Assembly (NCBI RefSeq): GCF_000485905.1
Contig: NC_022664.1
Span: 62,001-126,000 of the forward strand
Reading direction: 5' to 3'
DNA from: Spiribacter curvatus
GTDB taxonomy: Bacteria; Pseudomonadota; Gammaproteobacteria; Nitrococcales; Nitrococcaceae
Length of the DNA stretch: 64,000 bases
A program made the position numbers and the translations under genes. Of the stretch, positions 1 to 64,000 are shown in pieces. Below the pieces are notes generated by a model. It was not told where the DNA came from and did no database searches. It saw only the letters and a list, made by a program, of their open reading frames with translations. The number at the start of each line of letters is the position of its first letter. Position 1 is the first letter of the stretch.

Positions 1-1
1 G

Positions 2-430
2 CGAGTGGGGCTCGAGGGTGAGTGCCGGGCAGCGGATGCCACCACGCCGGATCAGTGGTGGGATGGCCAGCCATTCGAGCGCATCCTTATCGACGCGCCC
101 TGTTCGGGTACCGGTGTCATCCGCCGGCATCCGGATATCAAGTGGCTGCGGCGCGAGGCCGATATCCCGCGTCTGGCCGACGACCAGCGCCGCCTGCTGG
201 AGGCGCTCTGGCCGTTGCTCGCAGCGGGTGGCCGGTTGGTTTACTGCACCTGTTCGGTCATCCAGGCCGAGAACGAATCGGTCATCGCGGCCTTCGTCGG
301 CGATCATGATGATGTTCATGTGATCCCGCCGGCGCTGCCGGTGGGGCAATCAGTGGGTTGTGGCCAGCAGATACTGACCGGCGAGGCCGGTGTCGATGGC
401 TTTTATTATGCCTGTCTGGAAAAGCGCTAG
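2..430 (+). CDS. rsmB: 16S rRNA m5C967 methyltransferase RsmB, C-terminal part
   Basis: This is the last 142 codons of a gene whose start lies before the window. It would methylate C967 of 16S rRNA using S-adenosylmethionine. The visible part carries the family's two cysteine motifs: the DAPCSGTGVIRRHPDIKW block, with the cysteine that helps release product, and the YCTCSV block with the catalytic cysteine. It ends in the usual short GFYYA strand. The N-terminal NusB-like domain is outside the window. It overlaps the next gene by about 23 nt, as in a tight operon. Identification is confident from these motifs. Confidence 0.93.
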   Translation, partial: RVGLEGECRAADATTPDQWWDGQPFERILIDAPCSGTGVIRRHPDIKWLRREADIPRLADDQRRLLEALWPLLAAGGRLVYCTCSVIQAENESVIAAFVGDHDDVHVIPPALPVGQSVGCGQQILTGEAGVDGFYYACLEKR

Positions 431-983
431 GCGCCGATCGGTGCCGCTGGCCGGGTTGCTCTGGCTGGTTCTGGTCAGCGTCGCGACCGAGGCGTCCGCG
501 TTCAGCGTTGCCAGCTTCGAGAGCCGGTTCGACGACCAGCTGCTGGTCGTGGACGCCCGGATCGACTACTCACTGAGCAGTACCGCGATCGAGGCGCTGG
601 AGAATGGCGTCGACCTGGTGATCGTCCAGCGTCTGGGGCTGGAGCGCCCGCGCTGGTGGTGGCGCGATGTCGAGGTGGCGGATCAGCAGCGGCGCTACCG
701 GTTGGCCTATCACGCCATCAGCCGCCGCTATGTGCTCAACCGTCTTGCGAGTGGCGAGAGCCGTAGCTTTCGCACGCTCAATGCCCTGCTGATGCGACTC
801 GGCGAGATCGAGGCCTGGCCGGTGATCGGGCGCGACCGTCTTGATCCAGCCCACGACTATCGGCTCAGCCTCGATACCCGGTTGGAGGTGGATGCGTTGC
901 CACGACTGCTGCGGACGGTCGCCTGGACCAATGCCGACTGGCAGCTGAGCAGCGAGACCCAATCGCTCGAGGTGCGTCCATGA
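408..983 (+). CDS. DUF4390 domain secreted protein
   Basis: A 191-residue protein with a Lys/Arg-rich N-terminus and a hydrophobic stretch (about residues 12-28) that reads as a signal peptide, so it is probably periplasmic or envelope-anchored. The body is beta-rich with no catalytic motif that I can name. Position between rsmB and ntrY, and length, match DUF4390 proteins found at this place in many gammaproteobacteria. In-frame GTG at 390 and ATG at 396 are alternative starts. I chose ATG 408 because it puts the arginine cluster and hydrophobic core at normal signal-peptide spacing. It overlaps ntrY by 4 nt (ATGA). Function is unknown; a link to the NtrYX sensor is only suggested by position. 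Confidence 0.75.
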   Translation: MPVWKSARRRSVPLAGLLWLVLVSVATEASAFSVASFESRFDDQLLVVDARIDYSLSSTAIEALENGVDLVIVQRLGLERPRWWWRDVEVADQQRRYRLAYHAISRRYVLNRLASGESRSFRTLNALLMRLGEIEAWPVIGRDRLDPAHDYRLSLDTRLEVDALPRLLRTVAWTNADWQLSSETQSLEVRP

Positions 984-3154
984 GCTGGCTGCCGCGTCAG
1001 GCGATCATCCGCATCCTGCTCAGTGTGCTGCTGGTGCTCTCGCTCTACCTGCTCAGTGCGGCCACCGAGAATTCGGCGCGCTTCGGTCGGCTCTATCTCT
1101 GGCTGTTACTGATCAACGGCGTGGTGCTGGTCGTGCTCTCGGGACTGATCATCAACAACCTGCAGCGGTTGGTCCGTTCGTTCCGGGCGCGCGAGACCGG
1201 CAGTCGGCTGACGCTGCGATTGATGGCTCTGTTCGTGGTGCTGGCGGTGGTGCCCGGGCTGGTGGTCTATGGGTTCTCGATGCAGTTTCTGCAGCGGGGC
1301 GTGGACAGCTGGTTCGACGTGCGTATCGAGAATGCCCTGGAAGACGCCCTGACCCTCTCCCAGGCGTCACTCGATCAGCGCATGCGCGACATGCAGCAGC
1401 GCCTCGAGGAGGCCGCGCAGGAACTCGCCGACGTGACGCCGGCCATGGCACCGATCACGCTCGGTGACCTGCGTGGACGCACCGGCGCCTCAGAGCTCAC
1501 GCTGATCGGTGAGAACGGCCGGATCATTGCGGCAAGCAGCGTCGATACCGACAGCATCCTGCCGCATCGGCCGGAGGAGAGCATCCTGCTGCAACTGCGC
1601 CAGGGACGGCCCTACGTCGGGCTTGATCCGATTGAGAACGCCGGCCTGCACATTCGCGCACTGGTGCGCGCTCCCGGGCCGGACGGGCCGGGCAAGACAC
1701 GGATCCTGCAGGGGCTTTTCCAGGTCTCGCCACGAATCAATGACCTGGCTGCCGAGGTAGAGACGGCCTTCAGCGAATACCGCGAGCTCGCCTATCTGCG
1801 CGGGCCACTGAAGGATAGCTTCAGCCTGACCCTGTCGCTGGTGCTGCTGCTGTCACTGCTGTTCGCGGTGTGGTCCGCCTTCTATCTGGCGCGGCGGCTG
1901 GTGGCGCCGGTCAGCCGGCTGGCGGAGGGCACCCGGGCGATGGCGGCGGGCGAATACGGTACCCAGCTGCCGCCAGCCGGTAATGACGAGCTCGGGTTTC
2001 TGGTGCGCTCGTTCAATGACATGAGTCGACGGGTGGCCAATGTCCGCGATGCCGCGCGCCAGAGTCAGGCACTGGTCGAGTCGCAGCGGACCTATCTGGA
2101 GACCGTGCTGGGACGACTGTCGTCCGGGGTGCTGGCGCTGGCGCCCGATGGCACGCTGCGCACCTACAATCAGGCGGCTGTGGAGATCCTGTCTCTGCCG
2201 CTTGAGGAAGGCGTTGGTCGGCCGCTTTCGGCACTGGTGCAGCGATTCCCTGACCTCAGTCCGTTCGTCGACCATGTCGACGCCCATCGTCGGGCGTCGG
2301 AGGCCGAGTGGCGGGCCGAACTCAGCCTGGATACCCGCGAGGGCCGGCGGTCACTGATCTGCAGTGGCGCCATGCTGCCGGGCGAGGGCGATGAGGGCGG
2401 TGAGGTGATCGTGTTCGACGATGTCACGACGCTCATTCAGGCCCAGCGCGATGCCGCCTGGGGCGAGGTGGCCCGGCGCCTGGCTCATGAGATCCGTAAC
2501 CCCCTGACGCCCATCCAGCTATCCGCCGAGCGGCTCCAGCACAAGGTCGCTCATCGGCTCAGTGGCGACGAGGCGGCGCTGTTGCAGCGCTCCACCGAGA
2601 CCATCATCCATCAGGTGGAGGCGATGAAGGAGATGGTGCAGGCCTTCTCCGAATACGCCCGGCCGCCGGTCCTGCAACCCCGGACGGTGGACTTCAATGC
2701 CCTGGTACAGGAGGTGGTTGAACTCTATCGCGGGCAGTCCACCGGAGCGTCCATCAGTGTCGAGCTGGATGATGGACTGCCCGGGTTGCAGGCTGACCCC
2801 GGGCGGTTGCGCCAGCTCCTCAACAATCTCATCCGGAACGCGCTCGAGGCGGACGATGCGGGTGACTGTCAGATTGTGGTCTCCACCCGGCGGGGCAGTG
2901 GGCGTCATGCCCAGGGCGTCGAACTCGACGTTCAGGATAATGGGCCGGGACTTGCCGATGCGATGCTTGATCAGCTCTTCGAGCCCTATGTCAGCACCAA
3001 GACCCGCGGCTCGGGACTGGGGCTTGCGATCGTTAAAAAGATCGTCGAGGAGCACAATGGCACGATCACTGCCCGGAATGTTGATGGCGGCGCCCGGATC
3101 TCGGTGCGACTGCCCGGTGTTGTGAGCGACGACGCCCAATGGGAGAACGCTTGA
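980..3154 (+). CDS. ntrY: NtrY-type membrane sensor histidine kinase
   Basis: A 724-residue sensor kinase. Three N-terminal hydrophobic segments (about 10-28, 37-60 and 80-103) are followed by a roughly 170-residue extracytoplasmic sensor region. A fourth membrane segment (about 280-305) leads into a HAMP domain and then a PAS domain. The HisKA box RRLAHEIRNPLTPIQ follows, with the phosphorylated histidine near residue 503. The ATPase domain shows the N box, DNGPGL and GSGLGLAIVKKI. Length and domain order fit NtrY. It overlaps the upstream gene and ntrX by a few bases, so kinase and regulator are translationally coupled. In NtrYX systems the pair responds to nitrogen, redox or envelope conditions; the signal here cannot be read from sequence. 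Confidence 0.93.
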   Translation: MSWLPRQAIIRILLSVLLVLSLYLLSAATENSARFGRLYLWLLLINGVVLVVLSGLIINNLQRLVRSFRARETGSRLTLRLMALFVVLAVVPGLVVYGFSMQFLQRGVDSWFDVRIENALEDALTLSQASLDQRMRDMQQRLEEAAQELADVTPAMAPITLGDLRGRTGASELTLIGENGRIIAASSVDTDSILPHRPEESILLQLRQGRPYVGLDPIENAGLHIRALVRAPGPDGPGKTRILQGLFQVSPRINDLAAEVETAFSEYRELAYLRGPLKDSFSLTLSLVLLLSLLFAVWSAFYLARRLVAPVSRLAEGTRAMAAGEYGTQLPPAGNDELGFLVRSFNDMSRRVANVRDAARQSQALVESQRTYLETVLGRLSSGVLALAPDGTLRTYNQAAVEILSLPLEEGVGRPLSALVQRFPDLSPFVDHVDAHRRASEAEWRAELSLDTREGRRSLICSGAMLPGEGDEGGEVIVFDDVTTLIQAQRDAAWGEVARRLAHEIRNPLTPIQLSAERLQHKVAHRLSGDEAALLQRSTETIIHQVEAMKEMVQAFSEYARPPVLQPRTVDFNALVQEVVELYRGQSTGASISVELDDGLPGLQADPGRLRQLLNNLIRNALEADDAGDCQIVVSTRRGSGRHAQGVELDVQDNGPGLADAMLDQLFEPYVSTKTRGSGLGLAIVKKIVEEHNGTITARNVDGGARISVRLPGVVSDDAQWENA

Positions 3155-4524
3155 TGACAAAGGCCTATGTGCTGGTCGTTGATGACGAGCCGGATATCCG
3201 CGAACTGGTTCGTGAGATCCTCGAGGACGAGGGCTATGAGGTGACGACCGCCGAGAGTGCGGGCGCGGCACGGCGGGTACTGCAAGAGCGCCCGCCGCAG
3301 CTGGTGTTGCTGGATATCTGGATGCCCGGCGAGGATGGCATCTCGCTGCTCAAGGAGTGGGCGCAGGCCGGGGCCTGCCCCTTCCCCGTGGTGATGATCT
3401 CCGGCCACGGCACGGTGGAAACGGCGGTGGAGGCGACCCGCCATGGCGCCATCGACTTTGTTGAAAAGCCCCTGTCGATGGGCAAGCTGCTGGCGACAGT
3501 GGAGCAGGCCCTGAAGGCGCCCGCCGCCGAGCCCGCGGCCGCACCGGTGTCGGTGATCGAGCCGGTGGGGCGCAGCGCTGTGATGCGCGGTCTACGCGAG
3601 CAGGCCGAACGCCTCGCCGCCACCGACAGCTGGGTACTGATCACTGGCGAGCCGGGCAGCGGCCGGAAGTGCCTCGGGCGCTATATCCATGGCCTGAGCG
3701 GACGCCGGGCGGGCCCGCTGGTGGAGGTGGCCGCCGGTACCCTGGCCGGGGAGTCGGCGGCCGTGGAGCTGTTCGGTCAGGAGCGGGACGGGCAGATCGT
3801 GCCGGGTCGGCTGGAGGCCGCCGCTGGCGGGACGCTCATCCTCGACGGCGCAGCCGATCTGGATGCCGGGGCGCAGACGCGGCTCGCCTCGGCGATCGAG
3901 GCCGGCCGGTTCCAGCGCGTTGGCGGCGCAGCCCAGATCCCGCTGGATGTGCGGATGATCGCGGTCACGCGCTATGATCTTGCCGCCGAGGCCCGGGCAG
4001 GACGCTTCCGCCAGGATCTCGCCTACGCACTGAGCGTGATTCCGCTGGCGGTCCCGCCGCTGCGCGAGCATGCCGAGGATATCCCTGAGCTGGTGGCCTT
4101 CCATGTCGACCGTCTGGTCGAGACCGAGCAGCTCGGGTACCGACGCTTCACGGTGGCGGCCCAGAATCGGCTGCGCAATCACCACTGGCAGGGTAACGTG
4201 CAGGAGCTGCACAACCTGGTCCAGCGTCTGCTGGTGCTCGGTGATGGTGTCGACATCGAGGTGGGCGAGGTCGAGGAGGCGATCGCCCAGCGTCCGCCGG
4301 ATCGGCTCGGCGGTGACTGGCCGCAGGCACTGGATCTGCCGCTGCGCGAGGCGCGTGAGCATTTCGAGCGCGCCTATCTGCAGAAACAGCTGCAGCGCGC
4401 CGAGGGCAGTGTCGCCCAGCTGGCCCGTCTCGCCGGCATGGAGCGGACCCATCTCTATCGCAAACTGCGTGCGCTGGGCATTGATCCCCGCGATGCCGGC
4501 GAGACCGGCGGAGGCCGACCATGA
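3154..4524 (+). CDS. ntrX: NtrX-like response regulator with degenerate AAA+ domain
   Basis: A 456-residue regulator. The receiver domain (residues 4-118) is intact, with acidic D10/D11, phospho-acceptor D54 and K105. A Fis-type helix-turn-helix closes the protein (about 400-450). The central AAA+ domain is atypical. Walker A reads GEPGSGRK, with arginine where the lysine should be. Walker B ends LILDG instead of LxLDE. The GAFTGA loop that contacts sigma-54 is replaced by DGQIVPG. The second arginine-finger position in FRQDLAYAL is alanine. I infer a phosphorylation-controlled DNA-binding protein that does not act as a sigma-54 ATPase. The start at ATG 3154 overlaps the ntrY stop (ATGA); an in-frame ATG at 3139 would overlap more. 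Its stop overlaps trkA. Confidence 0.88.
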
Positions 4525-5897
4525 AGATCATCATTCTAGGGGCCGGCCAGGTCGGCGGTACCGTGGCGGCCAACCTGACCAGCGAAGACAACGACATCAC
4601 GGTGGTCGACCGGGAGTCCCAGATCCTGCAGGGCCTCCAGGATCGCCTCGATCTGCGCACCGTGGTGGGGAACGCGACCTACCCGGCGGTGCTCGAGCGG
4701 GCCGGTGCCGATGATGCCGACATGGTCATTGCCGTCACCGACTCGGACGAGGCCAATATGGTGGCCTGCCAGATATCCGCCACCCTGTTCCGCACACCGA
4801 GCAAGATCGCCCGGGTACGGGCGGTGGAGCACCTATCCCATCCCCAGATCTTTGCCCCCGATGCCCTGCCCATTGATGTCCTGATCAGTCCGGAGCAGCT
4901 CGTCACCCAGTACGTGCGTCGCCTGATCGAGCATCCCGGGGCGCTGCAGGTCATGGACTTCGCCGCTGGCAGGGTCCGCCTGGTGGGCGTGCGCGCCTAC
5001 TATGGGGGCCCGCTGGTGGGCCAGGAGCTGCGCACCCTGCGTGAGCACGTCCCGGGCGTGCAGACCCGCGTCGCCGCCATCTATCGTCGGGGCAGTGCGA
5101 TCATTCCCGAGGGCGATACGGTCCTTGAGGCGGGCGATGAGGTGTTCTTCGTCGCCGCGCGCAAGAATATCCGTGCCGTCATGAGCGAGCTGCGTCGTCT
5201 CGACAAGCCGGTCAAACGCATCATGCTCGCCGGCGGTGGCAACATCGGTATGCGTCTTGCCAAGTCGCTGGAGACGAAATACCAGGTGAAGCTCATCGAG
5301 CAGAATCCGCAGCGCTGCCGCGCGATCGCCGATGAGCTCAAGAAGACGATTGTATTGCGCGGTGATGCGGCCGATGAGGATCTGCTGCTCGAGGAGAACA
5401 TCGAGAACACGGATGTGTTCTGTGCACTGACCAACGACGACGAGGCCAATATCCTCTCGGCCATGCTCGCCAAGCGTCGGGGTGCGCGGACGGTGATGGC
5501 GCTCATCAACCGGGCCGCTTATGTCGATCTGATCCAGTCGAGCGACGACATCGATGTCGCGATCTCCCCGCAGCAGGCCACCATCGGCAGCCTTCTGGCG
5601 CATATCCGCCGGGGCGATGTGGCGACAGTGCACAGCCTGCGCCGTGGTGCCGCCGAGGCCATCGAGGCCATCGCGCATGGCGACTCTGGCAGCTCAGAGG
5701 TGATCGGGCGGCGTATTGACCAGATCCGCCTGCCCCGGGGGACCACCATCGGCGCCATCGTCCGGGGTGAGGAGGTGGTCATGGCGCATCACGACACGGT
5801 GATTGAGCCTGAGGATCACGTCATCCTGTTCCTTGTCGATAAGAGCCGCCTGAGTGACGTGGAAAAGCTCTTCTCGGTCGGCGTCACCTTTCTCTAG
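4521..5897 (+). CDS. trkA: Trk potassium uptake regulatory protein TrkA
   Basis: A 458-residue cytoplasmic gating subunit of the Trk K+ uptake system, close to the family's usual length. It is a tandem duplication. The first half starts with the nucleotide-binding loop [10 protein letters not shown], the second with [10 protein letters not shown] near residue 238, and each is followed by an RCK C-terminal ligand domain. TrkA binds NAD(H)/ATP and gates the TrkH channel. It overlaps ntrX by 4 nt and is followed 14 nt later by trkH, so the two Trk subunits are co-expressed with NtrYX. Potassium uptake is central to osmoadaptation, which fits a possible salt-tolerant host. Confidence 0.96.
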
Positions 5898-5911
5898 GGA
5901 GTCATCCGCGT

Positions 5912-7369
5912 ATGCATCCCGATGCCGTCCAGCGCGTACTGGGGGTCCTGTTGATGGTCTTCAGCGTGACCATGCTGCCGCCAGCACTGGTCGCGGTGGT
6001 CGCCGCGGATGGCGTGGCCGAGGCGTTCCTGATGACATTCGTGCTGCTGTTGGTCCTGGGTGGTCTGCTGTGGCTGCCGGTCCGCCAGTCACGCCGCGAG
6101 CTGCGTATCCGCGACGGCTTTTTCGTGGTGGCGATGTTCTGGGTGGTGCTCGGTGCCGCCGGCTCGCTGCCGCTGGTGATCCAGAACGCGGTGCCGTTCG
6201 GATTCGTCGATGCGCTGTTCGAGAGTGTCTCCGGGCTGACCACCACGGGCGCTACCGTCCTGACCGGCATCGACAGCCTGCCACTGTCGATCCGGTACTA
6301 CCGCCAGCAGCTCCAATGGCTGGGGGGTATGGGCATCATCGTGCTCGCGGTGGCGATCCTGCCGATGCTTGGCATCGGTGGTATGCAGCTCTACCGGGCC
6401 GAACTGCCGGGGCCGGTGAAGGACGCCAAGCTCACGCCGCGCATCGCCGAGACCGCCAAGGCCCTGTGGTACATCTACCTGGGACTGACGGTGGTCTGTG
6501 CGCTGGCTTACTGGGCAGCGGGCATGGGCGCCTTCGACGCCGTCATGCACGCCTTCACCACCATCGCTACCGGCGGTTTCTCGACCCATGATGCCAGCAT
6601 GGGTTATTTCGACAGCGCGCTGATCGAGATGATCGCGGTGGTGTTCATGATCATCTCGGCGCTCAATTACTCGTTGCATTTCATGGCCTGGCGATGGCGA
6701 AGCACCGAGCCGTGGCGGAGCGATCCGGAGCTGGTGGCCTTTTTGACCGTGCTCGGCATCGTCATCGCGCTCGTGCTCGGGGGGCTGCTGATCTATCAGG
6801 CCGCGCACAGCCTGCTGTTGGATGAAACCTGGCATCACGCCATCTTCCAGGTCGTGTCTTTCGCCACTACGACGGGCTATACCACCGCCTCGTATTACGT
6901 CTGGCCGGCGTTCCTGCCGGTGCTGCTGTTGTTCGTGGCCGTGGTCGGCGGCTGCGCCAACTCCACCTCCGGTGGCCTGAAGGTGGTGCGCATTCTGCTG
7001 CTCTGGCGTCAGGGCGGGCGCGAGATCCTTCGACTGATCCATCCGCAGGCGCAGATCCCGGTCAAGATCGGGGATCGGCCCGTCAACGAGCGCGTGATCG
7101 ACGCAGTCTGGGGGTTTTTCGCGGCCTATGTGCTGCTGTTCGTGCTGCTGATGCTGGTGATGCTCGCCATGGGGCTCGATCAGATCACCGCGTTCTCGGC
7201 GGTGGCCTCCGGTCTGGCCAACCTTGGTCCCGCGCTTGGTGACGTCGCTGCCAATTTCGCCAGCGTCGGGGCGGGGCCGAAGCTGGTGATGTGTGTGGCG
7301 ATGCTCATGGGACGGCTGGAGATCTTCACGCTGCTGGTGCTTTTTACGCCGGCCTTCTGGCGGCGTTGA
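5912..7369 (+). CDS. trkH: Trk potassium transporter membrane subunit TrkH
   Basis: A 485-residue polytopic inner-membrane protein, the K+ (or Na+/K+) translocating partner of TrkA. Four pore-loop repeats can be seen, around SGLTTTGATV, FTTIATGGFSTH, FATTTGYTTAS and AVASGLANLGPALG, separated by paired membrane helices. A GGGAG-like Shine-Dalgarno (GGGAG at 5897-5901) precedes ATG 5912. The gene directly follows trkA, and no further K+ genes occur in the window. Confidence 0.95.
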   Translation: MHPDAVQRVLGVLLMVFSVTMLPPALVAVVAADGVAEAFLMTFVLLLVLGGLLWLPVRQSRRELRIRDGFFVVAMFWVVLGAAGSLPLVIQNAVPFGFVDALFESVSGLTTTGATVLTGIDSLPLSIRYYRQQLQWLGGMGIIVLAVAILPMLGIGGMQLYRAELPGPVKDAKLTPRIAETAKALWYIYLGLTVVCALAYWAAGMGAFDAVMHAFTTIATGGFSTHDASMGYFDSALIEMIAVVFMIISALNYSLHFMAWRWRSTEPWRSDPELVAFLTVLGIVIALVLGGLLIYQAAHSLLLDETWHHAIFQVVSFATTTGYTTASYYVWPAFLPVLLLFVAVVGGCANSTSGGLKVVRILLLWRQGGREILRLIHPQAQIPVKIGDRPVNERVIDAVWGFFAAYVLLFVLLMLVMLAMGLDQITAFSAVASGLANLGPALGDVAANFASVGAGPKLVMCVAMLMGRLEIFTLLVLFTPAFWRR

Positions 7370-7394
7370 CGCCTCGCTTGCTAGCCTCTGGGTT

Positions 7395-7706
7395 ATGGAT
7401 ATCGAGGCGCTCAAAAAGATGATTGACGGCGGTCGGGACGGAGCCATGCCCCGCCTGACCCTGGGCGAGGCACTGGCCCGCGAGGGTGATACCGATGGCG
7501 CGCAGGAACACCTGCGCAAGGCGATTGAGTTCGATCCCGACTACTCCGCCGCCTGGCGGGCGCTGGGGCGCCTGCAGTTGAAGGCCGGCGAGCGCGCGGC
7601 GGCCACCGAGACATTCCGGGCCGGTCTGGATGCGGCCCGGCGGCGCGGCGACATGCAGATCGTGCGCGAGCTGGAGGTCCGCCTGAAGCGGCTGGACGGG
7701 TCGTGA
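7395..7706 (+). CDS. Small TPR-repeat protein
   Basis: A 103-residue acidic soluble protein without signal peptide. Residues about 20-85 form two tetratricopeptide-type helical hairpins, visible as the spaced pattern LGEALAREGD, AIEFDPDYSAAW and LGRLQLKAGE. Such repeats make protein-protein contacts; the partner is unknown. An upstream in-frame GTG would extend it through trkH, so ATG 7395 is preferred. Its stop overlaps the dtd GTG start (GTGA), so it is probably translated together with dtd. No enzymatic motif is present. Confidence 0.75.
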   Translation: MDIEALKKMIDGGRDGAMPRLTLGEALAREGDTDGAQEHLRKAIEFDPDYSAAWRALGRLQLKAGERAAATETFRAGLDAARRRGDMQIVRELEVRLKRLDGS

Positions 7707-8155
7707 TCGGGCTCCTCCAGCGGGTCAGCCACGCCGAGGTCTGCGTCGATGGTGAGTCCATCGGTGCCATCGGTCGGGGGCTGCTGGTGCTGGTCGGTGT
7801 GGAGCGCGGCGATACCGCCGCGAGCGGCGAACGGCTGATCGAGCGGCTGCTGGGCTATCGCGTGTTCGCCGATAACGCCGGGCTGATGAACCACAGCCTG
7901 GCGCAGACCGGCGGCGGACTGCTGCTTGTCCCGCAGTTCACGCTCATGGCTGATACCCGCAAGGGAACACGGCCGGGGTTTTCGGCCGCGGCTGAGCCCG
8001 GCCCGGCGGCCACCGCCTTCCGATCGCTGGTCGATACCGCCCGACAGCGTCATCCCCATGTTGCGGCCGGTTGGTTCGGCGCGGACATGCAGGTGAGTCT
8101 CTGCAACGACGGGCCGGTCACGTTCTGGCTGAGCGCGCCGCCCGACTCAAAGTGA
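7703..8155 (+). CDS. dtd: D-aminoacyl-tRNA deacylase
   Basis: A 150-residue cytoplasmic homodimeric enzyme that hydrolyses D-amino acids (and glycine mischarged on tRNA-Ala) from tRNA, a chirality proofreading step. It has the full-length family pattern: N-terminal [13 protein letters not shown], the core [12 protein letters not shown], and the cross-subunit motif NDGPVTFWL near the C-terminus. The SQxxT motif reads PQFTL, so serine is replaced by proline while the catalytic threonine is kept. It starts with GTG overlapping the previous stop, and is followed by hisB after a 50-nt gap. Confidence 0.94.
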
Positions 8156-8205
8156 CACAGGCGGCGTGGTATCCTCCACGCCGTCAAATGCAAGGCACCC
8201 GACGC

Positions 8206-8799
8206 ATGAGCGAACGCAAGGCAACCATCGAGCGCAATACGCTTGAGACCCGGGTTCAGGTCAGTCTCGATCTGGATGGATCCGGTGCAGGAACACGCCA
8301 TACGGGGGTGGGATTTTTCGATCACATGCTCGACCAGCTGGCCCGGCATGGTCTGCTCGATCTGGATGTCACCGCGACCGGGGATCTGCACATCGACGCC
8401 CACCATACCGTCGAGGATGTCGGTATTACCCTGGGGCAGGCGTTCGCCGCCGTCGTCGGGGACAAGCGCGGCCTGGTGCGCTACGGCCATGCCGTCTGCC
8501 CCCTCGACGAGGCGTTGTCGCGGGTGGTCGTGGACCTGTCCGGGCGGCCGGGGCTGTACTTCCGGGCGAGTTTCCCCAGCGCGCGGATCGGTGAGTTCGA
8601 TACCGAACTGGTGCGGGAGTTCTGGCAGGGGTTCACCAGCCAGGCCGCCGTCACCCTGCACATGGATGCCCTTCAGGGGGAGAACGCGCATCATATCGCC
8701 GAGACCCTGTTCAAGGCAGGGGGGCGGGCATTGCGCATGGCCGCCAGCGCCGATCCGCGTGGCGGCGATGACCTGCCCTCCACCAAGGGCGCGCTATGA
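8206..8799 (+). CDS. hisB: Imidazoleglycerol-phosphate dehydratase HisB
   Basis: A 197-residue monofunctional dehydratase for the sixth step of histidine synthesis. Metal-binding motifs are clear: [13 protein letters not shown] and [14 protein letters not shown] in the first half, and a second related set ending [13 protein letters not shown]. The phosphatase domain found fused in enterobacterial HisB is absent. ATG 8206 is preferred over upstream in-frame starts because the conserved RxAxIERNTxET N-terminus begins directly after it. It is the first of six contiguous his genes and overlaps hisH by 4 nt. Confidence 0.96.
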
Positions 8800-9431
8800 T
8801 CGCGATCATCGACTACGGGATGGGCAATCTGCGTTCCGTGGAACGGGCGCTGACGCATGTGGGCGCGACCTCGGTGCAGGTGACCGATGACCCGGCGGTG
8901 ATCGATGCCGCCGATCGGGTGGTATTCCCCGGTCAGGGAGCGGTGCGCGACTGCATGAGCGCGCTGCACCGCTACGAGCTGGTGGATGTCCTGGGACGGG
9001 TGATGCAGGATCGGCCGTTTCTGGGGATCTGCATGGGTATGCAGGCGCTGATGACCCGCAGCGAGGAAAACGACGGTGTCGAGGCACTCGGCTACTTCGC
9101 GGGGACCGTGCGTCACTTCCGAACGCTCACCGGCGGCAGTCCGCGGCTCAAGATCCCGCATATGGGCTGGAATCGTCTGTCCCAGACCCGCGCGCACCCG
9201 CTGTTCGCCGGCATCGATCCGGGCACACGGTTTTATTTCGTGCACAGCTACTACGTCGAACCAGCGGATAACGCGATTGTTCAGGGCGAGAGTGACTATG
9301 GCGCGGCATTTGCCGCGGCCATCGGTGCTGCCAACGTATTCGCGACCCAGTTTCACCCCGAAAAGAGTCAGGCGCCCGGTTTGCGGCTACTCAAGAACTT
9401 TATTGCCTGGGACGGAGAACCATGCAACTGA
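8796..9431 (+). CDS. hisH: Imidazole glycerol phosphate synthase, glutaminase subunit HisH
   Basis: A 211-residue class I glutamine amidotransferase that supplies ammonia to HisF. It shows the nucleophile elbow GICMGMQAL with the catalytic cysteine, the oxyanion region PGQGA, and the C-terminal His/Glu pair in QFHPEKSQ. It begins in an ATGA overlap with hisB and overlaps hisA by 10 nt, so stoichiometric translation with its partners is likely. Confidence 0.96.
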
Positions 9432-10165
9432 TACCCGCCATCGATCTCAAGAATGGCAAATGCGTCCGGTTGCGCCAGGGGCGCATGGTGGATGAGACGA
9501 TTTTCTCGGATGATCCGCTCGCGGTTGCCGCGCAATGGGTCGAGGCCGGCGCGCGGCGGCTGCATCTGGTCGACCTCGATGGGGCGCTGGCGGGCTTTCC
9601 GGTGAACGCCGATCTGATCGGTCGGATCGCCGAGTCGCATCCCGACATCGAGGTGCAGGTCGGCGGCGGCCTGCGCAGCTTCGAGGTGATTCAGACCTAT
9701 CTCGATGTCGGCGTGAACTACGTGATCATCGGCACCCAGGCCGTGCGCACGCCCGCTTTCGTCGACGAAGCCTGTCTGGAGTTCCCCGGCCGCATCATGG
9801 TGGGGCTCGATGCCCGCGAAGGCCGAGTGGCCACCGATGGCTGGGAGAGCGTGTCAGAGGTCGCCGCCAGTGATCTGGCGCGGCGCTTCGAGGATGCCGG
9901 GGTCGATTCCATCGTATTCACCGACATCGGCCGCGACGGGATGATGCGCGGGACCAATGTCGAGGCAACGGCCGAGCTGGCCCGCTCCATCGACATTCCC
10001 GTCATCGCCTCCGGCGGGGTCACCAATCTGGACGACGTGCGGGCCCTCTGCCAGGTCGCCGATTCCGGCATCAGCGGGGCGATCGTCGGCCGTGCGCTCT
10101 ACGAGGGGCAGATCGATCTGGCCGAGGCTCAGCGGCTCGCCGACGACGCCGTCGCGGGGCCCTGA
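9422..10165 (+). CDS. hisA: ProFAR isomerase HisA
   Basis: A 247-residue (beta/alpha)8-barrel that isomerises ProFAR to PRFAR. It begins [17 protein letters not shown] with the first catalytic Asp, carries the phosphate-binding stretches VGGGLRSF and [10 protein letters not shown], and the second catalytic Asp in [10 protein letters not shown]. Length is standard. It overlaps the end of hisH, and hisF starts 2 nt after its stop. Confidence 0.96.
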
Positions 10166-10167
10166 GC

Positions 10168-10938
10168 ATGGGAGTCGCCCGCCGCATCATCCCCTGTCTC
10201 GATATCAATGCCGGTCGGGTCGTGAAGGGGGTGCAGTTCGTTGACATCCGCGACGCCGGCGACCCGGTGGAAATCGCCCGTCGATACGACCGGGCCGGGG
10301 CCGACGAGCTGACTTTCCTGGACATCACCGCCAGCCATGAGGAGCGCGAGACCCTGGTCCACACGGTGGAGGCGGTGGCCTCGGAGGTGTTCATCCCCCT
10401 GACCGTTGGCGGAGGCATCCGCTCAGTGGCTGATGTGCGCCGGATGCTCAACGCCGGTGCCGACAAGGTCTCGATCAACACCGCCGCGATCCACGAGCCG
10501 TCACTGGTCAGCGACGCCGCCGCGCGGTTCGGTTCGCAGTGCATCGTGGTGGCGGTGGATGCCAAACGCAGCGGTGGGACCGAGTCCGACCCGCGCTGGG
10601 AGGTGTTCACCCACGGCGGCCGTCAACCCACCGGCCTGGATGCCGTGGAATGGGCCCGGCGCATGGCCGATGCGGGGGCCGGGGAACTGCTGGTGACCAG
10701 CATGGATCGGGATGGCACCCGGATCGGTTTCGATAACGCCCTCAACCGCACGATCTCCGAGCAGGCCGGCGTGCCGCTGATCGCCTCCGGCGGGGTTGGT
10801 AACCTGCAGCATCTGGTGGATGGGGTGATTGATGGGCAGGCCGATGCCGTACTCGCGGCGAGTATCTTCCACTTTGGCGAGCACACCATCGCCGAGGCGA
10901 AGGCCTACATGGCCGATGCCGGTATCGAGGTGCGCTGA
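10168..10938 (+). CDS. hisF: Imidazole glycerol phosphate synthase, cyclase subunit HisF
   Basis: A 256-residue (beta/alpha)8-barrel cyclase that uses ammonia from HisH to form imidazole glycerol phosphate and AICAR. Key motifs are [17 protein letters not shown] (catalytic Asp11), [29 protein letters not shown] (second catalytic Asp) and [10 protein letters not shown]. It is homologous to HisA next to it. Its stop shares one base with the hisI start. Confidence 0.97.
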
Positions 10939-11333
10939 TGGGCTGGCTGGATGAAATCAGCTGGAATGCGGATGGCCTCATCCCGGTGATCGCCCAGGAT
11001 GCCACCGATGGTCGGGTGCTGATGATGGCCTGGATGAGCCGCGGGACGCTCGAGACCACACAGTCCACCGGCGAGGCGGTTTACTGGTCGCGCTCGCGCC
11101 AGCGGCCCTGGCACAAGGGCGAGTCCTCCGGCAATGTCCAGCGGGTGCGCGATATCGTGCTCGACTGTGATGGTGACACCCTGGTGCTGCTGGTCGAACA
11201 GGTCGGTGGAGTGGCCTGCCATACCGGGCGGCGGAGCTGTTTTTACCGGACGCTCGCGGATAGCGGCTGGCAGGTGACGGATACCGTGCAGCGCGACCCG
11301 GCCGAGATGTATGGAGGAACGACTCATGAGTGA
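10938..11333 (+). CDS. hisI: Phosphoribosyl-AMP cyclohydrolase HisI
   Basis: A 131-residue zinc enzyme for the third step of histidine synthesis. It keeps the family signature: [28 protein letters not shown], the Asp-rich metal motif [11 protein letters not shown], and the cysteine motif [10 protein letters not shown]. Unlike enterobacteria, the cyclohydrolase is not fused to the pyrophosphohydrolase; HisE is a separate gene overlapping its last 8 nt. Confidence 0.95.
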
Positions 11334-11655
11334 CGAGATACTGCGCCGTCTCGATGCCGTGCTGGCAGACCGCCGGCAGGCCGATCCCGAGCAGTCCTAC
11401 GTGGCGGGGCTGCATGCCGGTGGTATCGATCGCATCCTCCGCAAACTCGGCGAGGAGTGCACGGAAACGGTTGTTGCCTCGAAAAACGGTGAGCGCGACG
11501 CGATTGTTTCTGAAACGGCGGATCTGTGGTTCCATAGCCTGGTCATGCTCTCGCATCATGGACTCGATTCCGGGTCGGTGCTTGCCGAGCTTGAGCGCCG
11601 TTTCGGGCTCTCGGGGGTCGCTGAAAAGGCGGCACGGGGCAAACAAGGGCAATAA
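11326..11655 (+). CDS. hisE: Phosphoribosyl-ATP pyrophosphohydrolase HisE
   Basis: A 109-residue all-helical MazG-like pyrophosphohydrolase for the second step of histidine synthesis. The motif [12 protein letters not shown] and the downstream E-x2-D pair ([14 protein letters not shown]) are the Mg-binding residues. ATG 11326 gives a normal-length protein; the upstream in-frame ATG at 11311 lies inside hisI. It closes the his block; hisG, hisD and hisC are not in the window. Confidence 0.94.
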
Positions 11656-11687
11656 CGCCCATTGGTACGCGCTGGAGGTAATCCGAT

Positions 11688-11972
11688 ATGGGTCCTGGTG
11701 GAATCAGTCCCTGGTCTCTTTTATTGATACTGGTCATTGTGCTGCTGCTGTTCGGCACTAAGAAATTGCGTAATGTCGGCACCGATCTGGGTGGTGCGCT
11801 CAAGGGATTCAAGAGCGCCATGAGCGACGGCGAGAAGGCGGCGAAGGAAGGCCAAGACAGTCAGGAGAGCCAGGAAGGCCTCGAGGAGGACGACAACACC
11901 TCCAGTGCTTCGTCATCGACGGCCCGGCGCGAGCAGGTGAAGGACAAGGATCAGTCCGGCGGCAACGCCTGA
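11688..11972 (+). CDS. tatA: Twin-arginine translocase subunit TatA
   Basis: A 94-residue single-span protein with the TatA/E pattern: a short N-terminal membrane helix (about residues 7-23), a [14 protein letters not shown] hinge with the FG pair, an amphipathic helix, then a charged Asp/Glu/Lys/Ser-rich tail. It forms the size-variable pore for folded proteins. A strong GGAGG lies 9-10 nt upstream of ATG 11688. It follows the his genes, an arrangement common in gammaproteobacteria. Confidence 0.94.
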
Positions 11973-11991
11973 TCGTCGGAGGAACGCGTTC

Positions 11992-12315
11992 ATGCTGGAT
12001 GTCAGCTTCTGGGAGTTGCTGATCATCGGGGCGATCGCCCTGGTGGTTGTCGGTCCCGAGCGCCTGCCTCGTCTCATGCGCACACTGGGACTCTGGGCCG
12101 GGCGGGCCCGGGCCTCGTTCCAGTCGATCCGCGATGAGGTGGAGCGCGAGGTGAACGTCGACGGCGTCCGCCAGACGCGTCAGGCGATCGATCGCGAGGC
12201 CAACGAGGCCAAGCGTCGCGTCACCGACGCGGTGGGAGAGGTGGAAAAACCCGCGGCCACGTCGCAAGAGACCGAGTCGTCAACGTCGAAAAGCGGCGGA
12301 GATGAATCCCGGTGA
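11992..12315 (+). CDS. tatB: Twin-arginine translocase subunit TatB
   Basis: A 107-residue protein that with TatC forms the receptor for twin-arginine signal peptides. The N-terminus has the family pattern MLDVSFWELLIIGAIALVVVGPERLP with the conserved Glu in the membrane helix and the GPERLP hinge, followed by a long amphipathic helix and a charged tail. A GGAGGAA Shine-Dalgarno lies just upstream. It overlaps tatC by 4 nt. Confidence 0.94.
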   Translation: MLDVSFWELLIIGAIALVVVGPERLPRLMRTLGLWAGRARASFQSIRDEVEREVNVDGVRQTRQAIDREANEAKRRVTDAVGEVEKPAATSQETESSTSKSGGDESR

Positions 12316-13091
12316 GCGATCCCGCCAGCAACTCGAGCGCCGATGACGAAGATCGCCCGCTGCTGACCCATCTGCTTGAGCTGCGCACCCGCCTGTTGTA
12401 TTCGGGCGGGTGTGTGCTGCTGCTTTTTCTCGGGGTCTACCCGTTCCGTGAGCCGCTCTATACCGCACTCGCCGATCCGCTGATGGCGGTTCTGCCGGCG
12501 GGTACGTCGATGATCGCCACCCAGGTGGCCACGCCATTTCTGATCCCGCTCAAGGTCGCCCTCGCGGGTGCCTTCTTTCTGAGTATCCCGTTCCTGCTCT
12601 ACCAGCTATGGGCGTTTGTGGCGCCAGGGCTCTACCGCCACGAGAAGCGCCTGGTCTGGCCACTGGTCACCTCCAGCGTGCTGCTGTTCTACCTGGGCAT
12701 GGCTTTCGCCTATTTCGTGGTCTTTCCGCTGGTGTTTCAGTTCTTCGCCTCGGCGACACCGGACGGGGTCGCGATGATGACGGACATCGGTGAGTATCTG
12801 TCGTTCATCATGACGCTCTTCTTCGCGTTTGGCGCCTCTTTCGAGGTGCCGGTGGCCACCATTCTGCTGGTGCGTAGTGGCGCCACGACGCGTCAGGCGC
12901 TGGCGGCAAAGCGGCCCTTCGTGATCGTCGCTGCCTTCACGATCGGGATGCTGCTGACACCGCCGGACATCATTTCGCAGGTCCTGCTGGCGGTGCCGGT
13001 CTGGCTGCTCTTCGAGCTGGGGATCTTTTTCTCCCGCTGGTTCGAGGCAAAACCCTCCGATCAGCCGCCGTCCAATGCGGACGACGCCTAG
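12312..13091 (+). CDS. tatC: Twin-arginine translocase subunit TatC
   Basis: A 259-residue inner-membrane protein with six hydrophobic segments. The conserved cytoplasmic N-terminus reads PLLTHLLELRTRLLYS (matching the signal-peptide-binding LxELRxR motif), and the first periplasmic loop contains the FxxPLKVAL type motif. It starts with GTG in an overlap with the tatB stop. With TatA and TatB it completes a minimal Tat system. A 190-bp intergenic region follows. Confidence 0.95.
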   Translation: MSDPASNSSADDEDRPLLTHLLELRTRLLYSGGCVLLLFLGVYPFREPLYTALADPLMAVLPAGTSMIATQVATPFLIPLKVALAGAFFLSIPFLLYQLWAFVAPGLYRHEKRLVWPLVTSSVLLFYLGMAFAYFVVFPLVFQFFASATPDGVAMMTDIGEYLSFIMTLFFAFGASFEVPVATILLVRSGATTRQALAAKRPFVIVAAFTIGMLLTPPDIISQVLLAVPVWLLFELGIFFSRWFEAKPSDQPPSNADDA

Positions 13092-13117
13092 CCGTCCGTG
13101 TCCCGTCGTGGAATTTG

Positions 13118-13133
13118 CTGACCTCGAGGTCAG
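13118..13133. repeat. Perfect 16-bp palindrome downstream of tatC
   Basis: CTGACCTCGAGGTCAG is a perfect inverted repeat without spacer, 27 nt after the tatC stop and about 150 nt before sucA. No T-run follows, so it is not a typical intrinsic terminator. It could be an operator for a dimeric regulator of the sucA operon or a weak terminator. Function is unproven. Confidence 0.4.
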
Positions 13134-13202
13134 AATCAACAGCAGCCGCTGGGAGTGTCGTTGTGCAGAGGCTGTCTGAACCGTCGTAACTGCGCACTGC
13201 CG

Positions 13203-13231
13203 TTGCGTTTAAAGGGGCTGCGGGTTATTTT
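13203..13231 (+). promoter_or_regulatory. Possible sigma-70 promoter of sucA-sucB-lpd
   Basis: TTGCGT and TATTTT separated by 17 bp sit about 52 bp upstream of the sucA start, in the only sizeable intergenic gap before the operon. The -10 match is modest, so this is a tentative assignment. Confidence 0.3.
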
Positions 13232-13282
13232 GCACGCACGCCATTTATAGGCTTTCCCACCGCAGATGCCAGGTAAACTGCT

Positions 13283-16120
13283 ATGACTGATACCTTCGAA
13301 CAGTCGCTCAGTCACTCCTACCTCAACGGTGCCAACGCCAACTTCATTGAGGCACTGTACGAGAAATATCTAGCCGATCCCGATGCCGTCGAACCGCGCT
13401 GGCGGGATTACTTCCGCGACCTCGAGGCACTCGACCCACAATCCGGGCGGGACATCCCGCACAGTCCGATCCGCGAGGCCTTTGAGGAGATCGGTCGGAG
13501 CAGTCGTCGGGGTCGCGCGCAGAGCGCCAGTGACGGCATGGATGCCATGGCCGCGCAGAAACAGGCCGCGGTCCTGCGCCTGATCAACGCCTATCGCGTT
13601 CGCGGTCATCAGCACGCTGACACCGATCCGCTGCATCTGCGTGAACGCCCGCAGGTTCCGGATCTGGATCCGGCTTTCCATGGCCTCACGGACGCCGATC
13701 TTGATACCGCCTTCAACACCGGTTCCCTCGCCGCGCCGGATCGCCTGACCCTGCGCGAGATCATCGATCTGGTGCAGCGCGTCTACGCCGGCAAGATCGG
13801 CTCCGAGTACATGCACATCACCGATACCGCGCAGAAGCGCTGGATCCAGGAGCGCCTCGAGAAACCACTGGCCCGCCCGCAGCTCAGCAGCGATGAAAAG
13901 AAGGCGCTATTGAATCGCCTGACCGCTGCCGAAGGCATCGAAAAGTATCTCAACAGCAAGTACGTCGGCCAGAAGCGGTTTTCCCTCGAAGGCGGCGAGG
14001 CGACGATCCCGATCCTCGACGAGCTGGTGCAGCGCGGTGGCCGTGATGGCGTCGAGGAGATGGTGCTCGGCATGGCCCATCGCGGGCGATTGAATGTCCT
14101 GATCAATATCATGGGCAAGTCGCCCGGGGAGCTGTTCGCGGAGTTCGAGGGCGAGCATGCGCCCGAGCATGCGAGCGCCGGCGATGTGAAGTATCACATG
14201 GGGTACTCGTCGGATATCGACACGCCTGGCGGACCGCTGCATCTCGCGCTCGCCTTCAATCCATCGCACCTGGAGATCGTCAATCCGGTCGTCGAGGGGT
14301 CGGCCCGGGCGCGCATGCACCGGCATAACGACGACGATGGTCACTCGGTCCTGCCGGTGCTCATCCATGGCGATGCAGCCATGGCTGGACAGGGCGTGGT
14401 GATGGAAACCCTGCAGCTCTCGCAGGCGCGGGGGTTCTACACCGGCGGCACCGTCCATCTGGTGATCAACAACCAGATTGGCTTTACGACCTCGAATCCG
14501 CTGGACACCCGCTCGACGTTCTACTGCACGGAAGTCGCGAAGATGGTGCAGGCGCCGATCTTTCACGTGAACGGCGATGATCCCGAGGCGGTCCTCTTCG
14601 TCACCCAGCTGGCAATGGACTACCGGCGCGAATTCCATTCCGATGTGGTCATCGATCTCATCTGCTATCGCCGTCATGGCCATAACGAAGCGGATGAGCC
14701 ATCGGCGACCCAGCCGATGATGTATCAAAAGATCAAGGCCCGGCCGTCGGTCCGCAAGCTCTATGCCGATCAGCTCACCGAAGAGGGTGTCATCGACCGC
14801 GACGGCGCCAGGGCCATGGAGCGGGAATACCGCGACGAGTTGGATGCTGCCCATGTCGTTGCCCCGGGCGCGCTCGAGGAGCAGGACAACGAGTTCACCG
14901 TGGACTGGTCGCCCTACTTTGACGCCACCTGGGACGAGCCGGTCGACACCACCATGCCAGTGGATCGGATCCGCTCACTGCAGGAAAAGCTGCAGTGGCT
15001 GCCGGAGGGCTTCGAGCTCAATCCGCGGGTGGCCTCGGTGATGGAAAGCCGGCGCAAGATGGCCGCCGGTGCGCTGGCCATGGACTGGGGTTTCGCCGAG
15101 ATCATGGCCTACGCCGGGCTGCTCGAGGAGGGGCATTCGGTGCGCCTGACCGGTCAGGACTCCGGGCGCGGTACCTTTTTCCATCGTAACTCGGTCCTCC
15201 ACAACGCCGCGGATGGGTCCACCCATACACCGCTCAAGATGATCCCCGAGGATCGCGATAATTTCGTGGTCATCGACTCGCTGCTCTCTGAGGAGGCCGT
15301 GCTCGGCTTCGAGTACGGCTATGCGACGGCCGATCCGGAGACCATGGTGATCTGGGAGGCGCAGTTCGGCGACTTCAGTAACGGTGCCCAGGTGCTGATC
15401 GACCAGTTCATCGCCTCCGGTGAGACGAAGTGGGGCCGACTCTGCGGTCTGACGCTGTATCTGCCACATGGATATGAGGGCCAGGGGCCCGAGCATTCGT
15501 CAGCACGCATCGAACGGTTCCTGCAGCTCTGCGCCGAGCAGAATATCCAGGTATGCGTTCCCTCCACACCGGCCCAGTTCTTCCACATGATCCGCCGGCA
15601 GATGCTCCGTCACTGGCGCAAGCCGCTGGTGGTCATGACGCCCAAGAGTCTGCTGCGCCACAAGCTCTCCACCTCGGTGCTCGACGATCTGTCGGGGGGC
15701 AGCTTCAAGGTGGTGATCGATGATACCGAAGGCGTCCGGCCCAGTAGCGTCCAGCGGGTCGTACTGTGCAGCGGCAAGGTCTACTACGACCTGCTCGAGG
15801 AGCGCCGCCGCCAGGAGCGCAGCGATGTGGCCCTGATCCGTATCGAGCAGCTCTACCCGTTCCCCGAGGCGCAGCTCTCGGCGCTGCTCAAGCGGCGCTA
15901 CAAGACCGTCAAGTCGGTGGTCTGGTGTCAGGAAGAGCCAAAAAACCAGGGGGCCTGGTATCAGGTCTACCACCACCTGACACAATGCATCACCCGCGAC
16001 CAGAAACTGACCTATGCCGGTCGCGACCCACTTGCCTCACCGGCGGTGGGCTACGCCAAGGTGCATTACGAACAGCAGCGCCGCCTGGTGGCGGACGCGC
16101 TCGGCAAGATTCACGGATAA
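13283..16120 (+). CDS. sucA: 2-oxoglutarate dehydrogenase E1 component SucA
   Basis: A 945-residue thiamine-diphosphate enzyme that decarboxylates 2-oxoglutarate and passes the succinyl group to the lipoyl arm of SucB in the TCA cycle. The N-terminal segment SYLNGANANFIEALYEKYL is the typical E2-docking helix. The E1 core has EGGEATIPILDELV, MAHRGRLNVL, the ThDP/Mg motif around HGDAAMAGQGVVMET and NNQIGFTT, and the C-terminal transketolase-like domain with GQDSGRGTFFHRN. Length is close to the 933 residues in E. coli. SucB follows after 16 nt and Lpd next, so all three subunits form one operon. Confidence 0.97.
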   Translation: MTDTFEQSLSHSYLNGANANFIEALYEKYLADPDAVEPRWRDYFRDLEALDPQSGRDIPHSPIREAFEEIGRSSRRGRAQSASDGMDAMAAQKQAAVLRLINAYRVRGHQHADTDPLHLRERPQVPDLDPAFHGLTDADLDTAFNTGSLAAPDRLTLREIIDLVQRVYAGKIGSEYMHITDTAQKRWIQERLEKPLARPQLSSDEKKALLNRLTAAEGIEKYLNSKYVGQKRFSLEGGEATIPILDELVQRGGRDGVEEMVLGMAHRGRLNVLINIMGKSPGELFAEFEGEHAPEHASAGDVKYHMGYSSDIDTPGGPLHLALAFNPSHLEIVNPVVEGSARARMHRHNDDDGHSVLPVLIHGDAAMAGQGVVMETLQLSQARGFYTGGTVHLVINNQIGFTTSNPLDTRSTFYCTEVAKMVQAPIFHVNGDDPEAVLFVTQLAMDYRREFHSDVVIDLICYRRHGHNEADEPSATQPMMYQKIKARPSVRKLYADQLTEEGVIDRDGARAMEREYRDELDAAHVVAPGALEEQDNEFTVDWSPYFDATWDEPVDTTMPVDRIRSLQEKLQWLPEGFELNPRVASVMESRRKMAAGALAMDWGFAEIMAYAGLLEEGHSVRLTGQDSGRGTFFHRNSVLHNAADGSTHTPLKMIPEDRDNFVVIDSLLSEEAVLGFEYGYATADPETMVIWEAQFGDFSNGAQVLIDQFIASGETKWGRLCGLTLYLPHGYEGQGPEHSSARIERFLQLCAEQNIQVCVPSTPAQFFHMIRRQMLRHWRKPLVVMTPKSLLRHKLSTSVLDDLSGGSFKVVIDDTEGVRPSSVQRVVLCSGKVYYDLLEERRRQERSDVALIRIEQLYPFPEAQLSALLKRRYKTVKSVVWCQEEPKNQGAWYQVYHHLTQCITRDQKLTYAGRDPLASPAVGYAKVHYEQQRRLVADALGKIHG

Positions 16121-16136
16121 ATAAAGCGAGGAGTCG

Positions 16137-17444
16137 ATGAGCACCGAAGTCAAAGTACCGGCGCTGCCGGAATCGGTGAGTGAGGCCACTGTCGTCACGT
16201 GGCACAAACAACCGGGTGAAGCGGTCGAGCGCGACGAGAATCTCGTCGATCTGGAGACCGACAAGGTCGTCCTCGAGGTGCCGGCGCCGGAAGACGGCAT
16301 CCTCGGTGAGATTCTCAAGCCCGAGGGTGAGACGGTGACGGCCGGCGAAGTGGTCGCGGTGCTCGGTGAGGCCAGCGGCGGTGCAGCGGCTGAGTCGTCG
16401 GCCGAGTCGGCTCCCGCGCCGGCGGATGCCGCTCCGGCTGACCCCCCCGCCGCCGCGGCGGCGACGGATGGTGAAATGCCATCGTTGAGTCCCGCGGTGC
16501 GCACGCTGGTCGAGGAGAACGACCTCGATGCCCGCCAGATTACGCCCACCGGCCGCAACGGGCGTATTCTCAAGGAGGATGTGCTGCGTCATCTTGAGCA
16601 GGGTGGCGCCAGTCAGCCGGCCCCCGCGCCGGCCTCGGCCCCGGCCCCTGAGTCGACACCGGCGGCCGAGCCAGCACCGGCGCCCGCGCCCAGTGCGCCG
16701 GCCGCATCGACCCCGGCACCGGCCGCAGCCGTTCCGGCCAGTGACCGCGAGGAGCGCCGGGTGCCGATGACCCGGCTGCGCCAGCGGATCGCGCAGCGGC
16801 TGGTCGAGGCGCAGCAGACGGCGGCCATGCTGACCACGTTCAACGAGGTCAACATGCAGCCGGTCATGGATCTTCGCGGACGTCACAAGGACAGCTTCCT
16901 CAAGACCCATGACACCAAACTCGGTTTCATGTCGTTTTTCGTGAAGGCGGCGGTTGAGGCACTCAAGCGCCACCCCAGCGTCAACGCCTCCATCGACGGC
17001 AATGACATCATCTATCACGGCTACTACGATGTGGGCATCGCAGTATCCACCGAGCGCGGCCTGATGGTGCCGGTCCTACGGGATGCGGATCAGCTGTCGT
17101 TCGCCGAGATCGAGGCCTCCATCGCCGACTTCGGCCAACGCGCCCAGGCCGGCAAGATCGGTATCGATGAGCTCACTGGCGGGACATTCACCATCACCAA
17201 TGGCGGCATCTTCGGCTCGCTGGTCTCAACGCCCATCCTCAATCCACCGCAGAGCGGGATCATGGGCATGCACAAAATCCAGGAGCGTCCGGTGGCCGAG
17301 AATGGTCAGGTCGTGGTGCGGCCGATGATGTATCTGGCGCACTCCTATGACCATCGGATCATCGACGGCAAGGAAGCGGTCCAGTTCCTCGTCACCATCA
17401 AGGACATGCTCGAAGACCCCGCGCGGCTTCTGCTCGAGGTCTGA
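16137..17444 (+). CDS. sucB: Dihydrolipoamide succinyltransferase E2 SucB
   Basis: A 435-residue E2 subunit. Residues 1-78 are the lipoyl domain with the modified lysine in [11 protein letters not shown]. An Ala/Pro-rich linker leads to a peripheral subunit-binding domain (about 118-155, [17 protein letters not shown]). A second long Ala/Pro linker (about 162-200) is followed by the catalytic acyltransferase domain, which ends with the active-site motif [19 protein letters not shown] Shine-Dalgarno precedes ATG 16137. It sits between E1 and E3 of the same complex. Confidence 0.97.
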
Positions 17445-17467
17445 TTACAACGAACTCGGGAGTCATC

Positions 17468-18889
17468 ATGGCGAATTCATACGACGTCATCGTTATCGGA
17501 GCCGGCCCGGCCGGCTATGTGGGGGCGATTCGCTGCGCGCAGCTGGGCATGCGCGTGGCGGTGATCGACGAATACCGGCGCAAGGATGGCGAGCCGGCGC
17601 TCGGCGGCACCTGCCTGAATGTCGGGTGTATCCCCTCGAAGTCACTGCTCGATTCATCCGAGCACTATCACCGTGTGCAGTCCGAACTCAGTCAGCACGG
17701 CATCAAAGTCGACGGCGTGAGCCTCGACGTCCCGCAGATGATCAAGCGCAAGGACAAGGTCGTTGCCGATCTCACCGGTGGCATCAAGCAGTTGTTCAAG
17801 GCGAATGACATCGAGTGGCTGCAGGGCCATGGCAAGCTGCTTGCCGATCGTCAGGTCGCGTTCACGCCCCATAAGGGCAAGGAAAAAACGCTCACCGCCG
17901 ACAGCGTGATCCTTGCCACCGGCTCGCGCCCGATCGATATTGGTGCGGCCCCGCTGACCGGTGACCGGATCGTCAATTCCACCGGTGCGCAGGAGTTCCA
18001 GGAGGTCCCCAAGCGGCTGGGTGTCATCGGTGCGGGCGTGATCGGGCTGGAGATGGGCAGTGTCTGGAACCGGCTGGGCTCCAAGGTGGTGCTGCTCGAG
18101 GCGCAGGACTCCTTCCTGACGCCGGTGGATCAGCAGGTCGCCCGCGAGGCGAAGAAGCTGTTCGCCAAGCAGGGGCTCGAGATCCGCCAGGGCTGTCGGG
18201 TCACTGAGACGCGCGATGGCAAGAACATCAGCGTTCACTACGAGGATAACGACGGTAAGCAGCACCTCCAGGTGGACCGGCTCGTTGTCTCAGTCGGCCG
18301 CCGACCCAACACCGATGGCCTGGCATCGGACGATGCCGACCTGCTCACCGATGAGCGTGGTTTCGTCCACGTCAATGACTATTGCGAGACCAATATCCCC
18401 GGCGTCTACGCTGTGGGCGATGTGGTCCGCGGCCCGATGCTGGCGCACAAGGGCTCTGAAGAGGGCGTCATGGTGGCAGAGCGGATGGCGGGTCATGCCG
18501 GTCATGTCAACTACGACACCATCCCCTGGGTGATCTACACCGATCCCGAGATCGCCTGGGTGGGGCGGACCGAGGCGCAGCTCAAGGCTGCCGGTATTCC
18601 CCATCGCAGCGGCACCTTCGGCTTCGGCGCCACGGGTCGGGCGCGCGCCATGGATCAGTCCGACGGGATGGTCAAGATCATCGCCCACTCCGAAACGGAC
18701 CGGATTCTGGGTGTACACATGGTGGGGCCGCAGGCCAGTGAGCTGATCGCTGAAGCGACGCTGGCCATGGAGTACGAGGCCAGTGCCGAGGATCTGGCGC
18801 GCACGATCCACGCCCATCCGACGCTCTCCGAGGCGGTCCATGAAGCGGCGCTCGCCGTCGGCAAGCGCGCCATCCACAAGGTCAACTAG
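17468..18889 (+). CDS. lpdA: Dihydrolipoamide dehydrogenase E3
   Basis: A 473-residue flavoprotein that reoxidises the dihydrolipoyl arm of SucB with NAD+. It starts with the FAD Rossmann loop GAGPAGYVGAIR, has the redox disulfide GGTCLNVGCIPSKSLL, the NAD-binding loop GAGVIGLEMGSVW, the FAD motif GVYAVGDVVRGPMLAHK, and the C-terminal active-site His/Glu pair HAHPTLSEAVHEA. It is the third gene of the sucAB-lpd operon. A strong hairpin lies 34 nt after its stop. Confidence 0.97.
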   Translation: MANSYDVIVIGAGPAGYVGAIRCAQLGMRVAVIDEYRRKDGEPALGGTCLNVGCIPSKSLLDSSEHYHRVQSELSQHGIKVDGVSLDVPQMIKRKDKVVADLTGGIKQLFKANDIEWLQGHGKLLADRQVAFTPHKGKEKTLTADSVILATGSRPIDIGAAPLTGDRIVNSTGAQEFQEVPKRLGVIGAGVIGLEMGSVWNRLGSKVVLLEAQDSFLTPVDQQVAREAKKLFAKQGLEIRQGCRVTETRDGKNISVHYEDNDGKQHLQVDRLVVSVGRRPNTDGLASDDADLLTDERGFVHVNDYCETNIPGVYAVGDVVRGPMLAHKGSEEGVMVAERMAGHAGHVNYDTIPWVIYTDPEIAWVGRTEAQLKAAGIPHRSGTFGFGATGRARAMDQSDGMVKIIAHSETDRILGVHMVGPQASELIAEATLAMEYEASAEDLARTIHAHPTLSEAVHEAALAVGKRAIHKVN

Positions 18890-18922
18890 CGCGACCGGCC
18901 GCGCGTGTACGAATCCATGGAC

Positions 18923-18949
18923 GTAAGGATGCCGTAACGGCATCCTTAC
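18923..18949 (+). repeat. Perfect hairpin between lpd and djlA
   Basis: Two 13-nt arms, GTAAGGATGCCGT and ACGGCATCCTTAC, are separated by one base, giving a near-continuous palindrome that ends 3 nt before the djlA ATG. There is no following T-run. The only Shine-Dalgarno-like sequence in the region, AAGGA, is buried in the left arm. It may terminate lpd transcripts weakly or control djlA translation. Confidence 0.65.
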
Positions 18950-18952
18950 GGC

Positions 18953-19756
18953 ATGAACATATGGATCGGAAAAATCCTCGGCGCCGTATTCGGGGGACTC
19001 GCCGGGGGCTGGATCGGTGCGCTGATCGGCCTCGTCATTGGTAACTTCTTTGACCGCGGCCTTGCCCGCAAGGCCGCCGGTGGGCTTGGCGGGGCCCTGG
19101 GCGGCGGTGGATCGGGCCATCGCCAGATGGTCCATGCTGCCTTCTTCCGAAGCGTCTTCGTGGTCATGGGCCATGTCTGTAAAGCCGACGGCCGGGTCAG
19201 TCAGGCGGAGATCCGCGTGGCCGAACAGGTCATGGCGCGCATGGATCTTAATCCGACGCAGCGTGAGGAGGCGGTCAGCTACTTCAGCGCCGGCCGGGAC
19301 GGTGAGGCCGATCTGGACCAGACCCTGGAGGAGTTCCGTCGCTACTGCCGCGGCCACGTCCAACTGGTCCGCGTGTTCCTCGAGATCCAGATCCAGGCGG
19401 CCCTTGCCGATGGCAGCTTCGATGACGCCGAGCGGGATATGCTGCGGCGCATTGCCCTGGGGCTGGGCCTTTCAGAGGAGGACTTCGCCCGGCTCGAGAC
19501 CATGATGGGCGGACAGGCGGCCAATCAGTCAGGGACCGAATCTCAGCTGGAAAGCGCCTATGACACGCTGGGTGTCTCTGCCGATGCCACGGATGCGGAG
19601 GTGAAAAAGGCCTGGCGTAAGCTCATGAGCGAGCATCACCCGGATAAGCTCGTCGCCAAGGGATTGCCGGAGGAGATGATGCGGATCGCCAAGGAGCGCG
19701 CTCAGGATATCCAGAAGGCCTATGACACGATCAAGACCGCTCGGGGCATGCGCTGA
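18953..19756 (+). CDS. djlA: Membrane-anchored co-chaperone DjlA
   Basis: A 267-residue type III J-domain protein. Residues 5-30 form a Gly-rich membrane segment. The middle (about 60-190) is a TerB-like helical domain with the pattern MGHVCKADGRVSQAEI and an internal repeat LADGSFDDAERDML. The C-terminal J domain (about 200-267) keeps the HPD triad in SEHHPDKLV, needed to stimulate DnaK. Domain order and length match DjlA. The start lies against a strong hairpin, and no clear Shine-Dalgarno sits at the usual distance. Confidence 0.92.
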   Translation: MNIWIGKILGAVFGGLAGGWIGALIGLVIGNFFDRGLARKAAGGLGGALGGGGSGHRQMVHAAFFRSVFVVMGHVCKADGRVSQAEIRVAEQVMARMDLNPTQREEAVSYFSAGRDGEADLDQTLEEFRRYCRGHVQLVRVFLEIQIQAALADGSFDDAERDMLRRIALGLGLSEEDFARLETMMGGQAANQSGTESQLESAYDTLGVSADATDAEVKKAWRKLMSEHHPDKLVAKGLPEEMMRIAKERAQDIQKAYDTIKTARGMR

Positions 19757-19788
19757 ACCCAACCGGCGGCGCTGAGGTCCATTGAACC

Positions 19789-20364
19789 ATGATCGCTGTA
19801 CGCAACACCGCCACGTTCTGGGGGGCCGGTGCCCAGTTCCTGCACTGGCTGATGGCCGCCGGGATCGCCACCTCGATGGGGCTGGGGTGGGTGATGGTGA
19901 ACATGCCGGCGGGGGCTGCCCAGTTCCAGCTCTACTCGCTGCATAAAAGCCTCGGCATCACCCTGCTGGCGCTGGCGGCACTGCGCCTGGTCTGGCGCTG
20001 GATCAATACCACGCCGCCGCTGCCGGACACCCTGCCGCGACATGAGCGCTGGCTTGCCAGGGCCGGCCACCGGGCGTTGTACGCGCTGATGCTGCTCATG
20101 CCGATCTCCGGCTATGTCATCAACTCTGCCGCCAACTTCCCGCTCAACGTCTTTGGTCTGGTCCAGATCCCCAATGTAACGCCCGCGAGCGAGACACTCG
20201 GGGGGCTGGCGAGCACGCTGCATCTCGCCTTTTTCTGGGGATTCGTGGCCGTGCTTACAGCTCATATCGGCGGCGCCCTGCGCCACCACTTCGTGCTCCG
20301 CGACAATATTCTCCGACGCATGCTGCCTGTGCGCCATGCACCGGAAAAGAGGGATCAACCATGA
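19789..20364 (+). CDS. Cytochrome b561-family protein (YceJ-like)
   Basis: A 191-residue four-helix membrane protein. Heme-ligand candidates are the histidines in QFLHWLMAAG, SLHKSLGIT, AGHRALYALM and AHIGGALRHH, as expected for di-heme b561 proteins. It probably moves electrons between the quinone pool or a periplasmic donor and an acceptor. It overlaps the YceI gene by 4 nt; the b561-YceI pairing is also found as yceJ-yceI in E. coli, which supports a shared role in the envelope. Confidence 0.9.
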   Translation: MIAVRNTATFWGAGAQFLHWLMAAGIATSMGLGWVMVNMPAGAAQFQLYSLHKSLGITLLALAALRLVWRWINTTPPLPDTLPRHERWLARAGHRALYALMLLMPISGYVINSAANFPLNVFGLVQIPNVTPASETLGGLASTLHLAFFWGFVAVLTAHIGGALRHHFVLRDNILRRMLPVRHAPEKRDQP

Positions 20365-20945
20365 CTCAACGAGCTGACCGCATAACTCGTCGACTCATCG
20401 CCACCGGGCTGACCGCAGCCGGGATGATCGGCGCCCCCGCGATGGCCGCCACGGAGTGGGTGGTTGTCGATGAGAACAGCCGGCTCGGCTTCGAGGCGAC
20501 CCAGCAGGGCGGGGCGTTTGAGGGTCGGTTCGAGTCCTTCGACGCAGATCTGCGTTTCTCCGCCGACGACCTGGCGGGCAGCGGATTCGATGTCCGCGTC
20601 CGGACCGGCAGCGTCGAGACCGGCAGCTCGCAGCGCGACTCAGCGCTACCCGGCGCCGACTGGTTCAATGTCGACGCCTTTCCGGATGCGACCTACGTCG
20701 CCGAGGACATCCGCGCGACGGCGGACGGTTACGAGGCGGTGGGCACGCTCACCATTCGCGATAACACCCATCCGGTGACGCTGCCGTTTCAATGGGAGAC
20801 TGATGGCGATCAGGCGCGGATGGAGGGCTCGGTGGCCATCGACCGGACCCGCTTTGGCGTCGGCCAGGGTGACTGGAGTGATCCGTCGGTCGCAGGGCAT
20901 GAGGTCCGCGTGGTCGTCGATCTGACGCTGTCAAAGACCCAGTAG
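20361..20945 (+). CDS. YceI-family periplasmic lipid-binding protein
   Basis: A 194-residue protein with a signal peptide (about residues 1-30, arginine-rich start, then a hydrophobic core ending AMAA). The mature part is a YceI lipocalin-like barrel with the typical WVVVDENSRLGFEATQQGG start and FGVGQGDWSDPSVAGHEV near the end. Family members bind isoprenoid or amide lipids. It is translationally coupled to the cytochrome b561 gene, and its 3' end overlaps the convergent LrgB gene by 15 nt. Confidence 0.92.
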   Translation: MTQRADRITRRLIATGLTAAGMIGAPAMAATEWVVVDENSRLGFEATQQGGAFEGRFESFDADLRFSADDLAGSGFDVRVRTGSVETGSSQRDSALPGADWFNVDAFPDATYVAEDIRATADGYEAVGTLTIRDNTHPVTLPFQWETDGDQARMEGSVAIDRTRFGVGQGDWSDPSVAGHEVRVVVDLTLSKTQ

Positions 20946-21650
20946 CCAGGCGACCAGTGGCGCCAGCAACGCGGTGAGAGTGGCATTGAGGGCCATCCCC
21001 AGCCCCGCGTAGGCGCCCGCCGGCTGGCTGTGCTGGAACGCCCGCGCGGCGGCAATGCCATGTCCAGCGACGCCCATCGAAAACCCCTTGACCGCTGGAT
21101 CGCGTTCACCCATTAGTCGTAGCAGCGGGATACCCACGACGGCGACGGTGAGCCCCGTCATGATGACGAAAACGGCCGTCAGTGAGGGCTCGCCCCCCAG
21201 TTCCTCCGCGACGCCGATGGCAATCGGCGTGGTCGCTGATTTGGGCATCAGCGAGAGCAGTGTCGTGGCCTCCAGCCCCAGCGCATACCCGATCGCAACG
21301 GCACTGCCGATCGCTGTAACCGAGCCCACACCCAGCGCCAACATGATCGGAAACCACTGCTCCTTAAGCCGCTGGAGTTGCTCATAGAGCGGGATCGCGA
21401 GCAGCACCGTCGCCGGCCCGAGCAGGAAGTGGACGAACTGCGCGCCCTCAAAGTAGGTGTCGTAGTCGGTGTCGGTGGCTAATAACAGCAATACCGTGGC
21501 GGTCACGGCGATCAGAACGGGGTTGAGCAACGGAAAGCGCCGGCCGGTGACGAACAGCCACTGCGCCGTGGCATAGGTGGCCACAGTCACGGTCAGCCAG
21601 AGCAGGGGCTGCTCCTCGAGATAGGCCCAGACCTGGAACAGCCCCTCCAT
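20931..21650 (-). CDS. LrgB/CidB-family membrane protein
   Basis: A 239-residue protein with about seven hydrophobic segments. The central motif KSATTPIAIGVAEELGG and the late GHGIAAARAFQ are typical of the LrgB family, which works with an LrgA partner in murein hydrolase control or export of small metabolites such as glycolate or pyruvate. The LrgA gene ends exactly at its start codon, so both are translated from one message. The substrate cannot be determined from sequence. Confidence 0.9.
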   Translation of the reverse strand: MEGLFQVWAYLEEQPLLWLTVTVATYATAQWLFVTGRRFPLLNPVLIAVTATVLLLLATDTDYDTYFEGAQFVHFLLGPATVLLAIPLYEQLQRLKEQWFPIMLALGVGSVTAIGSAVAIGYALGLEATTLLSLMPKSATTPIAIGVAEELGGEPSLTAVFVIMTGLTVAVVGIPLLRLMGERDPAVKGFSMGVAGHGIAAARAFQHSQPAGAYAGLGMALNATLTALLAPLVAWLLGL

Positions 21651-22003
21651 TACGAGCGCTCCGTGTCCCGGCGCCGGAGCAGATGGCGCAGCGTCAGTGC
21701 CGTTGCCAGGAGGCTGATCAGGGTGCTCGCGACCACCGTGACCGCGATCGCCAGCCAGCGGTCCGCGAGCAGTCCGAGGTAGCTGATCACGCCTACCCCT
21801 GCGGGGATGAACAGCAGCGACAGGTGACCGAGCAGGGTTCCCGCCAGCCGCGACAGTGGGTCGGGCGGTCCGCCGCGTAGCCCCAGCACACCCACCAGCA
21901 ACAGCATGCCGATCACCGGGCCGGGGACCGGGACGCTAATCAGCCGGACCAGGACCTCGCCGATCAGCTGCAGCGAGAGTACCAGCGCGACTATGCCGGG
22001 CAT
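21650..22003 (-). CDS. LrgA/CidA-family holin-like protein
   Basis: A 117-residue membrane protein with four hydrophobic segments and the family signature VPGPVIGMLLLV near residues 26-37, followed by the stretch LFIPAGVGVISY. It is the small partner of the LrgB protein encoded directly downstream and overlaps it by one base. Upstream it abuts a membrane J-protein gene, so several envelope genes appear to share an operon. Confidence 0.9.
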   Translation of the reverse strand: MPGIVALVLSLQLIGEVLVRLISVPVPGPVIGMLLLVGVLGLRGGPPDPLSRLAGTLLGHLSLLFIPAGVGVISYLGLLADRWLAIAVTVVASTLISLLATALTLRHLLRRRDTERS

Positions 22004-22497
22004 CAGCGTTGTCCCTCGAGCAGGACGTCCCGCGCCTCGTTGAGGCGCGCCGCCAGATAGTCGGTGCCGCCGCGATCCGGGTGCAGGCGTTGCATGAGCC
22101 GCCGGTGCGCGGCCAGCACCGCGTCCCGATCGGCATCGGCATCCACGCCCAGCAGCTCTGCGGCTTCCTCGCGGGCCATGCGGCCGTTACGCGATGCGGG
22201 TTGCTGGCGATCCGTATCGGCATTGTCTGCCTTTGCGCCGCGGGCCCGTCCGCTCAGCCGAGCGACCAACGGCAGCAAGCGCAGTAGCGGCGCGAGCCGC
22301 CAGATCAGGGGAATGGCCGCGCTGATGGCCGCGGCAATCCAGTTGAGCCGACCGGTGATGGCCAGCGCCACGGCAGTGGCGGCGATCAGGCCGAGGATGA
22401 ACATTGGCGCGCGGGCACGCACCCATTGCCGGAAACGCGGCGAGAGCAGATAGGTCAGCGCGAGGATTATCAGCGCGAGGCTGACCAGTCGCATCAT
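22003..22497 (-). CDS. Membrane-anchored J-domain protein (Tim14-like)
   Basis: A 164-residue protein with two N-terminal membrane stretches (about 2-20 and 33-58), a basic linker, and a truncated C-terminal J domain ending at the protein's end: LLGVDADADRDAVLAAHRRL then HPDRGG. The HPD triad is intact, so it can be expected to engage DnaK at the membrane. This TM-then-J layout resembles mitochondrial Pam18/Tim14 and bacterial relatives. The start overlaps the upstream stop (ATGA); a second ATG follows directly. Confidence 0.85.
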   Translation of the reverse strand: MMRLVSLALIILALTYLLSPRFRQWVRARAPMFILGLIAATAVALAITGRLNWIAAAISAAIPLIWRLAPLLRLLPLVARLSGRARGAKADNADTDRQQPASRNGRMAREEAAELLGVDADADRDAVLAAHRRLMQRLHPDRGGTDYLAARLNEARDVLLEGQR

Positions 22498-22703
22498 CGG
22501 GTCGTGACTCCACCCGGGTCGCGGTCGGAGGGCGTCCCGTCCCCGGTCGCCTGGTTCTCTGCTTCGATGGCCTGACAGCGGGCCCGCCAACGCTCCACAC
22601 GCTGGTCGTAGAGATCAAAGACACAGGGGTCGCAGCCACTTCCGCAGCATTCATCCAGATCGGGCTCGCGCGGCGGTGGCGGCAGCGGTTTGCGCGTGGA
22701 CAT
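22494..22703 (-). CDS. Oxidoreductase-like (OXLD1-type) small protein
   Basis: A 69-residue hydrophilic protein with the Pro-rich lead PLPPPPREP and then the cysteine cluster DECCGSGCDPCVFDLYDQRVERW, which matches the oxidoreductase-like domain also seen in mitochondrial OXLD1. The four cysteines could bind metal or a cluster; the biochemical role is not established. ATG 22703 gives the start just before the proline run; an upstream in-frame ATG exists at 22730. It overlaps the J-protein gene by 4 nt. Confidence 0.8.
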   Translation of the reverse strand: MSTRKPLPPPPREPDLDECCGSGCDPCVFDLYDQRVERWRARCQAIEAENQATGDGTPSDRDPGGVTTR

Positions 22704-22710
22704 AACGATC

Positions 22711-23760
22711 CTATCCGGTGACGAAGGCATGAGCGTGACGCAGCAGCACAGCGATCACGGCGGCGATGGGCAGTGCGAGCAGCACCCCCGCGAACCCGAA
22801 CAGCTGGCCGCCCGCGAGCACCGCGAAAATCACCACGACCGGATGCAGACCGATCCGGTCGCCGACAAACAATGGTGTGAAGACCACCGACTCAAGCATC
22901 TGGCCGGCGCCGTAGACGCCCCAGACGAGCACGAGCGGGAGCAGCCAGTCGTTGAACTGGAACAGCGTCGCCAGCGTTGCCGCGGCGATGCCGACGATAA
23001 AGCCGAGATACGGCACCACGGCCGCCAGCCCCGACAGAAGCCCGATCAGCAAGCCCAGCTGAATGCCGACCAACCATAAACCTAGCGCGTAGAACAGGCC
23101 CAGCGAGATCATCACCAGCAGCTGGCCACGCAGGAAGGCACCCACTACCTCGTCGCACTCGCGGGCCAGTCCCGCCACCGTGTCGCGCCAGGCGCCGGGG
23201 ACCAGCGCCAGGCTGGCGGCAAGGACGTTGTTCCAGTCACGGAGCAGATAGAACGCCACCACCGGGATCAACGCGAGGCTCGCCAGGGCCCCGGCCAGCG
23301 CGAATCCCGACTGGGTGACGCGTTGCACGACCCCGGCGACCACATTGCCGGTCGACTGCCAGTGGGTCGACAGGGTGTCGCGGATGACGTTCAGGTCGAG
23401 CAGCGAGGCGTCGATGCCCATTGCCGCCTCGAGCCAGGGCAGTGCCTGGGTCTGGGCCCACTCGATCATCGCCGGCAGCTGGGACTGCAGCATCCCGATC
23501 TGGCGGCCGACCAGCGGGATGAGCATGAGCGCCACCGCCACGGTGATCGCGGTGAGCGCGAGAAAGACCAGACTGACGGACACGGTCCGATTGAGCCCGA
23601 TCCGCTGCAGGCGGCCGGCGAGTGGGTTGCCCAGATAGGCGAGCAGCGCCCCGGCCAGAAACGGGGTCAGGATCGGTCGCAGCCAATAGACCAGAAAGCC
23701 GGTCAGCACCAGCAGCGCCAGACCCAGCGTGCTCCGGTAGATCCGCATCGCGTCATTCAT
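22711..23760 (-). CDS. PerM / AI-2E transporter family membrane protein
   Basis: A 349-residue polytopic membrane protein with eight hydrophobic segments in the PF01594 layout. The early PILTPFLAGALLAYL, the mid-protein block around GQLLVMISLGLFYALGLWLVG, and the late LHPVVVIFAVLAGGQLFGFAGVLLALP are characteristic. Some family members export autoinducer-2 or act as Na+/H+ antiporters; the substrate here is unknown. ATG 23760 is chosen over an upstream in-frame start because the conserved part begins just after it. Confidence 0.88.
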   Translation of the reverse strand: MNDAMRIYRSTLGLALLVLTGFLVYWLRPILTPFLAGALLAYLGNPLAGRLQRIGLNRTVSVSLVFLALTAITVAVALMLIPLVGRQIGMLQSQLPAMIEWAQTQALPWLEAAMGIDASLLDLNVIRDTLSTHWQSTGNVVAGVVQRVTQSGFALAGALASLALIPVVAFYLLRDWNNVLAASLALVPGAWRDTVAGLARECDEVVGAFLRGQLLVMISLGLFYALGLWLVGIQLGLLIGLLSGLAAVVPYLGFIVGIAAATLATLFQFNDWLLPLVLVWGVYGAGQMLESVVFTPLFVGDRIGLHPVVVIFAVLAGGQLFGFAGVLLALPIAAVIAVLLRHAHAFVTG

Positions 23761-23840
23761 GGGACGAGGATAGCGAACCGTGGCCGTCAACGCAGCCATG
23801 GGGTACAAAGAGCGGGAAATCACGGTAAGGTATGACCGAT

Positions 23841-25013
23841 ATGCGAAGGCCCAACCGGGGGAATAGTGTGCGCAATCCGAATCGCGTCCTGATCTGGATC
23901 GTTATCTTTCTGGCGGCGGTGGCCGCCGTCAGCGGGCTGCTGCTCGAGCCGCTGACCGACGCCTTCACCGCGAATCCCGTGTTCAACGGGATGATCCTCA
24001 GCGTCCTGTTCGTTGGGTTGGTGATCAACTGCCGGCAAGTGCTCGTCCTCAAGCCCGAGGTGGACTGGGTGGATCGATTCCGCCATGCCGAGGAGGGTGA
24101 CGCCCCGTCGCTGCCGAACAGTCGGCTGCTCGGTTCCATGGCGCGCATGCTGACAGGCCGGCGGGGGGATCGGTTCAGTCTCTCCGCCACCTCCATGCGC
24201 ACCGTCCTCGACGGGATCCGGACCCGCCTCGATGAGTCGCGCGACGTGTCCCGCTATCTGATCGGTCTGCTGGTTTTCCTGGGGCTGCTGGGTACGTTCT
24301 GGGGACTGCTTGACACGCTCCGCGCGGTGGGTGGAGTGATCACCAACCTGCGCATTGACGGTGCCGATGCCGGGCAGATCTTCGCCGAACTCCGCGATGG
24401 TCTACAGGCCCCGCTCACCGGCATGGGCACGGCGTTCAGCTCATCGTTGTTCGGTCTCGCCAGCTCGCTGGTGCTCGGGTTTGTCGATCTACAGGCATCA
24501 CATGCCCAGAACCGTTTCTACAACGATCTCGAGGAATGGTTATCCGGGCAGACCCGGCTGTCGACCGGGGCGATGGGTGGCGATGCCGATGGCTCGGTAC
24601 CGGCCTATATTCAGGCCTTGCTGGAGAATACCGCCGATAGTCTCGATAAGCTCCAGCGCATCATGGCCCGTGGGGATGAGGAGCGCCGCAGCGTCGATGC
24701 CCGCATCATCGAGCTCACCGAGGAGGTGTCGCGACTCGCCGAGCAGTCGCACAGCGAGCAGCGCGGGCTCATCGGTCTGACCCGCACCCAGTCGGAGCTG
24801 CAGGGTGTGCTCGGCCGGCTCGCTGATATCACTGAGTCCCGGGGCGGTCAGGAGAGTGAGCAGACAGAGCAGCTGCGGGCGATGGCCCAGGGCCTGCAGG
24901 ATATGCGACAGGAAATGGTGACCGATCGCGAGCGGCTCATGACTGAGCTGCGGGATGAGGTGCGATTGCTCACCCGCACCGTCTCCCACCTCAACGGCAA
25001 CGACCGGGGCTGA
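23841..25013 (+). CDS. MotA/TolQ/ExbB-like channel with coiled-coil tail
   Basis: A 390-residue inner-membrane protein. Two N-terminal helices (about 15-35 and 45-65) are followed by a cytoplasmic segment, then two helices with the MotA/ExbB pattern: LLVFLGLLGTFWGLLDTLRAV and GMGTAFSSSLFGLASSLVLGF. Residues from about 240 onward form a long heptad-rich tail. ATG 23841 has AAGG about 10 nt upstream; ATG 23832 is also possible. The next gene supplies a MotB/OmpA-like partner. I infer a proton- or sodium-driven rotary unit whose tail reaches into the cytoplasm, as in ZorA. No other defence gene is adjacent. Confidence 0.85.
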   Translation: MRRPNRGNSVRNPNRVLIWIVIFLAAVAAVSGLLLEPLTDAFTANPVFNGMILSVLFVGLVINCRQVLVLKPEVDWVDRFRHAEEGDAPSLPNSRLLGSMARMLTGRRGDRFSLSATSMRTVLDGIRTRLDESRDVSRYLIGLLVFLGLLGTFWGLLDTLRAVGGVITNLRIDGADAGQIFAELRDGLQAPLTGMGTAFSSSLFGLASSLVLGFVDLQASHAQNRFYNDLEEWLSGQTRLSTGAMGGDADGSVPAYIQALLENTADSLDKLQRIMARGDEERRSVDARIIELTEEVSRLAEQSHSEQRGLIGLTRTQSELQGVLGRLADITESRGGQESEQTEQLRAMAQGLQDMRQEMVTDRERLMTELRDEVRLLTRTVSHLNGNDRG

Positions 25014-25020
25014 TCGCCGA

Positions 25021-26340
25021 ATGCGCGGGGGTGATCGCCGTAACCGCTCATCGGTCAATATCTGGCCGGGGTTTGTCGATGCGCTGGCGGCGGTGCTGCT
25101 TGCCTTCGTGTTCGTGCTGCTGCTGTTCGTCGTCTCGCAGCTCTATCTGAGCACCCAGCTCAGCGATCGCAACCGGGCGCTGGAGTCGCTGCGCGCCGAA
25201 CTCTCTGAAATGGCTGATACCTTATCCATGGAGCGCAACCAGCGGGCCCAGCTTGAAGAGCAGGTGTCGGGGCTCTATGAGGAGCTGCATGCCACGCTCT
25301 CGCAGCGTGACGAGGCGCGCGAGGCCCTTGAGCTGACCCGCGAGGAACTGGAAGCCGCCCGCGAGCGGATCCAGGTCGGTGAGGCCGATCTGGAGGCGAG
25401 TCTGATGGAGATCGCCTCCCTCCAGCAGGATATCTCGGCGCTGCGGGCAGCGCGGGACGATCTGGAATCGCGGGTGGGCGAGCTTGCCGCCAGCCTTGAG
25501 CAGACCGAGTCGACCCTCGAGGATACCCGCAGCGAGATGGGCGCCCTGCGCGATCGCAATCGCGAACTCCAGGCCCGGCTGGCGGACGAGCAGGAGCGCA
25601 CTCGGCTGGCGCAGGAGAAAATCGAGACGCGCGATCTGCGCATCCGTGATCTGGTCGCCGAGATCGAGGACCGACAGTCCGCCATCGAGCAGGAGCAGCA
25701 GCTGACCGCGGATGCGGAGGCGCGGGTCGAGTCGCTGCGACGGCAGGTCCAGGCGCTCCGTGATCAGATCAGCAGCCTCGCTGAATCCCTGCAGCTCGAG
25801 GAGGAGACGGTGGCTGAGCAGGAGGCCCGGATCGACACCCTCGTGGAGCGCCTCAACATTGCCCTGGCGGAGGAGGTGGAGGAGCTCTCCGGCTATCGCT
25901 CCGAGTTCTTCGGCCGGCTGCGTGAGGTGCTCGGCGACGTCGAGGAGATCGAGATCGTCGGTGACCGGTTCCGCTTCCAGTCGGAACTGTTCTTCGACAC
26001 CGCTTCGGCCGAGATCGGCCTACGGGGCGAGGCGCGCCTCGAGCAGGTGGCCCGGACGCTGAATCGCATCGCCGAGCGCATCCCGCCCGAGATCGACTGG
26101 GTGCTGCAGGTCGAGGGGCATACCGACCGGCGGCCGATCGATACACCCGAATTCCCCTCTAACTGGGAGCTCTCCACGGCCCGCGCCCAGTCGATCCTGT
26201 ATTTCCTGATCGATCAGGGGATTCCGCCCGAACGACTGGCCGCGGTGGGATACGGGCGCTATCAGCCGCTCGCCGAGGGTGATGATCCAGAGGCGCTGGC
26301 GCGTAACCGGCGGATCGAGCTGCGGCTCAGCAACCGCTAG
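25021..26340 (+). CDS. MotB/OmpA-like stator partner with long coiled coil
   Basis: A 439-residue protein. One N-terminal membrane helix (about 15-42) contains the aspartate of GFVDALAAVLLAFVFVLL, at the place of the ion-binding Asp of MotB/ExbD. Residues about 45-290 are a nearly unbroken coiled coil rich in Glu, Arg and Leu. The C-terminus (about 305-439) is an OmpA-like peptidoglycan-binding domain with FDTASAEI, VEGHTDRRP, NWELSTARAQSI and NRRIELRL. It starts 7 nt after the MotA-like gene. Together they would span inner membrane and periplasm and grip the cell wall. Its stop overlaps the convergent LysR gene. Confidence 0.87.
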   Translation: MRGGDRRNRSSVNIWPGFVDALAAVLLAFVFVLLLFVVSQLYLSTQLSDRNRALESLRAELSEMADTLSMERNQRAQLEEQVSGLYEELHATLSQRDEAREALELTREELEAARERIQVGEADLEASLMEIASLQQDISALRAARDDLESRVGELAASLEQTESTLEDTRSEMGALRDRNRELQARLADEQERTRLAQEKIETRDLRIRDLVAEIEDRQSAIEQEQQLTADAEARVESLRRQVQALRDQISSLAESLQLEEETVAEQEARIDTLVERLNIALAEEVEELSGYRSEFFGRLREVLGDVEEIEIVGDRFRFQSELFFDTASAEIGLRGEARLEQVARTLNRIAERIPPEIDWVLQVEGHTDRRPIDTPEFPSNWELSTARAQSILYFLIDQGIPPERLAAVGYGRYQPLAEGDDPEALARNRRIELRLSNR

Positions 26341-27290
26341 TCGCGCAGTCCGGAGGGGAGGTCCTCGGCGTCGAAGAAGTCAGGTCGCATCATCTCCAGG
26401 AACCGCCGGGCCTGCGGTGACAGGAACCGTCCGCGCCGCGACATTGCACCATAGGTGCGCTTGGGAAAGACCTCGGGCAGTGACCGGACGGCGACATCCG
26501 GAGTGGCCTCCGTGAGGCATACATTGCTGACGATCGCGATCCCGAAGCCCAGTCCGACGTAGCGTTTCACGGCCTCCCAGCTGCCGACCTCGAGGCGCAC
26601 GTGGTAGCGCACCGCATGCTGCTGGAAGACCAGATCGATCAGCCGCCAGGTGGTCATCTCCCGGGGTGGCGTGATGTAGTCCTGACCCGCCAGATCGCGC
26701 ATGGTGATCACATCGCGCCGCGCGAGCGGATGGTCGGGGGGTGTGATCAACGACAGCCCATAGGCATAGATCGCCCGGTAGCGCAGTTCATCGGGCATAT
26801 CCAGGATCGCGCCCACGGCGAAGTCGACCTGATCCTGGCGTAACGCCTCCATGAGCTCACCGACCGAGAGGTGATGCAGGCGTACCTCGACATGGGGATG
26901 CTCGGCCATGAACGGCTCGAGGATGGGTGGCAACAGATAGAGCGTCGATGACTCCCCCGCGCCGATATCCAGCCGGCCGCTGTCGAGCGGTCGATTGCCC
27001 TCGCCAAACCGCTCTGCGAGCCCGTCGATCGCCTCGACCAGACGATGGGCCTCGGCGTAGAGCGCCTCACCGTCAGGTGTGAGCCGAATGCGCGGACCGC
27101 GACGCTCGAGCAGGGTGATGCCAAGCTCGCGCTCCAGTGCCTGTATCTGCAGCGATACCGAGGGTTGGGTGACCGACAGGCGCCCCGCTGCCCGGGAAAT
27201 GCTGCCGGCCTCGGCGGTAAAGCAGAATGCGCGGAGCTGGCGGAGGCGGTCCTGCCGATAGTGGGAAGGGGTATCAGCCGGTATCGGCAT
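26337..27290 (-). CDS. LysR-family transcriptional regulator next to aceA
   Basis: A 317-residue regulator. The N-terminal winged helix-turn-helix shows LRAFCFTAEAGSISRAAGRLSVTQPSVSLQIQ in two parts, and the rest is a periplasmic-binding-like effector domain, for example GLGFGIAIVSN. ATG 27290 has GGAG 6 nt upstream and is preferred to a TTG at 27317. It is divergent from isocitrate lyase across a 115-bp region with two dyads, so control of aceA and of itself is a reasonable inference. The effector is unknown. Confidence 0.88.
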   Translation of the reverse strand: MPIPADTPSHYRQDRLRQLRAFCFTAEAGSISRAAGRLSVTQPSVSLQIQALERELGITLLERRGPRIRLTPDGEALYAEAHRLVEAIDGLAERFGEGNRPLDSGRLDIGAGESSTLYLLPPILEPFMAEHPHVEVRLHHLSVGELMEALRQDQVDFAVGAILDMPDELRYRAIYAYGLSLITPPDHPLARRDVITMRDLAGQDYITPPREMTTWRLIDLVFQQHAVRYHVRLEVGSWEAVKRYVGLGFGIAIVSNVCLTEATPDVAVRSLPEVFPKRTYGAMSRRGRFLSPQARRFLEMMRPDFFDAEDLPSGLRD

Positions 27291-27318
27291 GGCGGCTCCA
27301 TGTATTAGGTGATCCAAT

Positions 27319-27340
27319 GGTATGTATTATCTACATTACC
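27319..27340. promoter_or_regulatory. Candidate LysR operator dyad
   Basis: An imperfect inverted repeat: GGTATGTA and TACATTACC around TTATC, in the gap between the LysR gene and aceA. Size and symmetry fit a LysR-type recognition site. Activity is inferred only. Confidence 0.4.
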
Positions 27341-27356
27341 TTGTGCAATGATGCAA
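27341..27356. promoter_or_regulatory. Second dyad in the LysR-aceA gap
   Basis: TTGTGCAATGATGCAA contains TGCA-N4-TGCA with outer TT/AA, directly next to the first dyad. Paired half-sites are usual for LysR-type control regions, and this one lies nearer to aceA. Confidence 0.35.
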
Positions 27357-27405
27357 CGCGGCATATTCTTTGTTCATCGATCACGGTCAGGAGGAGGCGA
27401 GAGCG

Positions 27406-28695
27406 ATGAATACAATGAAAACGGCAGCGGAAATCGAGAAGGACTGGCAGGAAAACCCGCGCTGGGCAGACGTCAAACGGCCCTATCCGGCGTCCGAGGT
27501 GGTGCGTCTGCGCGGGACCGTGCCGGTGGAGTACACGCTGGCCAACCTGGGCGCCGAAAAGCTCTGGCGCTATCTCCATGATGGTGAGATGGACTATGTG
27601 AACGCCCTCGGCGCGCTGACCGGCAACCAGGCGATGCAGCAGGTCAAGGCGGGTCTCAAGGCGATCTATCTGTCCGGCTGGCAGGTCGCCGCCGACGCCA
27701 ACCTGGGCGGCACCATGTACCCCGACCAGTCGCTCTACCCGGCGGACTCGGTGCCCTCAGTGGTGGACCGCATCAACAACACCCTGCTGCGCGCCGACGA
27801 GATCCATCACGCCGAGGGCGATGACAGTACCGACTGGATGCAGCCCATTGTTGCCGACGCCGAGGCCGGCTTCGGGGGTGTGCTCAATGCCTTCGAGCTG
27901 ATGAAGGGGATGATCCGGGCGGGCGCCTCAGGGGTGCATTTCGAGGATCAGCTCGCGTCGGTGAAAAAGTGTGGACACATGGGCGGCAAGGTTCTGGTGC
28001 CGACCCAGGAGGCCGTCGAAAAGCTGGTTGCCGCCCGGCTCGCGGCCGACACCATGGATGCCCCGACGCTGCTGGTCGCCCGGACCGATGCCCTCGCCGC
28101 TGATCTGATCACCTCCAACATCGACGAGTACGATGCGCCGCACATCACCGGTGAGCGGACCGTCGAGGGATTCTACCGGACGCATGCCGGTGAGGATCAG
28201 GCCATCAGCCGCGGGCTGGCCTACGCGCCCTATGCCGATCTGATCTGGTGCGAGACGGGCACACCCGATCTGGCGTTCGCCAAGCGCTTCGCCGAGGCCA
28301 TCAAAAAGGAGCATCCAAACACGATGCTCGCCTACAATTGCTCGCCGTCATTCAACTGGCGCGGCAAGCTCGACGAGAAGACCATTGCAAGCTTCCAGAA
28401 CGAGCTGGCGGCCATGGGGTACAAGTTCCAGTTCATCACCCTGGCCGGCTTCCATAGCCTGAACTACTCGATGTTCGAGCTGGCCCGGGGCTATAAGGAG
28501 CGCCAGATGGCGGCCTATTCCGAGCTCCAGCAGGCCGAGTTCGATGCCGAGCCCAATGGCTACACGGCCACCCGTCACCAGCGTGAGGTTGGTGCCGGCT
28601 ACTTCGATCAGGTCACCCAGACCATCCAGGGTGGCGTGTCATCGGTGACGGCCATGACCGGATCGACCGAGGAAGACCAGTTCAGCGATCAGTAA
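27406..28695 (+). CDS. aceA: Isocitrate lyase AceA
   Basis: A 429-residue enzyme that cleaves isocitrate into glyoxylate and succinate, the entry to the glyoxylate shunt. The catalytic loop [14 protein letters not shown] is intact, as are the DAEAGFGG and NCSPSFNW substrate/Mg motifs. Length matches the E. coli enzyme. ATG 27406 has a strong AGGAGG upstream; the in-frame ATG 27370 lacks this. Malate synthase is not in the window. A clear intrinsic terminator follows. The divergent LysR gene is its likely regulator. Confidence 0.97.
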
Positions 28696-28724
28696 GTGGG
28701 GGTGATCGCCACCCACTGACTTTG

Positions 28725-28750
28725 CGGGGGCTTCGGCCCCCGTTTTTTTT
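28725..28750 (+). terminator. Intrinsic terminator of aceA
   Basis: Stem CGGGGGC / GCCCCCG with a TTCG tetraloop, followed directly by eight T residues, 30 nt after the aceA stop. A textbook rho-independent terminator. Confidence 0.95.
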
Positions 28751-29465
28751 ACAGTGACCGCTGGTTGACCCGCGCCGAGACCGCCTCGGCGCTCTCGACC
28801 CGCTCGGAGTACCGATCGACAAGGTATTCCCGGCGGTCCCGGGTCAGCCGGGTGAACTTCACCAGCTCTTCCATCACATCGACGATGCGGTTGTAGTAGG
28901 GCGATGGCTTCATGCGGTCGTCGTCGTCAAACTCCATGAAGGCCTTGGGTACCGACGACTGGTTGGGGATGGTGATGAGCCGCATCCAGCGGCCCAGCAG
29001 GCGCAGCTGATTGACGGCGTTGAAGCTCTGCGAGCCCCCGCAGACCTGCATGACCGCCAGGGTCTTGCCCTGCGTCGGCCGGACGCCGCCCATGTTGAGC
29101 GGGATCCAGTCGATCTGCGCTTTCATGGCGCCGGTCATCGCCCCGTGCCGCTCCGGCGAGCTCCAGACGAAGCCGTCGCACCATGTGGCGAGTTCACGCA
29201 GTTCCCGGACCTTTTCGTGATCGGTCCCGGCATCGTCCGGCAACGGCAATCCGGAGGGGTTGAAAATGCGCGTCTCGGCGCCGAATCGACGCAGTATCCG
29301 GGCGCCTTCCTCGGCACACAGACGGCTGAACGAGCGCTCGCGCAGCGAGCCATAGAGCAGCAGGATACGCGGCGGCGTTGCCTCGGCGGCCGCGAAGAGC
29401 TGCGCGTCGTCGACTGCCTGGAAGGCCTGTTCATCCAGATTCGGGAAGGTATCGTCGTCGTTCAT
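28749..29465 (-). CDS. arsH: ArsH NADPH-dependent FMN reductase
   Basis: A 238-residue flavoprotein of the ArsH family. The flavin phosphate loop [13 protein letters not shown], the [19 protein letters not shown] block and the [21 protein letters not shown] stretch are diagnostic. ArsH oxidises trivalent organoarsenicals and can act as a general NADPH/FMN reductase. The start at ATG 29465 follows arsR after 13 nt; longer readings run back through arsR. It is the last gene of an arsC-arsR-arsH operon. Confidence 0.93.
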
Positions 29466-29478
29466 GCGGAATGGCCTG

Positions 29479-29847
29479 TCACTGCTCGCACTGGTCCCGA
29501 TGACGGGCAATGGCCGTGCGCAGCCGTTCAAGATCATCGGCGAATGCGGGTTCACCCGCGAGCGTCGCAAGGGCCTGGTGCAGCCAATCCGGCAGATCGG
29601 CGCGGAGGGCATAGTGCACCCACTGACCGCTGCGCCGGGTGACGACGAGGCCGACGTCCCGGAGATGCCCGAGATGGCGGGACATCTTGGGCTGGCTGAC
29701 GCCAGTCGCCTCGGTGAGCTCGCAGACGCACAGCTCACCGCGCCGGTGCATGAGCAGCGCCGCGCGCAGGCGGGTCTCGTCGCCGAGCAGCCGGAACACC
29801 CGGACCGGGTCCAGCGTGGGTTCAGTGGGTCGGGCGATCGCTTCCAT
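29479..29847 (-). CDS. arsR: Arsenic-responsive repressor ArsR
   Basis: A 122-residue winged-helix repressor. The metalloid site is visible as [12 protein letters not shown], matching the ELCVCDL motif of the arsenite-sensing ArsR type, followed by the recognition helix [18 protein letters not shown]. Arsenite binding should release it from the operator. ATG 29847 lies inside the end of arsC (26-nt overlap), so arsR is translated with arsC. A palindrome upstream of arsC is its probable site. Confidence 0.93.
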
Positions 29848-30349
29848 CGCGGTTCTCCGTCCGGTTATCGCCAATCGCTTCGAGCTCGCTCTGCAGTTTG
29901 AGCCGATCCAGCGACTGCATGGGCAGATTGGTAAAAAGCCCGATGCGCCGGCGCAGCGCTGTCACCGTGTCACGGAAGGCGCGGAGGCGCTGTTCCTCGG
30001 TGCCTTCGGCAGCGGCTGGATCGGGTAATCCCCAGTGCGCGGTCATCGGCTGACCGGGCCAGATGGGGCAGGGCTCTGCGGCGGCACGGTCGCAGACGGT
30101 GAAGATGAAGTCCATTGTCGGGCCGTCGTCCGTCGCGAATACGTCCCAGTTCTTGCTGTGCAGGCCCGCGGTGGGCAGGTCCATGCTCTCGAGCACCTTG
30201 ATGGCCAGCGGATTGACGCTGCCGGTGGCCATACTGCCAGCGCTGTAGGCGGTGAAGCGGCCGTCGCTCATCTTATTGAGCAGCGATTCGGCGATGATGC
30301 TGCGCGCGGAGTTACCGGTGCACAGGAAAAGAACGTTGTAATGAGCCAT
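29822..30349 (-). CDS. arsC: Thioredoxin-type arsenate reductase ArsC
   Basis: A 175-residue low-molecular-weight-phosphatase-fold reductase. The P-loop [11 protein letters not shown] holds the nucleophilic cysteine at residue 10. Two further cysteines in [15 protein letters not shown] are spaced as in the thioredoxin-coupled relay of B. subtilis ArsC. It reduces arsenate to arsenite. The last 30 residues are a polar extension that overlaps arsR. First gene of the operon; no arsenite efflux gene is adjacent. Confidence 0.92.
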
Positions 30350-30383
30350 GATATGCCCCGATGACCAGATGAGGCATTAGTGT

Positions 30384-30399
30384 ATACGCATATCCGTAT
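30384..30399 (-). promoter_or_regulatory. Candidate ArsR operator
   Basis: ATACG-N6-CGTAT is a perfect inverted repeat in an AT-rich patch 35 nt upstream of the arsC start. Placement in the arsC promoter region and similarity in kind to known ArsR sites make it a probable operator. Confidence 0.5.
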
Positions 30400-30419
30400 G
30401 TTCGTCATGCCCCAACAGG

Positions 30420-30495
30420 TGGTGGGCCCACCAGGATTCGAACCTGGAACCAAAGGATTATGAGTCCTCTGCTCTGACCATTGAGCTATGGGCCC
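30420..30495 (-). tRNA. tRNA-Ile2 (CAU anticodon, lysidine type)
   Basis: A complete 76-nt cloverleaf on the minus strand: acceptor GGGCCCA pairing with TGGGCCC, discriminator A and encoded CCA, anticodon loop CTCATAA, T loop GTTCGAATC. CAU can mean Met or Ile2. The D arm and the anticodon/variable region closely follow the ileX type (ACTCATAATC then TTGG), and the position right after rpoD matches the ileX neighbourhood in E. coli. I therefore call it Ile2, read after TilS converts C34 to lysidine. It starts 14 nt after the rpoD stop and may be co-transcribed. Confidence 0.9.
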
Positions 30496-30509
30496 GCAAT
30501 CGGCGGCGG

Positions 30510-32366
<1,857 letters not shown>

Positions 32367-32420
32367 AAACTACCGATGCTGGAGTTGTGTCGGAGGGACG
32401 CAATTAATGCATAACAGCGT

Positions 32421-32448
32421 ATATTAGCATCGATTGGCTAATCTACAA
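32421..32448 (-). promoter_or_regulatory. Possible internal promoter of rpoD
   Basis: On the minus strand TTGTAG and TAATAT are spaced by 16 bp in the AT-rich dnaG-rpoD gap, about 55 bp before the rpoD start. Internal promoters before rpoD are known in this operon type; this match is moderate. Confidence 0.35.
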
Positions 32449-32460
32449 TGTAATGCCCAA

Positions 32461-34221
32461 TCACTGCCCCTTCTGTTTGATTCGCTGCCACTCCGACCAT
32501 TCATCGGTCGTGAGGGTGCCGGCCTGGAGCCGTTCGTTGAGATGCCGCAGGCGTCTTTCCGCCGTGATCCGGCGAATCTGTTCCATTGCATCCGCGAACT
32601 CCGCTTCGAGGCCGGTTGCCGGTACCAGGTGGTCCCAGGTGACGAGCTTCCAGAGCGCGCTCTCGTGCTCACTGTCCCGGAACCTTTCAAGTATCGCTCC
32701 CGGGTTGAGATGGGGCTCATGACGGGCGAGTTCAACCATCTGCACCAGCAGGGGTAGCCCAGGGAGGTCGTCGAGGCCACGCAACGAGTCGATCTCGTCG
32801 ACGTTGTTGGCCAGCGCCGGTGACTGCAGTAACAGCGCGATGGCCAGCCGGATTGGCGTGCGTCGCACGCCACCGGTATCGGTGCCGGCGGGCTCACGGC
32901 GCCGCGCCCGCTGGTCGCGGCTGAGGGTTTCGCGGCCATCCACTACCCCCTCGAGGTAGTCGGTATCCAATCGCGCCAGACCAGCCAGGCGCTCGCAGAG
33001 CATGTGTCGATAGACATCCGGTGGCAGACGCTGGAGGAGCGGCAGCGCCTTTTCCACGAACCGTGCGCGCCCATCCATGCTCTGCATGTCGGTATCGGCC
33101 TCAAGGCGTTCGATCAGATAGTCTGACAGCGACGTCGCCTGCTGGAGTCGCGCCTCGAAGCCCGAGCGTCCGAGGGCACGGACCAGACTGTCCGGGTCTT
33201 CGCCGTCCGGCAGGAACAGGAAGCGTATCTGGCGGCCCTGGCGCATGGTCGGCAGGGCGTTCTCCAGCGCCCGCCAGGCGGCTTGCCGACCGGCATTGTC
33301 GCCGTCGAAGCAAAAGATGATGTCCGATGATGTCTTGAGCAGACGCTCGACCTGGCGGGTGGAGGTCGCTGTCCCGAGCGTGGCCACCGCGCGGGGGAGG
33401 CCGTGCTGGGCGAGTGCGAGCACATCCATATAGCCCTCCACCACGACGATGTCGGCCGGGTGGCGGTCGGCCTGGAGCACTTCATAAAGCCCGTAGAGGG
33501 ACTCGCCCTTGTGGAATACCGGCGTCTCCGGGGAATTCAGGTATTTCGGCTCGCCCTCATCGAGCACCCGGCCACCAAAGCCGATGGTGCGCCCACGGCG
33601 GTCGCGGATGGGGAACATGATGCGGTCCCGGAACCGGTCATAGATTCGCCCCCCGTCGCGCTCGATGACCAGGCCGACGCGCTGGAGGTCGTCAGAGGCA
33701 CCGAGTCGTGAGATCAGGTTGTCCCACCCCGGCGGCGCGAATCCGATCCCGAAGCGCCGGGCGATCTCGCCGCTGAGTCCTCGCTGGCGCAGGTAGTCGA
33801 TGGCCCGTTGGCGTTGGGGGTGTTGCCGAAGCCACTGCTGATAGGCGCGATCCGCCCGCTCAAGGAGTGCATAGAGTGGTGCATGATTCTGCTGGACGGC
33901 CGGATCCTGGGTGTTCTCGGGCATCTCCATGCCGGCCATCTGGGCGAGCTGGGCCACCGCCTCGCGGAAATCGAGGCGGTCATACTCCATGAGAAAGCGG
34001 ATCGCACTGCCATGGGCGCCGCAGCCAAAGCAGTGGTAGAACTGCTTGGCGGTGCTGACCGTGAAAGATGGGCTTTTCTCGCCGTGAAAGGGGCAGAGCC
34101 CGAGCTGGTTGCTGCCCGAGCGTTTCAGCTGCACGCGCTCACCCACGACATCGGCAATGTCGACGCGGGCGAGCAGTTCATCGATGAAGGAGTCAGGGAT
34201 TCTGCCGGCCATGATTGCCAC
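32461..34221 (-). CDS. dnaG: DNA primase DnaG
   Basis: A 586-residue primase that makes RNA primers at the replication fork. The N-terminal CHC2 zinc domain shows CPFHGEKSPSF and FYHCFGCGAHG. The TOPRIM core has VVVEGYMDVLAL with the catalytic Glu, and FCFDGDNAGRQAA. The C-terminal helical domain, which binds DnaB, covers about residues 440-586. ATG 34212 is an alternative start three codons in. It follows yqeY and precedes rpoD. Confidence 0.97.
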   Translation of the reverse strand: MAIMAGRIPDSFIDELLARVDIADVVGERVQLKRSGSNQLGLCPFHGEKSPSFTVSTAKQFYHCFGCGAHGSAIRFLMEYDRLDFREAVAQLAQMAGMEMPENTQDPAVQQNHAPLYALLERADRAYQQWLRQHPQRQRAIDYLRQRGLSGEIARRFGIGFAPPGWDNLISRLGASDDLQRVGLVIERDGGRIYDRFRDRIMFPIRDRRGRTIGFGGRVLDEGEPKYLNSPETPVFHKGESLYGLYEVLQADRHPADIVVVEGYMDVLALAQHGLPRAVATLGTATSTRQVERLLKTSSDIIFCFDGDNAGRQAAWRALENALPTMRQGRQIRFLFLPDGEDPDSLVRALGRSGFEARLQQATSLSDYLIERLEADTDMQSMDGRARFVEKALPLLQRLPPDVYRHMLCERLAGLARLDTDYLEGVVDGRETLSRDQRARRREPAGTDTGGVRRTPIRLAIALLLQSPALANNVDEIDSLRGLDDLPGLPLLVQMVELARHEPHLNPGAILERFRDSEHESALWKLVTWDHLVPATGLEAEFADAMEQIRRITAERRLRHLNERLQAGTLTTDEWSEWQRIKQKGQ

Positions 34222-34254
34222 TCTACGGCAAACCGCCGGTGTCCAGTCGGCGGG

Positions 34255-34701
34255 TCAGCCGAGCTGCTGTTTAACGCGTGCGCTCACCGCACTCATATCA
34301 GCACGGCCCTGCATCTGCGGCTTGAGCAGTGCCATGACCCGGCCCATATCGCGGACCGATTCAGCCCCCGTTTCGCGGATGGCCGCGGTGACCTGCTCAT
34401 CGATTTCGGCCTCGGTGAGCGCCTGGGGCAGGAACTCGTCAATGATCTCGATCTCCGCTCGCTCGGTGGCGACCAGCTCCGCACGCCCGGCCGCCTCGTA
34501 CTGCTCGACGGACTCGCGGCGCTGCTTGACCATCTTATCGAGTATCGCAAGCACATCGGCATCTTCGAGCGACCGACGCTCGTCGACTTCCTTTTGCTTG
34601 ATCGCGGCGCTGACCATTCGCAGCGTCGCAAGCCGAGGCTTGTCGCCGGCCCGCATGGCGGCCTTGACGGCATCGCGAAGCTGCGTGTTGAGGTCGCTCA
34701 C
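34255..34701 (-). CDS. yqeY: GatB/YqeY-domain protein
   Basis: A 148-residue helical cytoplasmic protein of the YqeY family, similar to the tail of the amidotransferase subunit GatB. It begins SDLNTQLRDAVKAAMRAGDKPRLATLRMV and contains the conserved IIDEFLPQALTEAEI and MGRVMALLKPQMQGRADMS blocks. It lies between rpsU and dnaG, a usual place in gammaproteobacteria. The family may touch tRNA, but no activity is firmly assigned. Confidence 0.93.
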   Translation of the reverse strand: MSDLNTQLRDAVKAAMRAGDKPRLATLRMVSAAIKQKEVDERRSLEDADVLAILDKMVKQRRESVEQYEAAGRAELVATERAEIEIIDEFLPQALTEAEIDEQVTAAIRETGAESVRDMGRVMALLKPQMQGRADMSAVSARVKQQLG

Positions 34702-34716
34702 GAGGCAATATCCCGT

Positions 34717-34932
34717 CTAGTAAAGGCGCTGGCCACGCTGGTTTTCACGCTGCACGCGCTTGGCGTGGCGTTTCACCGCAGCGGCCTGCTTGCGCTTACG
34801 CTCCTGGGTGGGCTTTTCATAACTCTCGCGACGGCGCACTTCTGACAGCACACCGGCCTTCTCACAGGACCGCTTGAAGCGGCGCAGGGCCACCTCGAAG
34901 GGCTCGTTCTCGCGAACCTTAACGTTCGGCAT
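34717..34932 (-). CDS. rpsU: 30S ribosomal protein S21
   Basis: A 71-residue very basic protein with the invariant S21 start [21 protein letters not shown] and a Lys/Arg-rich C-terminus. It sits near the 3' end of 16S rRNA in the 30S subunit and helps initiation. It heads the rpsU-yqeY-dnaG-rpoD operon and is divergent from tsaD. Confidence 0.98.
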
Positions 34933-34997
34933 AGTGCTCTAACCTTACCGTATTGATGTAAACGACGTAGAATCTCGTGGATTCCGACTAGCCCTAC

Positions 34998-35026
34998 AGT
35001 TTAAGCCGGGAATGAATCGATTGCAA
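34998..35026 (-). promoter_or_regulatory. Promoter of the rpsU-dnaG-rpoD operon
   Basis: On the minus strand TTGCAA and TAAACT are separated by exactly 17 bp, about 66 bp before the rpsU ATG in the divergent rpsU-tsaD gap. A good sigma-70 candidate. Confidence 0.55.
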
Positions 35027-35049
35027 AAGCTCCAGACCTGCCGCCCGCG

Positions 35050-36072
35050 ATGATCACGCTCGGTATCGAGACCTCCTGCGATGAGACCGGCATCGCGCTC
35101 TATTCCGATGACGCCGGGCTCATTGCCCACCGTCTCCACAGTCAGGCGGCCACCCACGCCGAGTACGGGGGTGTGGTGCCCGAACTGGCATCGCGGGACC
35201 ATATCCGCCGTGTCCTGCCCCTGATTGAGGACTGCCTGACCGAGGCCGGGCTGAGCGTGGCCGACGTCGATGGCATCGCGTATACCCGCGGCCCGGGACT
35301 CGCCGGCGCGCTGCTGGTGGGGGCGGCGGTCGCGGAGAGCCTGGGCTGGGCGCTGGACTGCCCGGTACTCGGGGTCCATCACATGGAAGCGCATCTGCTC
35401 GCGCCCATGCTCGAGCCCGACCCGCCCCGGTTTCCCTTCCTCGCGCTGCTGGTGTCCGGTGGTCATACCCTGCTTGTCCAGGTGGCGGGCGTCGGCCGCT
35501 ATCGGGTCCTGGGCGAATCGCTGGATGATGCCGCCGGTGAGGCGTTCGACAAGACCGCCAAGCTGCTGGGGCTGCCCTATCCCGGCGGTCCGGAACTGGA
35601 GGCGCTGGCGCGCGACGGCGAGGCCGGATCATTGCGCTTCCCGCGGCCAATGACGGATCGCCCCGGGCTCGATTTCAGCTTCAGTGGTCTCAAGACCGCG
35701 GTGCTCAACACAGTCCGAGACGGGCCCGACGACCTCGCCCGCCGCGCCGCCGTGGCCCGGGCCTTTCAGGATGCGGTGGTCGATACCTTTGCCATCAAAG
35801 TCCGTCGCGCGCTGCGCTCGAGCGGCGTCAGTCATCTCGTGGTCGCCGGCGGTGTCGGCGCGAATCAGGCCCTGCGCGATGGGCTGCAGTCGGTGGCTCG
35901 CGCCGAGGGCGTGGCGGTGGCCTACCCGCGGCTGGCGTTTTGTACCGACAATGGCGCCATGATCGCCTACGCCGGGCACTGCCGGCTGGCCGCCGGCGAG
36001 CGCGACGCTGCGGGTACCGATGTTCGCCCGCGATGGCCGCTGGACGAGCTGCTGTCGCCGGGTGGCGGCTAG
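35050..36072 (+). CDS. tsaD: tRNA t6A synthesis protein TsaD
   Basis: A 340-residue ASKHA-fold enzyme that transfers the threonylcarbamoyl group to A37 of ANN-decoding tRNAs, together with TsaB and TsaE. It shows [14 protein letters not shown], the iron-binding [20 protein letters not shown], and the C-terminal [12 protein letters not shown]. Divergent from rpsU, a very common bacterial neighbourhood. Its stop overlaps the convergent plsY gene by 4 nt. Confidence 0.97.
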
Positions 36073-36656
36073 CGTCGACCGATGCGCGGTTCAGTGCCGC
36101 TGGCGATGCGCTGGATATTGCCGCGATGCCGCCAGCCCGTCAGCAGCGCCATGCCCGCCGCGGCGCCGGCGAGCGCCGGCGACTGATCGATGGCCAGGAA
36201 GTAGGCCGGCGCCAGCGCAAAGCTGACCAGTGCGGCCAGCGACGAGAGACGGCTCAGGCCGGCCACCCCCAGCCAGGTCAGTACCGCCACGACGCCGGGC
36301 AGCCACGACCAGGCAAGAAAAATCCCCAGCCCGGTGGCGATGCCCTTGCCGCCGCGAAACCCGAAGAACACGGGATAGACATGCCCCAGGAATGCCGCGC
36401 CACCGATGACCGCGATGGTCGTCGCCGGCAGCCCGAGTGCATAGCCGCAGAGAACCGGGACAGCCCCCTTGAGGGCATCGCCCAGGAGGGTTGCCGCTCC
36501 CGCACTCCGTCCCCCCAGCCGCAGCACGTTGGTGGCGCCCGGATTGCCGCTGCCATCGCTGCGTGGATCGGCGATTCCCAGCAGCCGCGCGACCAGCACA
36601 CCAGTGGATAATGAGCCGGCCAGATAGCCGAAGAGAATGAGTGCGATGTCGATCAT
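36069..36656 (-). CDS. plsY: Acyl-phosphate glycerol-3-phosphate acyltransferase PlsY
   Basis: A 195-residue membrane enzyme that makes lysophosphatidate from acyl-phosphate, the first step of phospholipid synthesis. Five to seven hydrophobic segments surround the family motifs [36 protein letters not shown] and, near the end, [16 protein letters not shown] 36656 ([15 protein letters not shown]) is chosen over a longer reading because it places the first helix at the N-terminus. Divergent from folB. Confidence 0.95.
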
Positions 36657-36736
36657 GGTGTCATTCCATCCGCTGGCCGGGACGGGGTCAAGCGGCCCTT
36701 GTGCTGGCCGCGGCGACATGAAATGCTCCAGCGGCA

Positions 36737-37099
36737 ATGGATACCGTGTTCCTTGAGGCGCTGACCTTACGCTCCGTGATCGGGGTCCATCCCTGGGAGC
36801 GGTCCTTCGCCCAGCGGCTCGAGCTGGATCTGAACCTCTCTGTGGATACTCGGGACGCCGCCGCGACGGATGCGATCGACGCGGCCGTGGATTACGCGGC
36901 CCTCAGTGAGCGTCTGGCCGAGCGGGCGGCGACCGCAGACTGCCAGCTCATCGAGACGCTGGCGGCGCGCCTTGCGGACGTCGTCCTCGAGGATAACCGC
37001 ATCGAGTCCGTCGATTTGACGCTGCGCAAACCGGGCGCGGTCCCGACGGCCAGGAGCGTCGGTGTCAGAATCATCCGAAGCCAGTCAGAGGTCCCATGA
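36737..37099 (+). CDS. folB: Dihydroneopterin aldolase FolB
   Basis: A 120-residue enzyme of folate synthesis that converts dihydroneopterin to 6-hydroxymethyl-dihydropterin. The N-terminal pattern VFLEALTLRSVIGVHPWER and the middle VDYAALSERL, with the conserved Tyr and Glu further on (QLIETLAARLADVVL), are typical. It overlaps folK by 4 nt, so two consecutive folate steps are encoded together. Confidence 0.94.
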   Translation: MDTVFLEALTLRSVIGVHPWERSFAQRLELDLNLSVDTRDAAATDAIDAAVDYAALSERLAERAATADCQLIETLAARLADVVLEDNRIESVDLTLRKPGAVPTARSVGVRIIRSQSEVP

Positions 37100-37596
37100 A
37101 TCGCGCCTATCTCAGCATCGGCAGCAACATCGACCCCGAGCGCCATGTGCGCGCCGCCATTTCCGCGCTTCATGACCGCTTTGGCGAGTTGACCCTCTCT
37201 CCGGTCTATCAGACACCTGCTGTCGGATTCGACGGTGACGACTTCTATAACCTGGTCGTCGGGCTCGACACCGATACCGCCGTCGATCAGCTGGCGGCCG
37301 CCTGCCGCGAGATCGAGACCGAGCATGGTCGGCAGCGGACCGCCCGTCGCTTCAGTGCCCGAACGCTCGATATCGATCTGCTCACACTGGGGAATATCAT
37401 CCGCGATGACGTGCCCATCCTGCCGCGGGATGAGATCCTCAAGTATGCCTTCGTGCTCAAACCGCTGGTGGATATCGCGCCCGACGAGCGACATCCCCTT
37501 GACGGTCGGCGCTACGCCGACATCTGGTCCTCGTTCGAGGACGACGGAGGCGTGGTACCCATCGCGCTTGATCTCTCCGCCGAAAGCGGTGGCTGA
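37096..37596 (+). CDS. folK: HPPK pyrophosphokinase FolK
   Basis: A 166-residue kinase that transfers pyrophosphate from ATP to 6-hydroxymethyl-dihydropterin. It begins AYLSIGSNIDPERHVRAA, has SPVYQTPAVGF, and the Mg/ATP motif RFSARTLDIDLLTLG with the two catalytic aspartates. It follows folB in an ATGA overlap. The next gene starts 2 nt after its stop. Confidence 0.95.
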   Translation: MNRAYLSIGSNIDPERHVRAAISALHDRFGELTLSPVYQTPAVGFDGDDFYNLVVGLDTDTAVDQLAAACREIETEHGRQRTARRFSARTLDIDLLTLGNIIRDDVPILPRDEILKYAFVLKPLVDIAPDERHPLDGRRYADIWSSFEDDGGVVPIALDLSAESGG

Positions 37597-37598
37597 CC

Positions 37599-38807
37599 AT
37601 GGCCCGCCGTGACGGTCCCGACGCACCGCCCGAGCCCGATGCGACCGCCGCCCGTTACAGCGCCGATCTGCGCGAGCGGATTGATGCGTCCATTGCCATG
37701 GCGGGCGGGCGTATGGACTTCGCTGAGTACATGGCGATGGCCCTGTACTCGCCGGGGTTGGGGTATTACAGCGCGGGTCAGACGCGGTTCGGGGCCGGCG
37801 GGGATTTCACCACAGCACCGCTGATATCGCCGCTTTTCTCCTGGACGCTGGCCCGCGAGGTGCAGCGCAGCCTCGAAGCCGTGGGCGGCGACACGGTCTT
37901 GGAGTTTGGTGCCGGCACAGGCCGTATGGCGGCCGATATCCTCGCGGCCATGGCCGCCGCGGACGCGCCGCCGGCGCGCTATCTCATCGTCGAGGTCAGC
38001 GCCGACCTGCGCGCGGAACAGGCACGCACACTCGACGCCCTCGATCCGGATCTGCGGGCCCGTGTTGCATGGCTTGATCGCCTGCCTGCGGAGCCGATCC
38101 GCGGCGTTGTGCTCGCCAATGAGGTGATGGATGCCCTGCCGGTCCGGCGCTTCCGGCGCACTGAGACCGGTGTGGACTGCCTCGCCGTGGGTCACGATGC
38201 ATCCGGCGCGCTCAGCTGGCAGCCGCAGGTCGCGGATGATGAGCTTCAGGCGGCGGTGACGGCCATCGAGGCGGCGATCGGTGAGCGCCTGCCGGCGGGG
38301 TACTGCTCTGAGTGGTGTCCCTCACTCGCGCCCTGGATTGCCGAACTCGGAGCGTTGATCGATGCCGGTGTCGCCCTGCTCATCGATTATGGCTATCCCC
38401 GCACGGAGTTCTATCACCCGCAGCGGGCGACCGGCACCCTATTGTGCCACTACCGTCATCGCGCCCACGACGACCCGTTTTTCTGGCCCGGGCTTCAGGA
38501 CATTACCGCCTCGGCAGACTTTACGGCGGCCGCTGAGGCCGGGATCGATGCCGGACTGGAGCTGCTCGGTTTCGCGACCCAGGGCAATTTCCTGGCCGGG
38601 GCCGGGCTACCCGATGTGCTGCAGGCGCAGGCGGGCGACGACCCCAACCGCGCCGCCGAGCTCGCCCAGAGCGCCAAGCCGCTGATCTTTCCCGACGAGC
38701 TGGGAGAGCGGTTCAAGGTGTTGGGACTCGGTCGCGGCATGGAGACAACCCTGCCCGGTTTTGCCTTTACCGATCATCGTGCACGGTTGTCAGTCAATAA
38801 AATTTAA
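37599..38807 (+). CDS. MidA/NDUFAF7-like SAM-dependent methyltransferase
   Basis: A 402-residue COG1565 protein. The early MDFAEYMAMALYSPGLGYY and FGAGGDFTTAPLISPLF blocks, the SAM loop VLEFGAGTGRMAADIL, and NEVMDALPVRRF are hallmarks of the family whose mitochondrial member methylates an arginine of complex I NDUFS2. The bacterial substrate is unclear. It follows folK with a 2-nt gap, a frequent bacterial arrangement. An AT-rich stretch of about 50 bp separates it from the cyclase gene. Confidence 0.9.
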   Translation: MARRDGPDAPPEPDATAARYSADLRERIDASIAMAGGRMDFAEYMAMALYSPGLGYYSAGQTRFGAGGDFTTAPLISPLFSWTLAREVQRSLEAVGGDTVLEFGAGTGRMAADILAAMAAADAPPARYLIVEVSADLRAEQARTLDALDPDLRARVAWLDRLPAEPIRGVVLANEVMDALPVRRFRRTETGVDCLAVGHDASGALSWQPQVADDELQAAVTAIEAAIGERLPAGYCSEWCPSLAPWIAELGALIDAGVALLIDYGYPRTEFYHPQRATGTLLCHYRHRAHDDPFFWPGLQDITASADFTAAAEAGIDAGLELLGFATQGNFLAGAGLPDVLQAQAGDDPNRAAELAQSAKPLIFPDELGERFKVLGLGRGMETTLPGFAFTDHRARLSVNKI

Positions 38808-38857
38808 TTTAGTAGTGAAAAAGGATCAACACGGAATGTGAGCAACGGGAGAAAGGA

Positions 38858-39547
38858 ATGGAGTCCCCCGGCCGCTATCGCTACTGGCCCGCGAACACGC
38901 TTTACGCCGCCAGCCAGGACTGGTTCTCGCCCTATCTATCGCGCCCCGTCCGCGAGCTCCTTGATGCTGGCCCCCAGGCCCAGTGGTTATTGCGCTCACC
39001 CCGGAACGCCGATGTCTGTATTCTTTTCACCGATATCCGCGGATTCACCGATCTGTCGCGTGCCATCCGGTCGGATACATTGTTTCGCACGGTCGATGCC
39101 TGCATCGGTCGGCAGATCCGGATCATCGAGCACTATGACGGATACGTTGATAACTTCACCGGAGACGGACTGATGGCGATCTTCGAAGGCCCTCAGATGG
39201 CGGATAACGCCTGCCGCTGCGCGCTGGAGGTCGTGACCCGGGCACTGCCTGCGGTGCGTTATGGCGAGACCGCCCTGGCGCCGATCGGAGCCGGACTGCA
39301 CCGCGGTGATGTCGCGATGGGTACGCTCGGCTGTGAAAGCCGGCGTACCTACACCGCGATCGGCGATACCGTTAACTGGGCGGCACGGCTGACGGGTTTC
39401 GCACGCGGGCAGGACGTGGTCATCAGCGAGCGGTTGCGGGGCGCGCTCACCGCAGAGATCGCCGAGCGTTTTGCGCCTGTGCAGACCGACCAGGGGCGCG
39501 CCGACATCGATGCAGTCGTGCCAGTCTATCGCTCGAGGCGCAGCTGA
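38858..39547 (+). CDS. Stand-alone class III nucleotide cyclase
   Basis: A 229-residue soluble protein with about 50 N-terminal residues and then a single class III cyclase domain. Both metal aspartates are present (LFTDIRGFTDL and NFTGDGLMAIF), as is the transition-state pair in DTVNWAARL. The purine-selecting lysine expected before the GD motif is asparagine (YVDNFTGDG), and the partner position is threonine (RTYTAIGDTVN). It therefore looks catalytically competent, but base specificity is uncertain. No sensor domain is fused. A GAGAAAGGA Shine-Dalgarno supports ATG 38858. The stop is immediately followed by the uppP ATG. Confidence 0.85.
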   Translation: MESPGRYRYWPANTLYAASQDWFSPYLSRPVRELLDAGPQAQWLLRSPRNADVCILFTDIRGFTDLSRAIRSDTLFRTVDACIGRQIRIIEHYDGYVDNFTGDGLMAIFEGPQMADNACRCALEVVTRALPAVRYGETALAPIGAGLHRGDVAMGTLGCESRRTYTAIGDTVNWAARLTGFARGQDVVISERLRGALTAEIAERFAPVQTDQGRADIDAVVPVYRSRRS

Positions 39548-40345
39548 ATGGATCCGTTGCAGGCGCTGTGGCTGGGCATCATCCAGGGATTGACCGAGTT
39601 CCTGCCGATCTCGAGCTCGGCGCACCTCATCCTGCTTCCGCGTCTGCTCGGTTGGCCGGATCAGGGACTGGCGTTCGACGTTGCCGTCCACGTCGGGACG
39701 CTGCTCGCGGTGATGCTGTATTTCCGCCGGCAGGTCCTGCCGCTGGTCCATGACACCATCCGCTCCGCCTGGCAGCGCCGGCCCGTGGGCGAGAGTCAGC
39801 TGGGCTGGGCGCTGGTGATCGGGACGCTGCCGCTGGTAGCAGGCGCGCTGGTGCTGGCCGATGCCGCCGAGGGCCTGCTCCGCGATCCGCGGATCATCGC
39901 GGCGGCGACCATCGGCTTTGGGCTGTTGCTCTGGGTCGTGGCGCGTCGGGCCGGTGATCGCGATGAGCGGAGCATCAGCCCGGGAGCGGCGCTTTTCATC
40001 GGCGCCGCGCAGGTTCTCGCGATCATCCCCGGTACCTCGCGCTCGGGTATCACCATGACCGCCGGGCTGTGGCTGGGCCTCGATGCCACGGCCGCGGCGC
40101 GGTTCTCGTTTTTGCTGTCGATGCCGGCGATTGGTCTGGCGGGGGCCTGGAAGACGCTGCAGCTGGCCGGTGCGGAGAGCGCCGTTGATTGGGGCGTGTT
40201 CGGCTTCGGGGCGCTGGTCTCGGCGGTGGCTGCCTATCTATGCATCAAGGCTTTTCTGGCGCTGGTCTCGCGGGTGGGTATGACGCCGTTCGTGATCTAC
40301 CGGCTGGTGCTGGGCGTGGTGCTGTTGGTGCTGTTCACTGGTTAG
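39548..40345 (+). CDS. uppP: Undecaprenyl-diphosphatase UppP (BacA)
   Basis: A 265-residue inner-membrane phosphatase that recycles undecaprenyl pyrophosphate for peptidoglycan and LPS synthesis. Both signature motifs are present: QGLTEFLPISSSAHLIL in the first half and IPGTSRSGITMTAGLWLGL in the second. It begins directly after the cyclase stop, so the two are probably co-translated. Its stop codon shares bases with the convergent cca stop. Confidence 0.96.
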   Translation: MDPLQALWLGIIQGLTEFLPISSSAHLILLPRLLGWPDQGLAFDVAVHVGTLLAVMLYFRRQVLPLVHDTIRSAWQRRPVGESQLGWALVIGTLPLVAGALVLADAAEGLLRDPRIIAAATIGFGLLLWVVARRAGDRDERSISPGAALFIGAAQVLAIIPGTSRSGITMTAGLWLGLDATAAARFSFLLSMPAIGLAGAWKTLQLAGAESAVDWGVFGFGALVSAVAAYLCIKAFLALVSRVGMTPFVIYRLVLGVVLLVLFTG

Positions 40346-41580
40346 TCACTGGCCTGGTTGTCGCTGATGACGGCCAGACGGGCGTCGCGGATCGCGTCAC
40401 CGATGGCCGCGCCCTTGAGACCGGCCGCCACAAAGCGTGAGGCGTCTATCTGTCGGCACTGCGCCAGCGTTGAGCGCATCCAGTCGGCCTGCGGATAGGG
40501 GCGGTCCTCGAGCCCCAGTCGACCGCGATAATCGGCCTCACAGGCAAGCAGGAAGCCATCCATGCGGGATGGACGCCGAAACAGGTCCAGTCCTTCCAGC
40601 ATTACCAGAATATCCGCCGGGTCGAGGTCGCGGACGCGATGGCAGTTCAGGTGGTGGCGGGTCACACCCAGCGCCAGATCACGGCACTGGGCCGGCACCC
40701 GCAACCGTTCGCAGAGTGCCTCCACCAGAGGAACACCACGTGCCTCATGGCCGCGATGGCCAGGCAGATGATCGGCCGGAGTGATGCCCTTGCCGAGGTC
40801 ATGGACCAGTGCCGAAAAGCGGGTCGGCAGATCGGCCTCGAGCCGCGCGCACTGCTGCAGCACCAGCAGGATATGCTCGCCGGTGTCGATCTCCGGGTGA
40901 TGACGGGGTGGCTGGGGGATGCCGAACAGGCAGTCGACCTCCGGCATCAGCCTTGCCAGTGCCCCACAGTCACGCAGGACCCGGATAAACGCCGCGGGTG
41001 CGGGTGCCATCAACGCCTTCGCGGTTTCCTGCCAGACCCGCTCGGGCACCAGCGCCTCCACCTCGCCACTTGCGACCATCTCACGACAGAGCTCCATGGT
41101 CTCGGCGGCCACTTCGAATCCGAGCGGTGCCAGACGGGCGGCGAACCGCGCCAGCCGCAGGATGCGGACCGGGTCCTCACGGAACGCCGTCGAGACATGC
41201 CTGAGTTGCCGCGCGTTGAGATCGTCGCGGCCATGGAATGGATCGATCAGGGTGCCGTCCGGCGCCTGTGCCATGGCGTTCACAGTAAGATCGCGGCGGG
41301 CCAGATCGGCCTCGAGCTCGACATCGGGACTGGCATGGAAGGTAAAGCCATGATAGCCGGGACCGGTCTTGCGCTCGGTGCGCGCCAGCGCGTATTCCTC
41401 GTCGGTCTCGGGGTGCAGGAACACCGGAAACTCCCGCCCGACCGGCCGGAACCCCCGCGCCGTCATTGCCTCGGGGGTCGCGCCGACCACGACCCAGTCG
41501 TGCTCCTGGACCGGGCGTCCCAGCAGGCGGTCGCGAACGGCGCCGCCCACCTCATAGATCTCGAGGCCGTCGGTGGTCAC
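40342..41580 (-). CDS. cca: CCA-adding tRNA nucleotidyltransferase
   Basis: A 412-residue class II nucleotidyltransferase that builds or repairs the 3' CCA of tRNA. The head domain begins LEIYEVGGAVRDRLLG, has the catalytic EHDWVVVG region, and RRDLTVNAMA. An HD domain follows (ALVHDLGKGITP), as in the gammaproteobacterial type with phosphatase/phosphodiesterase activity. GTG 41580 overlaps the upstream stop (GTGA) and gives the E. coli length; an in-frame ATG at 41610 would overlap 34 nt. Confidence 0.94.
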   Translation of the reverse strand: MTTDGLEIYEVGGAVRDRLLGRPVQEHDWVVVGATPEAMTARGFRPVGREFPVFLHPETDEEYALARTERKTGPGYHGFTFHASPDVELEADLARRDLTVNAMAQAPDGTLIDPFHGRDDLNARQLRHVSTAFREDPVRILRLARFAARLAPLGFEVAAETMELCREMVASGEVEALVPERVWQETAKALMAPAPAAFIRVLRDCGALARLMPEVDCLFGIPQPPRHHPEIDTGEHILLVLQQCARLEADLPTRFSALVHDLGKGITPADHLPGHRGHEARGVPLVEALCERLRVPAQCRDLALGVTRHHLNCHRVRDLDPADILVMLEGLDLFRRPSRMDGFLLACEADYRGRLGLEDRPYPQADWMRSTLAQCRQIDASRFVAAGLKGAAIGDAIRDARLAVISDNQASD

Positions 41581-42542
41581 TCGGAATGACGCCCCGCGTC
41601 GCGCCGCCACTCATCATAGCGATCGCGCGATTTGCCCGCGCCGAGGTAGCCCGGAGCCACGGCCTCAAGCGAGGTCGGATGCACGCCCAGTTCGGGTAGG
41701 CCATTGTGGCTGCAGACGTTGTCGACCTGACTCGACAGGTAGTTGTCATAGGTATAGGGCTTGCCGGGGAAGCGTTGCAGGATCCGGCCCTGAAGCCGCG
41801 ACAGACCATCCGGCAGTCCAATGATCGCCCGCTTGAGTCCGAGCAGCCTGGCGACGTAGCGGACCAGGGTCTCGAGGGTATACACATTCGGCCCACCCAG
41901 CTCGTAGGTCCTGCCGAAGGTGCGCCGATCGGTGAGTGAATGCTCGAATGCCGCGGCCACGTCATCCACATACACCGGCTGGAACTTCGCGTTGGGCGTT
42001 GGCAGCGGCATCACTGGCGCGAGCTTCAGCATCCCGGCGAAGGTGTTGAGGAAGCCGTCGGCGGCCCCGAACACCACAGACGGTTTGAACACCGTGACCG
42101 CCAGGTCGTCGCCATTGGCGGCCAGCGCCAGGCGCTCACCCTCGCCCTTGGTCTGCTGATAGCGGCTGGGACCGTCCACCGCGGCACCCAGGGCGCTCAT
42201 ATGCAGCAGACGGCGTACGCCCGCCGTCTGGCAGGCCTCGAGGAGCTTTTCCACCAGCTCGACATGGACCGTCTCGAAGCCGCGTCCGGGTTTGCTCGAC
42301 TCGTTGAGGATCGCCACCAGATTGATCACGGCATCCACCCCCTCGAGCTGATGCGCGAGCTCTGCCGGGTCGTGGATGTTCGCCTCCACCAGCTCGAGAT
42401 TGGGGATCGGGAGCAGATGGCGATTGCGCTCGCGACGGCGCGTCAACACCTTGATCCGGATCGGGGTGTTGGCGAGGCGGTTGGCGATCTGGCGACCGAC
42501 GAAGCCGGTGCCGCCGAGTATGCAGACAGTCTGGATGCGCAT
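41577..42542 (-). CDS. NDUFA9-like atypical SDR (NAD(P)-binding epimerase family)
   Basis: A 321-residue atypical short-chain dehydrogenase. The Rossmann loop ILGGTGFVGRQIANRL opens the protein, followed by VDAVINLVAIL, and the catalytic-type serine and tyrosine are replaced in a pattern seen in the complex I NDUFA9 subunit family. The C-terminal part (PVYVDDVAAAF and the rest) fits that group. Enzymatic activity is uncertain; members can be structural NADPH-binding proteins. ATG 42542 is preferred to an upstream in-frame ATG. Overlaps cca by 4 nt. Confidence 0.86.
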   Translation of the reverse strand: MRIQTVCILGGTGFVGRQIANRLANTPIRIKVLTRRRERNRHLLPIPNLELVEANIHDPAELAHQLEGVDAVINLVAILNESSKPGRGFETVHVELVEKLLEACQTAGVRRLLHMSALGAAVDGPSRYQQTKGEGERLALAANGDDLAVTVFKPSVVFGAADGFLNTFAGMLKLAPVMPLPTPNAKFQPVYVDDVAAAFEHSLTDRRTFGRTYELGGPNVYTLETLVRYVARLLGLKRAIIGLPDGLSRLQGRILQRFPGKPYTYDNYLSSQVDNVCSHNGLPELGVHPTSLEAVAPGYLGAGKSRDRYDEWRRDAGRHSE

Positions 42543-42628
42543 GATGACCGCGCGCTCCCTGTTTGGCCTTTTGATGACCACATTGTAGAGCAAATGACTT
42601 ACTCTCGGTTTTCATCCATTGGACCGAG

Positions 42629-43426
42629 GTGCTGTTGCTTTCGCTGCTCATCTACATAGCCGCCGGTGCGGTGGTGGGTTTTGTCTCCGGGCTGTTCGGT
42701 ATCGGCGGTGGCGTCATCGTCGTGCCGATGCTGTTACCGATCTTCCAGGCCCAGGGGCTGGGCATGGATGTGGCCATGCATATGGCGGTGGGGAGTTCCC
42801 TGGCGACCATCGTTGTGACCGGGCTCTCGTCGGCGCGGGCGCACTGGCGGCTGGGTAACCTTGTGCTCTCCGCGCTGCCGTGGCTGGTGGTGGGGCTGGT
42901 GACCGGCGCACTGGGCGGCGCACAGCTGGCGGCGGCCCTGTCCGGGGATATCCTGCGCATCATCTTTGCATTATTCGTGCTGGCACTCGCGGCGCGGATG
43001 ATCTTCGCCCTTGAACCACCGGCCGGCCGGGTGATGCCCCAGCCGTTCGTCGTCAGCCTGGTGGGCTTTATGATCGGCACGATTTCGAGTCTCGTGGGGA
43101 TCGGCGGCGGTACGCTGCTGGTGCCCTTTCTGATCTGGTCGGGCGTCACCATGCGTCAGGCCGTCGGGACCTCGTCAGCGGCCGGCGTAAGCATCGCGCT
43201 GGCGGGCAGTATCGGCTTTATCATCGCAGGGACCGGCGAGGACCAGCTGCCCGCCCTGAGCACGGGCTATATCTACTGGCCGGCCGTGGGCGGGATTACC
43301 GTGGCCAGCGTCTTCCTCGCACCGCTGGGCGCGCGGGTCGCCAGCCGCGTACCGGCCGTCTGGCTGCGCCGGGCCTTCGCCGGGTTTCTGGTGATTGTCG
43401 GGCTGAGGCTGCTGTTCTCGGGCTAA
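42629..43426 (+). CDS. TauE/SafE-family sulfite/anion exporter
   Basis: A 265-residue membrane protein with eight hydrophobic segments and the twofold repeat of this family: GLFGIGGGVIVVPMLL in the first half and SLVGIGGGTLLVPFLI in the second. Members export sulfite, sulfoacetate or related organic anions; no sulfur gene is adjacent to narrow this. It starts with GTG preceded by GGACCGAG. Divergent from the NDUFA9-like gene. Confidence 0.9.
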   Translation: MLLLSLLIYIAAGAVVGFVSGLFGIGGGVIVVPMLLPIFQAQGLGMDVAMHMAVGSSLATIVVTGLSSARAHWRLGNLVLSALPWLVVGLVTGALGGAQLAAALSGDILRIIFALFVLALAARMIFALEPPAGRVMPQPFVVSLVGFMIGTISSLVGIGGGTLLVPFLIWSGVTMRQAVGTSSAAGVSIALAGSIGFIIAGTGEDQLPALSTGYIYWPAVGGITVASVFLAPLGARVASRVPAVWLRRAFAGFLVIVGLRLLFSG

Positions 43427-43430
43427 ACGC

Positions 43431-44774
43431 TCAGGAAAGGCCGAGCTTCTTTTCGAGGTAGTGGATATTCGTGCCGCCTTCCTGGAAACCGCGATCCATG
43501 AGCAGGCCCTCATGCAGTGCGGTGTTATCGGTGATGCCCTCGATCACCAGTTCGCTCAGCGCGGTGCGCATACGGGCGATGGCACTATCCCGGTCCGCGC
43601 CCCAGGTGATCACCTTGCCAATCATCGAATCATAGTGGGGCGGGACGCGATAGCCGCTGTAGACATGGGAGTCGACCCGCACGCCGGGGCCACCGGGTGG
43701 GTGGTAGAGCGTGATCTGGCCGGGCGAGGGCACGAATCGAACCGGGTCCTCGGCGTTGATCCGGCACTCAATGGCATGGCCGCGGAATTCGATATCCGAC
43801 TGTTCGAATGAGAGCGCTTCGCCGCCGGCGATGAGGATCTGCTCGGCGACCAGGTCGCGGCCGGTCACCATCTCAGTGACCGGGTGCTCCACCTGTATGC
43901 GGGTATTCATCTCGATGAAGTAGAATTCGCCATCCTGGTAGAGGAATTCGAATGTCCCGGCACCGCGATACCCGAGTCGCCGGCAGGCCTCGGCGCAGCG
44001 CTCGCCGATGAAGGCGCGCTCCTCGGCACTGATCCCTGGCGCCGGGCTCTCTTCAATCACCTTCTGGTGGCGGCGCTGCATGGAGCAGTCGCGCTCACCC
44101 AGGTGGACGGCGTTGCCGAACTCGTCGGCCATCACCTGAATCTCTACATGGCGGGGGTTATCCAGGTATTTTTCCATATAGACCGTACTGCTGCCGAAGG
44201 CATTGGTTGCCTCGGTGCGGGTCATGGAAATGGAGTGCAGGAGCGCGCCCTCGCTGTGGACCACGCGCATGCCGCGGCCCCCGCCGCCGGCCGCGGCCTT
44301 GATAATGACCGGAAAGCCGATCGACCGGGCCAGACGCATATTCTCGGCGTCGTCATCGCCCAGCTCGCCGTCCGAGCCCGGTACGCAGGGCACGCCGGCG
44401 GCCTTCATCGACTCGATCGCCGAGACCTTGTCGCCCATCAGCCGGATGGTCTCGGCGCGGGGGCCGATGAACCGGAATCCGGATTGCTCCACGCGTTCCG
44501 CGAAATCGGCATTCTCCGAGAGAAATCCGTAGCCGGGATGGATGGCGACGGTATCGGTCAGCTCTGCCGCGCTGATGATGGCGGGGATGTTGAGATAGCT
44601 CTCCGCGGAGCTGGCACCACCAATGCACACCGATTCGTCCGCCAGACGGACATGCTTGAGGTCGCGATCGGCGGTGGAGTGGACGGCCACCGTACCGATG
44701 CCGAGCGCCCGGCAGGCGCGAAGGATACGCAGGGCGATTTCGCCGCGGTTGGCGATCAGTACCTTGTCGATCAT
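43431..44774 (-). CDS. accC: Biotin carboxylase AccC
   Basis: A 447-residue subunit of acetyl-CoA carboxylase that carboxylates the biotin on AccB with ATP and bicarbonate. It shows [18 protein letters not shown], the ATP-grasp glycine loop [11 protein letters not shown], the [16 protein letters not shown] block, and the [16 protein letters not shown] active site. ATG 44774 gives the usual length (449 in E. coli). It follows accB by 10 nt. Confidence 0.97.
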
Positions 44775-44784
44775 CCCAGCCACC

Positions 44785-45237
44785 CTACTCGATGATGAAC
44801 AGCGGCTGATCGAACTCCACCGGCTGTCCGTTTTCGACCAGCACGCTGCGTACAACGCCCGCTCGATCCGACTCGATCTGGTTGAGCATCTTCATCGCCT
44901 CGATGATACAGAGCGTGTCGCCGATATCGACGCTCTGTCCCTCGTCGACGAACGCATCGGCGTCGGGTGACGAGGCGCGGTAGAAGGTACCGACCATGGG
45001 CGAGCGGATCGTGTGACCGGCTGCCTCCGTGGTGCCCGCGGTGTCCTCCTTGAGCGGACTGGCTGGGGCCGCTGGCGGAGGCGTGGGGGCGGCGGCCGGC
45101 GCGGGCGCGGCTGCCGGGGCGACCTGAGTCACGCCGCGATTGATGCGCAGGCTCTCCTCACCCTCGTGTATCTCGATCTCGTTGACGCCGGATTCGTCCA
45201 GCAGCTCGATCAGGCGTTTAATCTTGCGAATATCCAT
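44785..45237 (-). CDS. accB: Biotin carboxyl carrier protein AccB
   Basis: A 150-residue biotin carrier. The N-terminal [22 protein letters not shown] part leads to an Ala/Pro linker (about 55-75), then the biotinyl domain with the modified lysine in [12 protein letters not shown] and the thumb region upstream. It sits between aroQ and accC, the order found in most gammaproteobacteria. Confidence 0.96.
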
Positions 45238-45243
45238 GGCGGG

Positions 45244-45687
45244 TCAGTTCCGTTGGGTGGTTTCAAGCAGGGCGCTGAGGGCGAGCTCGTAGCCCATCGG
45301 CCCCAGCCCCGCGATCACGCCGCTGGCGATATCCGACAGATAGGAGTGCTGGCGGAAGGGCTCGCGGGCGTGAATGTTGGATAGATGCACTTCGATGAAG
45401 GGCGTGCCCACCGCCAGCAGTGCGTCGCGCAGGGCGACGCTGGTGTGCGTGAACGCGGCGGGATTGATGATCATCGCATCAACCCCCGCCGCCGGTGCCT
45501 GCTGGATCCGATCGATCAGGGCATGCTCGGCATTGGTCTGGAAACACTCGATCTCGATGCCGGCGGCCGCTGCGCGCTGCCCGAGGCGTGCGTTGATGGC
45601 ATCCAGGCCCGACGAGCCGTAGAGCGCCGGCTCGCGCACGCCGAGCATATTGAGGTTCGGCCCATGGAGAACCAGTAATCGCGTCAT
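45244..45687 (-). CDS. aroQ: Type II 3-dehydroquinate dehydratase AroQ
   Basis: A 147-residue dodecameric enzyme of the shikimate pathway. It starts [23 protein letters not shown], with the catalytic Tyr in the lid loop, and has [17 protein letters not shown] and [14 protein letters not shown] with the catalytic His. ATG 45687 is the standard start; GTG 45696 three codons upstream is possible. It lies 6 nt before accB. Confidence 0.95.
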
Positions 45688-45781
45688 TACAGGCACTCAC
45701 CCTTCAAGACAAATGTTGATTCTGGCCCAGCCGCTGTTTTTTGTCCATGGTCGGCGCCGATGGCGACCGGATCGCCGCAGA

Positions 45782-46315
45782 TCAGCCCTGTCTGCCGGCC
45801 AGGTCGCTCAGCAGTGGCCGCAGGTCCGGTTCATGGACCTGCCCGCTGAAGCGCTCCACGATCACCCCGTCGCGATCGATCACCACGGTATAGGGCAATG
45901 TGCCACGTGGGTTGCCATAGGCCGCCGCCACATCGATGGCACCTTCCATGCCAAAGAAGCTTGGATAATCCATGTCGACGGCGTCCAGGAAACCCCGGAT
46001 CGCCTCGGGATCATCGATGGCCACGCCCAGAAAGCGCACGCCATTATCCCGATACTCGTTCTGCAGGCGCGAGAATAGCGGGATTTCCTTGCGACACGGC
46101 GAACACCAGGTCGCCCAGAAGTTGAGCACGATAATCTGTCCGTCCCACTCGTCGATGCTGCGCCGGCCATCGTCGATCGTCTCGAGTGTGAAATCAGGGC
46201 GGAGCGTCTCGGCAGCGGATGAGTCCTGCAGCCAGAGGACTGCCAGTATGCCACCGCCAGCACCAACGACCGCGGCGAGTAGAACGGTCAGCGCGATGCG
46301 CACGCCTGCACTCAT
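45782..46315 (-). CDS. TlpA/ResA-like membrane-anchored thioredoxin
   Basis: A 177-residue periplasmic thiol-disulfide protein. An N-terminal hydrophobic anchor (about 7-30) is followed by a redoxin domain with FWATWCSPCRKEIP, the reducing CxxC site. The closing GTLPYTVVIDRDG holds the cis-proline. Overlapping dsbD by 4 nt suggests it receives electrons from DsbD, for example for cytochrome c maturation or disulfide repair. Confidence 0.92.
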   Translation of the reverse strand: MSAGVRIALTVLLAAVVGAGGGILAVLWLQDSSAAETLRPDFTLETIDDGRRSIDEWDGQIIVLNFWATWCSPCRKEIPLFSRLQNEYRDNGVRFLGVAIDDPEAIRGFLDAVDMDYPSFFGMEGAIDVAAAYGNPRGTLPYTVVIDRDGVIVERFSGQVHEPDLRPLLSDLAGRQG

Positions 46316-48231
46316 GATGTCGCTGCTCCAAGCCCCTGACGGGCACGGTCAATAAAAGGCATTGGACGCAGGAAGCCGACCACACGGGCATCCCGTCGCT
46401 CCTCACCCCCGGGACCATAGAAGATCACCGCCGGGGGCAGGTAGACATCCAGTCGGCTCATCAATGCCCGGTGACCGGCGGTCATGTCGGTCACATCGGC
46501 GCGCAGCAACACGGCATCAGCGACCGCCTCCTGCACCGATGGGTCGGTGAAGGTGCGCTCCTCGAGCTGGACGCAGTAGATGCACCAGTCGGCATAGATG
46601 TCGATCATCACGGGCCGCCCGGCGGATCGGGCATCGGCGAGCGCCGTGTCGAGATCGGCCACGGTCTCGATATCGCGAAACGCCATTGCCTGACTCTCGG
46701 CGCGCTCACCGCCCGACAGCGACAGGCCATCGAGGGGGCGCAGTACATTGTCGCCCCCGCCGGATGCCCCGATCAGGCTGACAGTACCCCAGATCAGCGC
46801 CGCCAGCCCCAGCGTGCGGGCCGCGCGCTGGCGATTGCCGAGTGCGCCGTCACTGCGCTCGAGTCCGCCCAGCCAGACGCCACAACCGATCAGTAGCACG
46901 CCCCAGAGCGCGAGGGTGATCGTGCCCGGCAGAAAGCGCTCGAGGGTCCACAGCGCCACCGCCAGAAAGCCCACCCCGAAGAGCGCGCGGATGGTATTCA
47001 TCCAGGGGCCACTGCGAGGCAGCCAGCGACCCGCGGCCGTGCCGATGAGCATCAGCGGCAGACCCATGCCGTTGGCAAGTGTAAACAGAGCGAGTCCGCC
47101 CATCCACGCGTCGCCGGTGCTGCCGATAAACACCAGCGCGGCGATCAGTGCCGGCCCCGAGCAGGCGCCGACGATCAGCGTCGAGAGCACGCCCATCAGT
47201 GCAACGCCGATCACCGTGCCGCCTTTCTGTCGATTGGCGAGCAGGGTCAGGCGCGTCTGCAGGGCGCCCGGGAGTCGCAGCTCGAAGGCGCCGAACATGC
47301 CCAGCGCAAGCACCACGAACAGCGCTGCGAAGCTCCCCAGCACCCACGGTGACTGCAGATCGGCCTGCACGGCGGCGCCGGTCATCCCTGCGGCGACACC
47401 GGCGAGTGCGTAGGTGATCGCGGTGGATTCGATATAGACCAGCGACAGGACGAATGCGCGCAGACTGCCATTGCGATGCGGGTCTCCGGCAATCAGACCG
47501 GAGAGGATCGGGATCATCGGATAGAGGCAGGCAGTGAAGGCCAGCAGCAGCCCGGCGGCGAAGAATCCGACAAGGATGGCCGGCAGGCTGGCGGTCTGTA
47601 ACAGCCCCTCGAGACGTCCGGCCTCGCCGCCCCCGGCACCGGCGGATGGCGTCGCCGTCGTCGACGGATCGGCGGATGGACCGGCCGCCGTCCCGTCGGT
47701 CGTGTTGGCCTCGAGGCGGACCGCCTCCGGGTTGATGGCATAGTTGAGTGTGGTGTCGTTGGCGCTGCCAGTGACCTGATAGGGCGGATAGCAGACGCCG
47801 GACTCGGAGCAGCCCTGGAAGGTGATCGTGATCGGTGTCGATGCGGCGAGCCCGTCATCACCCTTGATCGGCAGGTCAATGGGGCGCTTGTAGATTGGCT
47901 GGCGGCCGAAGAACTCATCGACGTTGATCTGTGGTTCGGGGAATGCCAGGGCGAGCGCTGAGCCGTCAGCCCCGTCGGTTGCGCGCTGAATCGTCACACT
48001 GTCGCGATAGAGGTAATAACCATCGGCGATGTCGATGCGGATCGACGGCCCTCCGCCGCCATCGGTATCGAGCTTGATGTCGAAGGCCTCCGCCACCGGG
48101 AGCGTGGCCCCTCCCGAATCGTCATCCCCGAACAGATCGCTGAGGCTGGACTGTGCGGTCGCGGTGGCAAGCGCCATGATCAGCCACAGGCCGATACCGG
48201 CCACGATTCGCTGAATCCATCGCTGGGTCAT
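46312..48231 (-). CDS. dsbD: Thiol:disulfide interchange protein DsbD
   Basis: A 639-residue three-domain electron carrier moving reducing power from cytoplasmic thioredoxin to the periplasm. A signal peptide (about 1-26) precedes the N-terminal domain with the GCSESGVCYPPYQV cysteine pair. Eight membrane helices carry the transmembrane cysteines in FTACLYPMIPIL and VGACSGPALIAAL. The C-terminal thioredoxin domain has YADWCIYCVQLEE. All six redox cysteines are present. The TlpA-like gene follows in an ATGA overlap. Confidence 0.96.
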   Translation of the reverse strand: MTQRWIQRIVAGIGLWLIMALATATAQSSLSDLFGDDDSGGATLPVAEAFDIKLDTDGGGGPSIRIDIADGYYLYRDSVTIQRATDGADGSALALAFPEPQINVDEFFGRQPIYKRPIDLPIKGDDGLAASTPITITFQGCSESGVCYPPYQVTGSANDTTLNYAINPEAVRLEANTTDGTAAGPSADPSTTATPSAGAGGGEAGRLEGLLQTASLPAILVGFFAAGLLLAFTACLYPMIPILSGLIAGDPHRNGSLRAFVLSLVYIESTAITYALAGVAAGMTGAAVQADLQSPWVLGSFAALFVVLALGMFGAFELRLPGALQTRLTLLANRQKGGTVIGVALMGVLSTLIVGACSGPALIAALVFIGSTGDAWMGGLALFTLANGMGLPLMLIGTAAGRWLPRSGPWMNTIRALFGVGFLAVALWTLERFLPGTITLALWGVLLIGCGVWLGGLERSDGALGNRQRAARTLGLAALIWGTVSLIGASGGGDNVLRPLDGLSLSGGERAESQAMAFRDIETVADLDTALADARSAGRPVMIDIYADWCIYCVQLEERTFTDPSVQEAVADAVLLRADVTDMTAGHRALMSRLDVYLPPAVIFYGPGGEERRDARVVGFLRPMPFIDRARQGLGAATS

Positions 48232-48306
48232 ACAAGCCCCTTGGTTATTGATCGGCGCATTACCCCTTGAATGTTAGCACCGCTGCCACCACTTCTCCGA
48301 TGGGCC

Positions 48307-48334
48307 TTGACGGGACGGCTTTCGTCTCTATCAT
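48307..48334 (+). promoter_or_regulatory. Sigma-70 promoter of groESL
   Basis: TTGACG and TATCAT with 16-bp spacing are close to consensus. The -10 box touches the first base of the CIRCE element, so HrcA binding would block the promoter. Confidence 0.75.
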
Positions 48335-48360
48335 TAGCACTCACCAGTATTGAGTGCTAA
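48334..48360. promoter_or_regulatory. CIRCE operator (HrcA site)
   Basis: TTAGCACTC-N9-GAGTGCTAA, a perfect match to the CIRCE inverted repeat, 46 bp before the groES start and against the -10 box. It shows heat-shock control by the HrcA repressor, whose gene is elsewhere. Confidence 0.97.
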
Positions 48361-48406
48361 CAAGGCACTCGGGTTCAACAACAATCAACTGCAGGGAGAT
48401 CAATCA

Positions 48407-48697
48407 ATGAATCTTCGCCCCCTACACGATCGAGTCGTCGTAAAACGCATGGAAGAAGAGCGCACCACCCCCGGGGGCATCGTCATCCCCGACACCGCGG
48501 CCGAAAAGCCGATCCGCGGTGAGGTGGTGGCTGTCGGCAGTGGCAAGCGCCTGGACAACGGCGAGGTCCGTGGCCTCGACGTTCATGTCGGCGACAAGGT
48601 GCTGTTCGGCAAGTTCTCCGGGACCGAAGTCAAGGTCGGTGAGGAAGACGTCCTCGTCATGCGTGAGGACGACATCATGGCAGTGATCGAGGGCTGA
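48407..48697 (+). CDS. groES: Co-chaperonin GroES
   Basis: A 96-residue heptameric lid for Gro[20 protein letters not shown], the mobile loop [16 protein letters not shown] and [15 protein letters not shown] are standard. ATG 48407 has AGGGAG upstream; an in-frame ATG at 48350 falls inside the CIRCE element. groEL follows after 55 nt. Confidence 0.98.
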
Positions 48698-48749
48698 ACG
48701 CCCGATTTCCGCCGCCGGACGCGACAGCAACAGAATCAAGAGGAAATAA

Positions 48750-50402
<1,653 letters not shown>

Positions 50403-50448
50403 TCATCCCCCAGCGCCACCGGCCCCGCGTGGGGCCGGCTGCCTCAAG

Positions 50449-50472
50449 GCCCCGCTCCGGCGGGGCTTTTTT
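50449..50472 (+). terminator. Intrinsic terminator of groESL
   Basis: Stem GCCCCGC / GCGGGGC with a 4-nt loop followed by six T residues, 47 nt after groEL. Another GC-rich hairpin (GGCCCC/GGGGCC) lies just before it. Confidence 0.92.
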
Positions 50473-50487
50473 ATGGGCGATTGCTAT

Positions 50488-50502
50488 GTGCCTGTCCCAA
50501 AC
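50488..50502 (+). repeat. Dispersed repeat copy 1, GTGCCTGTCCCAAAC
   Basis: Exact 15-nt copy in the groEL-glnE gap, 16 nt after the groESL terminator. It is the only intergenic copy far from the LPS island, and has the same orientation as the other eight. Confidence 0.85.
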
Positions 50503-50546
50503 CGTTGCAAATTGTGGCCGTCCCGTTTGGTGGTTAAGCTGATGGG

Positions 50547-53465
50547 ATGGAAACCGAGACGGCGCCGACTCCCCTGAGAACCGCACTGGCTGCCCTCCCC
50601 GAGGCGTTGGTGACACCCGTTGCTACGGCGCTGGAGAGGCTCCCGGACGGTACGTCATTGCCCGCTGACGAAGCCGTGCTCGCTGAACTCCCACGGGTCT
50701 GGGCCATGAGCGACTTCGCGGCCCGTGTCTGTGTGCGGGATATGGGCATGCTGGTTGATCTCTGCGATAGCGGTGATCTGCATCACGCTTATCCCGACGG
50801 TGGTTTTCGGGTTCGTCTCCGGCAACGGCTCGAGGGCGTTGACGATGAGGCCGCGCTCCACTCGGCCCTGAGGCGCTTCCGGGCCCGTGAAATGCTTCGT
50901 ATCGCCTGGCGGGATCTGACCGGACGAGCCGATCTGGACGATGTTTTGGCGGATCTCTCCGAGCTCGCCGACGTCATCATCGATGAGGCGCTCGCCTGGC
51001 TCTACCCACGGCTTTGCAAGCAGATCGGCACACCCCGGGATGATGCCGGCAATGCCCAGCAGATGATCGTGCTGGGGATGGGCAAGCTCGGTGGGCGAGA
51101 GCTCAATTTCTCGTCTGATATCGATCTGATCTTCGCCTTCCCCGAGCCCGGATTCACCGATGCCACCCAGCCCAAGGCCAACGAACAGTTCTTCCTGCGC
51201 CTGGGCCGCTCCCTGATTGCCGCACTCGATCAACAGACGCCCGACGGGCAGTGCTTCCGCGTTGATATGCGGCTGCGTCCATACGGCGACAGCGGTCCCC
51301 TGGCGATGAGTGTCCCGGCAATGGAGCTCTACTTCGTTGACCAGGGACGCGAGTGGGAGCGCTACGCGCTGATCAAGGCCCGCGTGGTGGCTGGCGATCA
51401 GACTTCGGGACAGGCACTTCTCGATATGCTCTCGCCCTTCGTCTATCGCCGTTACCTGGATTACGGCGCGCTCGAGTCGCTGCGCTCGATGAAGGCAATG
51501 ATCACGCGGGAGGTCCGGCGTCGCCGGTTATCGGACAACGTCAAGCTGGGTCGCGGCGGTATTCGCGAGGTCGAGTTCATCGCCCAGGCGTTCCAGCTGA
51601 TCCGCGGCGGGCAGGAGGCAGCCTTGCGCCAACGCAGCCTCCAGCCGGTCCTTGCCTATCTCTGCGAGCAGGCGCTGATCCCCGAGCATGCCCAGCGCGA
51701 TCTGACCGAAGCCTATCGCTACCTCCGCCGGATCGAGAATCGCATCCAGGCGATGTACGACCGTCAGGCCCACGATCTGCCGACCAACGACCTCGACTGC
51801 GCGCGGCTGGTGCTCGCGATGGGAGTCGCGGACTGGAGCGAACTCCATCGCGAACTCGATCACTGGCGATTGCGCGTTCAAGGGCATTTCGATCAGGTGT
51901 TTGTCGCCCCGCAGCAGGAGGATGAGGCGGAGGTCACCGACGAACCGGATTTCGCCGATATCTGGCATGACGCGGTGGACGAGGCGACCGGTCGCGAGAT
52001 TATGTCGATGGCCGATTTCGCGGATCCCAGTGCGGCACTGACTCTGATCCAGCGTTTCCGGGACGGTGCCCGGGTGCGCGCACTCTCGGAGCAGGGCCGA
52101 AAGCGGCTCGACCGGCTCATGCCAATGCTGATGGCCGCCGTGCATGGCTGTGACTCGCCGGATGCGGCGCTGAGTCGGCTGCTGACACTGCTCGACGGGA
52201 TCGTTCGTCGGACCGCTTATCTGGCGCTGCTCAACGAACACCCCATGGCCATCTCTCAGCTGGTCCGGCTGGTGGGTGGCAGTCCCTGGATCGCCCGCTA
52301 TCTTTCAGCCCACCCCATGCTGCTCGATGAGCTGCTCGATCCGCGATCGCTCTATGCGCCGTTAAGCCGTGAGGCCCTCGCGGCCGACGCCGACAGTCGC
52401 ATGGCGAGTGCCGATATCGATGATCTCGAACAGCAAATGGAAATCCTCCGGCAGTTCAAGCAGACCCAGGTGCTGCGGGTCGCCGCGGCGGATCTTGCCG
52501 GCGCGATCCCCGTCATGCTGGTGAGTGATTACCTGACTGATATCGCTGAGGTGATCCTCCAGCGGGTTCTGCACCTGGCCTGGCGCCAGGTCCGTCAGCG
52601 CTATGGTGAGCCGCTGCGCAATGATGGCGAAGTCGCTGACTTTGGCGTCATCGCGTACGGCAAACTGGGTTCGCTGGAGTTGGGCTACGGCTCCGATCTG
52701 GACGTCGTCTTCCTGCACGATCCGGTACCCGCGGGGTCAGCCACCACCGGTGAGAAGCCCGTTGAACCGGCGGTGTTCTTCTCGCGACTGGCCCAGCGCT
52801 TCATCCACATCCTCAACACCCTTACCCCGGGCGGCATTCTCTACGAGGTCGATACCCGGTTACGGCCCAGTGGTCAGTCGGGCCTGCTGACCATCAGCTT
52901 TGACGCCTTCGTCGAATATCAGCGCGGACGGGCCTGGACCTGGGAACATCAGGCGCTGGTACGAGCGCGCATGGTGGCCGGCGGCGAGTCGCTGCGCGAT
53001 CGCTTCGGTCAGCTGCGTCGCGAGGTCCTGACCCGCCCGCGTCGACGCGATGAACTCCGCGAAGAGGTCCGGCGGATGCGTGAGCGCATGCGTCGTGAAC
53101 TCGGCTCGGGCCGCGCGGATGAGTTCGATATCAAACAGGATCGGGGCGGTATCGCGGATATCGAATTCATGGTTCAATACGGCACGTTGGCCGGGGTTCA
53201 GCAGTACGCCGGCGTATTACGTTATACCGACAATATCCGCCTGCTCGACGAGCTCGAACGGGCGGGTGAGTTAACCACCGAACAAGCCCGAATCCTGGCC
53301 GACGCCTATCGCCAATATCGCGGCATGGTCCATCGATTGACCCTCCAGGAACAGCCCGCCCGGGTGTCCGGGACGGCCGTCGAGCACTCCCGTGCAGCGG
53401 TTATCGGCGTCTGGAATGCACTCATGGAGCCAGGATCGGACACCAACGCTGAGGAGAGCGGCTGA
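50547..53465 (+). CDS. glnE: Glutamine synthetase adenylyltransferase/deadenylase GlnE
   Basis: A 972-residue bifunctional enzyme that sets the activity of glutamine synthetase by adding or removing AMP in response to PII and glutamine. The N-terminal half has the deadenylylase nucleotidyltransferase site GRELNFSSDIDLIFAFPEP. The C-terminal half has the adenylylase site YGSDLDVVFLHD, each followed by a helical GlnD-like domain. Length is near E. coli (946). ilvE starts at its last base. Together with NtrYX this is the second nitrogen-related locus in the window. Confidence 0.96.
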   Translation: METETAPTPLRTALAALPEALVTPVATALERLPDGTSLPADEAVLAELPRVWAMSDFAARVCVRDMGMLVDLCDSGDLHHAYPDGGFRVRLRQRLEGVDDEAALHSALRRFRAREMLRIAWRDLTGRADLDDVLADLSELADVIIDEALAWLYPRLCKQIGTPRDDAGNAQQMIVLGMGKLGGRELNFSSDIDLIFAFPEPGFTDATQPKANEQFFLRLGRSLIAALDQQTPDGQCFRVDMRLRPYGDSGPLAMSVPAMELYFVDQGREWERYALIKARVVAGDQTSGQALLDMLSPFVYRRYLDYGALESLRSMKAMITREVRRRRLSDNVKLGRGGIREVEFIAQAFQLIRGGQEAALRQRSLQPVLAYLCEQALIPEHAQRDLTEAYRYLRRIENRIQAMYDRQAHDLPTNDLDCARLVLAMGVADWSELHRELDHWRLRVQGHFDQVFVAPQQEDEAEVTDEPDFADIWHDAVDEATGREIMSMADFADPSAALTLIQRFRDGARVRALSEQGRKRLDRLMPMLMAAVHGCDSPDAALSRLLTLLDGIVRRTAYLALLNEHPMAISQLVRLVGGSPWIARYLSAHPMLLDELLDPRSLYAPLSREALAADADSRMASADIDDLEQQMEILRQFKQTQVLRVAAADLAGAIPVMLVSDYLTDIAEVILQRVLHLAWRQVRQRYGEPLRNDGEVADFGVIAYGKLGSLELGYGSDLDVVFLHDPVPAGSATTGEKPVEPAVFFSRLAQRFIHILNTLTPGGILYEVDTRLRPSGQSGLLTISFDAFVEYQRGRAWTWEHQALVRARMVAGGESLRDRFGQLRREVLTRPRRRDELREEVRRMRERMRRELGSGRADEFDIKQDRGGIADIEFMVQYGTLAGVQQYAGVLRYTDNIRLLDELERAGELTTEQARILADAYRQYRGMVHRLTLQEQPARVSGTAVEHSRAAVIGVWNALMEPGSDTNAEESG

Positions 53466-54388
53466 TGAGTATGGCCGATCAGGACGGCTGGATCTGGATG
53501 GACGGTGAGCTGGTGCCCTGGCGGGATGCCCAGGTGCATGTGCTCACCCATACGCTCCACTACGGCATGGGCGTGTTTGAGGGCATTCGGGCTTACAACA
53601 CGGAGCAGGGTCCAGCGATCTTCCGGCTGCCGGAGCATATCCGCCGGCTGTTCGACTCGGCGAAAATCCTCGGGATGACCCTCCCCTGGACGCCGGAGAC
53701 GGTTCGCGAGGCCTGCATCAGCGCGGTCCGCGAGAACGGCCTCGACAGCGGCTATATCCGACCCATGGCATTCCTCGGTGCCGAGAGCATGGGGCTGCGG
53801 GCCGATAATCTGCAGACGCATCTCATCGTCGCCGCCTGGAGCTGGGGCTCGTACATGGGCGAGGAGAACATGGAGCGCGGCATCCGCGTCCGGACCTCGT
53901 CGTTCACGCGCCATCACGTCAATATCGCGATGTGTCGCGCCAAGGCGAACGGGCAGTACATCAACTCCATGATGGCGCTGCAGGAAGCCGTGGCCTGTGG
54001 CTATGACGAGGCCATGCTGCTCGATCCGGAAGGGTTCGTGGCCGAGGGCTCCGGCGAGAATCTGTTCATGGTCCGCGACGGCGTTATTCATACCCCCGAG
54101 CTGCACTCGGCGCTGGCCGGTGTCACCCGCGATGCCATCATGACCATTGCCCACGAGGCTGGTTATCAGGTCCGCGAACGCCGGATCACCCGTGACGAGG
54201 TCTACGTCTGTGACGAGGCCTTCTTCACCGGGACCGCCGCCGAGGTCACCCCGATCCGCGAGGTCGATGGTCGAGTGATCGGCGAGGGCCGACGCGGACC
54301 GATTACCACCGATGTGCAGAGCCGTTTCTTCGCCGCCGTTGAAGGCCGCTCGGAGATCCACGGCGACTGGCTGACCCGCGTCGTCTGA
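53465..54388 (+). CDS. ilvE: Branched-chain amino acid aminotransferase IlvE
   Basis: A 307-residue fold-type IV PLP enzyme for the last step of Val, Leu and Ile synthesis. Motifs are HYGMGVFEGIRAYNT, the PLP lysine in RAKANGQYINSMMA, and DPEGFVAEGSGENLFMVRDG with the PLP-contacting glutamate. Length matches E. coli (309). ATG 53465 shares one base with the glnE stop. Confidence 0.96.
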   Translation: MSMADQDGWIWMDGELVPWRDAQVHVLTHTLHYGMGVFEGIRAYNTEQGPAIFRLPEHIRRLFDSAKILGMTLPWTPETVREACISAVRENGLDSGYIRPMAFLGAESMGLRADNLQTHLIVAAWSWGSYMGEENMERGIRVRTSSFTRHHVNIAMCRAKANGQYINSMMALQEAVACGYDEAMLLDPEGFVAEGSGENLFMVRDGVIHTPELHSALAGVTRDAIMTIAHEAGYQVRERRITRDEVYVCDEAFFTGTAAEVTPIREVDGRVIGEGRRGPITTDVQSRFFAAVEGRSEIHGDWLTRVV

Positions 54389-54421
54389 ACGCCGACGCGG
54401 AACTGTATCGAGGAGACTGAT

Positions 54422-54676
54422 GTGCCCGATCCGCAGACGCACGACCGCAACGACCTGATCAGACCCAATAGCGAGAACCGCTACGAGATCACGGTGGACG
54501 ATCTCCCGCTATCCTGCCCGATGCCCGGGATGTATCTGTGGAACAGTCACCCGCGGGTCTATCTGCCAGTGCACAAGACAGGGCATGCGAAGTGCCACTA
54601 TTGTGGAGCGGAGTTCTTCATCCGTAACTTCGATCCGGATGATCCGGCGCTGGCCGAACATCATCGCCGGGAGTGA
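54422..54676 (+). CDS. Small zinc-finger (CHCC) protein
   Basis: An 84-residue protein of the zf-CHCC family related to mitochondrial complex I subunit NDUFS6. Ligands are the cysteine in LSCPMPG, the histidine in WNSHPRVYL, and the CHYCG pair. It often follows ilvE in proteobacteria. It starts with GTG, and its TGA stop overlaps the GTG of the next gene. Molecular function in bacteria is not established. Confidence 0.88.
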   Translation: MPDPQTHDRNDLIRPNSENRYEITVDDLPLSCPMPGMYLWNSHPRVYLPVHKTGHAKCHYCGAEFFIRNFDPDDPALAEHHRRE

Positions 54677-55617
54677 CTGACTCGGCCCCTCCCTCCGCCG
54701 ATGAGCGCGTCCCTCTGCATGGGCGCGCAAGGGCGATTGATGTCGCCCTCCGGCTCCTATCCCGGCTGTCCCTGCCCGCCCTGCACCGCCTCGGCAATGC
54801 CGCGGCGTGGCTGACCGAGCGCCTCCGCCGCGAAGAGTGGCATGTCGCGCGGGTCAACGCCGATCTGTGTTTCCCCGACTGGTCCGAGGAGGCGCGTCAG
54901 CGCCTCGCCCGGGCATCGCTTCGCGAGAATGCCAAGGTGCTCTTCGAGCTCGCCGCGGTCTGGCACTGGCCGTTGCCACGGGTGCTGGGGCTGATCAAGG
55001 CCGTCGACGGCGCTGATGTCGTGGATGATGCAATCGCCGAAGGCCGGGGCCTTTTGGTGATTGCCCCGCATCATGGCGCCTGGGAGCTCTTACAGATCTG
55101 GCTTGCGCAGCGTGTGAGACTCAATGCGCTCTATCGTCCTCCCCGATGGGCTGAGCTCGAAGCGTTACTCAATCGCGGGCGCTCCCGCAGCGGGGCGGTC
55201 TTCTGGCCTGCGCGACCGTCGGGTATTCGCGCGCTGTTCAAGGCCCTGAAGGCGGGTGAAGCGGTGGGGGTGTTGCCTGATCAGTCGCCACCGGGTGAGG
55301 GCGTCTTCGTGCCATTCTTCGGTCGCAACGCCAAGACCATGACCCTGTTCGGCAAACTGGCGGCGCGCACCGATGCGCCGGTCATCATTGGTTGGGCCGA
55401 GCGTCTGGAACGGGGCGCGGGGTATCGTCTGCACTGGCGACGGGTGGCGGAGCCGGTGGATGATGCCGACCCGGCGGTTGCCGCGGCGGCGCTCAACCGG
55501 GAAATCGAGCGCCTGGTACGGGAGTCTCCTGAGCAGTATCAGTGGACCTATCGGCGGTTTGCCAAGCGGGAATCGATGACTTTGAATCCATACAAAAGGA
55601 TAAAGGGCGTTAAATGA
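54673..55617 (+). CDS. LpxL/HtrB-family lipid A acyltransferase (first copy)
   Basis: A 314-residue inner-membrane-associated acyltransferase. The catalytic H-x4-E motif is in APHHGAWELL (about residue 133), followed by the YRPPRW and VGVLPDQSPPGEGVFVPFFG blocks. The C-terminal YQWTYRRFAKRE is typical. It would add a secondary acyl chain to lipid A. A second paralogue lies at 62456-63415 on the other strand. Start is GTG in a GTGA overlap. The LPS island begins here. Confidence 0.9.
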   Translation: MTDSAPPSADERVPLHGRARAIDVALRLLSRLSLPALHRLGNAAAWLTERLRREEWHVARVNADLCFPDWSEEARQRLARASLRENAKVLFELAAVWHWPLPRVLGLIKAVDGADVVDDAIAEGRGLLVIAPHHGAWELLQIWLAQRVRLNALYRPPRWAELEALLNRGRSRSGAVFWPARPSGIRALFKALKAGEAVGVLPDQSPPGEGVFVPFFGRNAKTMTLFGKLAARTDAPVIIGWAERLERGAGYRLHWRRVAEPVDDADPAVAAAALNREIERLVRESPEQYQWTYRRFAKRESMTLNPYKRIKGVK

Positions 55618-56357
55618 TCGTTCTCCATGATCCAGGCATTCTCTTTCTCAAGTCGCGCAAGACGGCTGGGAGTTCATTAGAGATTGCGTTGTCGGCCTTT
55701 GCACAGGCGGGTGATGTCATTACGCCGTTTGATTTAGGTGGTCATGACGACAATGCAAGGGCGGAACTCGGATACAAGGGGCCAATGAATCATATGAAGC
55801 CTTTCTCGGAGCTTTTAACGCGCCCTACGTGGCGCGACTTTCGAGATCTCGTTAAAGGCAAGCCTCTACGTCGGCATCATGATCATAGTGCAGCCCGTCG
55901 TGCCAAGTGGCATCTCGGGGCGCGGACGTGGAATCGTCTGGCCAAAGTGTCAATCGTGCGCAACCCCTGGGACTATATGGTGTCCTCTTATTACTGGGCC
56001 AATCGAGATCGTGAAAAGCTTCCGGATTTCAAAAGCTGGTGTCTGAGTAATCATCGCCTTGTTGATCGTAACCACCGGCAGTATTTTATCGGCGATCAAT
56101 GTGTGATTGATCACTTCATTCGGTTCGAGCACTTTACCGAAGATCTTCAGGATCTTGAGAAAAAATTTCCCGCGCTCACTGGTGTGGCCAATCTATTCGC
56201 AGGTATGACGGCAAAAAAGGGTGTTCGTCCCAAGTCAGGCCCCAGCTTGGTCGAGCTTTTCAGCGCGGCACCGGAAGTTGACCGACTCATCCGCAAGCGC
56301 TGCCGCTTCGAGATCGAAACCTTTGGTTATCAAGGCCCGAGATTGGAGGACACATGA
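55614..56357 (+). CDS. PAPS-dependent sulfotransferase family protein
   Basis: A 247-residue putative sulfotransferase. The 5'-phosphosulfate loop is FLKSRKTAGSSLEIAL near the N-terminus, and the 3'-phosphate site is VRNPWDYMVSSYYW (about 120-133). Base composition is visibly more AT-rich than its neighbours, with many A/T third positions, suggesting later acquisition. It overlaps the acyltransferase and hldD by 4 nt each. Position suggests it sulfates an LPS or glycolipid sugar; the acceptor is unknown. Confidence 0.78.
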   Translation: MIVLHDPGILFLKSRKTAGSSLEIALSAFAQAGDVITPFDLGGHDDNARAELGYKGPMNHMKPFSELLTRPTWRDFRDLVKGKPLRRHHDHSAARRAKWHLGARTWNRLAKVSIVRNPWDYMVSSYYWANRDREKLPDFKSWCLSNHRLVDRNHRQYFIGDQCVIDHFIRFEHFTEDLQDLEKKFPALTGVANLFAGMTAKKGVRPKSGPSLVELFSAAPEVDRLIRKRCRFEIETFGYQGPRLEDT

Positions 56358-57319
56358 TCGTTGTAACAGGCGGCGCCGGCTTTATCGGCAGCAATCTGGT
56401 CCATGGCCTGAACGCGCGCGGCCGCGAGGATGTTGTGGTTGTTGATGATCTGACCAACGGCGAAAAATTCCTCAATATCCGAGATGCGCGTATTGCCCAT
56501 TATCTCGATCAGGATGCCTTTCTGGACTGGCTGGTTGAGAATGGGGACGAGACGGTCGATGCCGTTTTCCACCTTGGTGCCTGCTCGGATACAACCGAGT
56601 GGGACGGTCGCTATATGATGGAGAACAACTACGAATTCTCCCGACAGTCACTCGAGATATCCCTGGCGTACAAGATTCCATTTATCTATGCATCGTCAGC
56701 TGCCGTTTATGGATCGAATACCGATTTCAAAGAAGAAATCGGCGCCGAGAAACCCTTGAACATGTACGGGTACTCAAAGGCGTTGTTCGACCGATACGTT
56801 GCTGACAAGCTACCGACGGCTCACTCCCAAATTGCCGGTCTCCGCTATTTCAACGTATATGGTCCGAGAGAATTTCACAAAGGCCGGATGGCGAGCATCG
56901 CCCGGCATCACTACCGGCAGCTGCGTGCCGACGGCGTAGTGAAACTCTTTGAGGGCAACGACGGCTATGGAGCAGGCGAACAGCAGCGTGATTTTGTCCA
57001 CGTGAATGACGCCGTGCGGGTCAATCTGTGGCTGCTCGACAACCCGGCAGTCAGTGGCGTTTTCAATTGCGGTACGGGCTTCGCTGAGCCCTTCAATGAA
57101 GTGGCGCGCTCGGTCATCCGGCATGCGGGCTCCGGTGATATTGACTACATCCCTTTCCCGGATGATCTGCGGGGTGTCTATCAAAGCTACACCCAGGCAG
57201 ATCTGACGGCCCTGCGCGCTGCGGGTTATTCCGAGCCGTTCATGCCGGTGGCTGAAGGTGTCGAGCATTATATGACCTGGCTCGACGGGCGTGGGTCAGC
57301 TGGCGTTATCGATGAGTGA
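56354..57319 (+). CDS. hldD: ADP-L-glycero-D-manno-heptose 6-epimerase HldD
   Basis: A 321-residue extended SDR that epimerises ADP-D-glycero-manno-heptose to the L form used in the LPS inner core. It begins [19 protein letters not shown], has HLGACSDTTEWDG, SSAAVYGSNTDF and the catalytic MYGYSKALFD tyrosine-lysine pair. Acts after HldE (start seen at 63515) and before WaaF. It overlaps the next glycosyltransferase by 8 nt. Confidence 0.96.
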   Translation: MIVVTGGAGFIGSNLVHGLNARGREDVVVVDDLTNGEKFLNIRDARIAHYLDQDAFLDWLVENGDETVDAVFHLGACSDTTEWDGRYMMENNYEFSRQSLEISLAYKIPFIYASSAAVYGSNTDFKEEIGAEKPLNMYGYSKALFDRYVADKLPTAHSQIAGLRYFNVYGPREFHKGRMASIARHHYRQLRADGVVKLFEGNDGYGAGEQQRDFVHVNDAVRVNLWLLDNPAVSGVFNCGTGFAEPFNEVARSVIRHAGSGDIDYIPFPDDLRGVYQSYTQADLTALRAAGYSEPFMPVAEGVEHYMTWLDGRGSAGVIDE

Positions 57320-58361
57320 TGGACACCCACGTGTTCTGCATATCAACCTCGCGCGGGGATGGCGGGGAGGCGAGCAGCAGACATGGCTGTTGATGCAGGC
57401 GCTTGCGGCAAGAGGATACCGCCAGGGGCTCTGCGCCTATCCTGATGAGCCCCTTGCCAAGGCCGTGCGATCACTGAAGGATATCAGCGTTCTGTCGCCA
57501 TGGCAGTGTTTGCTGTCGCCATGGATGATCGGCGTATGGGATGTTTCCCATGCCCATGAAGCGCGGGGTGTCTACCTCGCCTGGTGGCTCAAGCGGCTCC
57601 GGGGGATGCGATATGTCGTGACCCGGCGAATGCAGCAGCCGCCGAAGAATCGGGCCATTACACGCCGCGCCTACCAACAGGCCGACCGGCTCGTCGGTAT
57701 TTCGTCAGCGGCCTGTGCGGCGGTGCAGTCCTTCTGTCCACAGCAGACAGTCCATCGAATCCCCTCTTCGCACTCCAGCCGGACGCCACAGCCTGCCGCT
57801 TCAGCCGACATTCGCCGGCAGCTGATCAGCGAGCCGGATGCCACACTCATTGGACACGCTGGCGCACTACGGGATGCTCATAAAGGCCAACGGGTACTGA
57901 TTGATGCAGTGCAACGGTTACGAGCACGTGGTTATCCGGTTGAGCTCGTGTTCTTTGGTGAGGGGGCTGATCGCGAGTCCCTGGAACGAGAAACGAGTGG
58001 GTTTACATGGGTACGATTTGCCGGCCAGGTAAGCCCTATTCAGGATTATCTCGGTGCCCTCGATCTATTCGCGTTTCCATCCCGCCATGAGGGGCTTGGT
58101 TCTGTGTTGCTGGAGGCGATGCTTGCCGGCGTCCCTGTGGTGGCAACACGGGTTGGTGGCATCCCCGATCTTATCGTGGACTCAACTTCAGGCCTTTTGG
58201 TGAAACCGAACAACGCGGCAGCGCTTAGCGACGCTCTTGCGAGCCTGATTGATGAACCGGATTTAGCGCGTCAGTTGAGTAACCACGGTCTCCATGTGGC
58301 GGCGTCAATGAACGCCCAGGCGATGGCGACAGCGTACGCGGCGATTTACGAGAATGCATAG
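57312..58361 (+). CDS. GT4-family glycosyltransferase (LPS core)
   Basis: A 349-residue GT-B glycosyltransferase. The N-terminal acceptor part opens with HINLARGWRGGEQQTWLL. The C-terminal donor domain has FAFPSRHEGLGSVLLEAMLAGVPVVATRVGG, in two conserved halves with the E-x7-E motif. ATG 57312 lies inside the end of hldD. A role in core oligosaccharide assembly is inferred from location; donor and acceptor are not known. The middle, around residues 155-185, is Ser/Pro-rich and less conserved. Confidence 0.87.
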   Translation: MSDGHPRVLHINLARGWRGGEQQTWLLMQALAARGYRQGLCAYPDEPLAKAVRSLKDISVLSPWQCLLSPWMIGVWDVSHAHEARGVYLAWWLKRLRGMRYVVTRRMQQPPKNRAITRRAYQQADRLVGISSAACAAVQSFCPQQTVHRIPSSHSSRTPQPAASADIRRQLISEPDATLIGHAGALRDAHKGQRVLIDAVQRLRARGYPVELVFFGEGADRESLERETSGFTWVRFAGQVSPIQDYLGALDLFAFPSRHEGLGSVLLEAMLAGVPVVATRVGGIPDLIVDSTSGLLVKPNNAAALSDALASLIDEPDLARQLSNHGLHVAASMNAQAMATAYAAIYENA

Positions 58362-58423
58362 CGGCTATCGCTGATATCAGCTAATGCTTGGACGGCCCGA
58401 TACGCATACGGTCGACGATCGCC

Positions 58424-59521
58424 TTACCGGACAAGGTCGTAGTAGGTTTTACGGGTTTTCTCGACGGTCGCCTGTAGATTGAAAACCGTCTCTACTCGAT
58501 GTCGTGCCTGATTGCCGGCCTGTTGCCTTTCGTGGGGGGCTTCCACTAAGGACTTCAGCCGTTCGAGGAAAAGAGCGCTGTCACCCGCTGGGAAGACGTA
58601 TTGCGCGCCGTCCTCTCCCAGTAATTCCGGCAAGCCACCGACATCGGATACCACTGTCGGGATACGCTGCGCCATGGCCTCGATGACTGACTTGCTTAAG
58701 CCCTCGCGAGAGCGTGACGGGGCGACATTAATGTCTAGTGCACCGGCCAGCTGAGGTGCGTCCGGGCGGAATCCGGTGAAGTGCACCCGGTGGGAAATGC
58801 GTCTATCACGGGCGAGCTCGTCAATAATCGGATCTCTTACTTCACCAATAAAAAAGCCATGGACATGATCTGGTAGTTCCATGAGGGCGCGGAGTAGCAG
58901 ATCAGCCCCCTTCACCGTTCGCATATTGGCTGCCATACCAATCAAAAGGGTGCCGGACGGGATACCGAATTCCTGATCGACGGCGGCTCGACCCTTTGCA
59001 GGATCAAGATCTGCATACCACCGCAAATCCTGGCCTTTGTAGATGGTGATCAGTTTGTCCGGGCTGACGCCATTCGCCGCGAGGTTCCGTTCGACGGCCT
59101 TCGAGACACAGACGATTCTGTTAATGCGTGGATTCAGCCATTTGATGTAACAGGTGGGATCCCAGCGTGATACATGACCGGCGGTTCCACGGTAGGCAAC
59201 GACTTTATTGCGCAGGCCATAACTAGCCCAAATGAGGTTGGCCACGGGTCGGTTTGCAAGGCCGTGGACAATCTCAAATCCCTCTTCCTTGATCCAGCGG
59301 CGTATTCGGCGTGCACTGCGGAAATCGGCATTGCTTCGCAGATCAAGTGTACGGACTGGGACGCCTGCGTCCTGCAGCGCCTGCAGCTGGGGCGATGTGG
59401 ATTCAAATGCTGCGTGGATATCGATGCCGCTCTGTCGCAGCCCCTTGATCATCTCGACCTCGGTGATATGGCTCTGGCGTGCTGCGATCAGGACTTTGGG
59501 TGGGCGCGTGTCTTGGGTCAT
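58424..59521 (-). CDS. GT4-family glycosyltransferase (LPS core)
   Basis: A 365-residue GT-B enzyme of the same clan. Visible features are the acceptor-side EMIKGLRQSGIDIHAAFE, and the donor site NVAPSRSREGLSKSVIEAMAQRIP with VVSDVGGLPELLGE. It converges with the preceding GT4 gene across 62 nt. Its ATG is 5 nt from a repeat copy (59527-59541), which lies where the ribosome-binding site should be. Sugar specificity is unknown. Confidence 0.88.
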   Translation of the reverse strand: MTQDTRPPKVLIAARQSHITEVEMIKGLRQSGIDIHAAFESTSPQLQALQDAGVPVRTLDLRSNADFRSARRIRRWIKEEGFEIVHGLANRPVANLIWASYGLRNKVVAYRGTAGHVSRWDPTCYIKWLNPRINRIVCVSKAVERNLAANGVSPDKLITIYKGQDLRWYADLDPAKGRAAVDQEFGIPSGTLLIGMAANMRTVKGADLLLRALMELPDHVHGFFIGEVRDPIIDELARDRRISHRVHFTGFRPDAPQLAGALDINVAPSRSREGLSKSVIEAMAQRIPTVVSDVGGLPELLGEDGAQYVFPAGDSALFLERLKSLVEAPHERQQAGNQARHRVETVFNLQATVEKTRKTYYDLVR

Positions 59522-59526
59522 GTTTT

Positions 59527-59541
59527 GTGCCTGTCCCTAAC
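59527..59541 (+). repeat. Dispersed repeat copy 2 (variant tail TAAC)
   Basis: GTGCCTGTCCCTAAC, one mismatch to the consensus. Read on the minus strand it supplies the TAG stop of the GT2 gene (59537-59539) and covers the region 5-20 nt before the start codon of the following GT4 gene. Confidence 0.85.
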
Positions 59542-60445
59542 CGTGGCTTCCATCTCGGTCAGTGGTTCCGTTTGTGCCTGTCCCAAACTTGCGCTGCTGG
59601 CGCTGCATTTCGTAGAGGAATGCATACTTGAGAAAACCGGAGAACATGGAAGACCAGGCGATGATCCAGCCACGCCATCCATCCCGCCAGCCTTGGCGGA
59701 AGATCAGTAGGCGGATGAAGCGGGCCAGTGGCGAAAAGATCATCTTATGCCACCGAAATGGCTTGCCGCGGGCAGACAGGGCCTCCGCGCCGATCTTTGC
59801 GTAATCGATACTCCGACGGAAATGATCCTCGACACCGGTGTAGGAGTAATGGTGGATATCTCCGTCGATACGTCCCGTTGCCCCCTCTACCTCAAGGCGA
59901 TCATGCGGGTTATAGCCCGTCCACTTCGCCATGCCGCGACGCACCAGTCGCAGACGCCATTCGGGATACCAGACGTGGCGTAACCAGTCGCCCAGGTAAT
60001 AGGTGAGACGGCTGATCTCGTAGCCGTTTCTCTGGGGAGCGTTGTTTTTCGCGAGCAGATCGCGGAGATTATCAGCCAGTTCGGGACTGATTGGCTCATC
60101 AGCGTCCAGGGAGAGGACCCAGGGCTGATGACAGGCCGAGAGTGCCCGGTTTTTCTGCTCGACGTGCCCTGGCCAGTCAGTCTCGATAACCTGGGCGCCG
60201 TAATCGCGGGCGATGGCCACCGTCGAGTCCGTCGATCCCGAATCAACGACGATCACCTCGGCTGGTTCCAGACGCTCGAGGCTGTCGAAGAGTCGCGGCA
60301 GATTCGCCTCTTCATCTTTGGTGATGATGGCGACGGATAAGGGAAGTGCCTGTCCCAAACCTCGGCAATCGGCATTATCGTTCAATTTAGCTGAGACCTC
60401 GCTCGACCAGATCACGGAAGTAGGCAACGGTCGGCTTGAGTCCAT
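59537..60445 (-). CDS. GT2-family glycosyltransferase (WaaE/KdtX-like)
   Basis: A 302-residue GT-A enzyme resembling LPS core beta-glucosyltransferases. [16 protein letters not shown] begins the conserved part at about residue 36. [10 protein letters not shown] and [10 protein letters not shown] carry the metal-binding DxD-type motif, and a membrane-associated tail follows. Sequence before residue 36 includes a repeat copy (GLGQALP), and the last 17 residues are repeat-derived (KFGTGTN and on). The true start is uncertain: ATG 60445 overlaps the upstream gene by 59 nt; TTG 60385 follows its stop directly. Confidence 0.82.
59574..59588 (+). repeat. Dispersed repeat copy 3
   Basis: Exact GTGCCTGTCCCAAAC inside the 3' end of the GT2 gene, coding for FGTGTN on the minus strand. 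It lies 47 nt from copy 2. Confidence 0.88.
60346..60360 (+). repeat. Dispersed repeat copy 4
   Basis: Exact 15-nt copy just upstream of the conserved part of the GT2 gene, read as GLGQAL if translated. It includes an in-frame TTG that could serve as a start. Confidence 0.88.
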
Positions 60446-61355
60446 CGATAAGCGCTACCTGTGGTGTCCACGCCAGGGCGTCTTTGGCGATGGTGATGTC
60501 GGGCTGACGCTGTCTCGGATCATCGGCGGGGAGCGGTGCATGGATCATGCGGCTGCCGGCACCGGTTGCCATGATGGCCTGATGGGCGAGCTCCCGCATA
60601 GTGAACTCCCCAGGATTACCGAGATTGACTGGGCCGGTGACCGCTGGACCGGTATCCATCAGACGGATCAATCCCTCGACCAGATCATCGACATAACAGA
60701 ACGAACGCGTCTGCTCACCGTCGCCGTAGAGCGTGATGTCCTCGCCGCGCAGCGCCTGCATGATGAAGTTCGAGACCACCCGCCCGTCGTTGGGGTGCAT
60801 GCGTGGACCGTATGTGTTGAAGATTCGTGCCACCTTGATCTCAAGGTTATGCTCGCGGTGGTAGTCAAAGAACAGTGTCTCGGCGCAGCGTTTTCCCTCG
60901 TCGTAACAAGAACGGGTACCGATCGGGTTAACGTGCCCCCAGTAATCCTCGGTCTGCGGATGGATCTCAGGATCGCCATACACCTCGCTGGTGGAGGCCT
61001 GAAGAATCGGTACATTCAGCCTTTTGGCCAGTCCCAGCATGTTGATGGCGCCATGCACGCTGGTCTTGGTGGTCTGAACCGGATCCCGCTGGTAGTGCAC
61101 TGGAGAGGCAGGGCAGGCGAGGTTGAAGATGCCATCGACCTCGACGAAAAGCGGGAACGTGACATCGTGGCGCATCGCCTCAAAGTAAGGGTTGCCCAAA
61201 AGATGAGCGATGTTATCGCGGCTGCCCGTGAGGTAGTTGTCGACGCAGAGTACTCCATGTCCGGCCGCTATAAGCCGATCACATAAATGCGAGCCGATGA
61301 ATCCTGCGCCGCCGGTGACGAGATAGGTTTTACGGAAGTGGTTGCGAGTCGGCAT
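60387..61355 (-). CDS. UDP-glucuronate decarboxylase (UDP-xylose synthase)
   Basis: A 322-residue extended [21 protein letters not shown] binds [13 protein letters not shown] follows, and the UXS-type active site [13 protein letters not shown] has the catalytic Tyr and Lys. [15 protein letters not shown] is also typical. It converts UDP-glucuronate to UDP-xylose (or a 4-keto intermediate). This points to a pentose in the LPS core or another glycan made by the neighbouring transferases. Confidence 0.92.
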
Positions 61356-61379
61356 GGATGAGGGTCTCGACTGCTTGGA

Positions 61380-62459
61380 TCAGCTGAGTTGACTCAGTTG
61401 CTGATCGATCGTGTGGGTCACATAGTCCGGTGTGATACCACGCAGACAGTTGAGGTGCCCGAGCGGGCAGTATCGCTCGAAGCAGGGACTGCACTCGAGG
61501 CCTCGATAGATAACCGTCGCATGGTGGCTAAGTGGCGGAGTATATTGAGGATCTGATGAACCGTACAGGGCGATGACTGAAGCGGGTGTGGCGGCGGCAA
61601 TATGCATGAGTCCGGAGTCGTTCGTGACGACCACCGTACTGGCCGCGAGCAGATCGATGGCCTGACTGAGCGTGGTCTCGCCCGTCAGGTCGATGACTTC
61701 GGGGGCCTCGCTGGCAATCGCCTGGGCCAGCTCACTGTCCTTATCAGAACCGAGCAGCCCTACCTGCCAGCCGCGCTCCAGATACTCCCTCGCCAGCGCA
61801 GCAAAATATCCCGCGGGCCAGCGTTTCGCCGGGCCGTACTCGGCGCCAGGGCAGAGGGTGAGGATTGTGCCTGTCCCAAACCTTCCATTGAGTCCCAATG
61901 CTGCGAGAGTCGCTTGCTGCTGATCGCTGGAACTAATGAGCTGTGGCGGTTCGATGGGTGGTGGGTTTGTGCCTGTCCCAAACTGTGCAGTCCCAAACTG
62001 TGCAAACTTCGAGGCATTTGACTCGGCCAGCGCGACGAAGCGATCGACTGTTCGGTAGGTGCGCTCCCGGTTAAGCGGTCTGATGTCGTTGAGTAGCCCG
62101 TAGCGATGTTCGCCCAGGTAGCCAGTGCGTTTTGGAATACGCGCGATCCAGGGGATAAGGGCGGCCTTTGCCGAGCGCGGCAGTACGATCGCTCGAGCGT
62201 GGAGGAGGCGTTTGAGTGCCTGTCCCAAACGCCAGCGCCGAATGAGTCCCAGCTCGCCATGTGCGACTGGTAGGGTGAATGTGTGACGAACCTCCGGCAT
62301 TCGCTCGAGAAGTGCCTGTCCCCAAGAGGGAGCGATTACATCGATTGCGCGGTCGGGTGCCTCACGCTTGAGCGCTCGAAAGAGGCTCTGTGCCATCACC
62401 ATGTCGCCTACCCAGCCCGGCCCGACGACGAGGATGGCGTCGCTGGGCTGGTCGGTCAT
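61380..62459 (-). CDS. waaF: LPS heptosyltransferase II WaaF, with repeat insertions
   Basis: A 359-residue GT9 enzyme that adds the second heptose to the inner core. It begins ILVVGPGWVGDMVMAQSLF, and the ADP-heptose site is LCPGAEYGPAKRWP, with VTNDSGLMHIAAA and the late CSPCFERYCPLGHLNCL. Four repeat cores fall in the frame. Two code for FGTGT in a variable linker (about residues 160-200), with a tandem five-codon duplication beside one. Two code for GQAL inside conserved blocks. ATG 62459 overlaps the acyltransferase gene by 4 nt. Activity should be retained because catalytic motifs are intact. Confidence 0.92.
   Translation of the reverse strand: MTDQPSDAILVVGPGWVGDMVMAQSLFRALKREAPDRAIDVIAPSWGQALLERMPEVRHTFTLPVAHGELGLIRRWRLGQALKRLLHARAIVLPRSAKAALIPWIARIPKRTGYLGEHRYGLLNDIRPLNRERTYRTVDRFVALAESNASKFAQFGTAQFGTGTNPPPIEPPQLISSSDQQQATLAALGLNGRFGTGTILTLCPGAEYGPAKRWPAGYFAALAREYLERGWQVGLLGSDKDSELAQAIASEAPEVIDLTGETTLSQAIDLLAASTVVVTNDSGLMHIAAATPASVIALYGSSDPQYTPPLSHHATVIYRGLECSPCFERYCPLGHLNCLRGITPDYVTHTIDQQLSQLS
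61867..61881 (+). repeat. Dispersed repeat copy 5 (in waaF)
   Basis: Exact copy, coding FGTGT on the minus strand between GLNGR and ILTLCPGAEYG, just before the ADP-heptose site. Confidence 0.88.
61969..61983 (+). repeat. Dispersed repeat copy 6 (in waaF)
   Basis: Exact copy coding FGTGTN in the linker of waaF. It merges into the tandem duplication at 61975-62004. Confidence 0.88.
61975..62004 (+). repeat. 15-bp tandem duplication in waaF
   Basis: GTCCCAAACTGTGCA occurs twice head to tail, with no mismatch. The 15-bp unit is five codons, so a gain or loss of a unit keeps the reading frame. It shares its first 9 nt with the dispersed repeat. Confidence 0.9.
62216..62230 (+). repeat. Dispersed repeat copy 7 (in waaF)
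   Basis: Exact copy, read in a different frame than copies 5 and 6, giving LGQAL inside RRWRLGQALKRL, a region where homologues have similar residues. Confidence 0.85.
62312..62326 (+). repeat. Dispersed repeat copy 8 (in waaF, variant)
   Basis: GTGCCTGTCCCCAAG; the core is exact and the tail differs. Codes WGQAL in APSWGQALLERMPEV, a conserved region of the enzyme. Confidence 0.75.
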
Positions 62460-63415
62460 TGGATCTCTCCATGGCGGTTGTGGGGTTTCTGCAGCGCATT
62501 GGCATAGGCTGGCCGCTCGCCTGGTGGCGGGTGCTTGAACCGGCGGTGGAGCCAGAGATACTGCTCGGGATGCGCGCGGATCCCCCGTTCGATGACCGCA
62601 TTCATCCATTGGGCATCGGTGCGGTCATTACCGGTCGGGAATCCCGACATCGCCGGTGCCAGAGAGACTTCATAGCCGCTGCCATCGGCGTTGACGTTGA
62701 AAAACAGCGGTACGACCCTCGCGCCGCTCATTCTGCTGAGACGCATCAATCCGGTCGTGGTCGGTGTCGGAACACCCATGAAGGGCACGAATTCGCTGTT
62801 GCGGATGCCATAGTCCTGATCCCCCGCATACCAGACTGGCGTTCCCTCTTTGAGTGTCCGCACGATTTTCCGCAGCTCCGTGCGTGGCAGTGCATCTGCC
62901 AGCGTCCGCGACCGGCTCCGCAGCATCGCTTGGTCCATGAGCGGTTTTTTACGCATCGGCTTGTAAATCGCAGCCATCCGGATCCGGGGCCCGATCAGCC
63001 GGGCGGCGAGCTCAATACATAGAAAATGCCCCGATAGCAGAACGACTGGCGACCCGTCCGATTGCGCTGCTTCCAGATGCTCCAGCCCATGGACTTTGCA
63101 GGGGATTCGATCGACACGCGCACCCCCGAACCAGGCAAGCGCGGTTTCCGCTACCGCTCGGCCGGTGTAGCGCAGATTAACGCGGATGATGTGATCACGT
63201 TGTGCCTGTCCCAATTCCGGGAAACAAAGCTCGAGATTTCGCTTCGCGACCCTGCGTCGTTGGGTCGGGAAGTGATCGAGTAGCCGACCGACAGCCTCGC
63301 CGATTGCGAAGGCAATGCGTGGCGGCAATTTCCCGAGCATCCAGAGCAGCGCCAGAGAAAAGCGCTGGCTGACGCGATGGCGCAGGTCGGTCGTCGCGGA
63401 GCTGGAATCGGACAC
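62456..63415 (-). CDS. LpxL/HtrB-family lipid A acyltransferase (second copy)
   Basis: A 319-residue acyltransferase. The H-x4-E site is LSGHFLCIELA (about residue 114); VWYAGDQDYGIRNSEFVPFMG and the C-terminal YLWLHRRFKHPP are typical of lauroyl/myristoyl transferases. The N-terminus has the usual amphipathic helix region. It starts with GTG 63415. It contains repeat copy 9 (ELGQAQRD). It overlaps waaF by 4 nt and is divergent from hldE, so lipid A finishing and core assembly genes share one transcript. Confidence 0.92.
   Translation of the reverse strand: MSDSSSATTDLRHRVSQRFSLALLWMLGKLPPRIAFAIGEAVGRLLDHFPTQRRRVAKRNLELCFPELGQAQRDHIIRVNLRYTGRAVAETALAWFGGARVDRIPCKVHGLEHLEAAQSDGSPVVLLSGHFLCIELAARLIGPRIRMAAIYKPMRKKPLMDQAMLRSRSRTLADALPRTELRKIVRTLKEGTPVWYAGDQDYGIRNSEFVPFMGVPTPTTTGLMRLSRMSGARVVPLFFNVNADGSGYEVSLAPAMSGFPTGNDRTDAQWMNAVIERGIRAHPEQYLWLHRRFKHPPPGERPAYANALQKPHNRHGEIQ
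63202..63216 (+). repeat. Dispersed repeat copy 9 (in acyltransferase, variant tail)
   Basis: GTGCCTGTCCCAATT; exact core with a changed tail. Codes LGQAQ in CFPELGQAQRD, within a region that is conserved in the family. Confidence 0.75.
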
Positions 63416-63464
63416 GTCAGGGCGAGCTCTGGCTGGATGTTGGCGCGTGATTGATCTTGGTGCC

Positions 63465-63473
63465 TGCTAGAAT
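63465..63473 (+). promoter_or_regulatory. Extended -10 promoter of hldE
   Basis: TGCTAGAAT fits an extended -10 (TGn-TAGAAT), 41 bp before the hldE ATG in the divergent gap. No strong -35 is seen, which is usual for this promoter type. Confidence 0.4.
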
Positions 63474-63514
63474 CTGCATCATTGGTCACACAATCTACCG
63501 CCTCGAGGGTTTCG

Positions 63515-64000
63515 ATGCAGCTGGAATTGCCCGATTTTGGTACCGCCCGAGTACTCGTGGTCGGTGATGTCATGCTCGATCGCTACTGGCATGGCCCAAC
63601 CAGCCGGATCTCGCCTGAGGCGCCGGTACCGGTGCTGCGCGTGGATGGCGAAGATGCGCGACCGGGTGGCGCCGCGAACGTTGCCATGAACCTGGGGGCG
63701 TTGGGGGTCCAGGTCCGGATCATCGGCCTGATCGGTGACGATGATCATGGTCGGCTTCTCGAGTCCCGCCTGCGCGAGGGCGGCGTTGATCCATTACTTC
63801 AGCGCGTCGCCACCCATCCAACCATCTGCAAACTGCGGGTCCTCAGCCAGCGCCAGCAGCTCATGCGGCTCGATTTCGAACGGCCATTCACCGCCACGGA
63901 AACCGATGGCCTGATGGATATGTTTACACAGGCCCTCGCCGAGACCGATGTGGTCATCATGTCCGACTACGCCAAAGGGACGCTCTCGCACGTCCAGGCG
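63515..64000 (+). CDS. hldE: Heptose 7-phosphate kinase/adenylyltransferase HldE, N-terminal part
   Basis: The first 162 codons of hldE; the gene runs off the window. The visible part is the PfkB-type kinase domain that phosphorylates D-glycero-manno-heptose 7-phosphate. It reads VLVVGDVMLDRYWHG, then RISPEAPVPVL, the glycine motif RPGGAANVAMNLGALG, IGLIGDDDHG and VIMSDYAKGTLS. GAGGG lies 5 nt upstream of ATG 63515. Whether the adenylyltransferase domain is fused cannot be seen. It supplies the substrate for HldD and finally WaaF. Confidence 0.95.
   Translation, partial: MQLELPDFGTARVLVVGDVMLDRYWHGPTSRISPEAPVPVLRVDGEDARPGGAANVAMNLGALGVQVRIIGLIGDDDHGRLLESRLREGGVDPLLQRVATHPTICKLRVLSQRQQLMRLDFERPFTATETDGLMDMFTQALAETDVVIMSDYAKGTLSHVQA

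Follow-up and report, generated by a model that had tools for sequence, protein, structure and literature searches.

The 11-nucleotide word GTGCCTGTCCC occurs in ten exact copies, nine on the plus strand and one on the minus strand, in 64 kb of the Spiribacter curvatus genome. The question raised by this locus is whether such a repeat, much of it lying inside reading frames, matters as a peptide or as DNA. The window is the whole stretch analysed, C1:62001-126000 of a 1.93 Mb single-contig genome (G000); coordinates prefixed C1 refer to that contig, and all others to the window. The copies in the window are as follows.

50488..50498, plus strand: motif copy GTGCCTGTCCC, intergenic, between groEL and glnE (exact match).
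51407..51417, minus strand: motif copy inside glnE, read SGQAL (exact match; GlnE assigned by Pfam).
59527..59537, plus strand: motif copy between a group-1 glycosyltransferase gene and the GT2 gene (exact match).
59574..59584, plus strand: copy read FGTGT in GT2, in the C-terminal tail that extends past the conserved protein (alignment).
60346..60356, plus strand: motif copy in an N-terminal extension of GT2 whose start codon is uncertain, read LGQAL (alignment).
61867..61877, plus strand: motif copy in WaaF directly before ILTLCPGAEYG, read FGTGT (alignment).
61969..61979, plus strand: motif copy in the inter-domain linker of WaaF, read FGTGT (alignment).
62216..62226, plus strand: WaaF copy read LGQAL, which replaces LGR[AS]L without a gap (alignment).
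62312..62322, plus strand: WaaF copy read WGQAL, which replaces WS[LE][AP]L without a gap (alignment).
63202..63212, plus strand: copy read LGQAQ in the lipid A acyltransferase, which replaces L[SG]xxx without a gap (alignment).

The initial annotation had read the coding copies as FGTGT (59574, 61867, and 61969) or xGQA (60346, 62216, 62312, and 63202), and its numbering matches. The minus-strand copy in glnE, 51407-51417 (SGQAL), was missed or unused there. That glnE copy is common to three further Spiribacter, and the ortholog lacking the motif reads GGEAL without an indel. The WaaF copies at 61867 and 62312 and the acyltransferase copy at 63202 are each common to six Spiribacter, and other relatives have a length-variable linker at the site of the 61867 copy. 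A 15-nucleotide partial tandem duplication at 61984-61998 directly follows the WaaF copy at 61969. Short tandem duplications beginning in or just past the motif are present at window positions 61969-61998 and at C1:136535-136620 (GTCCCAAACTGTGCA; CCAAACATACTCT), as though the motif prompted slippage locally.

The same annotation had described two preferred phases, with the third (WDRH) unused. This is true within the window and fails beyond it, where a WDRH reading first appears at C1:126167, 167 bases past the window end. Same-orientation intragenic copies in seven Spiribacter genomes (n=120) are read as GQA in 58 cases, GTGT in 37, and DRH in 25. The third frame is not avoided, and the two-phase pattern is a window-edge effect. 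The 22 opposite-orientation intragenic copies in those genomes are read as VPV (17), CLS (3), or ACP (2). Unique alignment sites in six genomes number 20 for GQA, 8 for GTGT, 6 for DRH, 4 for VPV, and 1 for CLS, counts that leave out misassigned paralogues (WaaF versus a second GT9, and two acyltransferases). The six genomes have a common ancestry and shared sites are not independent events; on the unique sites the GQA phase is favoured (p = 0.006 versus uniform).

No stop codon occurs in any of the six frames of the motif, so only its length, and not its content, could break a reading frame. GQA is the commonest reading and the frames that carry Cys are nearly unused. This pattern would be expected if proteins filter the copies by harmlessness. 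The choice of phases is best accounted for by the harmlessness of the encoded peptides, and coding tolerance would therefore be a side effect. In the six main genomes, 136 of 167 copies are wholly coding, a proportion near the coding fraction of the region, and the mostly intergenic placement of REP elements was not found for the motif copies there.

Constraint on the DNA was assessed at synonymous positions. Where two species have the same amino acid, retention of a rare codon inside the motif was compared with retention elsewhere in the same genes. The values inside versus elsewhere are 85 versus 20% for GGA, 87 versus 22% for GCA, 84 versus 29% for GGG, 100 versus 24% for ACA, 100 versus 18% for AGG, and 100 versus 22% for CCT. 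For the single pair G000/G011, codons are kept at 32 of 34 positions inside the motif versus 64 of 275 elsewhere (Fisher p = 2.9e-16). Retention is high in every phase and in both orientations, with the opposite-orientation VPV copies equally constrained. Because rare synonymous codons in the motif are kept between species, it is the DNA word itself that is held, and the peptide is tolerated. The bases directly outside the 11 nucleotides are only 53-78% identical between species, and recent gene exchange is therefore not the explanation. Against 30 exact copies, G000 has only 3 that carry one mismatch. One-mismatch copies are commoner in G009 and G018, at 13 each, so maintenance is not uniform.

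The copies are confined to one part of the genome. The motif occurs 37 times in 1.93 Mb, versus 3 times for a reversed control word, and 30 of the 37 copies lie in C1:112488-146929, a span of 34.4 kb (binomial p ~3e-46). The same fraction, 30 of 37, lies no more than ~21 kb from the gene for a REP-associated tyrosine transposase (RAYT). Density by distance from this gene is 0.9-1.6 copies per kb up to 10 kb, dropping to 0.4 at 10-15 kb and to no more than 0.2 further out. The cluster is centred on the RAYT whatever genes neighbour it and covers cydDC, glnE, and others besides the LPS genes. The syntenic LPS region without a RAYT in G013, G014, and G010 contains 0 motif copies. Separately, 7 kb of a gammaproteobacterial contig (G250:C14:1-6900) contain 17 copies; many of them form a tandem-like array that is translated as SGTGT within an RDD-family protein, and a RAYT was not found on the stretch read.

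The RAYT ORF spans C1:132969-134087, with a likely start at 133074, and is located ~7 kb past the right end of the window in the middle of the motif cluster. An hmmscan of the ORF gives a Y1_Tnp score of 25.1 bits (cut-off 23). Against NCBIfam REP_Tyr_transpos the score is 43.6 bits (E 2.6e-11), below the cut-off of 80, which places the Spiribacter RAYT, as judged by profile score, as related to the curated REP_Tyr_transpos equivalog but outside it. A whole-genome search with the PF01797 profile had suggested that the genome has no Y1 transposase; this was a false negative, the hmmscan of the ORF itself being positive. The SNHYH (HUH) and AYVDLNPxRAG motifs align across RAYT homologues. For an orthologue, the best PDB match to the predicted fold (pLDDT 83) is the E. 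coli RAYT-REP complex 4er8 (Foldseek, 4er8_A; probability 1.00, E of only 0.002, TM 0.56 by target length), followed by IS200/IS605 transposases. A sequence search of solved structures found no match. All seven of the seven motif-rich Spiribacter have an orthologous RAYT (47-76% identity) inside their own cluster. The nearest exact copies flanking the gene in G000, at 132535 (+) and 134514 (+) of C1, are in direct orientation, counting exact copies only. A GGGACAG core is present around the RAYT gene, and most copies lack the fourth G.

The initial annotation had valued the element as a protein spacer and a route for protein change. That proposal is not supported: the DNA is held at synonymous positions in all phases, occurs between genes as well, and is centred on the RAYT.

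Other RAYTs are ringed by other words. G013 and G016 encode a 44%-identical RAYT elsewhere in the genome, close to atp, glmU, glmS, and parAB. The G013 gene is ringed by TGGGTGTCCA, which has 58 copies in the genome, most within ~40 kb; its 9-mer TGGGTGTCC has 33 copies in 40 kb, where 0.36 are expected. The commonest readings of TGGGTGTCCA are LDT[HQ] (13) and [LV]GV[QH] (11), in frames without Cys, Trp, or Pro. The RAYT of G016 is ringed by TGCCTGTCCA, with 27 copies of GGACAGGCA in 20 kb (0.26 expected), and that of G012 by TGCCTGTCCT. The G016 and G013 words occupy the same position at two of five alignable sites, a small sample that suggests that the word may switch along with the enzyme. 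In G013:C1:1696001-1736000, the TGGGTGTCCA halo extends over polA, uvrD, atp, glmU, glmS, parAB, and gidA, with the RAYT near the presumed origin.

Outside the genus, a homologue in Ectothiorhodospira mobilis has four copies within 1.3 kb, and a TGTCC-type word is among the most enriched 8-mers at ~13 of the 44 RAYT loci examined. Many RAYT relatives outside Spiribacter (e.g., Aeromonas) have no halo in their 10 kb flanks. Both TGCCTGTCC and TGGGTGTCC are enriched in the RAYT neighbourhood of an Ectothiorhodospiraceae MAG, which may represent a transition state. The RAYT neighbourhoods of Microbulbifer, a ZC4 gammaproteobacterium, and Pseudoalteromonas are enriched in GGGTGTCC or CTGTCCACGT words.

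How copies enter genes depends on the phase, and here the initial annotation was borne out by alignment with relatives lacking the motif. Sites read FGTGT, which it had called insertions, lie mostly in length-variable linkers or tails. Sites read GQA (WGQAL, LGQAL, and LGQAQ), which it had called replacements in conserved blocks, are gap-free and length-preserving. In WaaF, the six motif-bearing Spiribacter have WGQALLERMPEV where relatives have WS[LE][AP]LLxRMPEV, with no indel. In CydD, two FGTGT readings lie between the membrane and ATPase domains as delimited by Pfam, and three genomes have the motif placed exactly on the ABC signature SGGQAQR. CydD relatives without the motif have the native SGGQAQR residues in other codons. 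The annotation had set such a pattern, the same residues written with different codons in other bacteria, against its own proposal; it is present at the CydD signature LSGGQAQR and not at the WaaF sites.

At the gap-free GQA sites, RAYT-free relatives match 5.8 of the 11 bases versus 3.1 in random in-phase windows. These prior matches fall mainly at codon positions 1 and 2, so peptide tolerance explains most of the outgroup look-alike; third positions are close to the null value at two of the four sites and exceed it at the remaining two. Homology-seeded copying, with ssDNA annealing at DNA look-alikes, was considered and rejected, given that the outgroup look-alikes sit at codon positions 1 and 2. 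Comparison of close species pairs reveals private copies, gains and losses of one base, and unit insertions of 24-35 nucleotides between direct copies.

Taken as a whole, GTGCCTGTCCC is probably the recognition motif of a local RAYT-type (TIRYT-like, HUH/Y1) transposase, maintained at the DNA level. We infer that the RAYT binds or nicks the motif. The RAYT would recognise the word and act locally, leaving nearly all copies within about 15-20 kb of its gene. New copies may arise by short insertion or tandem duplication of a motif-plus-spacer unit and would survive between genes and in linkers or tails (FGTGT). They may also arise by length-preserving base changes where the residues are near GQA (SGGQAQR, LGRAL, WSEAL), and these would survive in conserved blocks. 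Proteins would filter where copies may sit. Once established, the 11 nucleotides are held exactly whatever the phase or orientation, and the bases immediately flanking them drift freely. The word is presumably kept since a RAYT-bound site is useful to the host, and host-level selection is preferred over continual rewriting. Counting against a RAYT reading, the copies are mostly direct and not inverted, most lack the fourth G of the TIRYT motif, the Foldseek E-value is only 0.002, many RAYTs outside Spiribacter have no halo, and we know of no cell function of RAYTs that would need conserved sites.

It is conceivable, though we lean against it, that a domesticated RAYT and its 11-nucleotide word form a local, orientation-independent nucleoprotein system with selected sites, the word switching together with the specificity of the protein. 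Selection would then make and keep sites up to about 15 kb from the gene, by point mutation and insertion, and the sites would sit inside essential genes at the price of rare codons. In layout it would resemble parS/ParB or matS/MatP. A purely selfish REP-like element is an unlikely account, in which the RAYT disperses copies locally, the copies are neutral leftovers, and their exactness reflects recent activity. It would fit a halo that surrounds a transposase, the unit-sized insertions between direct copies, the private copies in close pairs, and the general view of REPs as non-autonomous elements moved by RAYTs (PMC8049555, PMC3733652). However, many sites are common to four to six species with the exact 11 nucleotides, in genes that keep ~20% of rare codons, and old neutral copies should leave many one-mismatch relics. 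A selfish element with continual renewal is possible.

The position of the window copies in LPS genes and the shared orientation, relative to the gene, of 34 of 39 unique coding sites would suit an ops-like regulatory element of the LPS operon that acts on mRNA or transcription. This is highly improbable. The opposite-orientation VPV copies are as constrained, the halo also covers cydDC, glnE, and others and follows the RAYT rather than the LPS genes, and in G013 a different variant of the motif forms a halo over polA, uvrD, atp, glm, and par genes. The orientation bias arises because Cys-bearing reverse frames are avoided. A genome-wide host signal, such as a DNA-uptake, Chi-, or KOPS-like sequence, would likewise be short, exact, non-palindromic, and kept in coding frames, as DNA uptake sequences are, but is very hard to credit when only 7 of 37 copies lie outside 34 kb of 1.93 Mb and the motif is absent from relatives without the RAYT. 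Selection for the FGTGT and GQAL peptides, with the DNA repeat incidental, would account for the similar residues of relatives at the GQA sites (5.8 of 11 bases versus 3.1 by chance). Its probability is negligible: the retention of synonymous codons refutes it, and the identical word is translated in no fewer than five phases and is also found between genes.

The RAYT reading bears on what these proteins do for their hosts, as an exact word rings the gene, is maintained at the nucleotide level across species and inside essential genes, and differs between RAYTs. It offers a compact, testable system: a single gene, a single 11-nucleotide site mapped at about 30 positions, and natural variants of matched specificity. 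For annotators, unusual residues such as FGTGT in the linkers of WaaF or CydD would be transposase footprints and not protein adaptations. In-frame insertion of REPs in linkers is already known (PMC3733652; PMC6006769). A literature search by motif sequence returned only unrelated primers, and no description of local confinement, nucleotide-level maintenance in genes, or word switching with the enzyme was found in open-licence papers.

Several known systems can be compared. TIRYTs/TIRtrons pair a RAYT-like gene with repeats of the GGGGWSAS type (Di Nocera 2013, PMC3733652; subclass 2.1 TnpA_REP, PMC6006769), and their TIRs are terminal inverted repeats in moderately abundant families (PMC3733652; PMC6006769). 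The Spiribacter system is like them in its long-type Y1/HUH RAYT-like transposase with a C-terminal extension, and its GGGACAG, mostly without the fourth G, may correspond to the GGGGWSAS core; it differs in that the repeat is an 11-nucleotide word, mostly direct, intragenic, local (~15-20 kb), and held at synonymous positions. REPs of E. coli and Pseudomonas are GTAG-tagged palindromes of 20-40 bp, almost wholly intergenic and genome-wide (PMC3116915, PMC8049555). As in REP/REPIN-RAYT systems, the repeats are tied to a single, vertically inherited RAYT whose fold resembles 4er8, but the word is local and intragenic. Its 11-nucleotide core contains neither a GT[AG]G tetranucleotide nor a palindrome, and the flanks are not conserved. 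Rickettsia palindromic elements (RPEs) and intragenic REPs are tolerated in-frame in proteins, often in linkers (PMC3733652, PMC6006769). RPEs are much longer insertions, whereas the Spiribacter sites are often same-length replacements with conserved synonymous positions. The DNA uptake sequences of Haemophilus and Neisseria are short exact words in coding frames, with a phase bias, and are genome-wide. They apparently originate by substitution as well, and differ in that they are not known to have a linked transposase. The best reading is a variant REP/RAYT (TIRYT) system with a short, non-palindromic, local, and mostly intragenic putative recognition motif.
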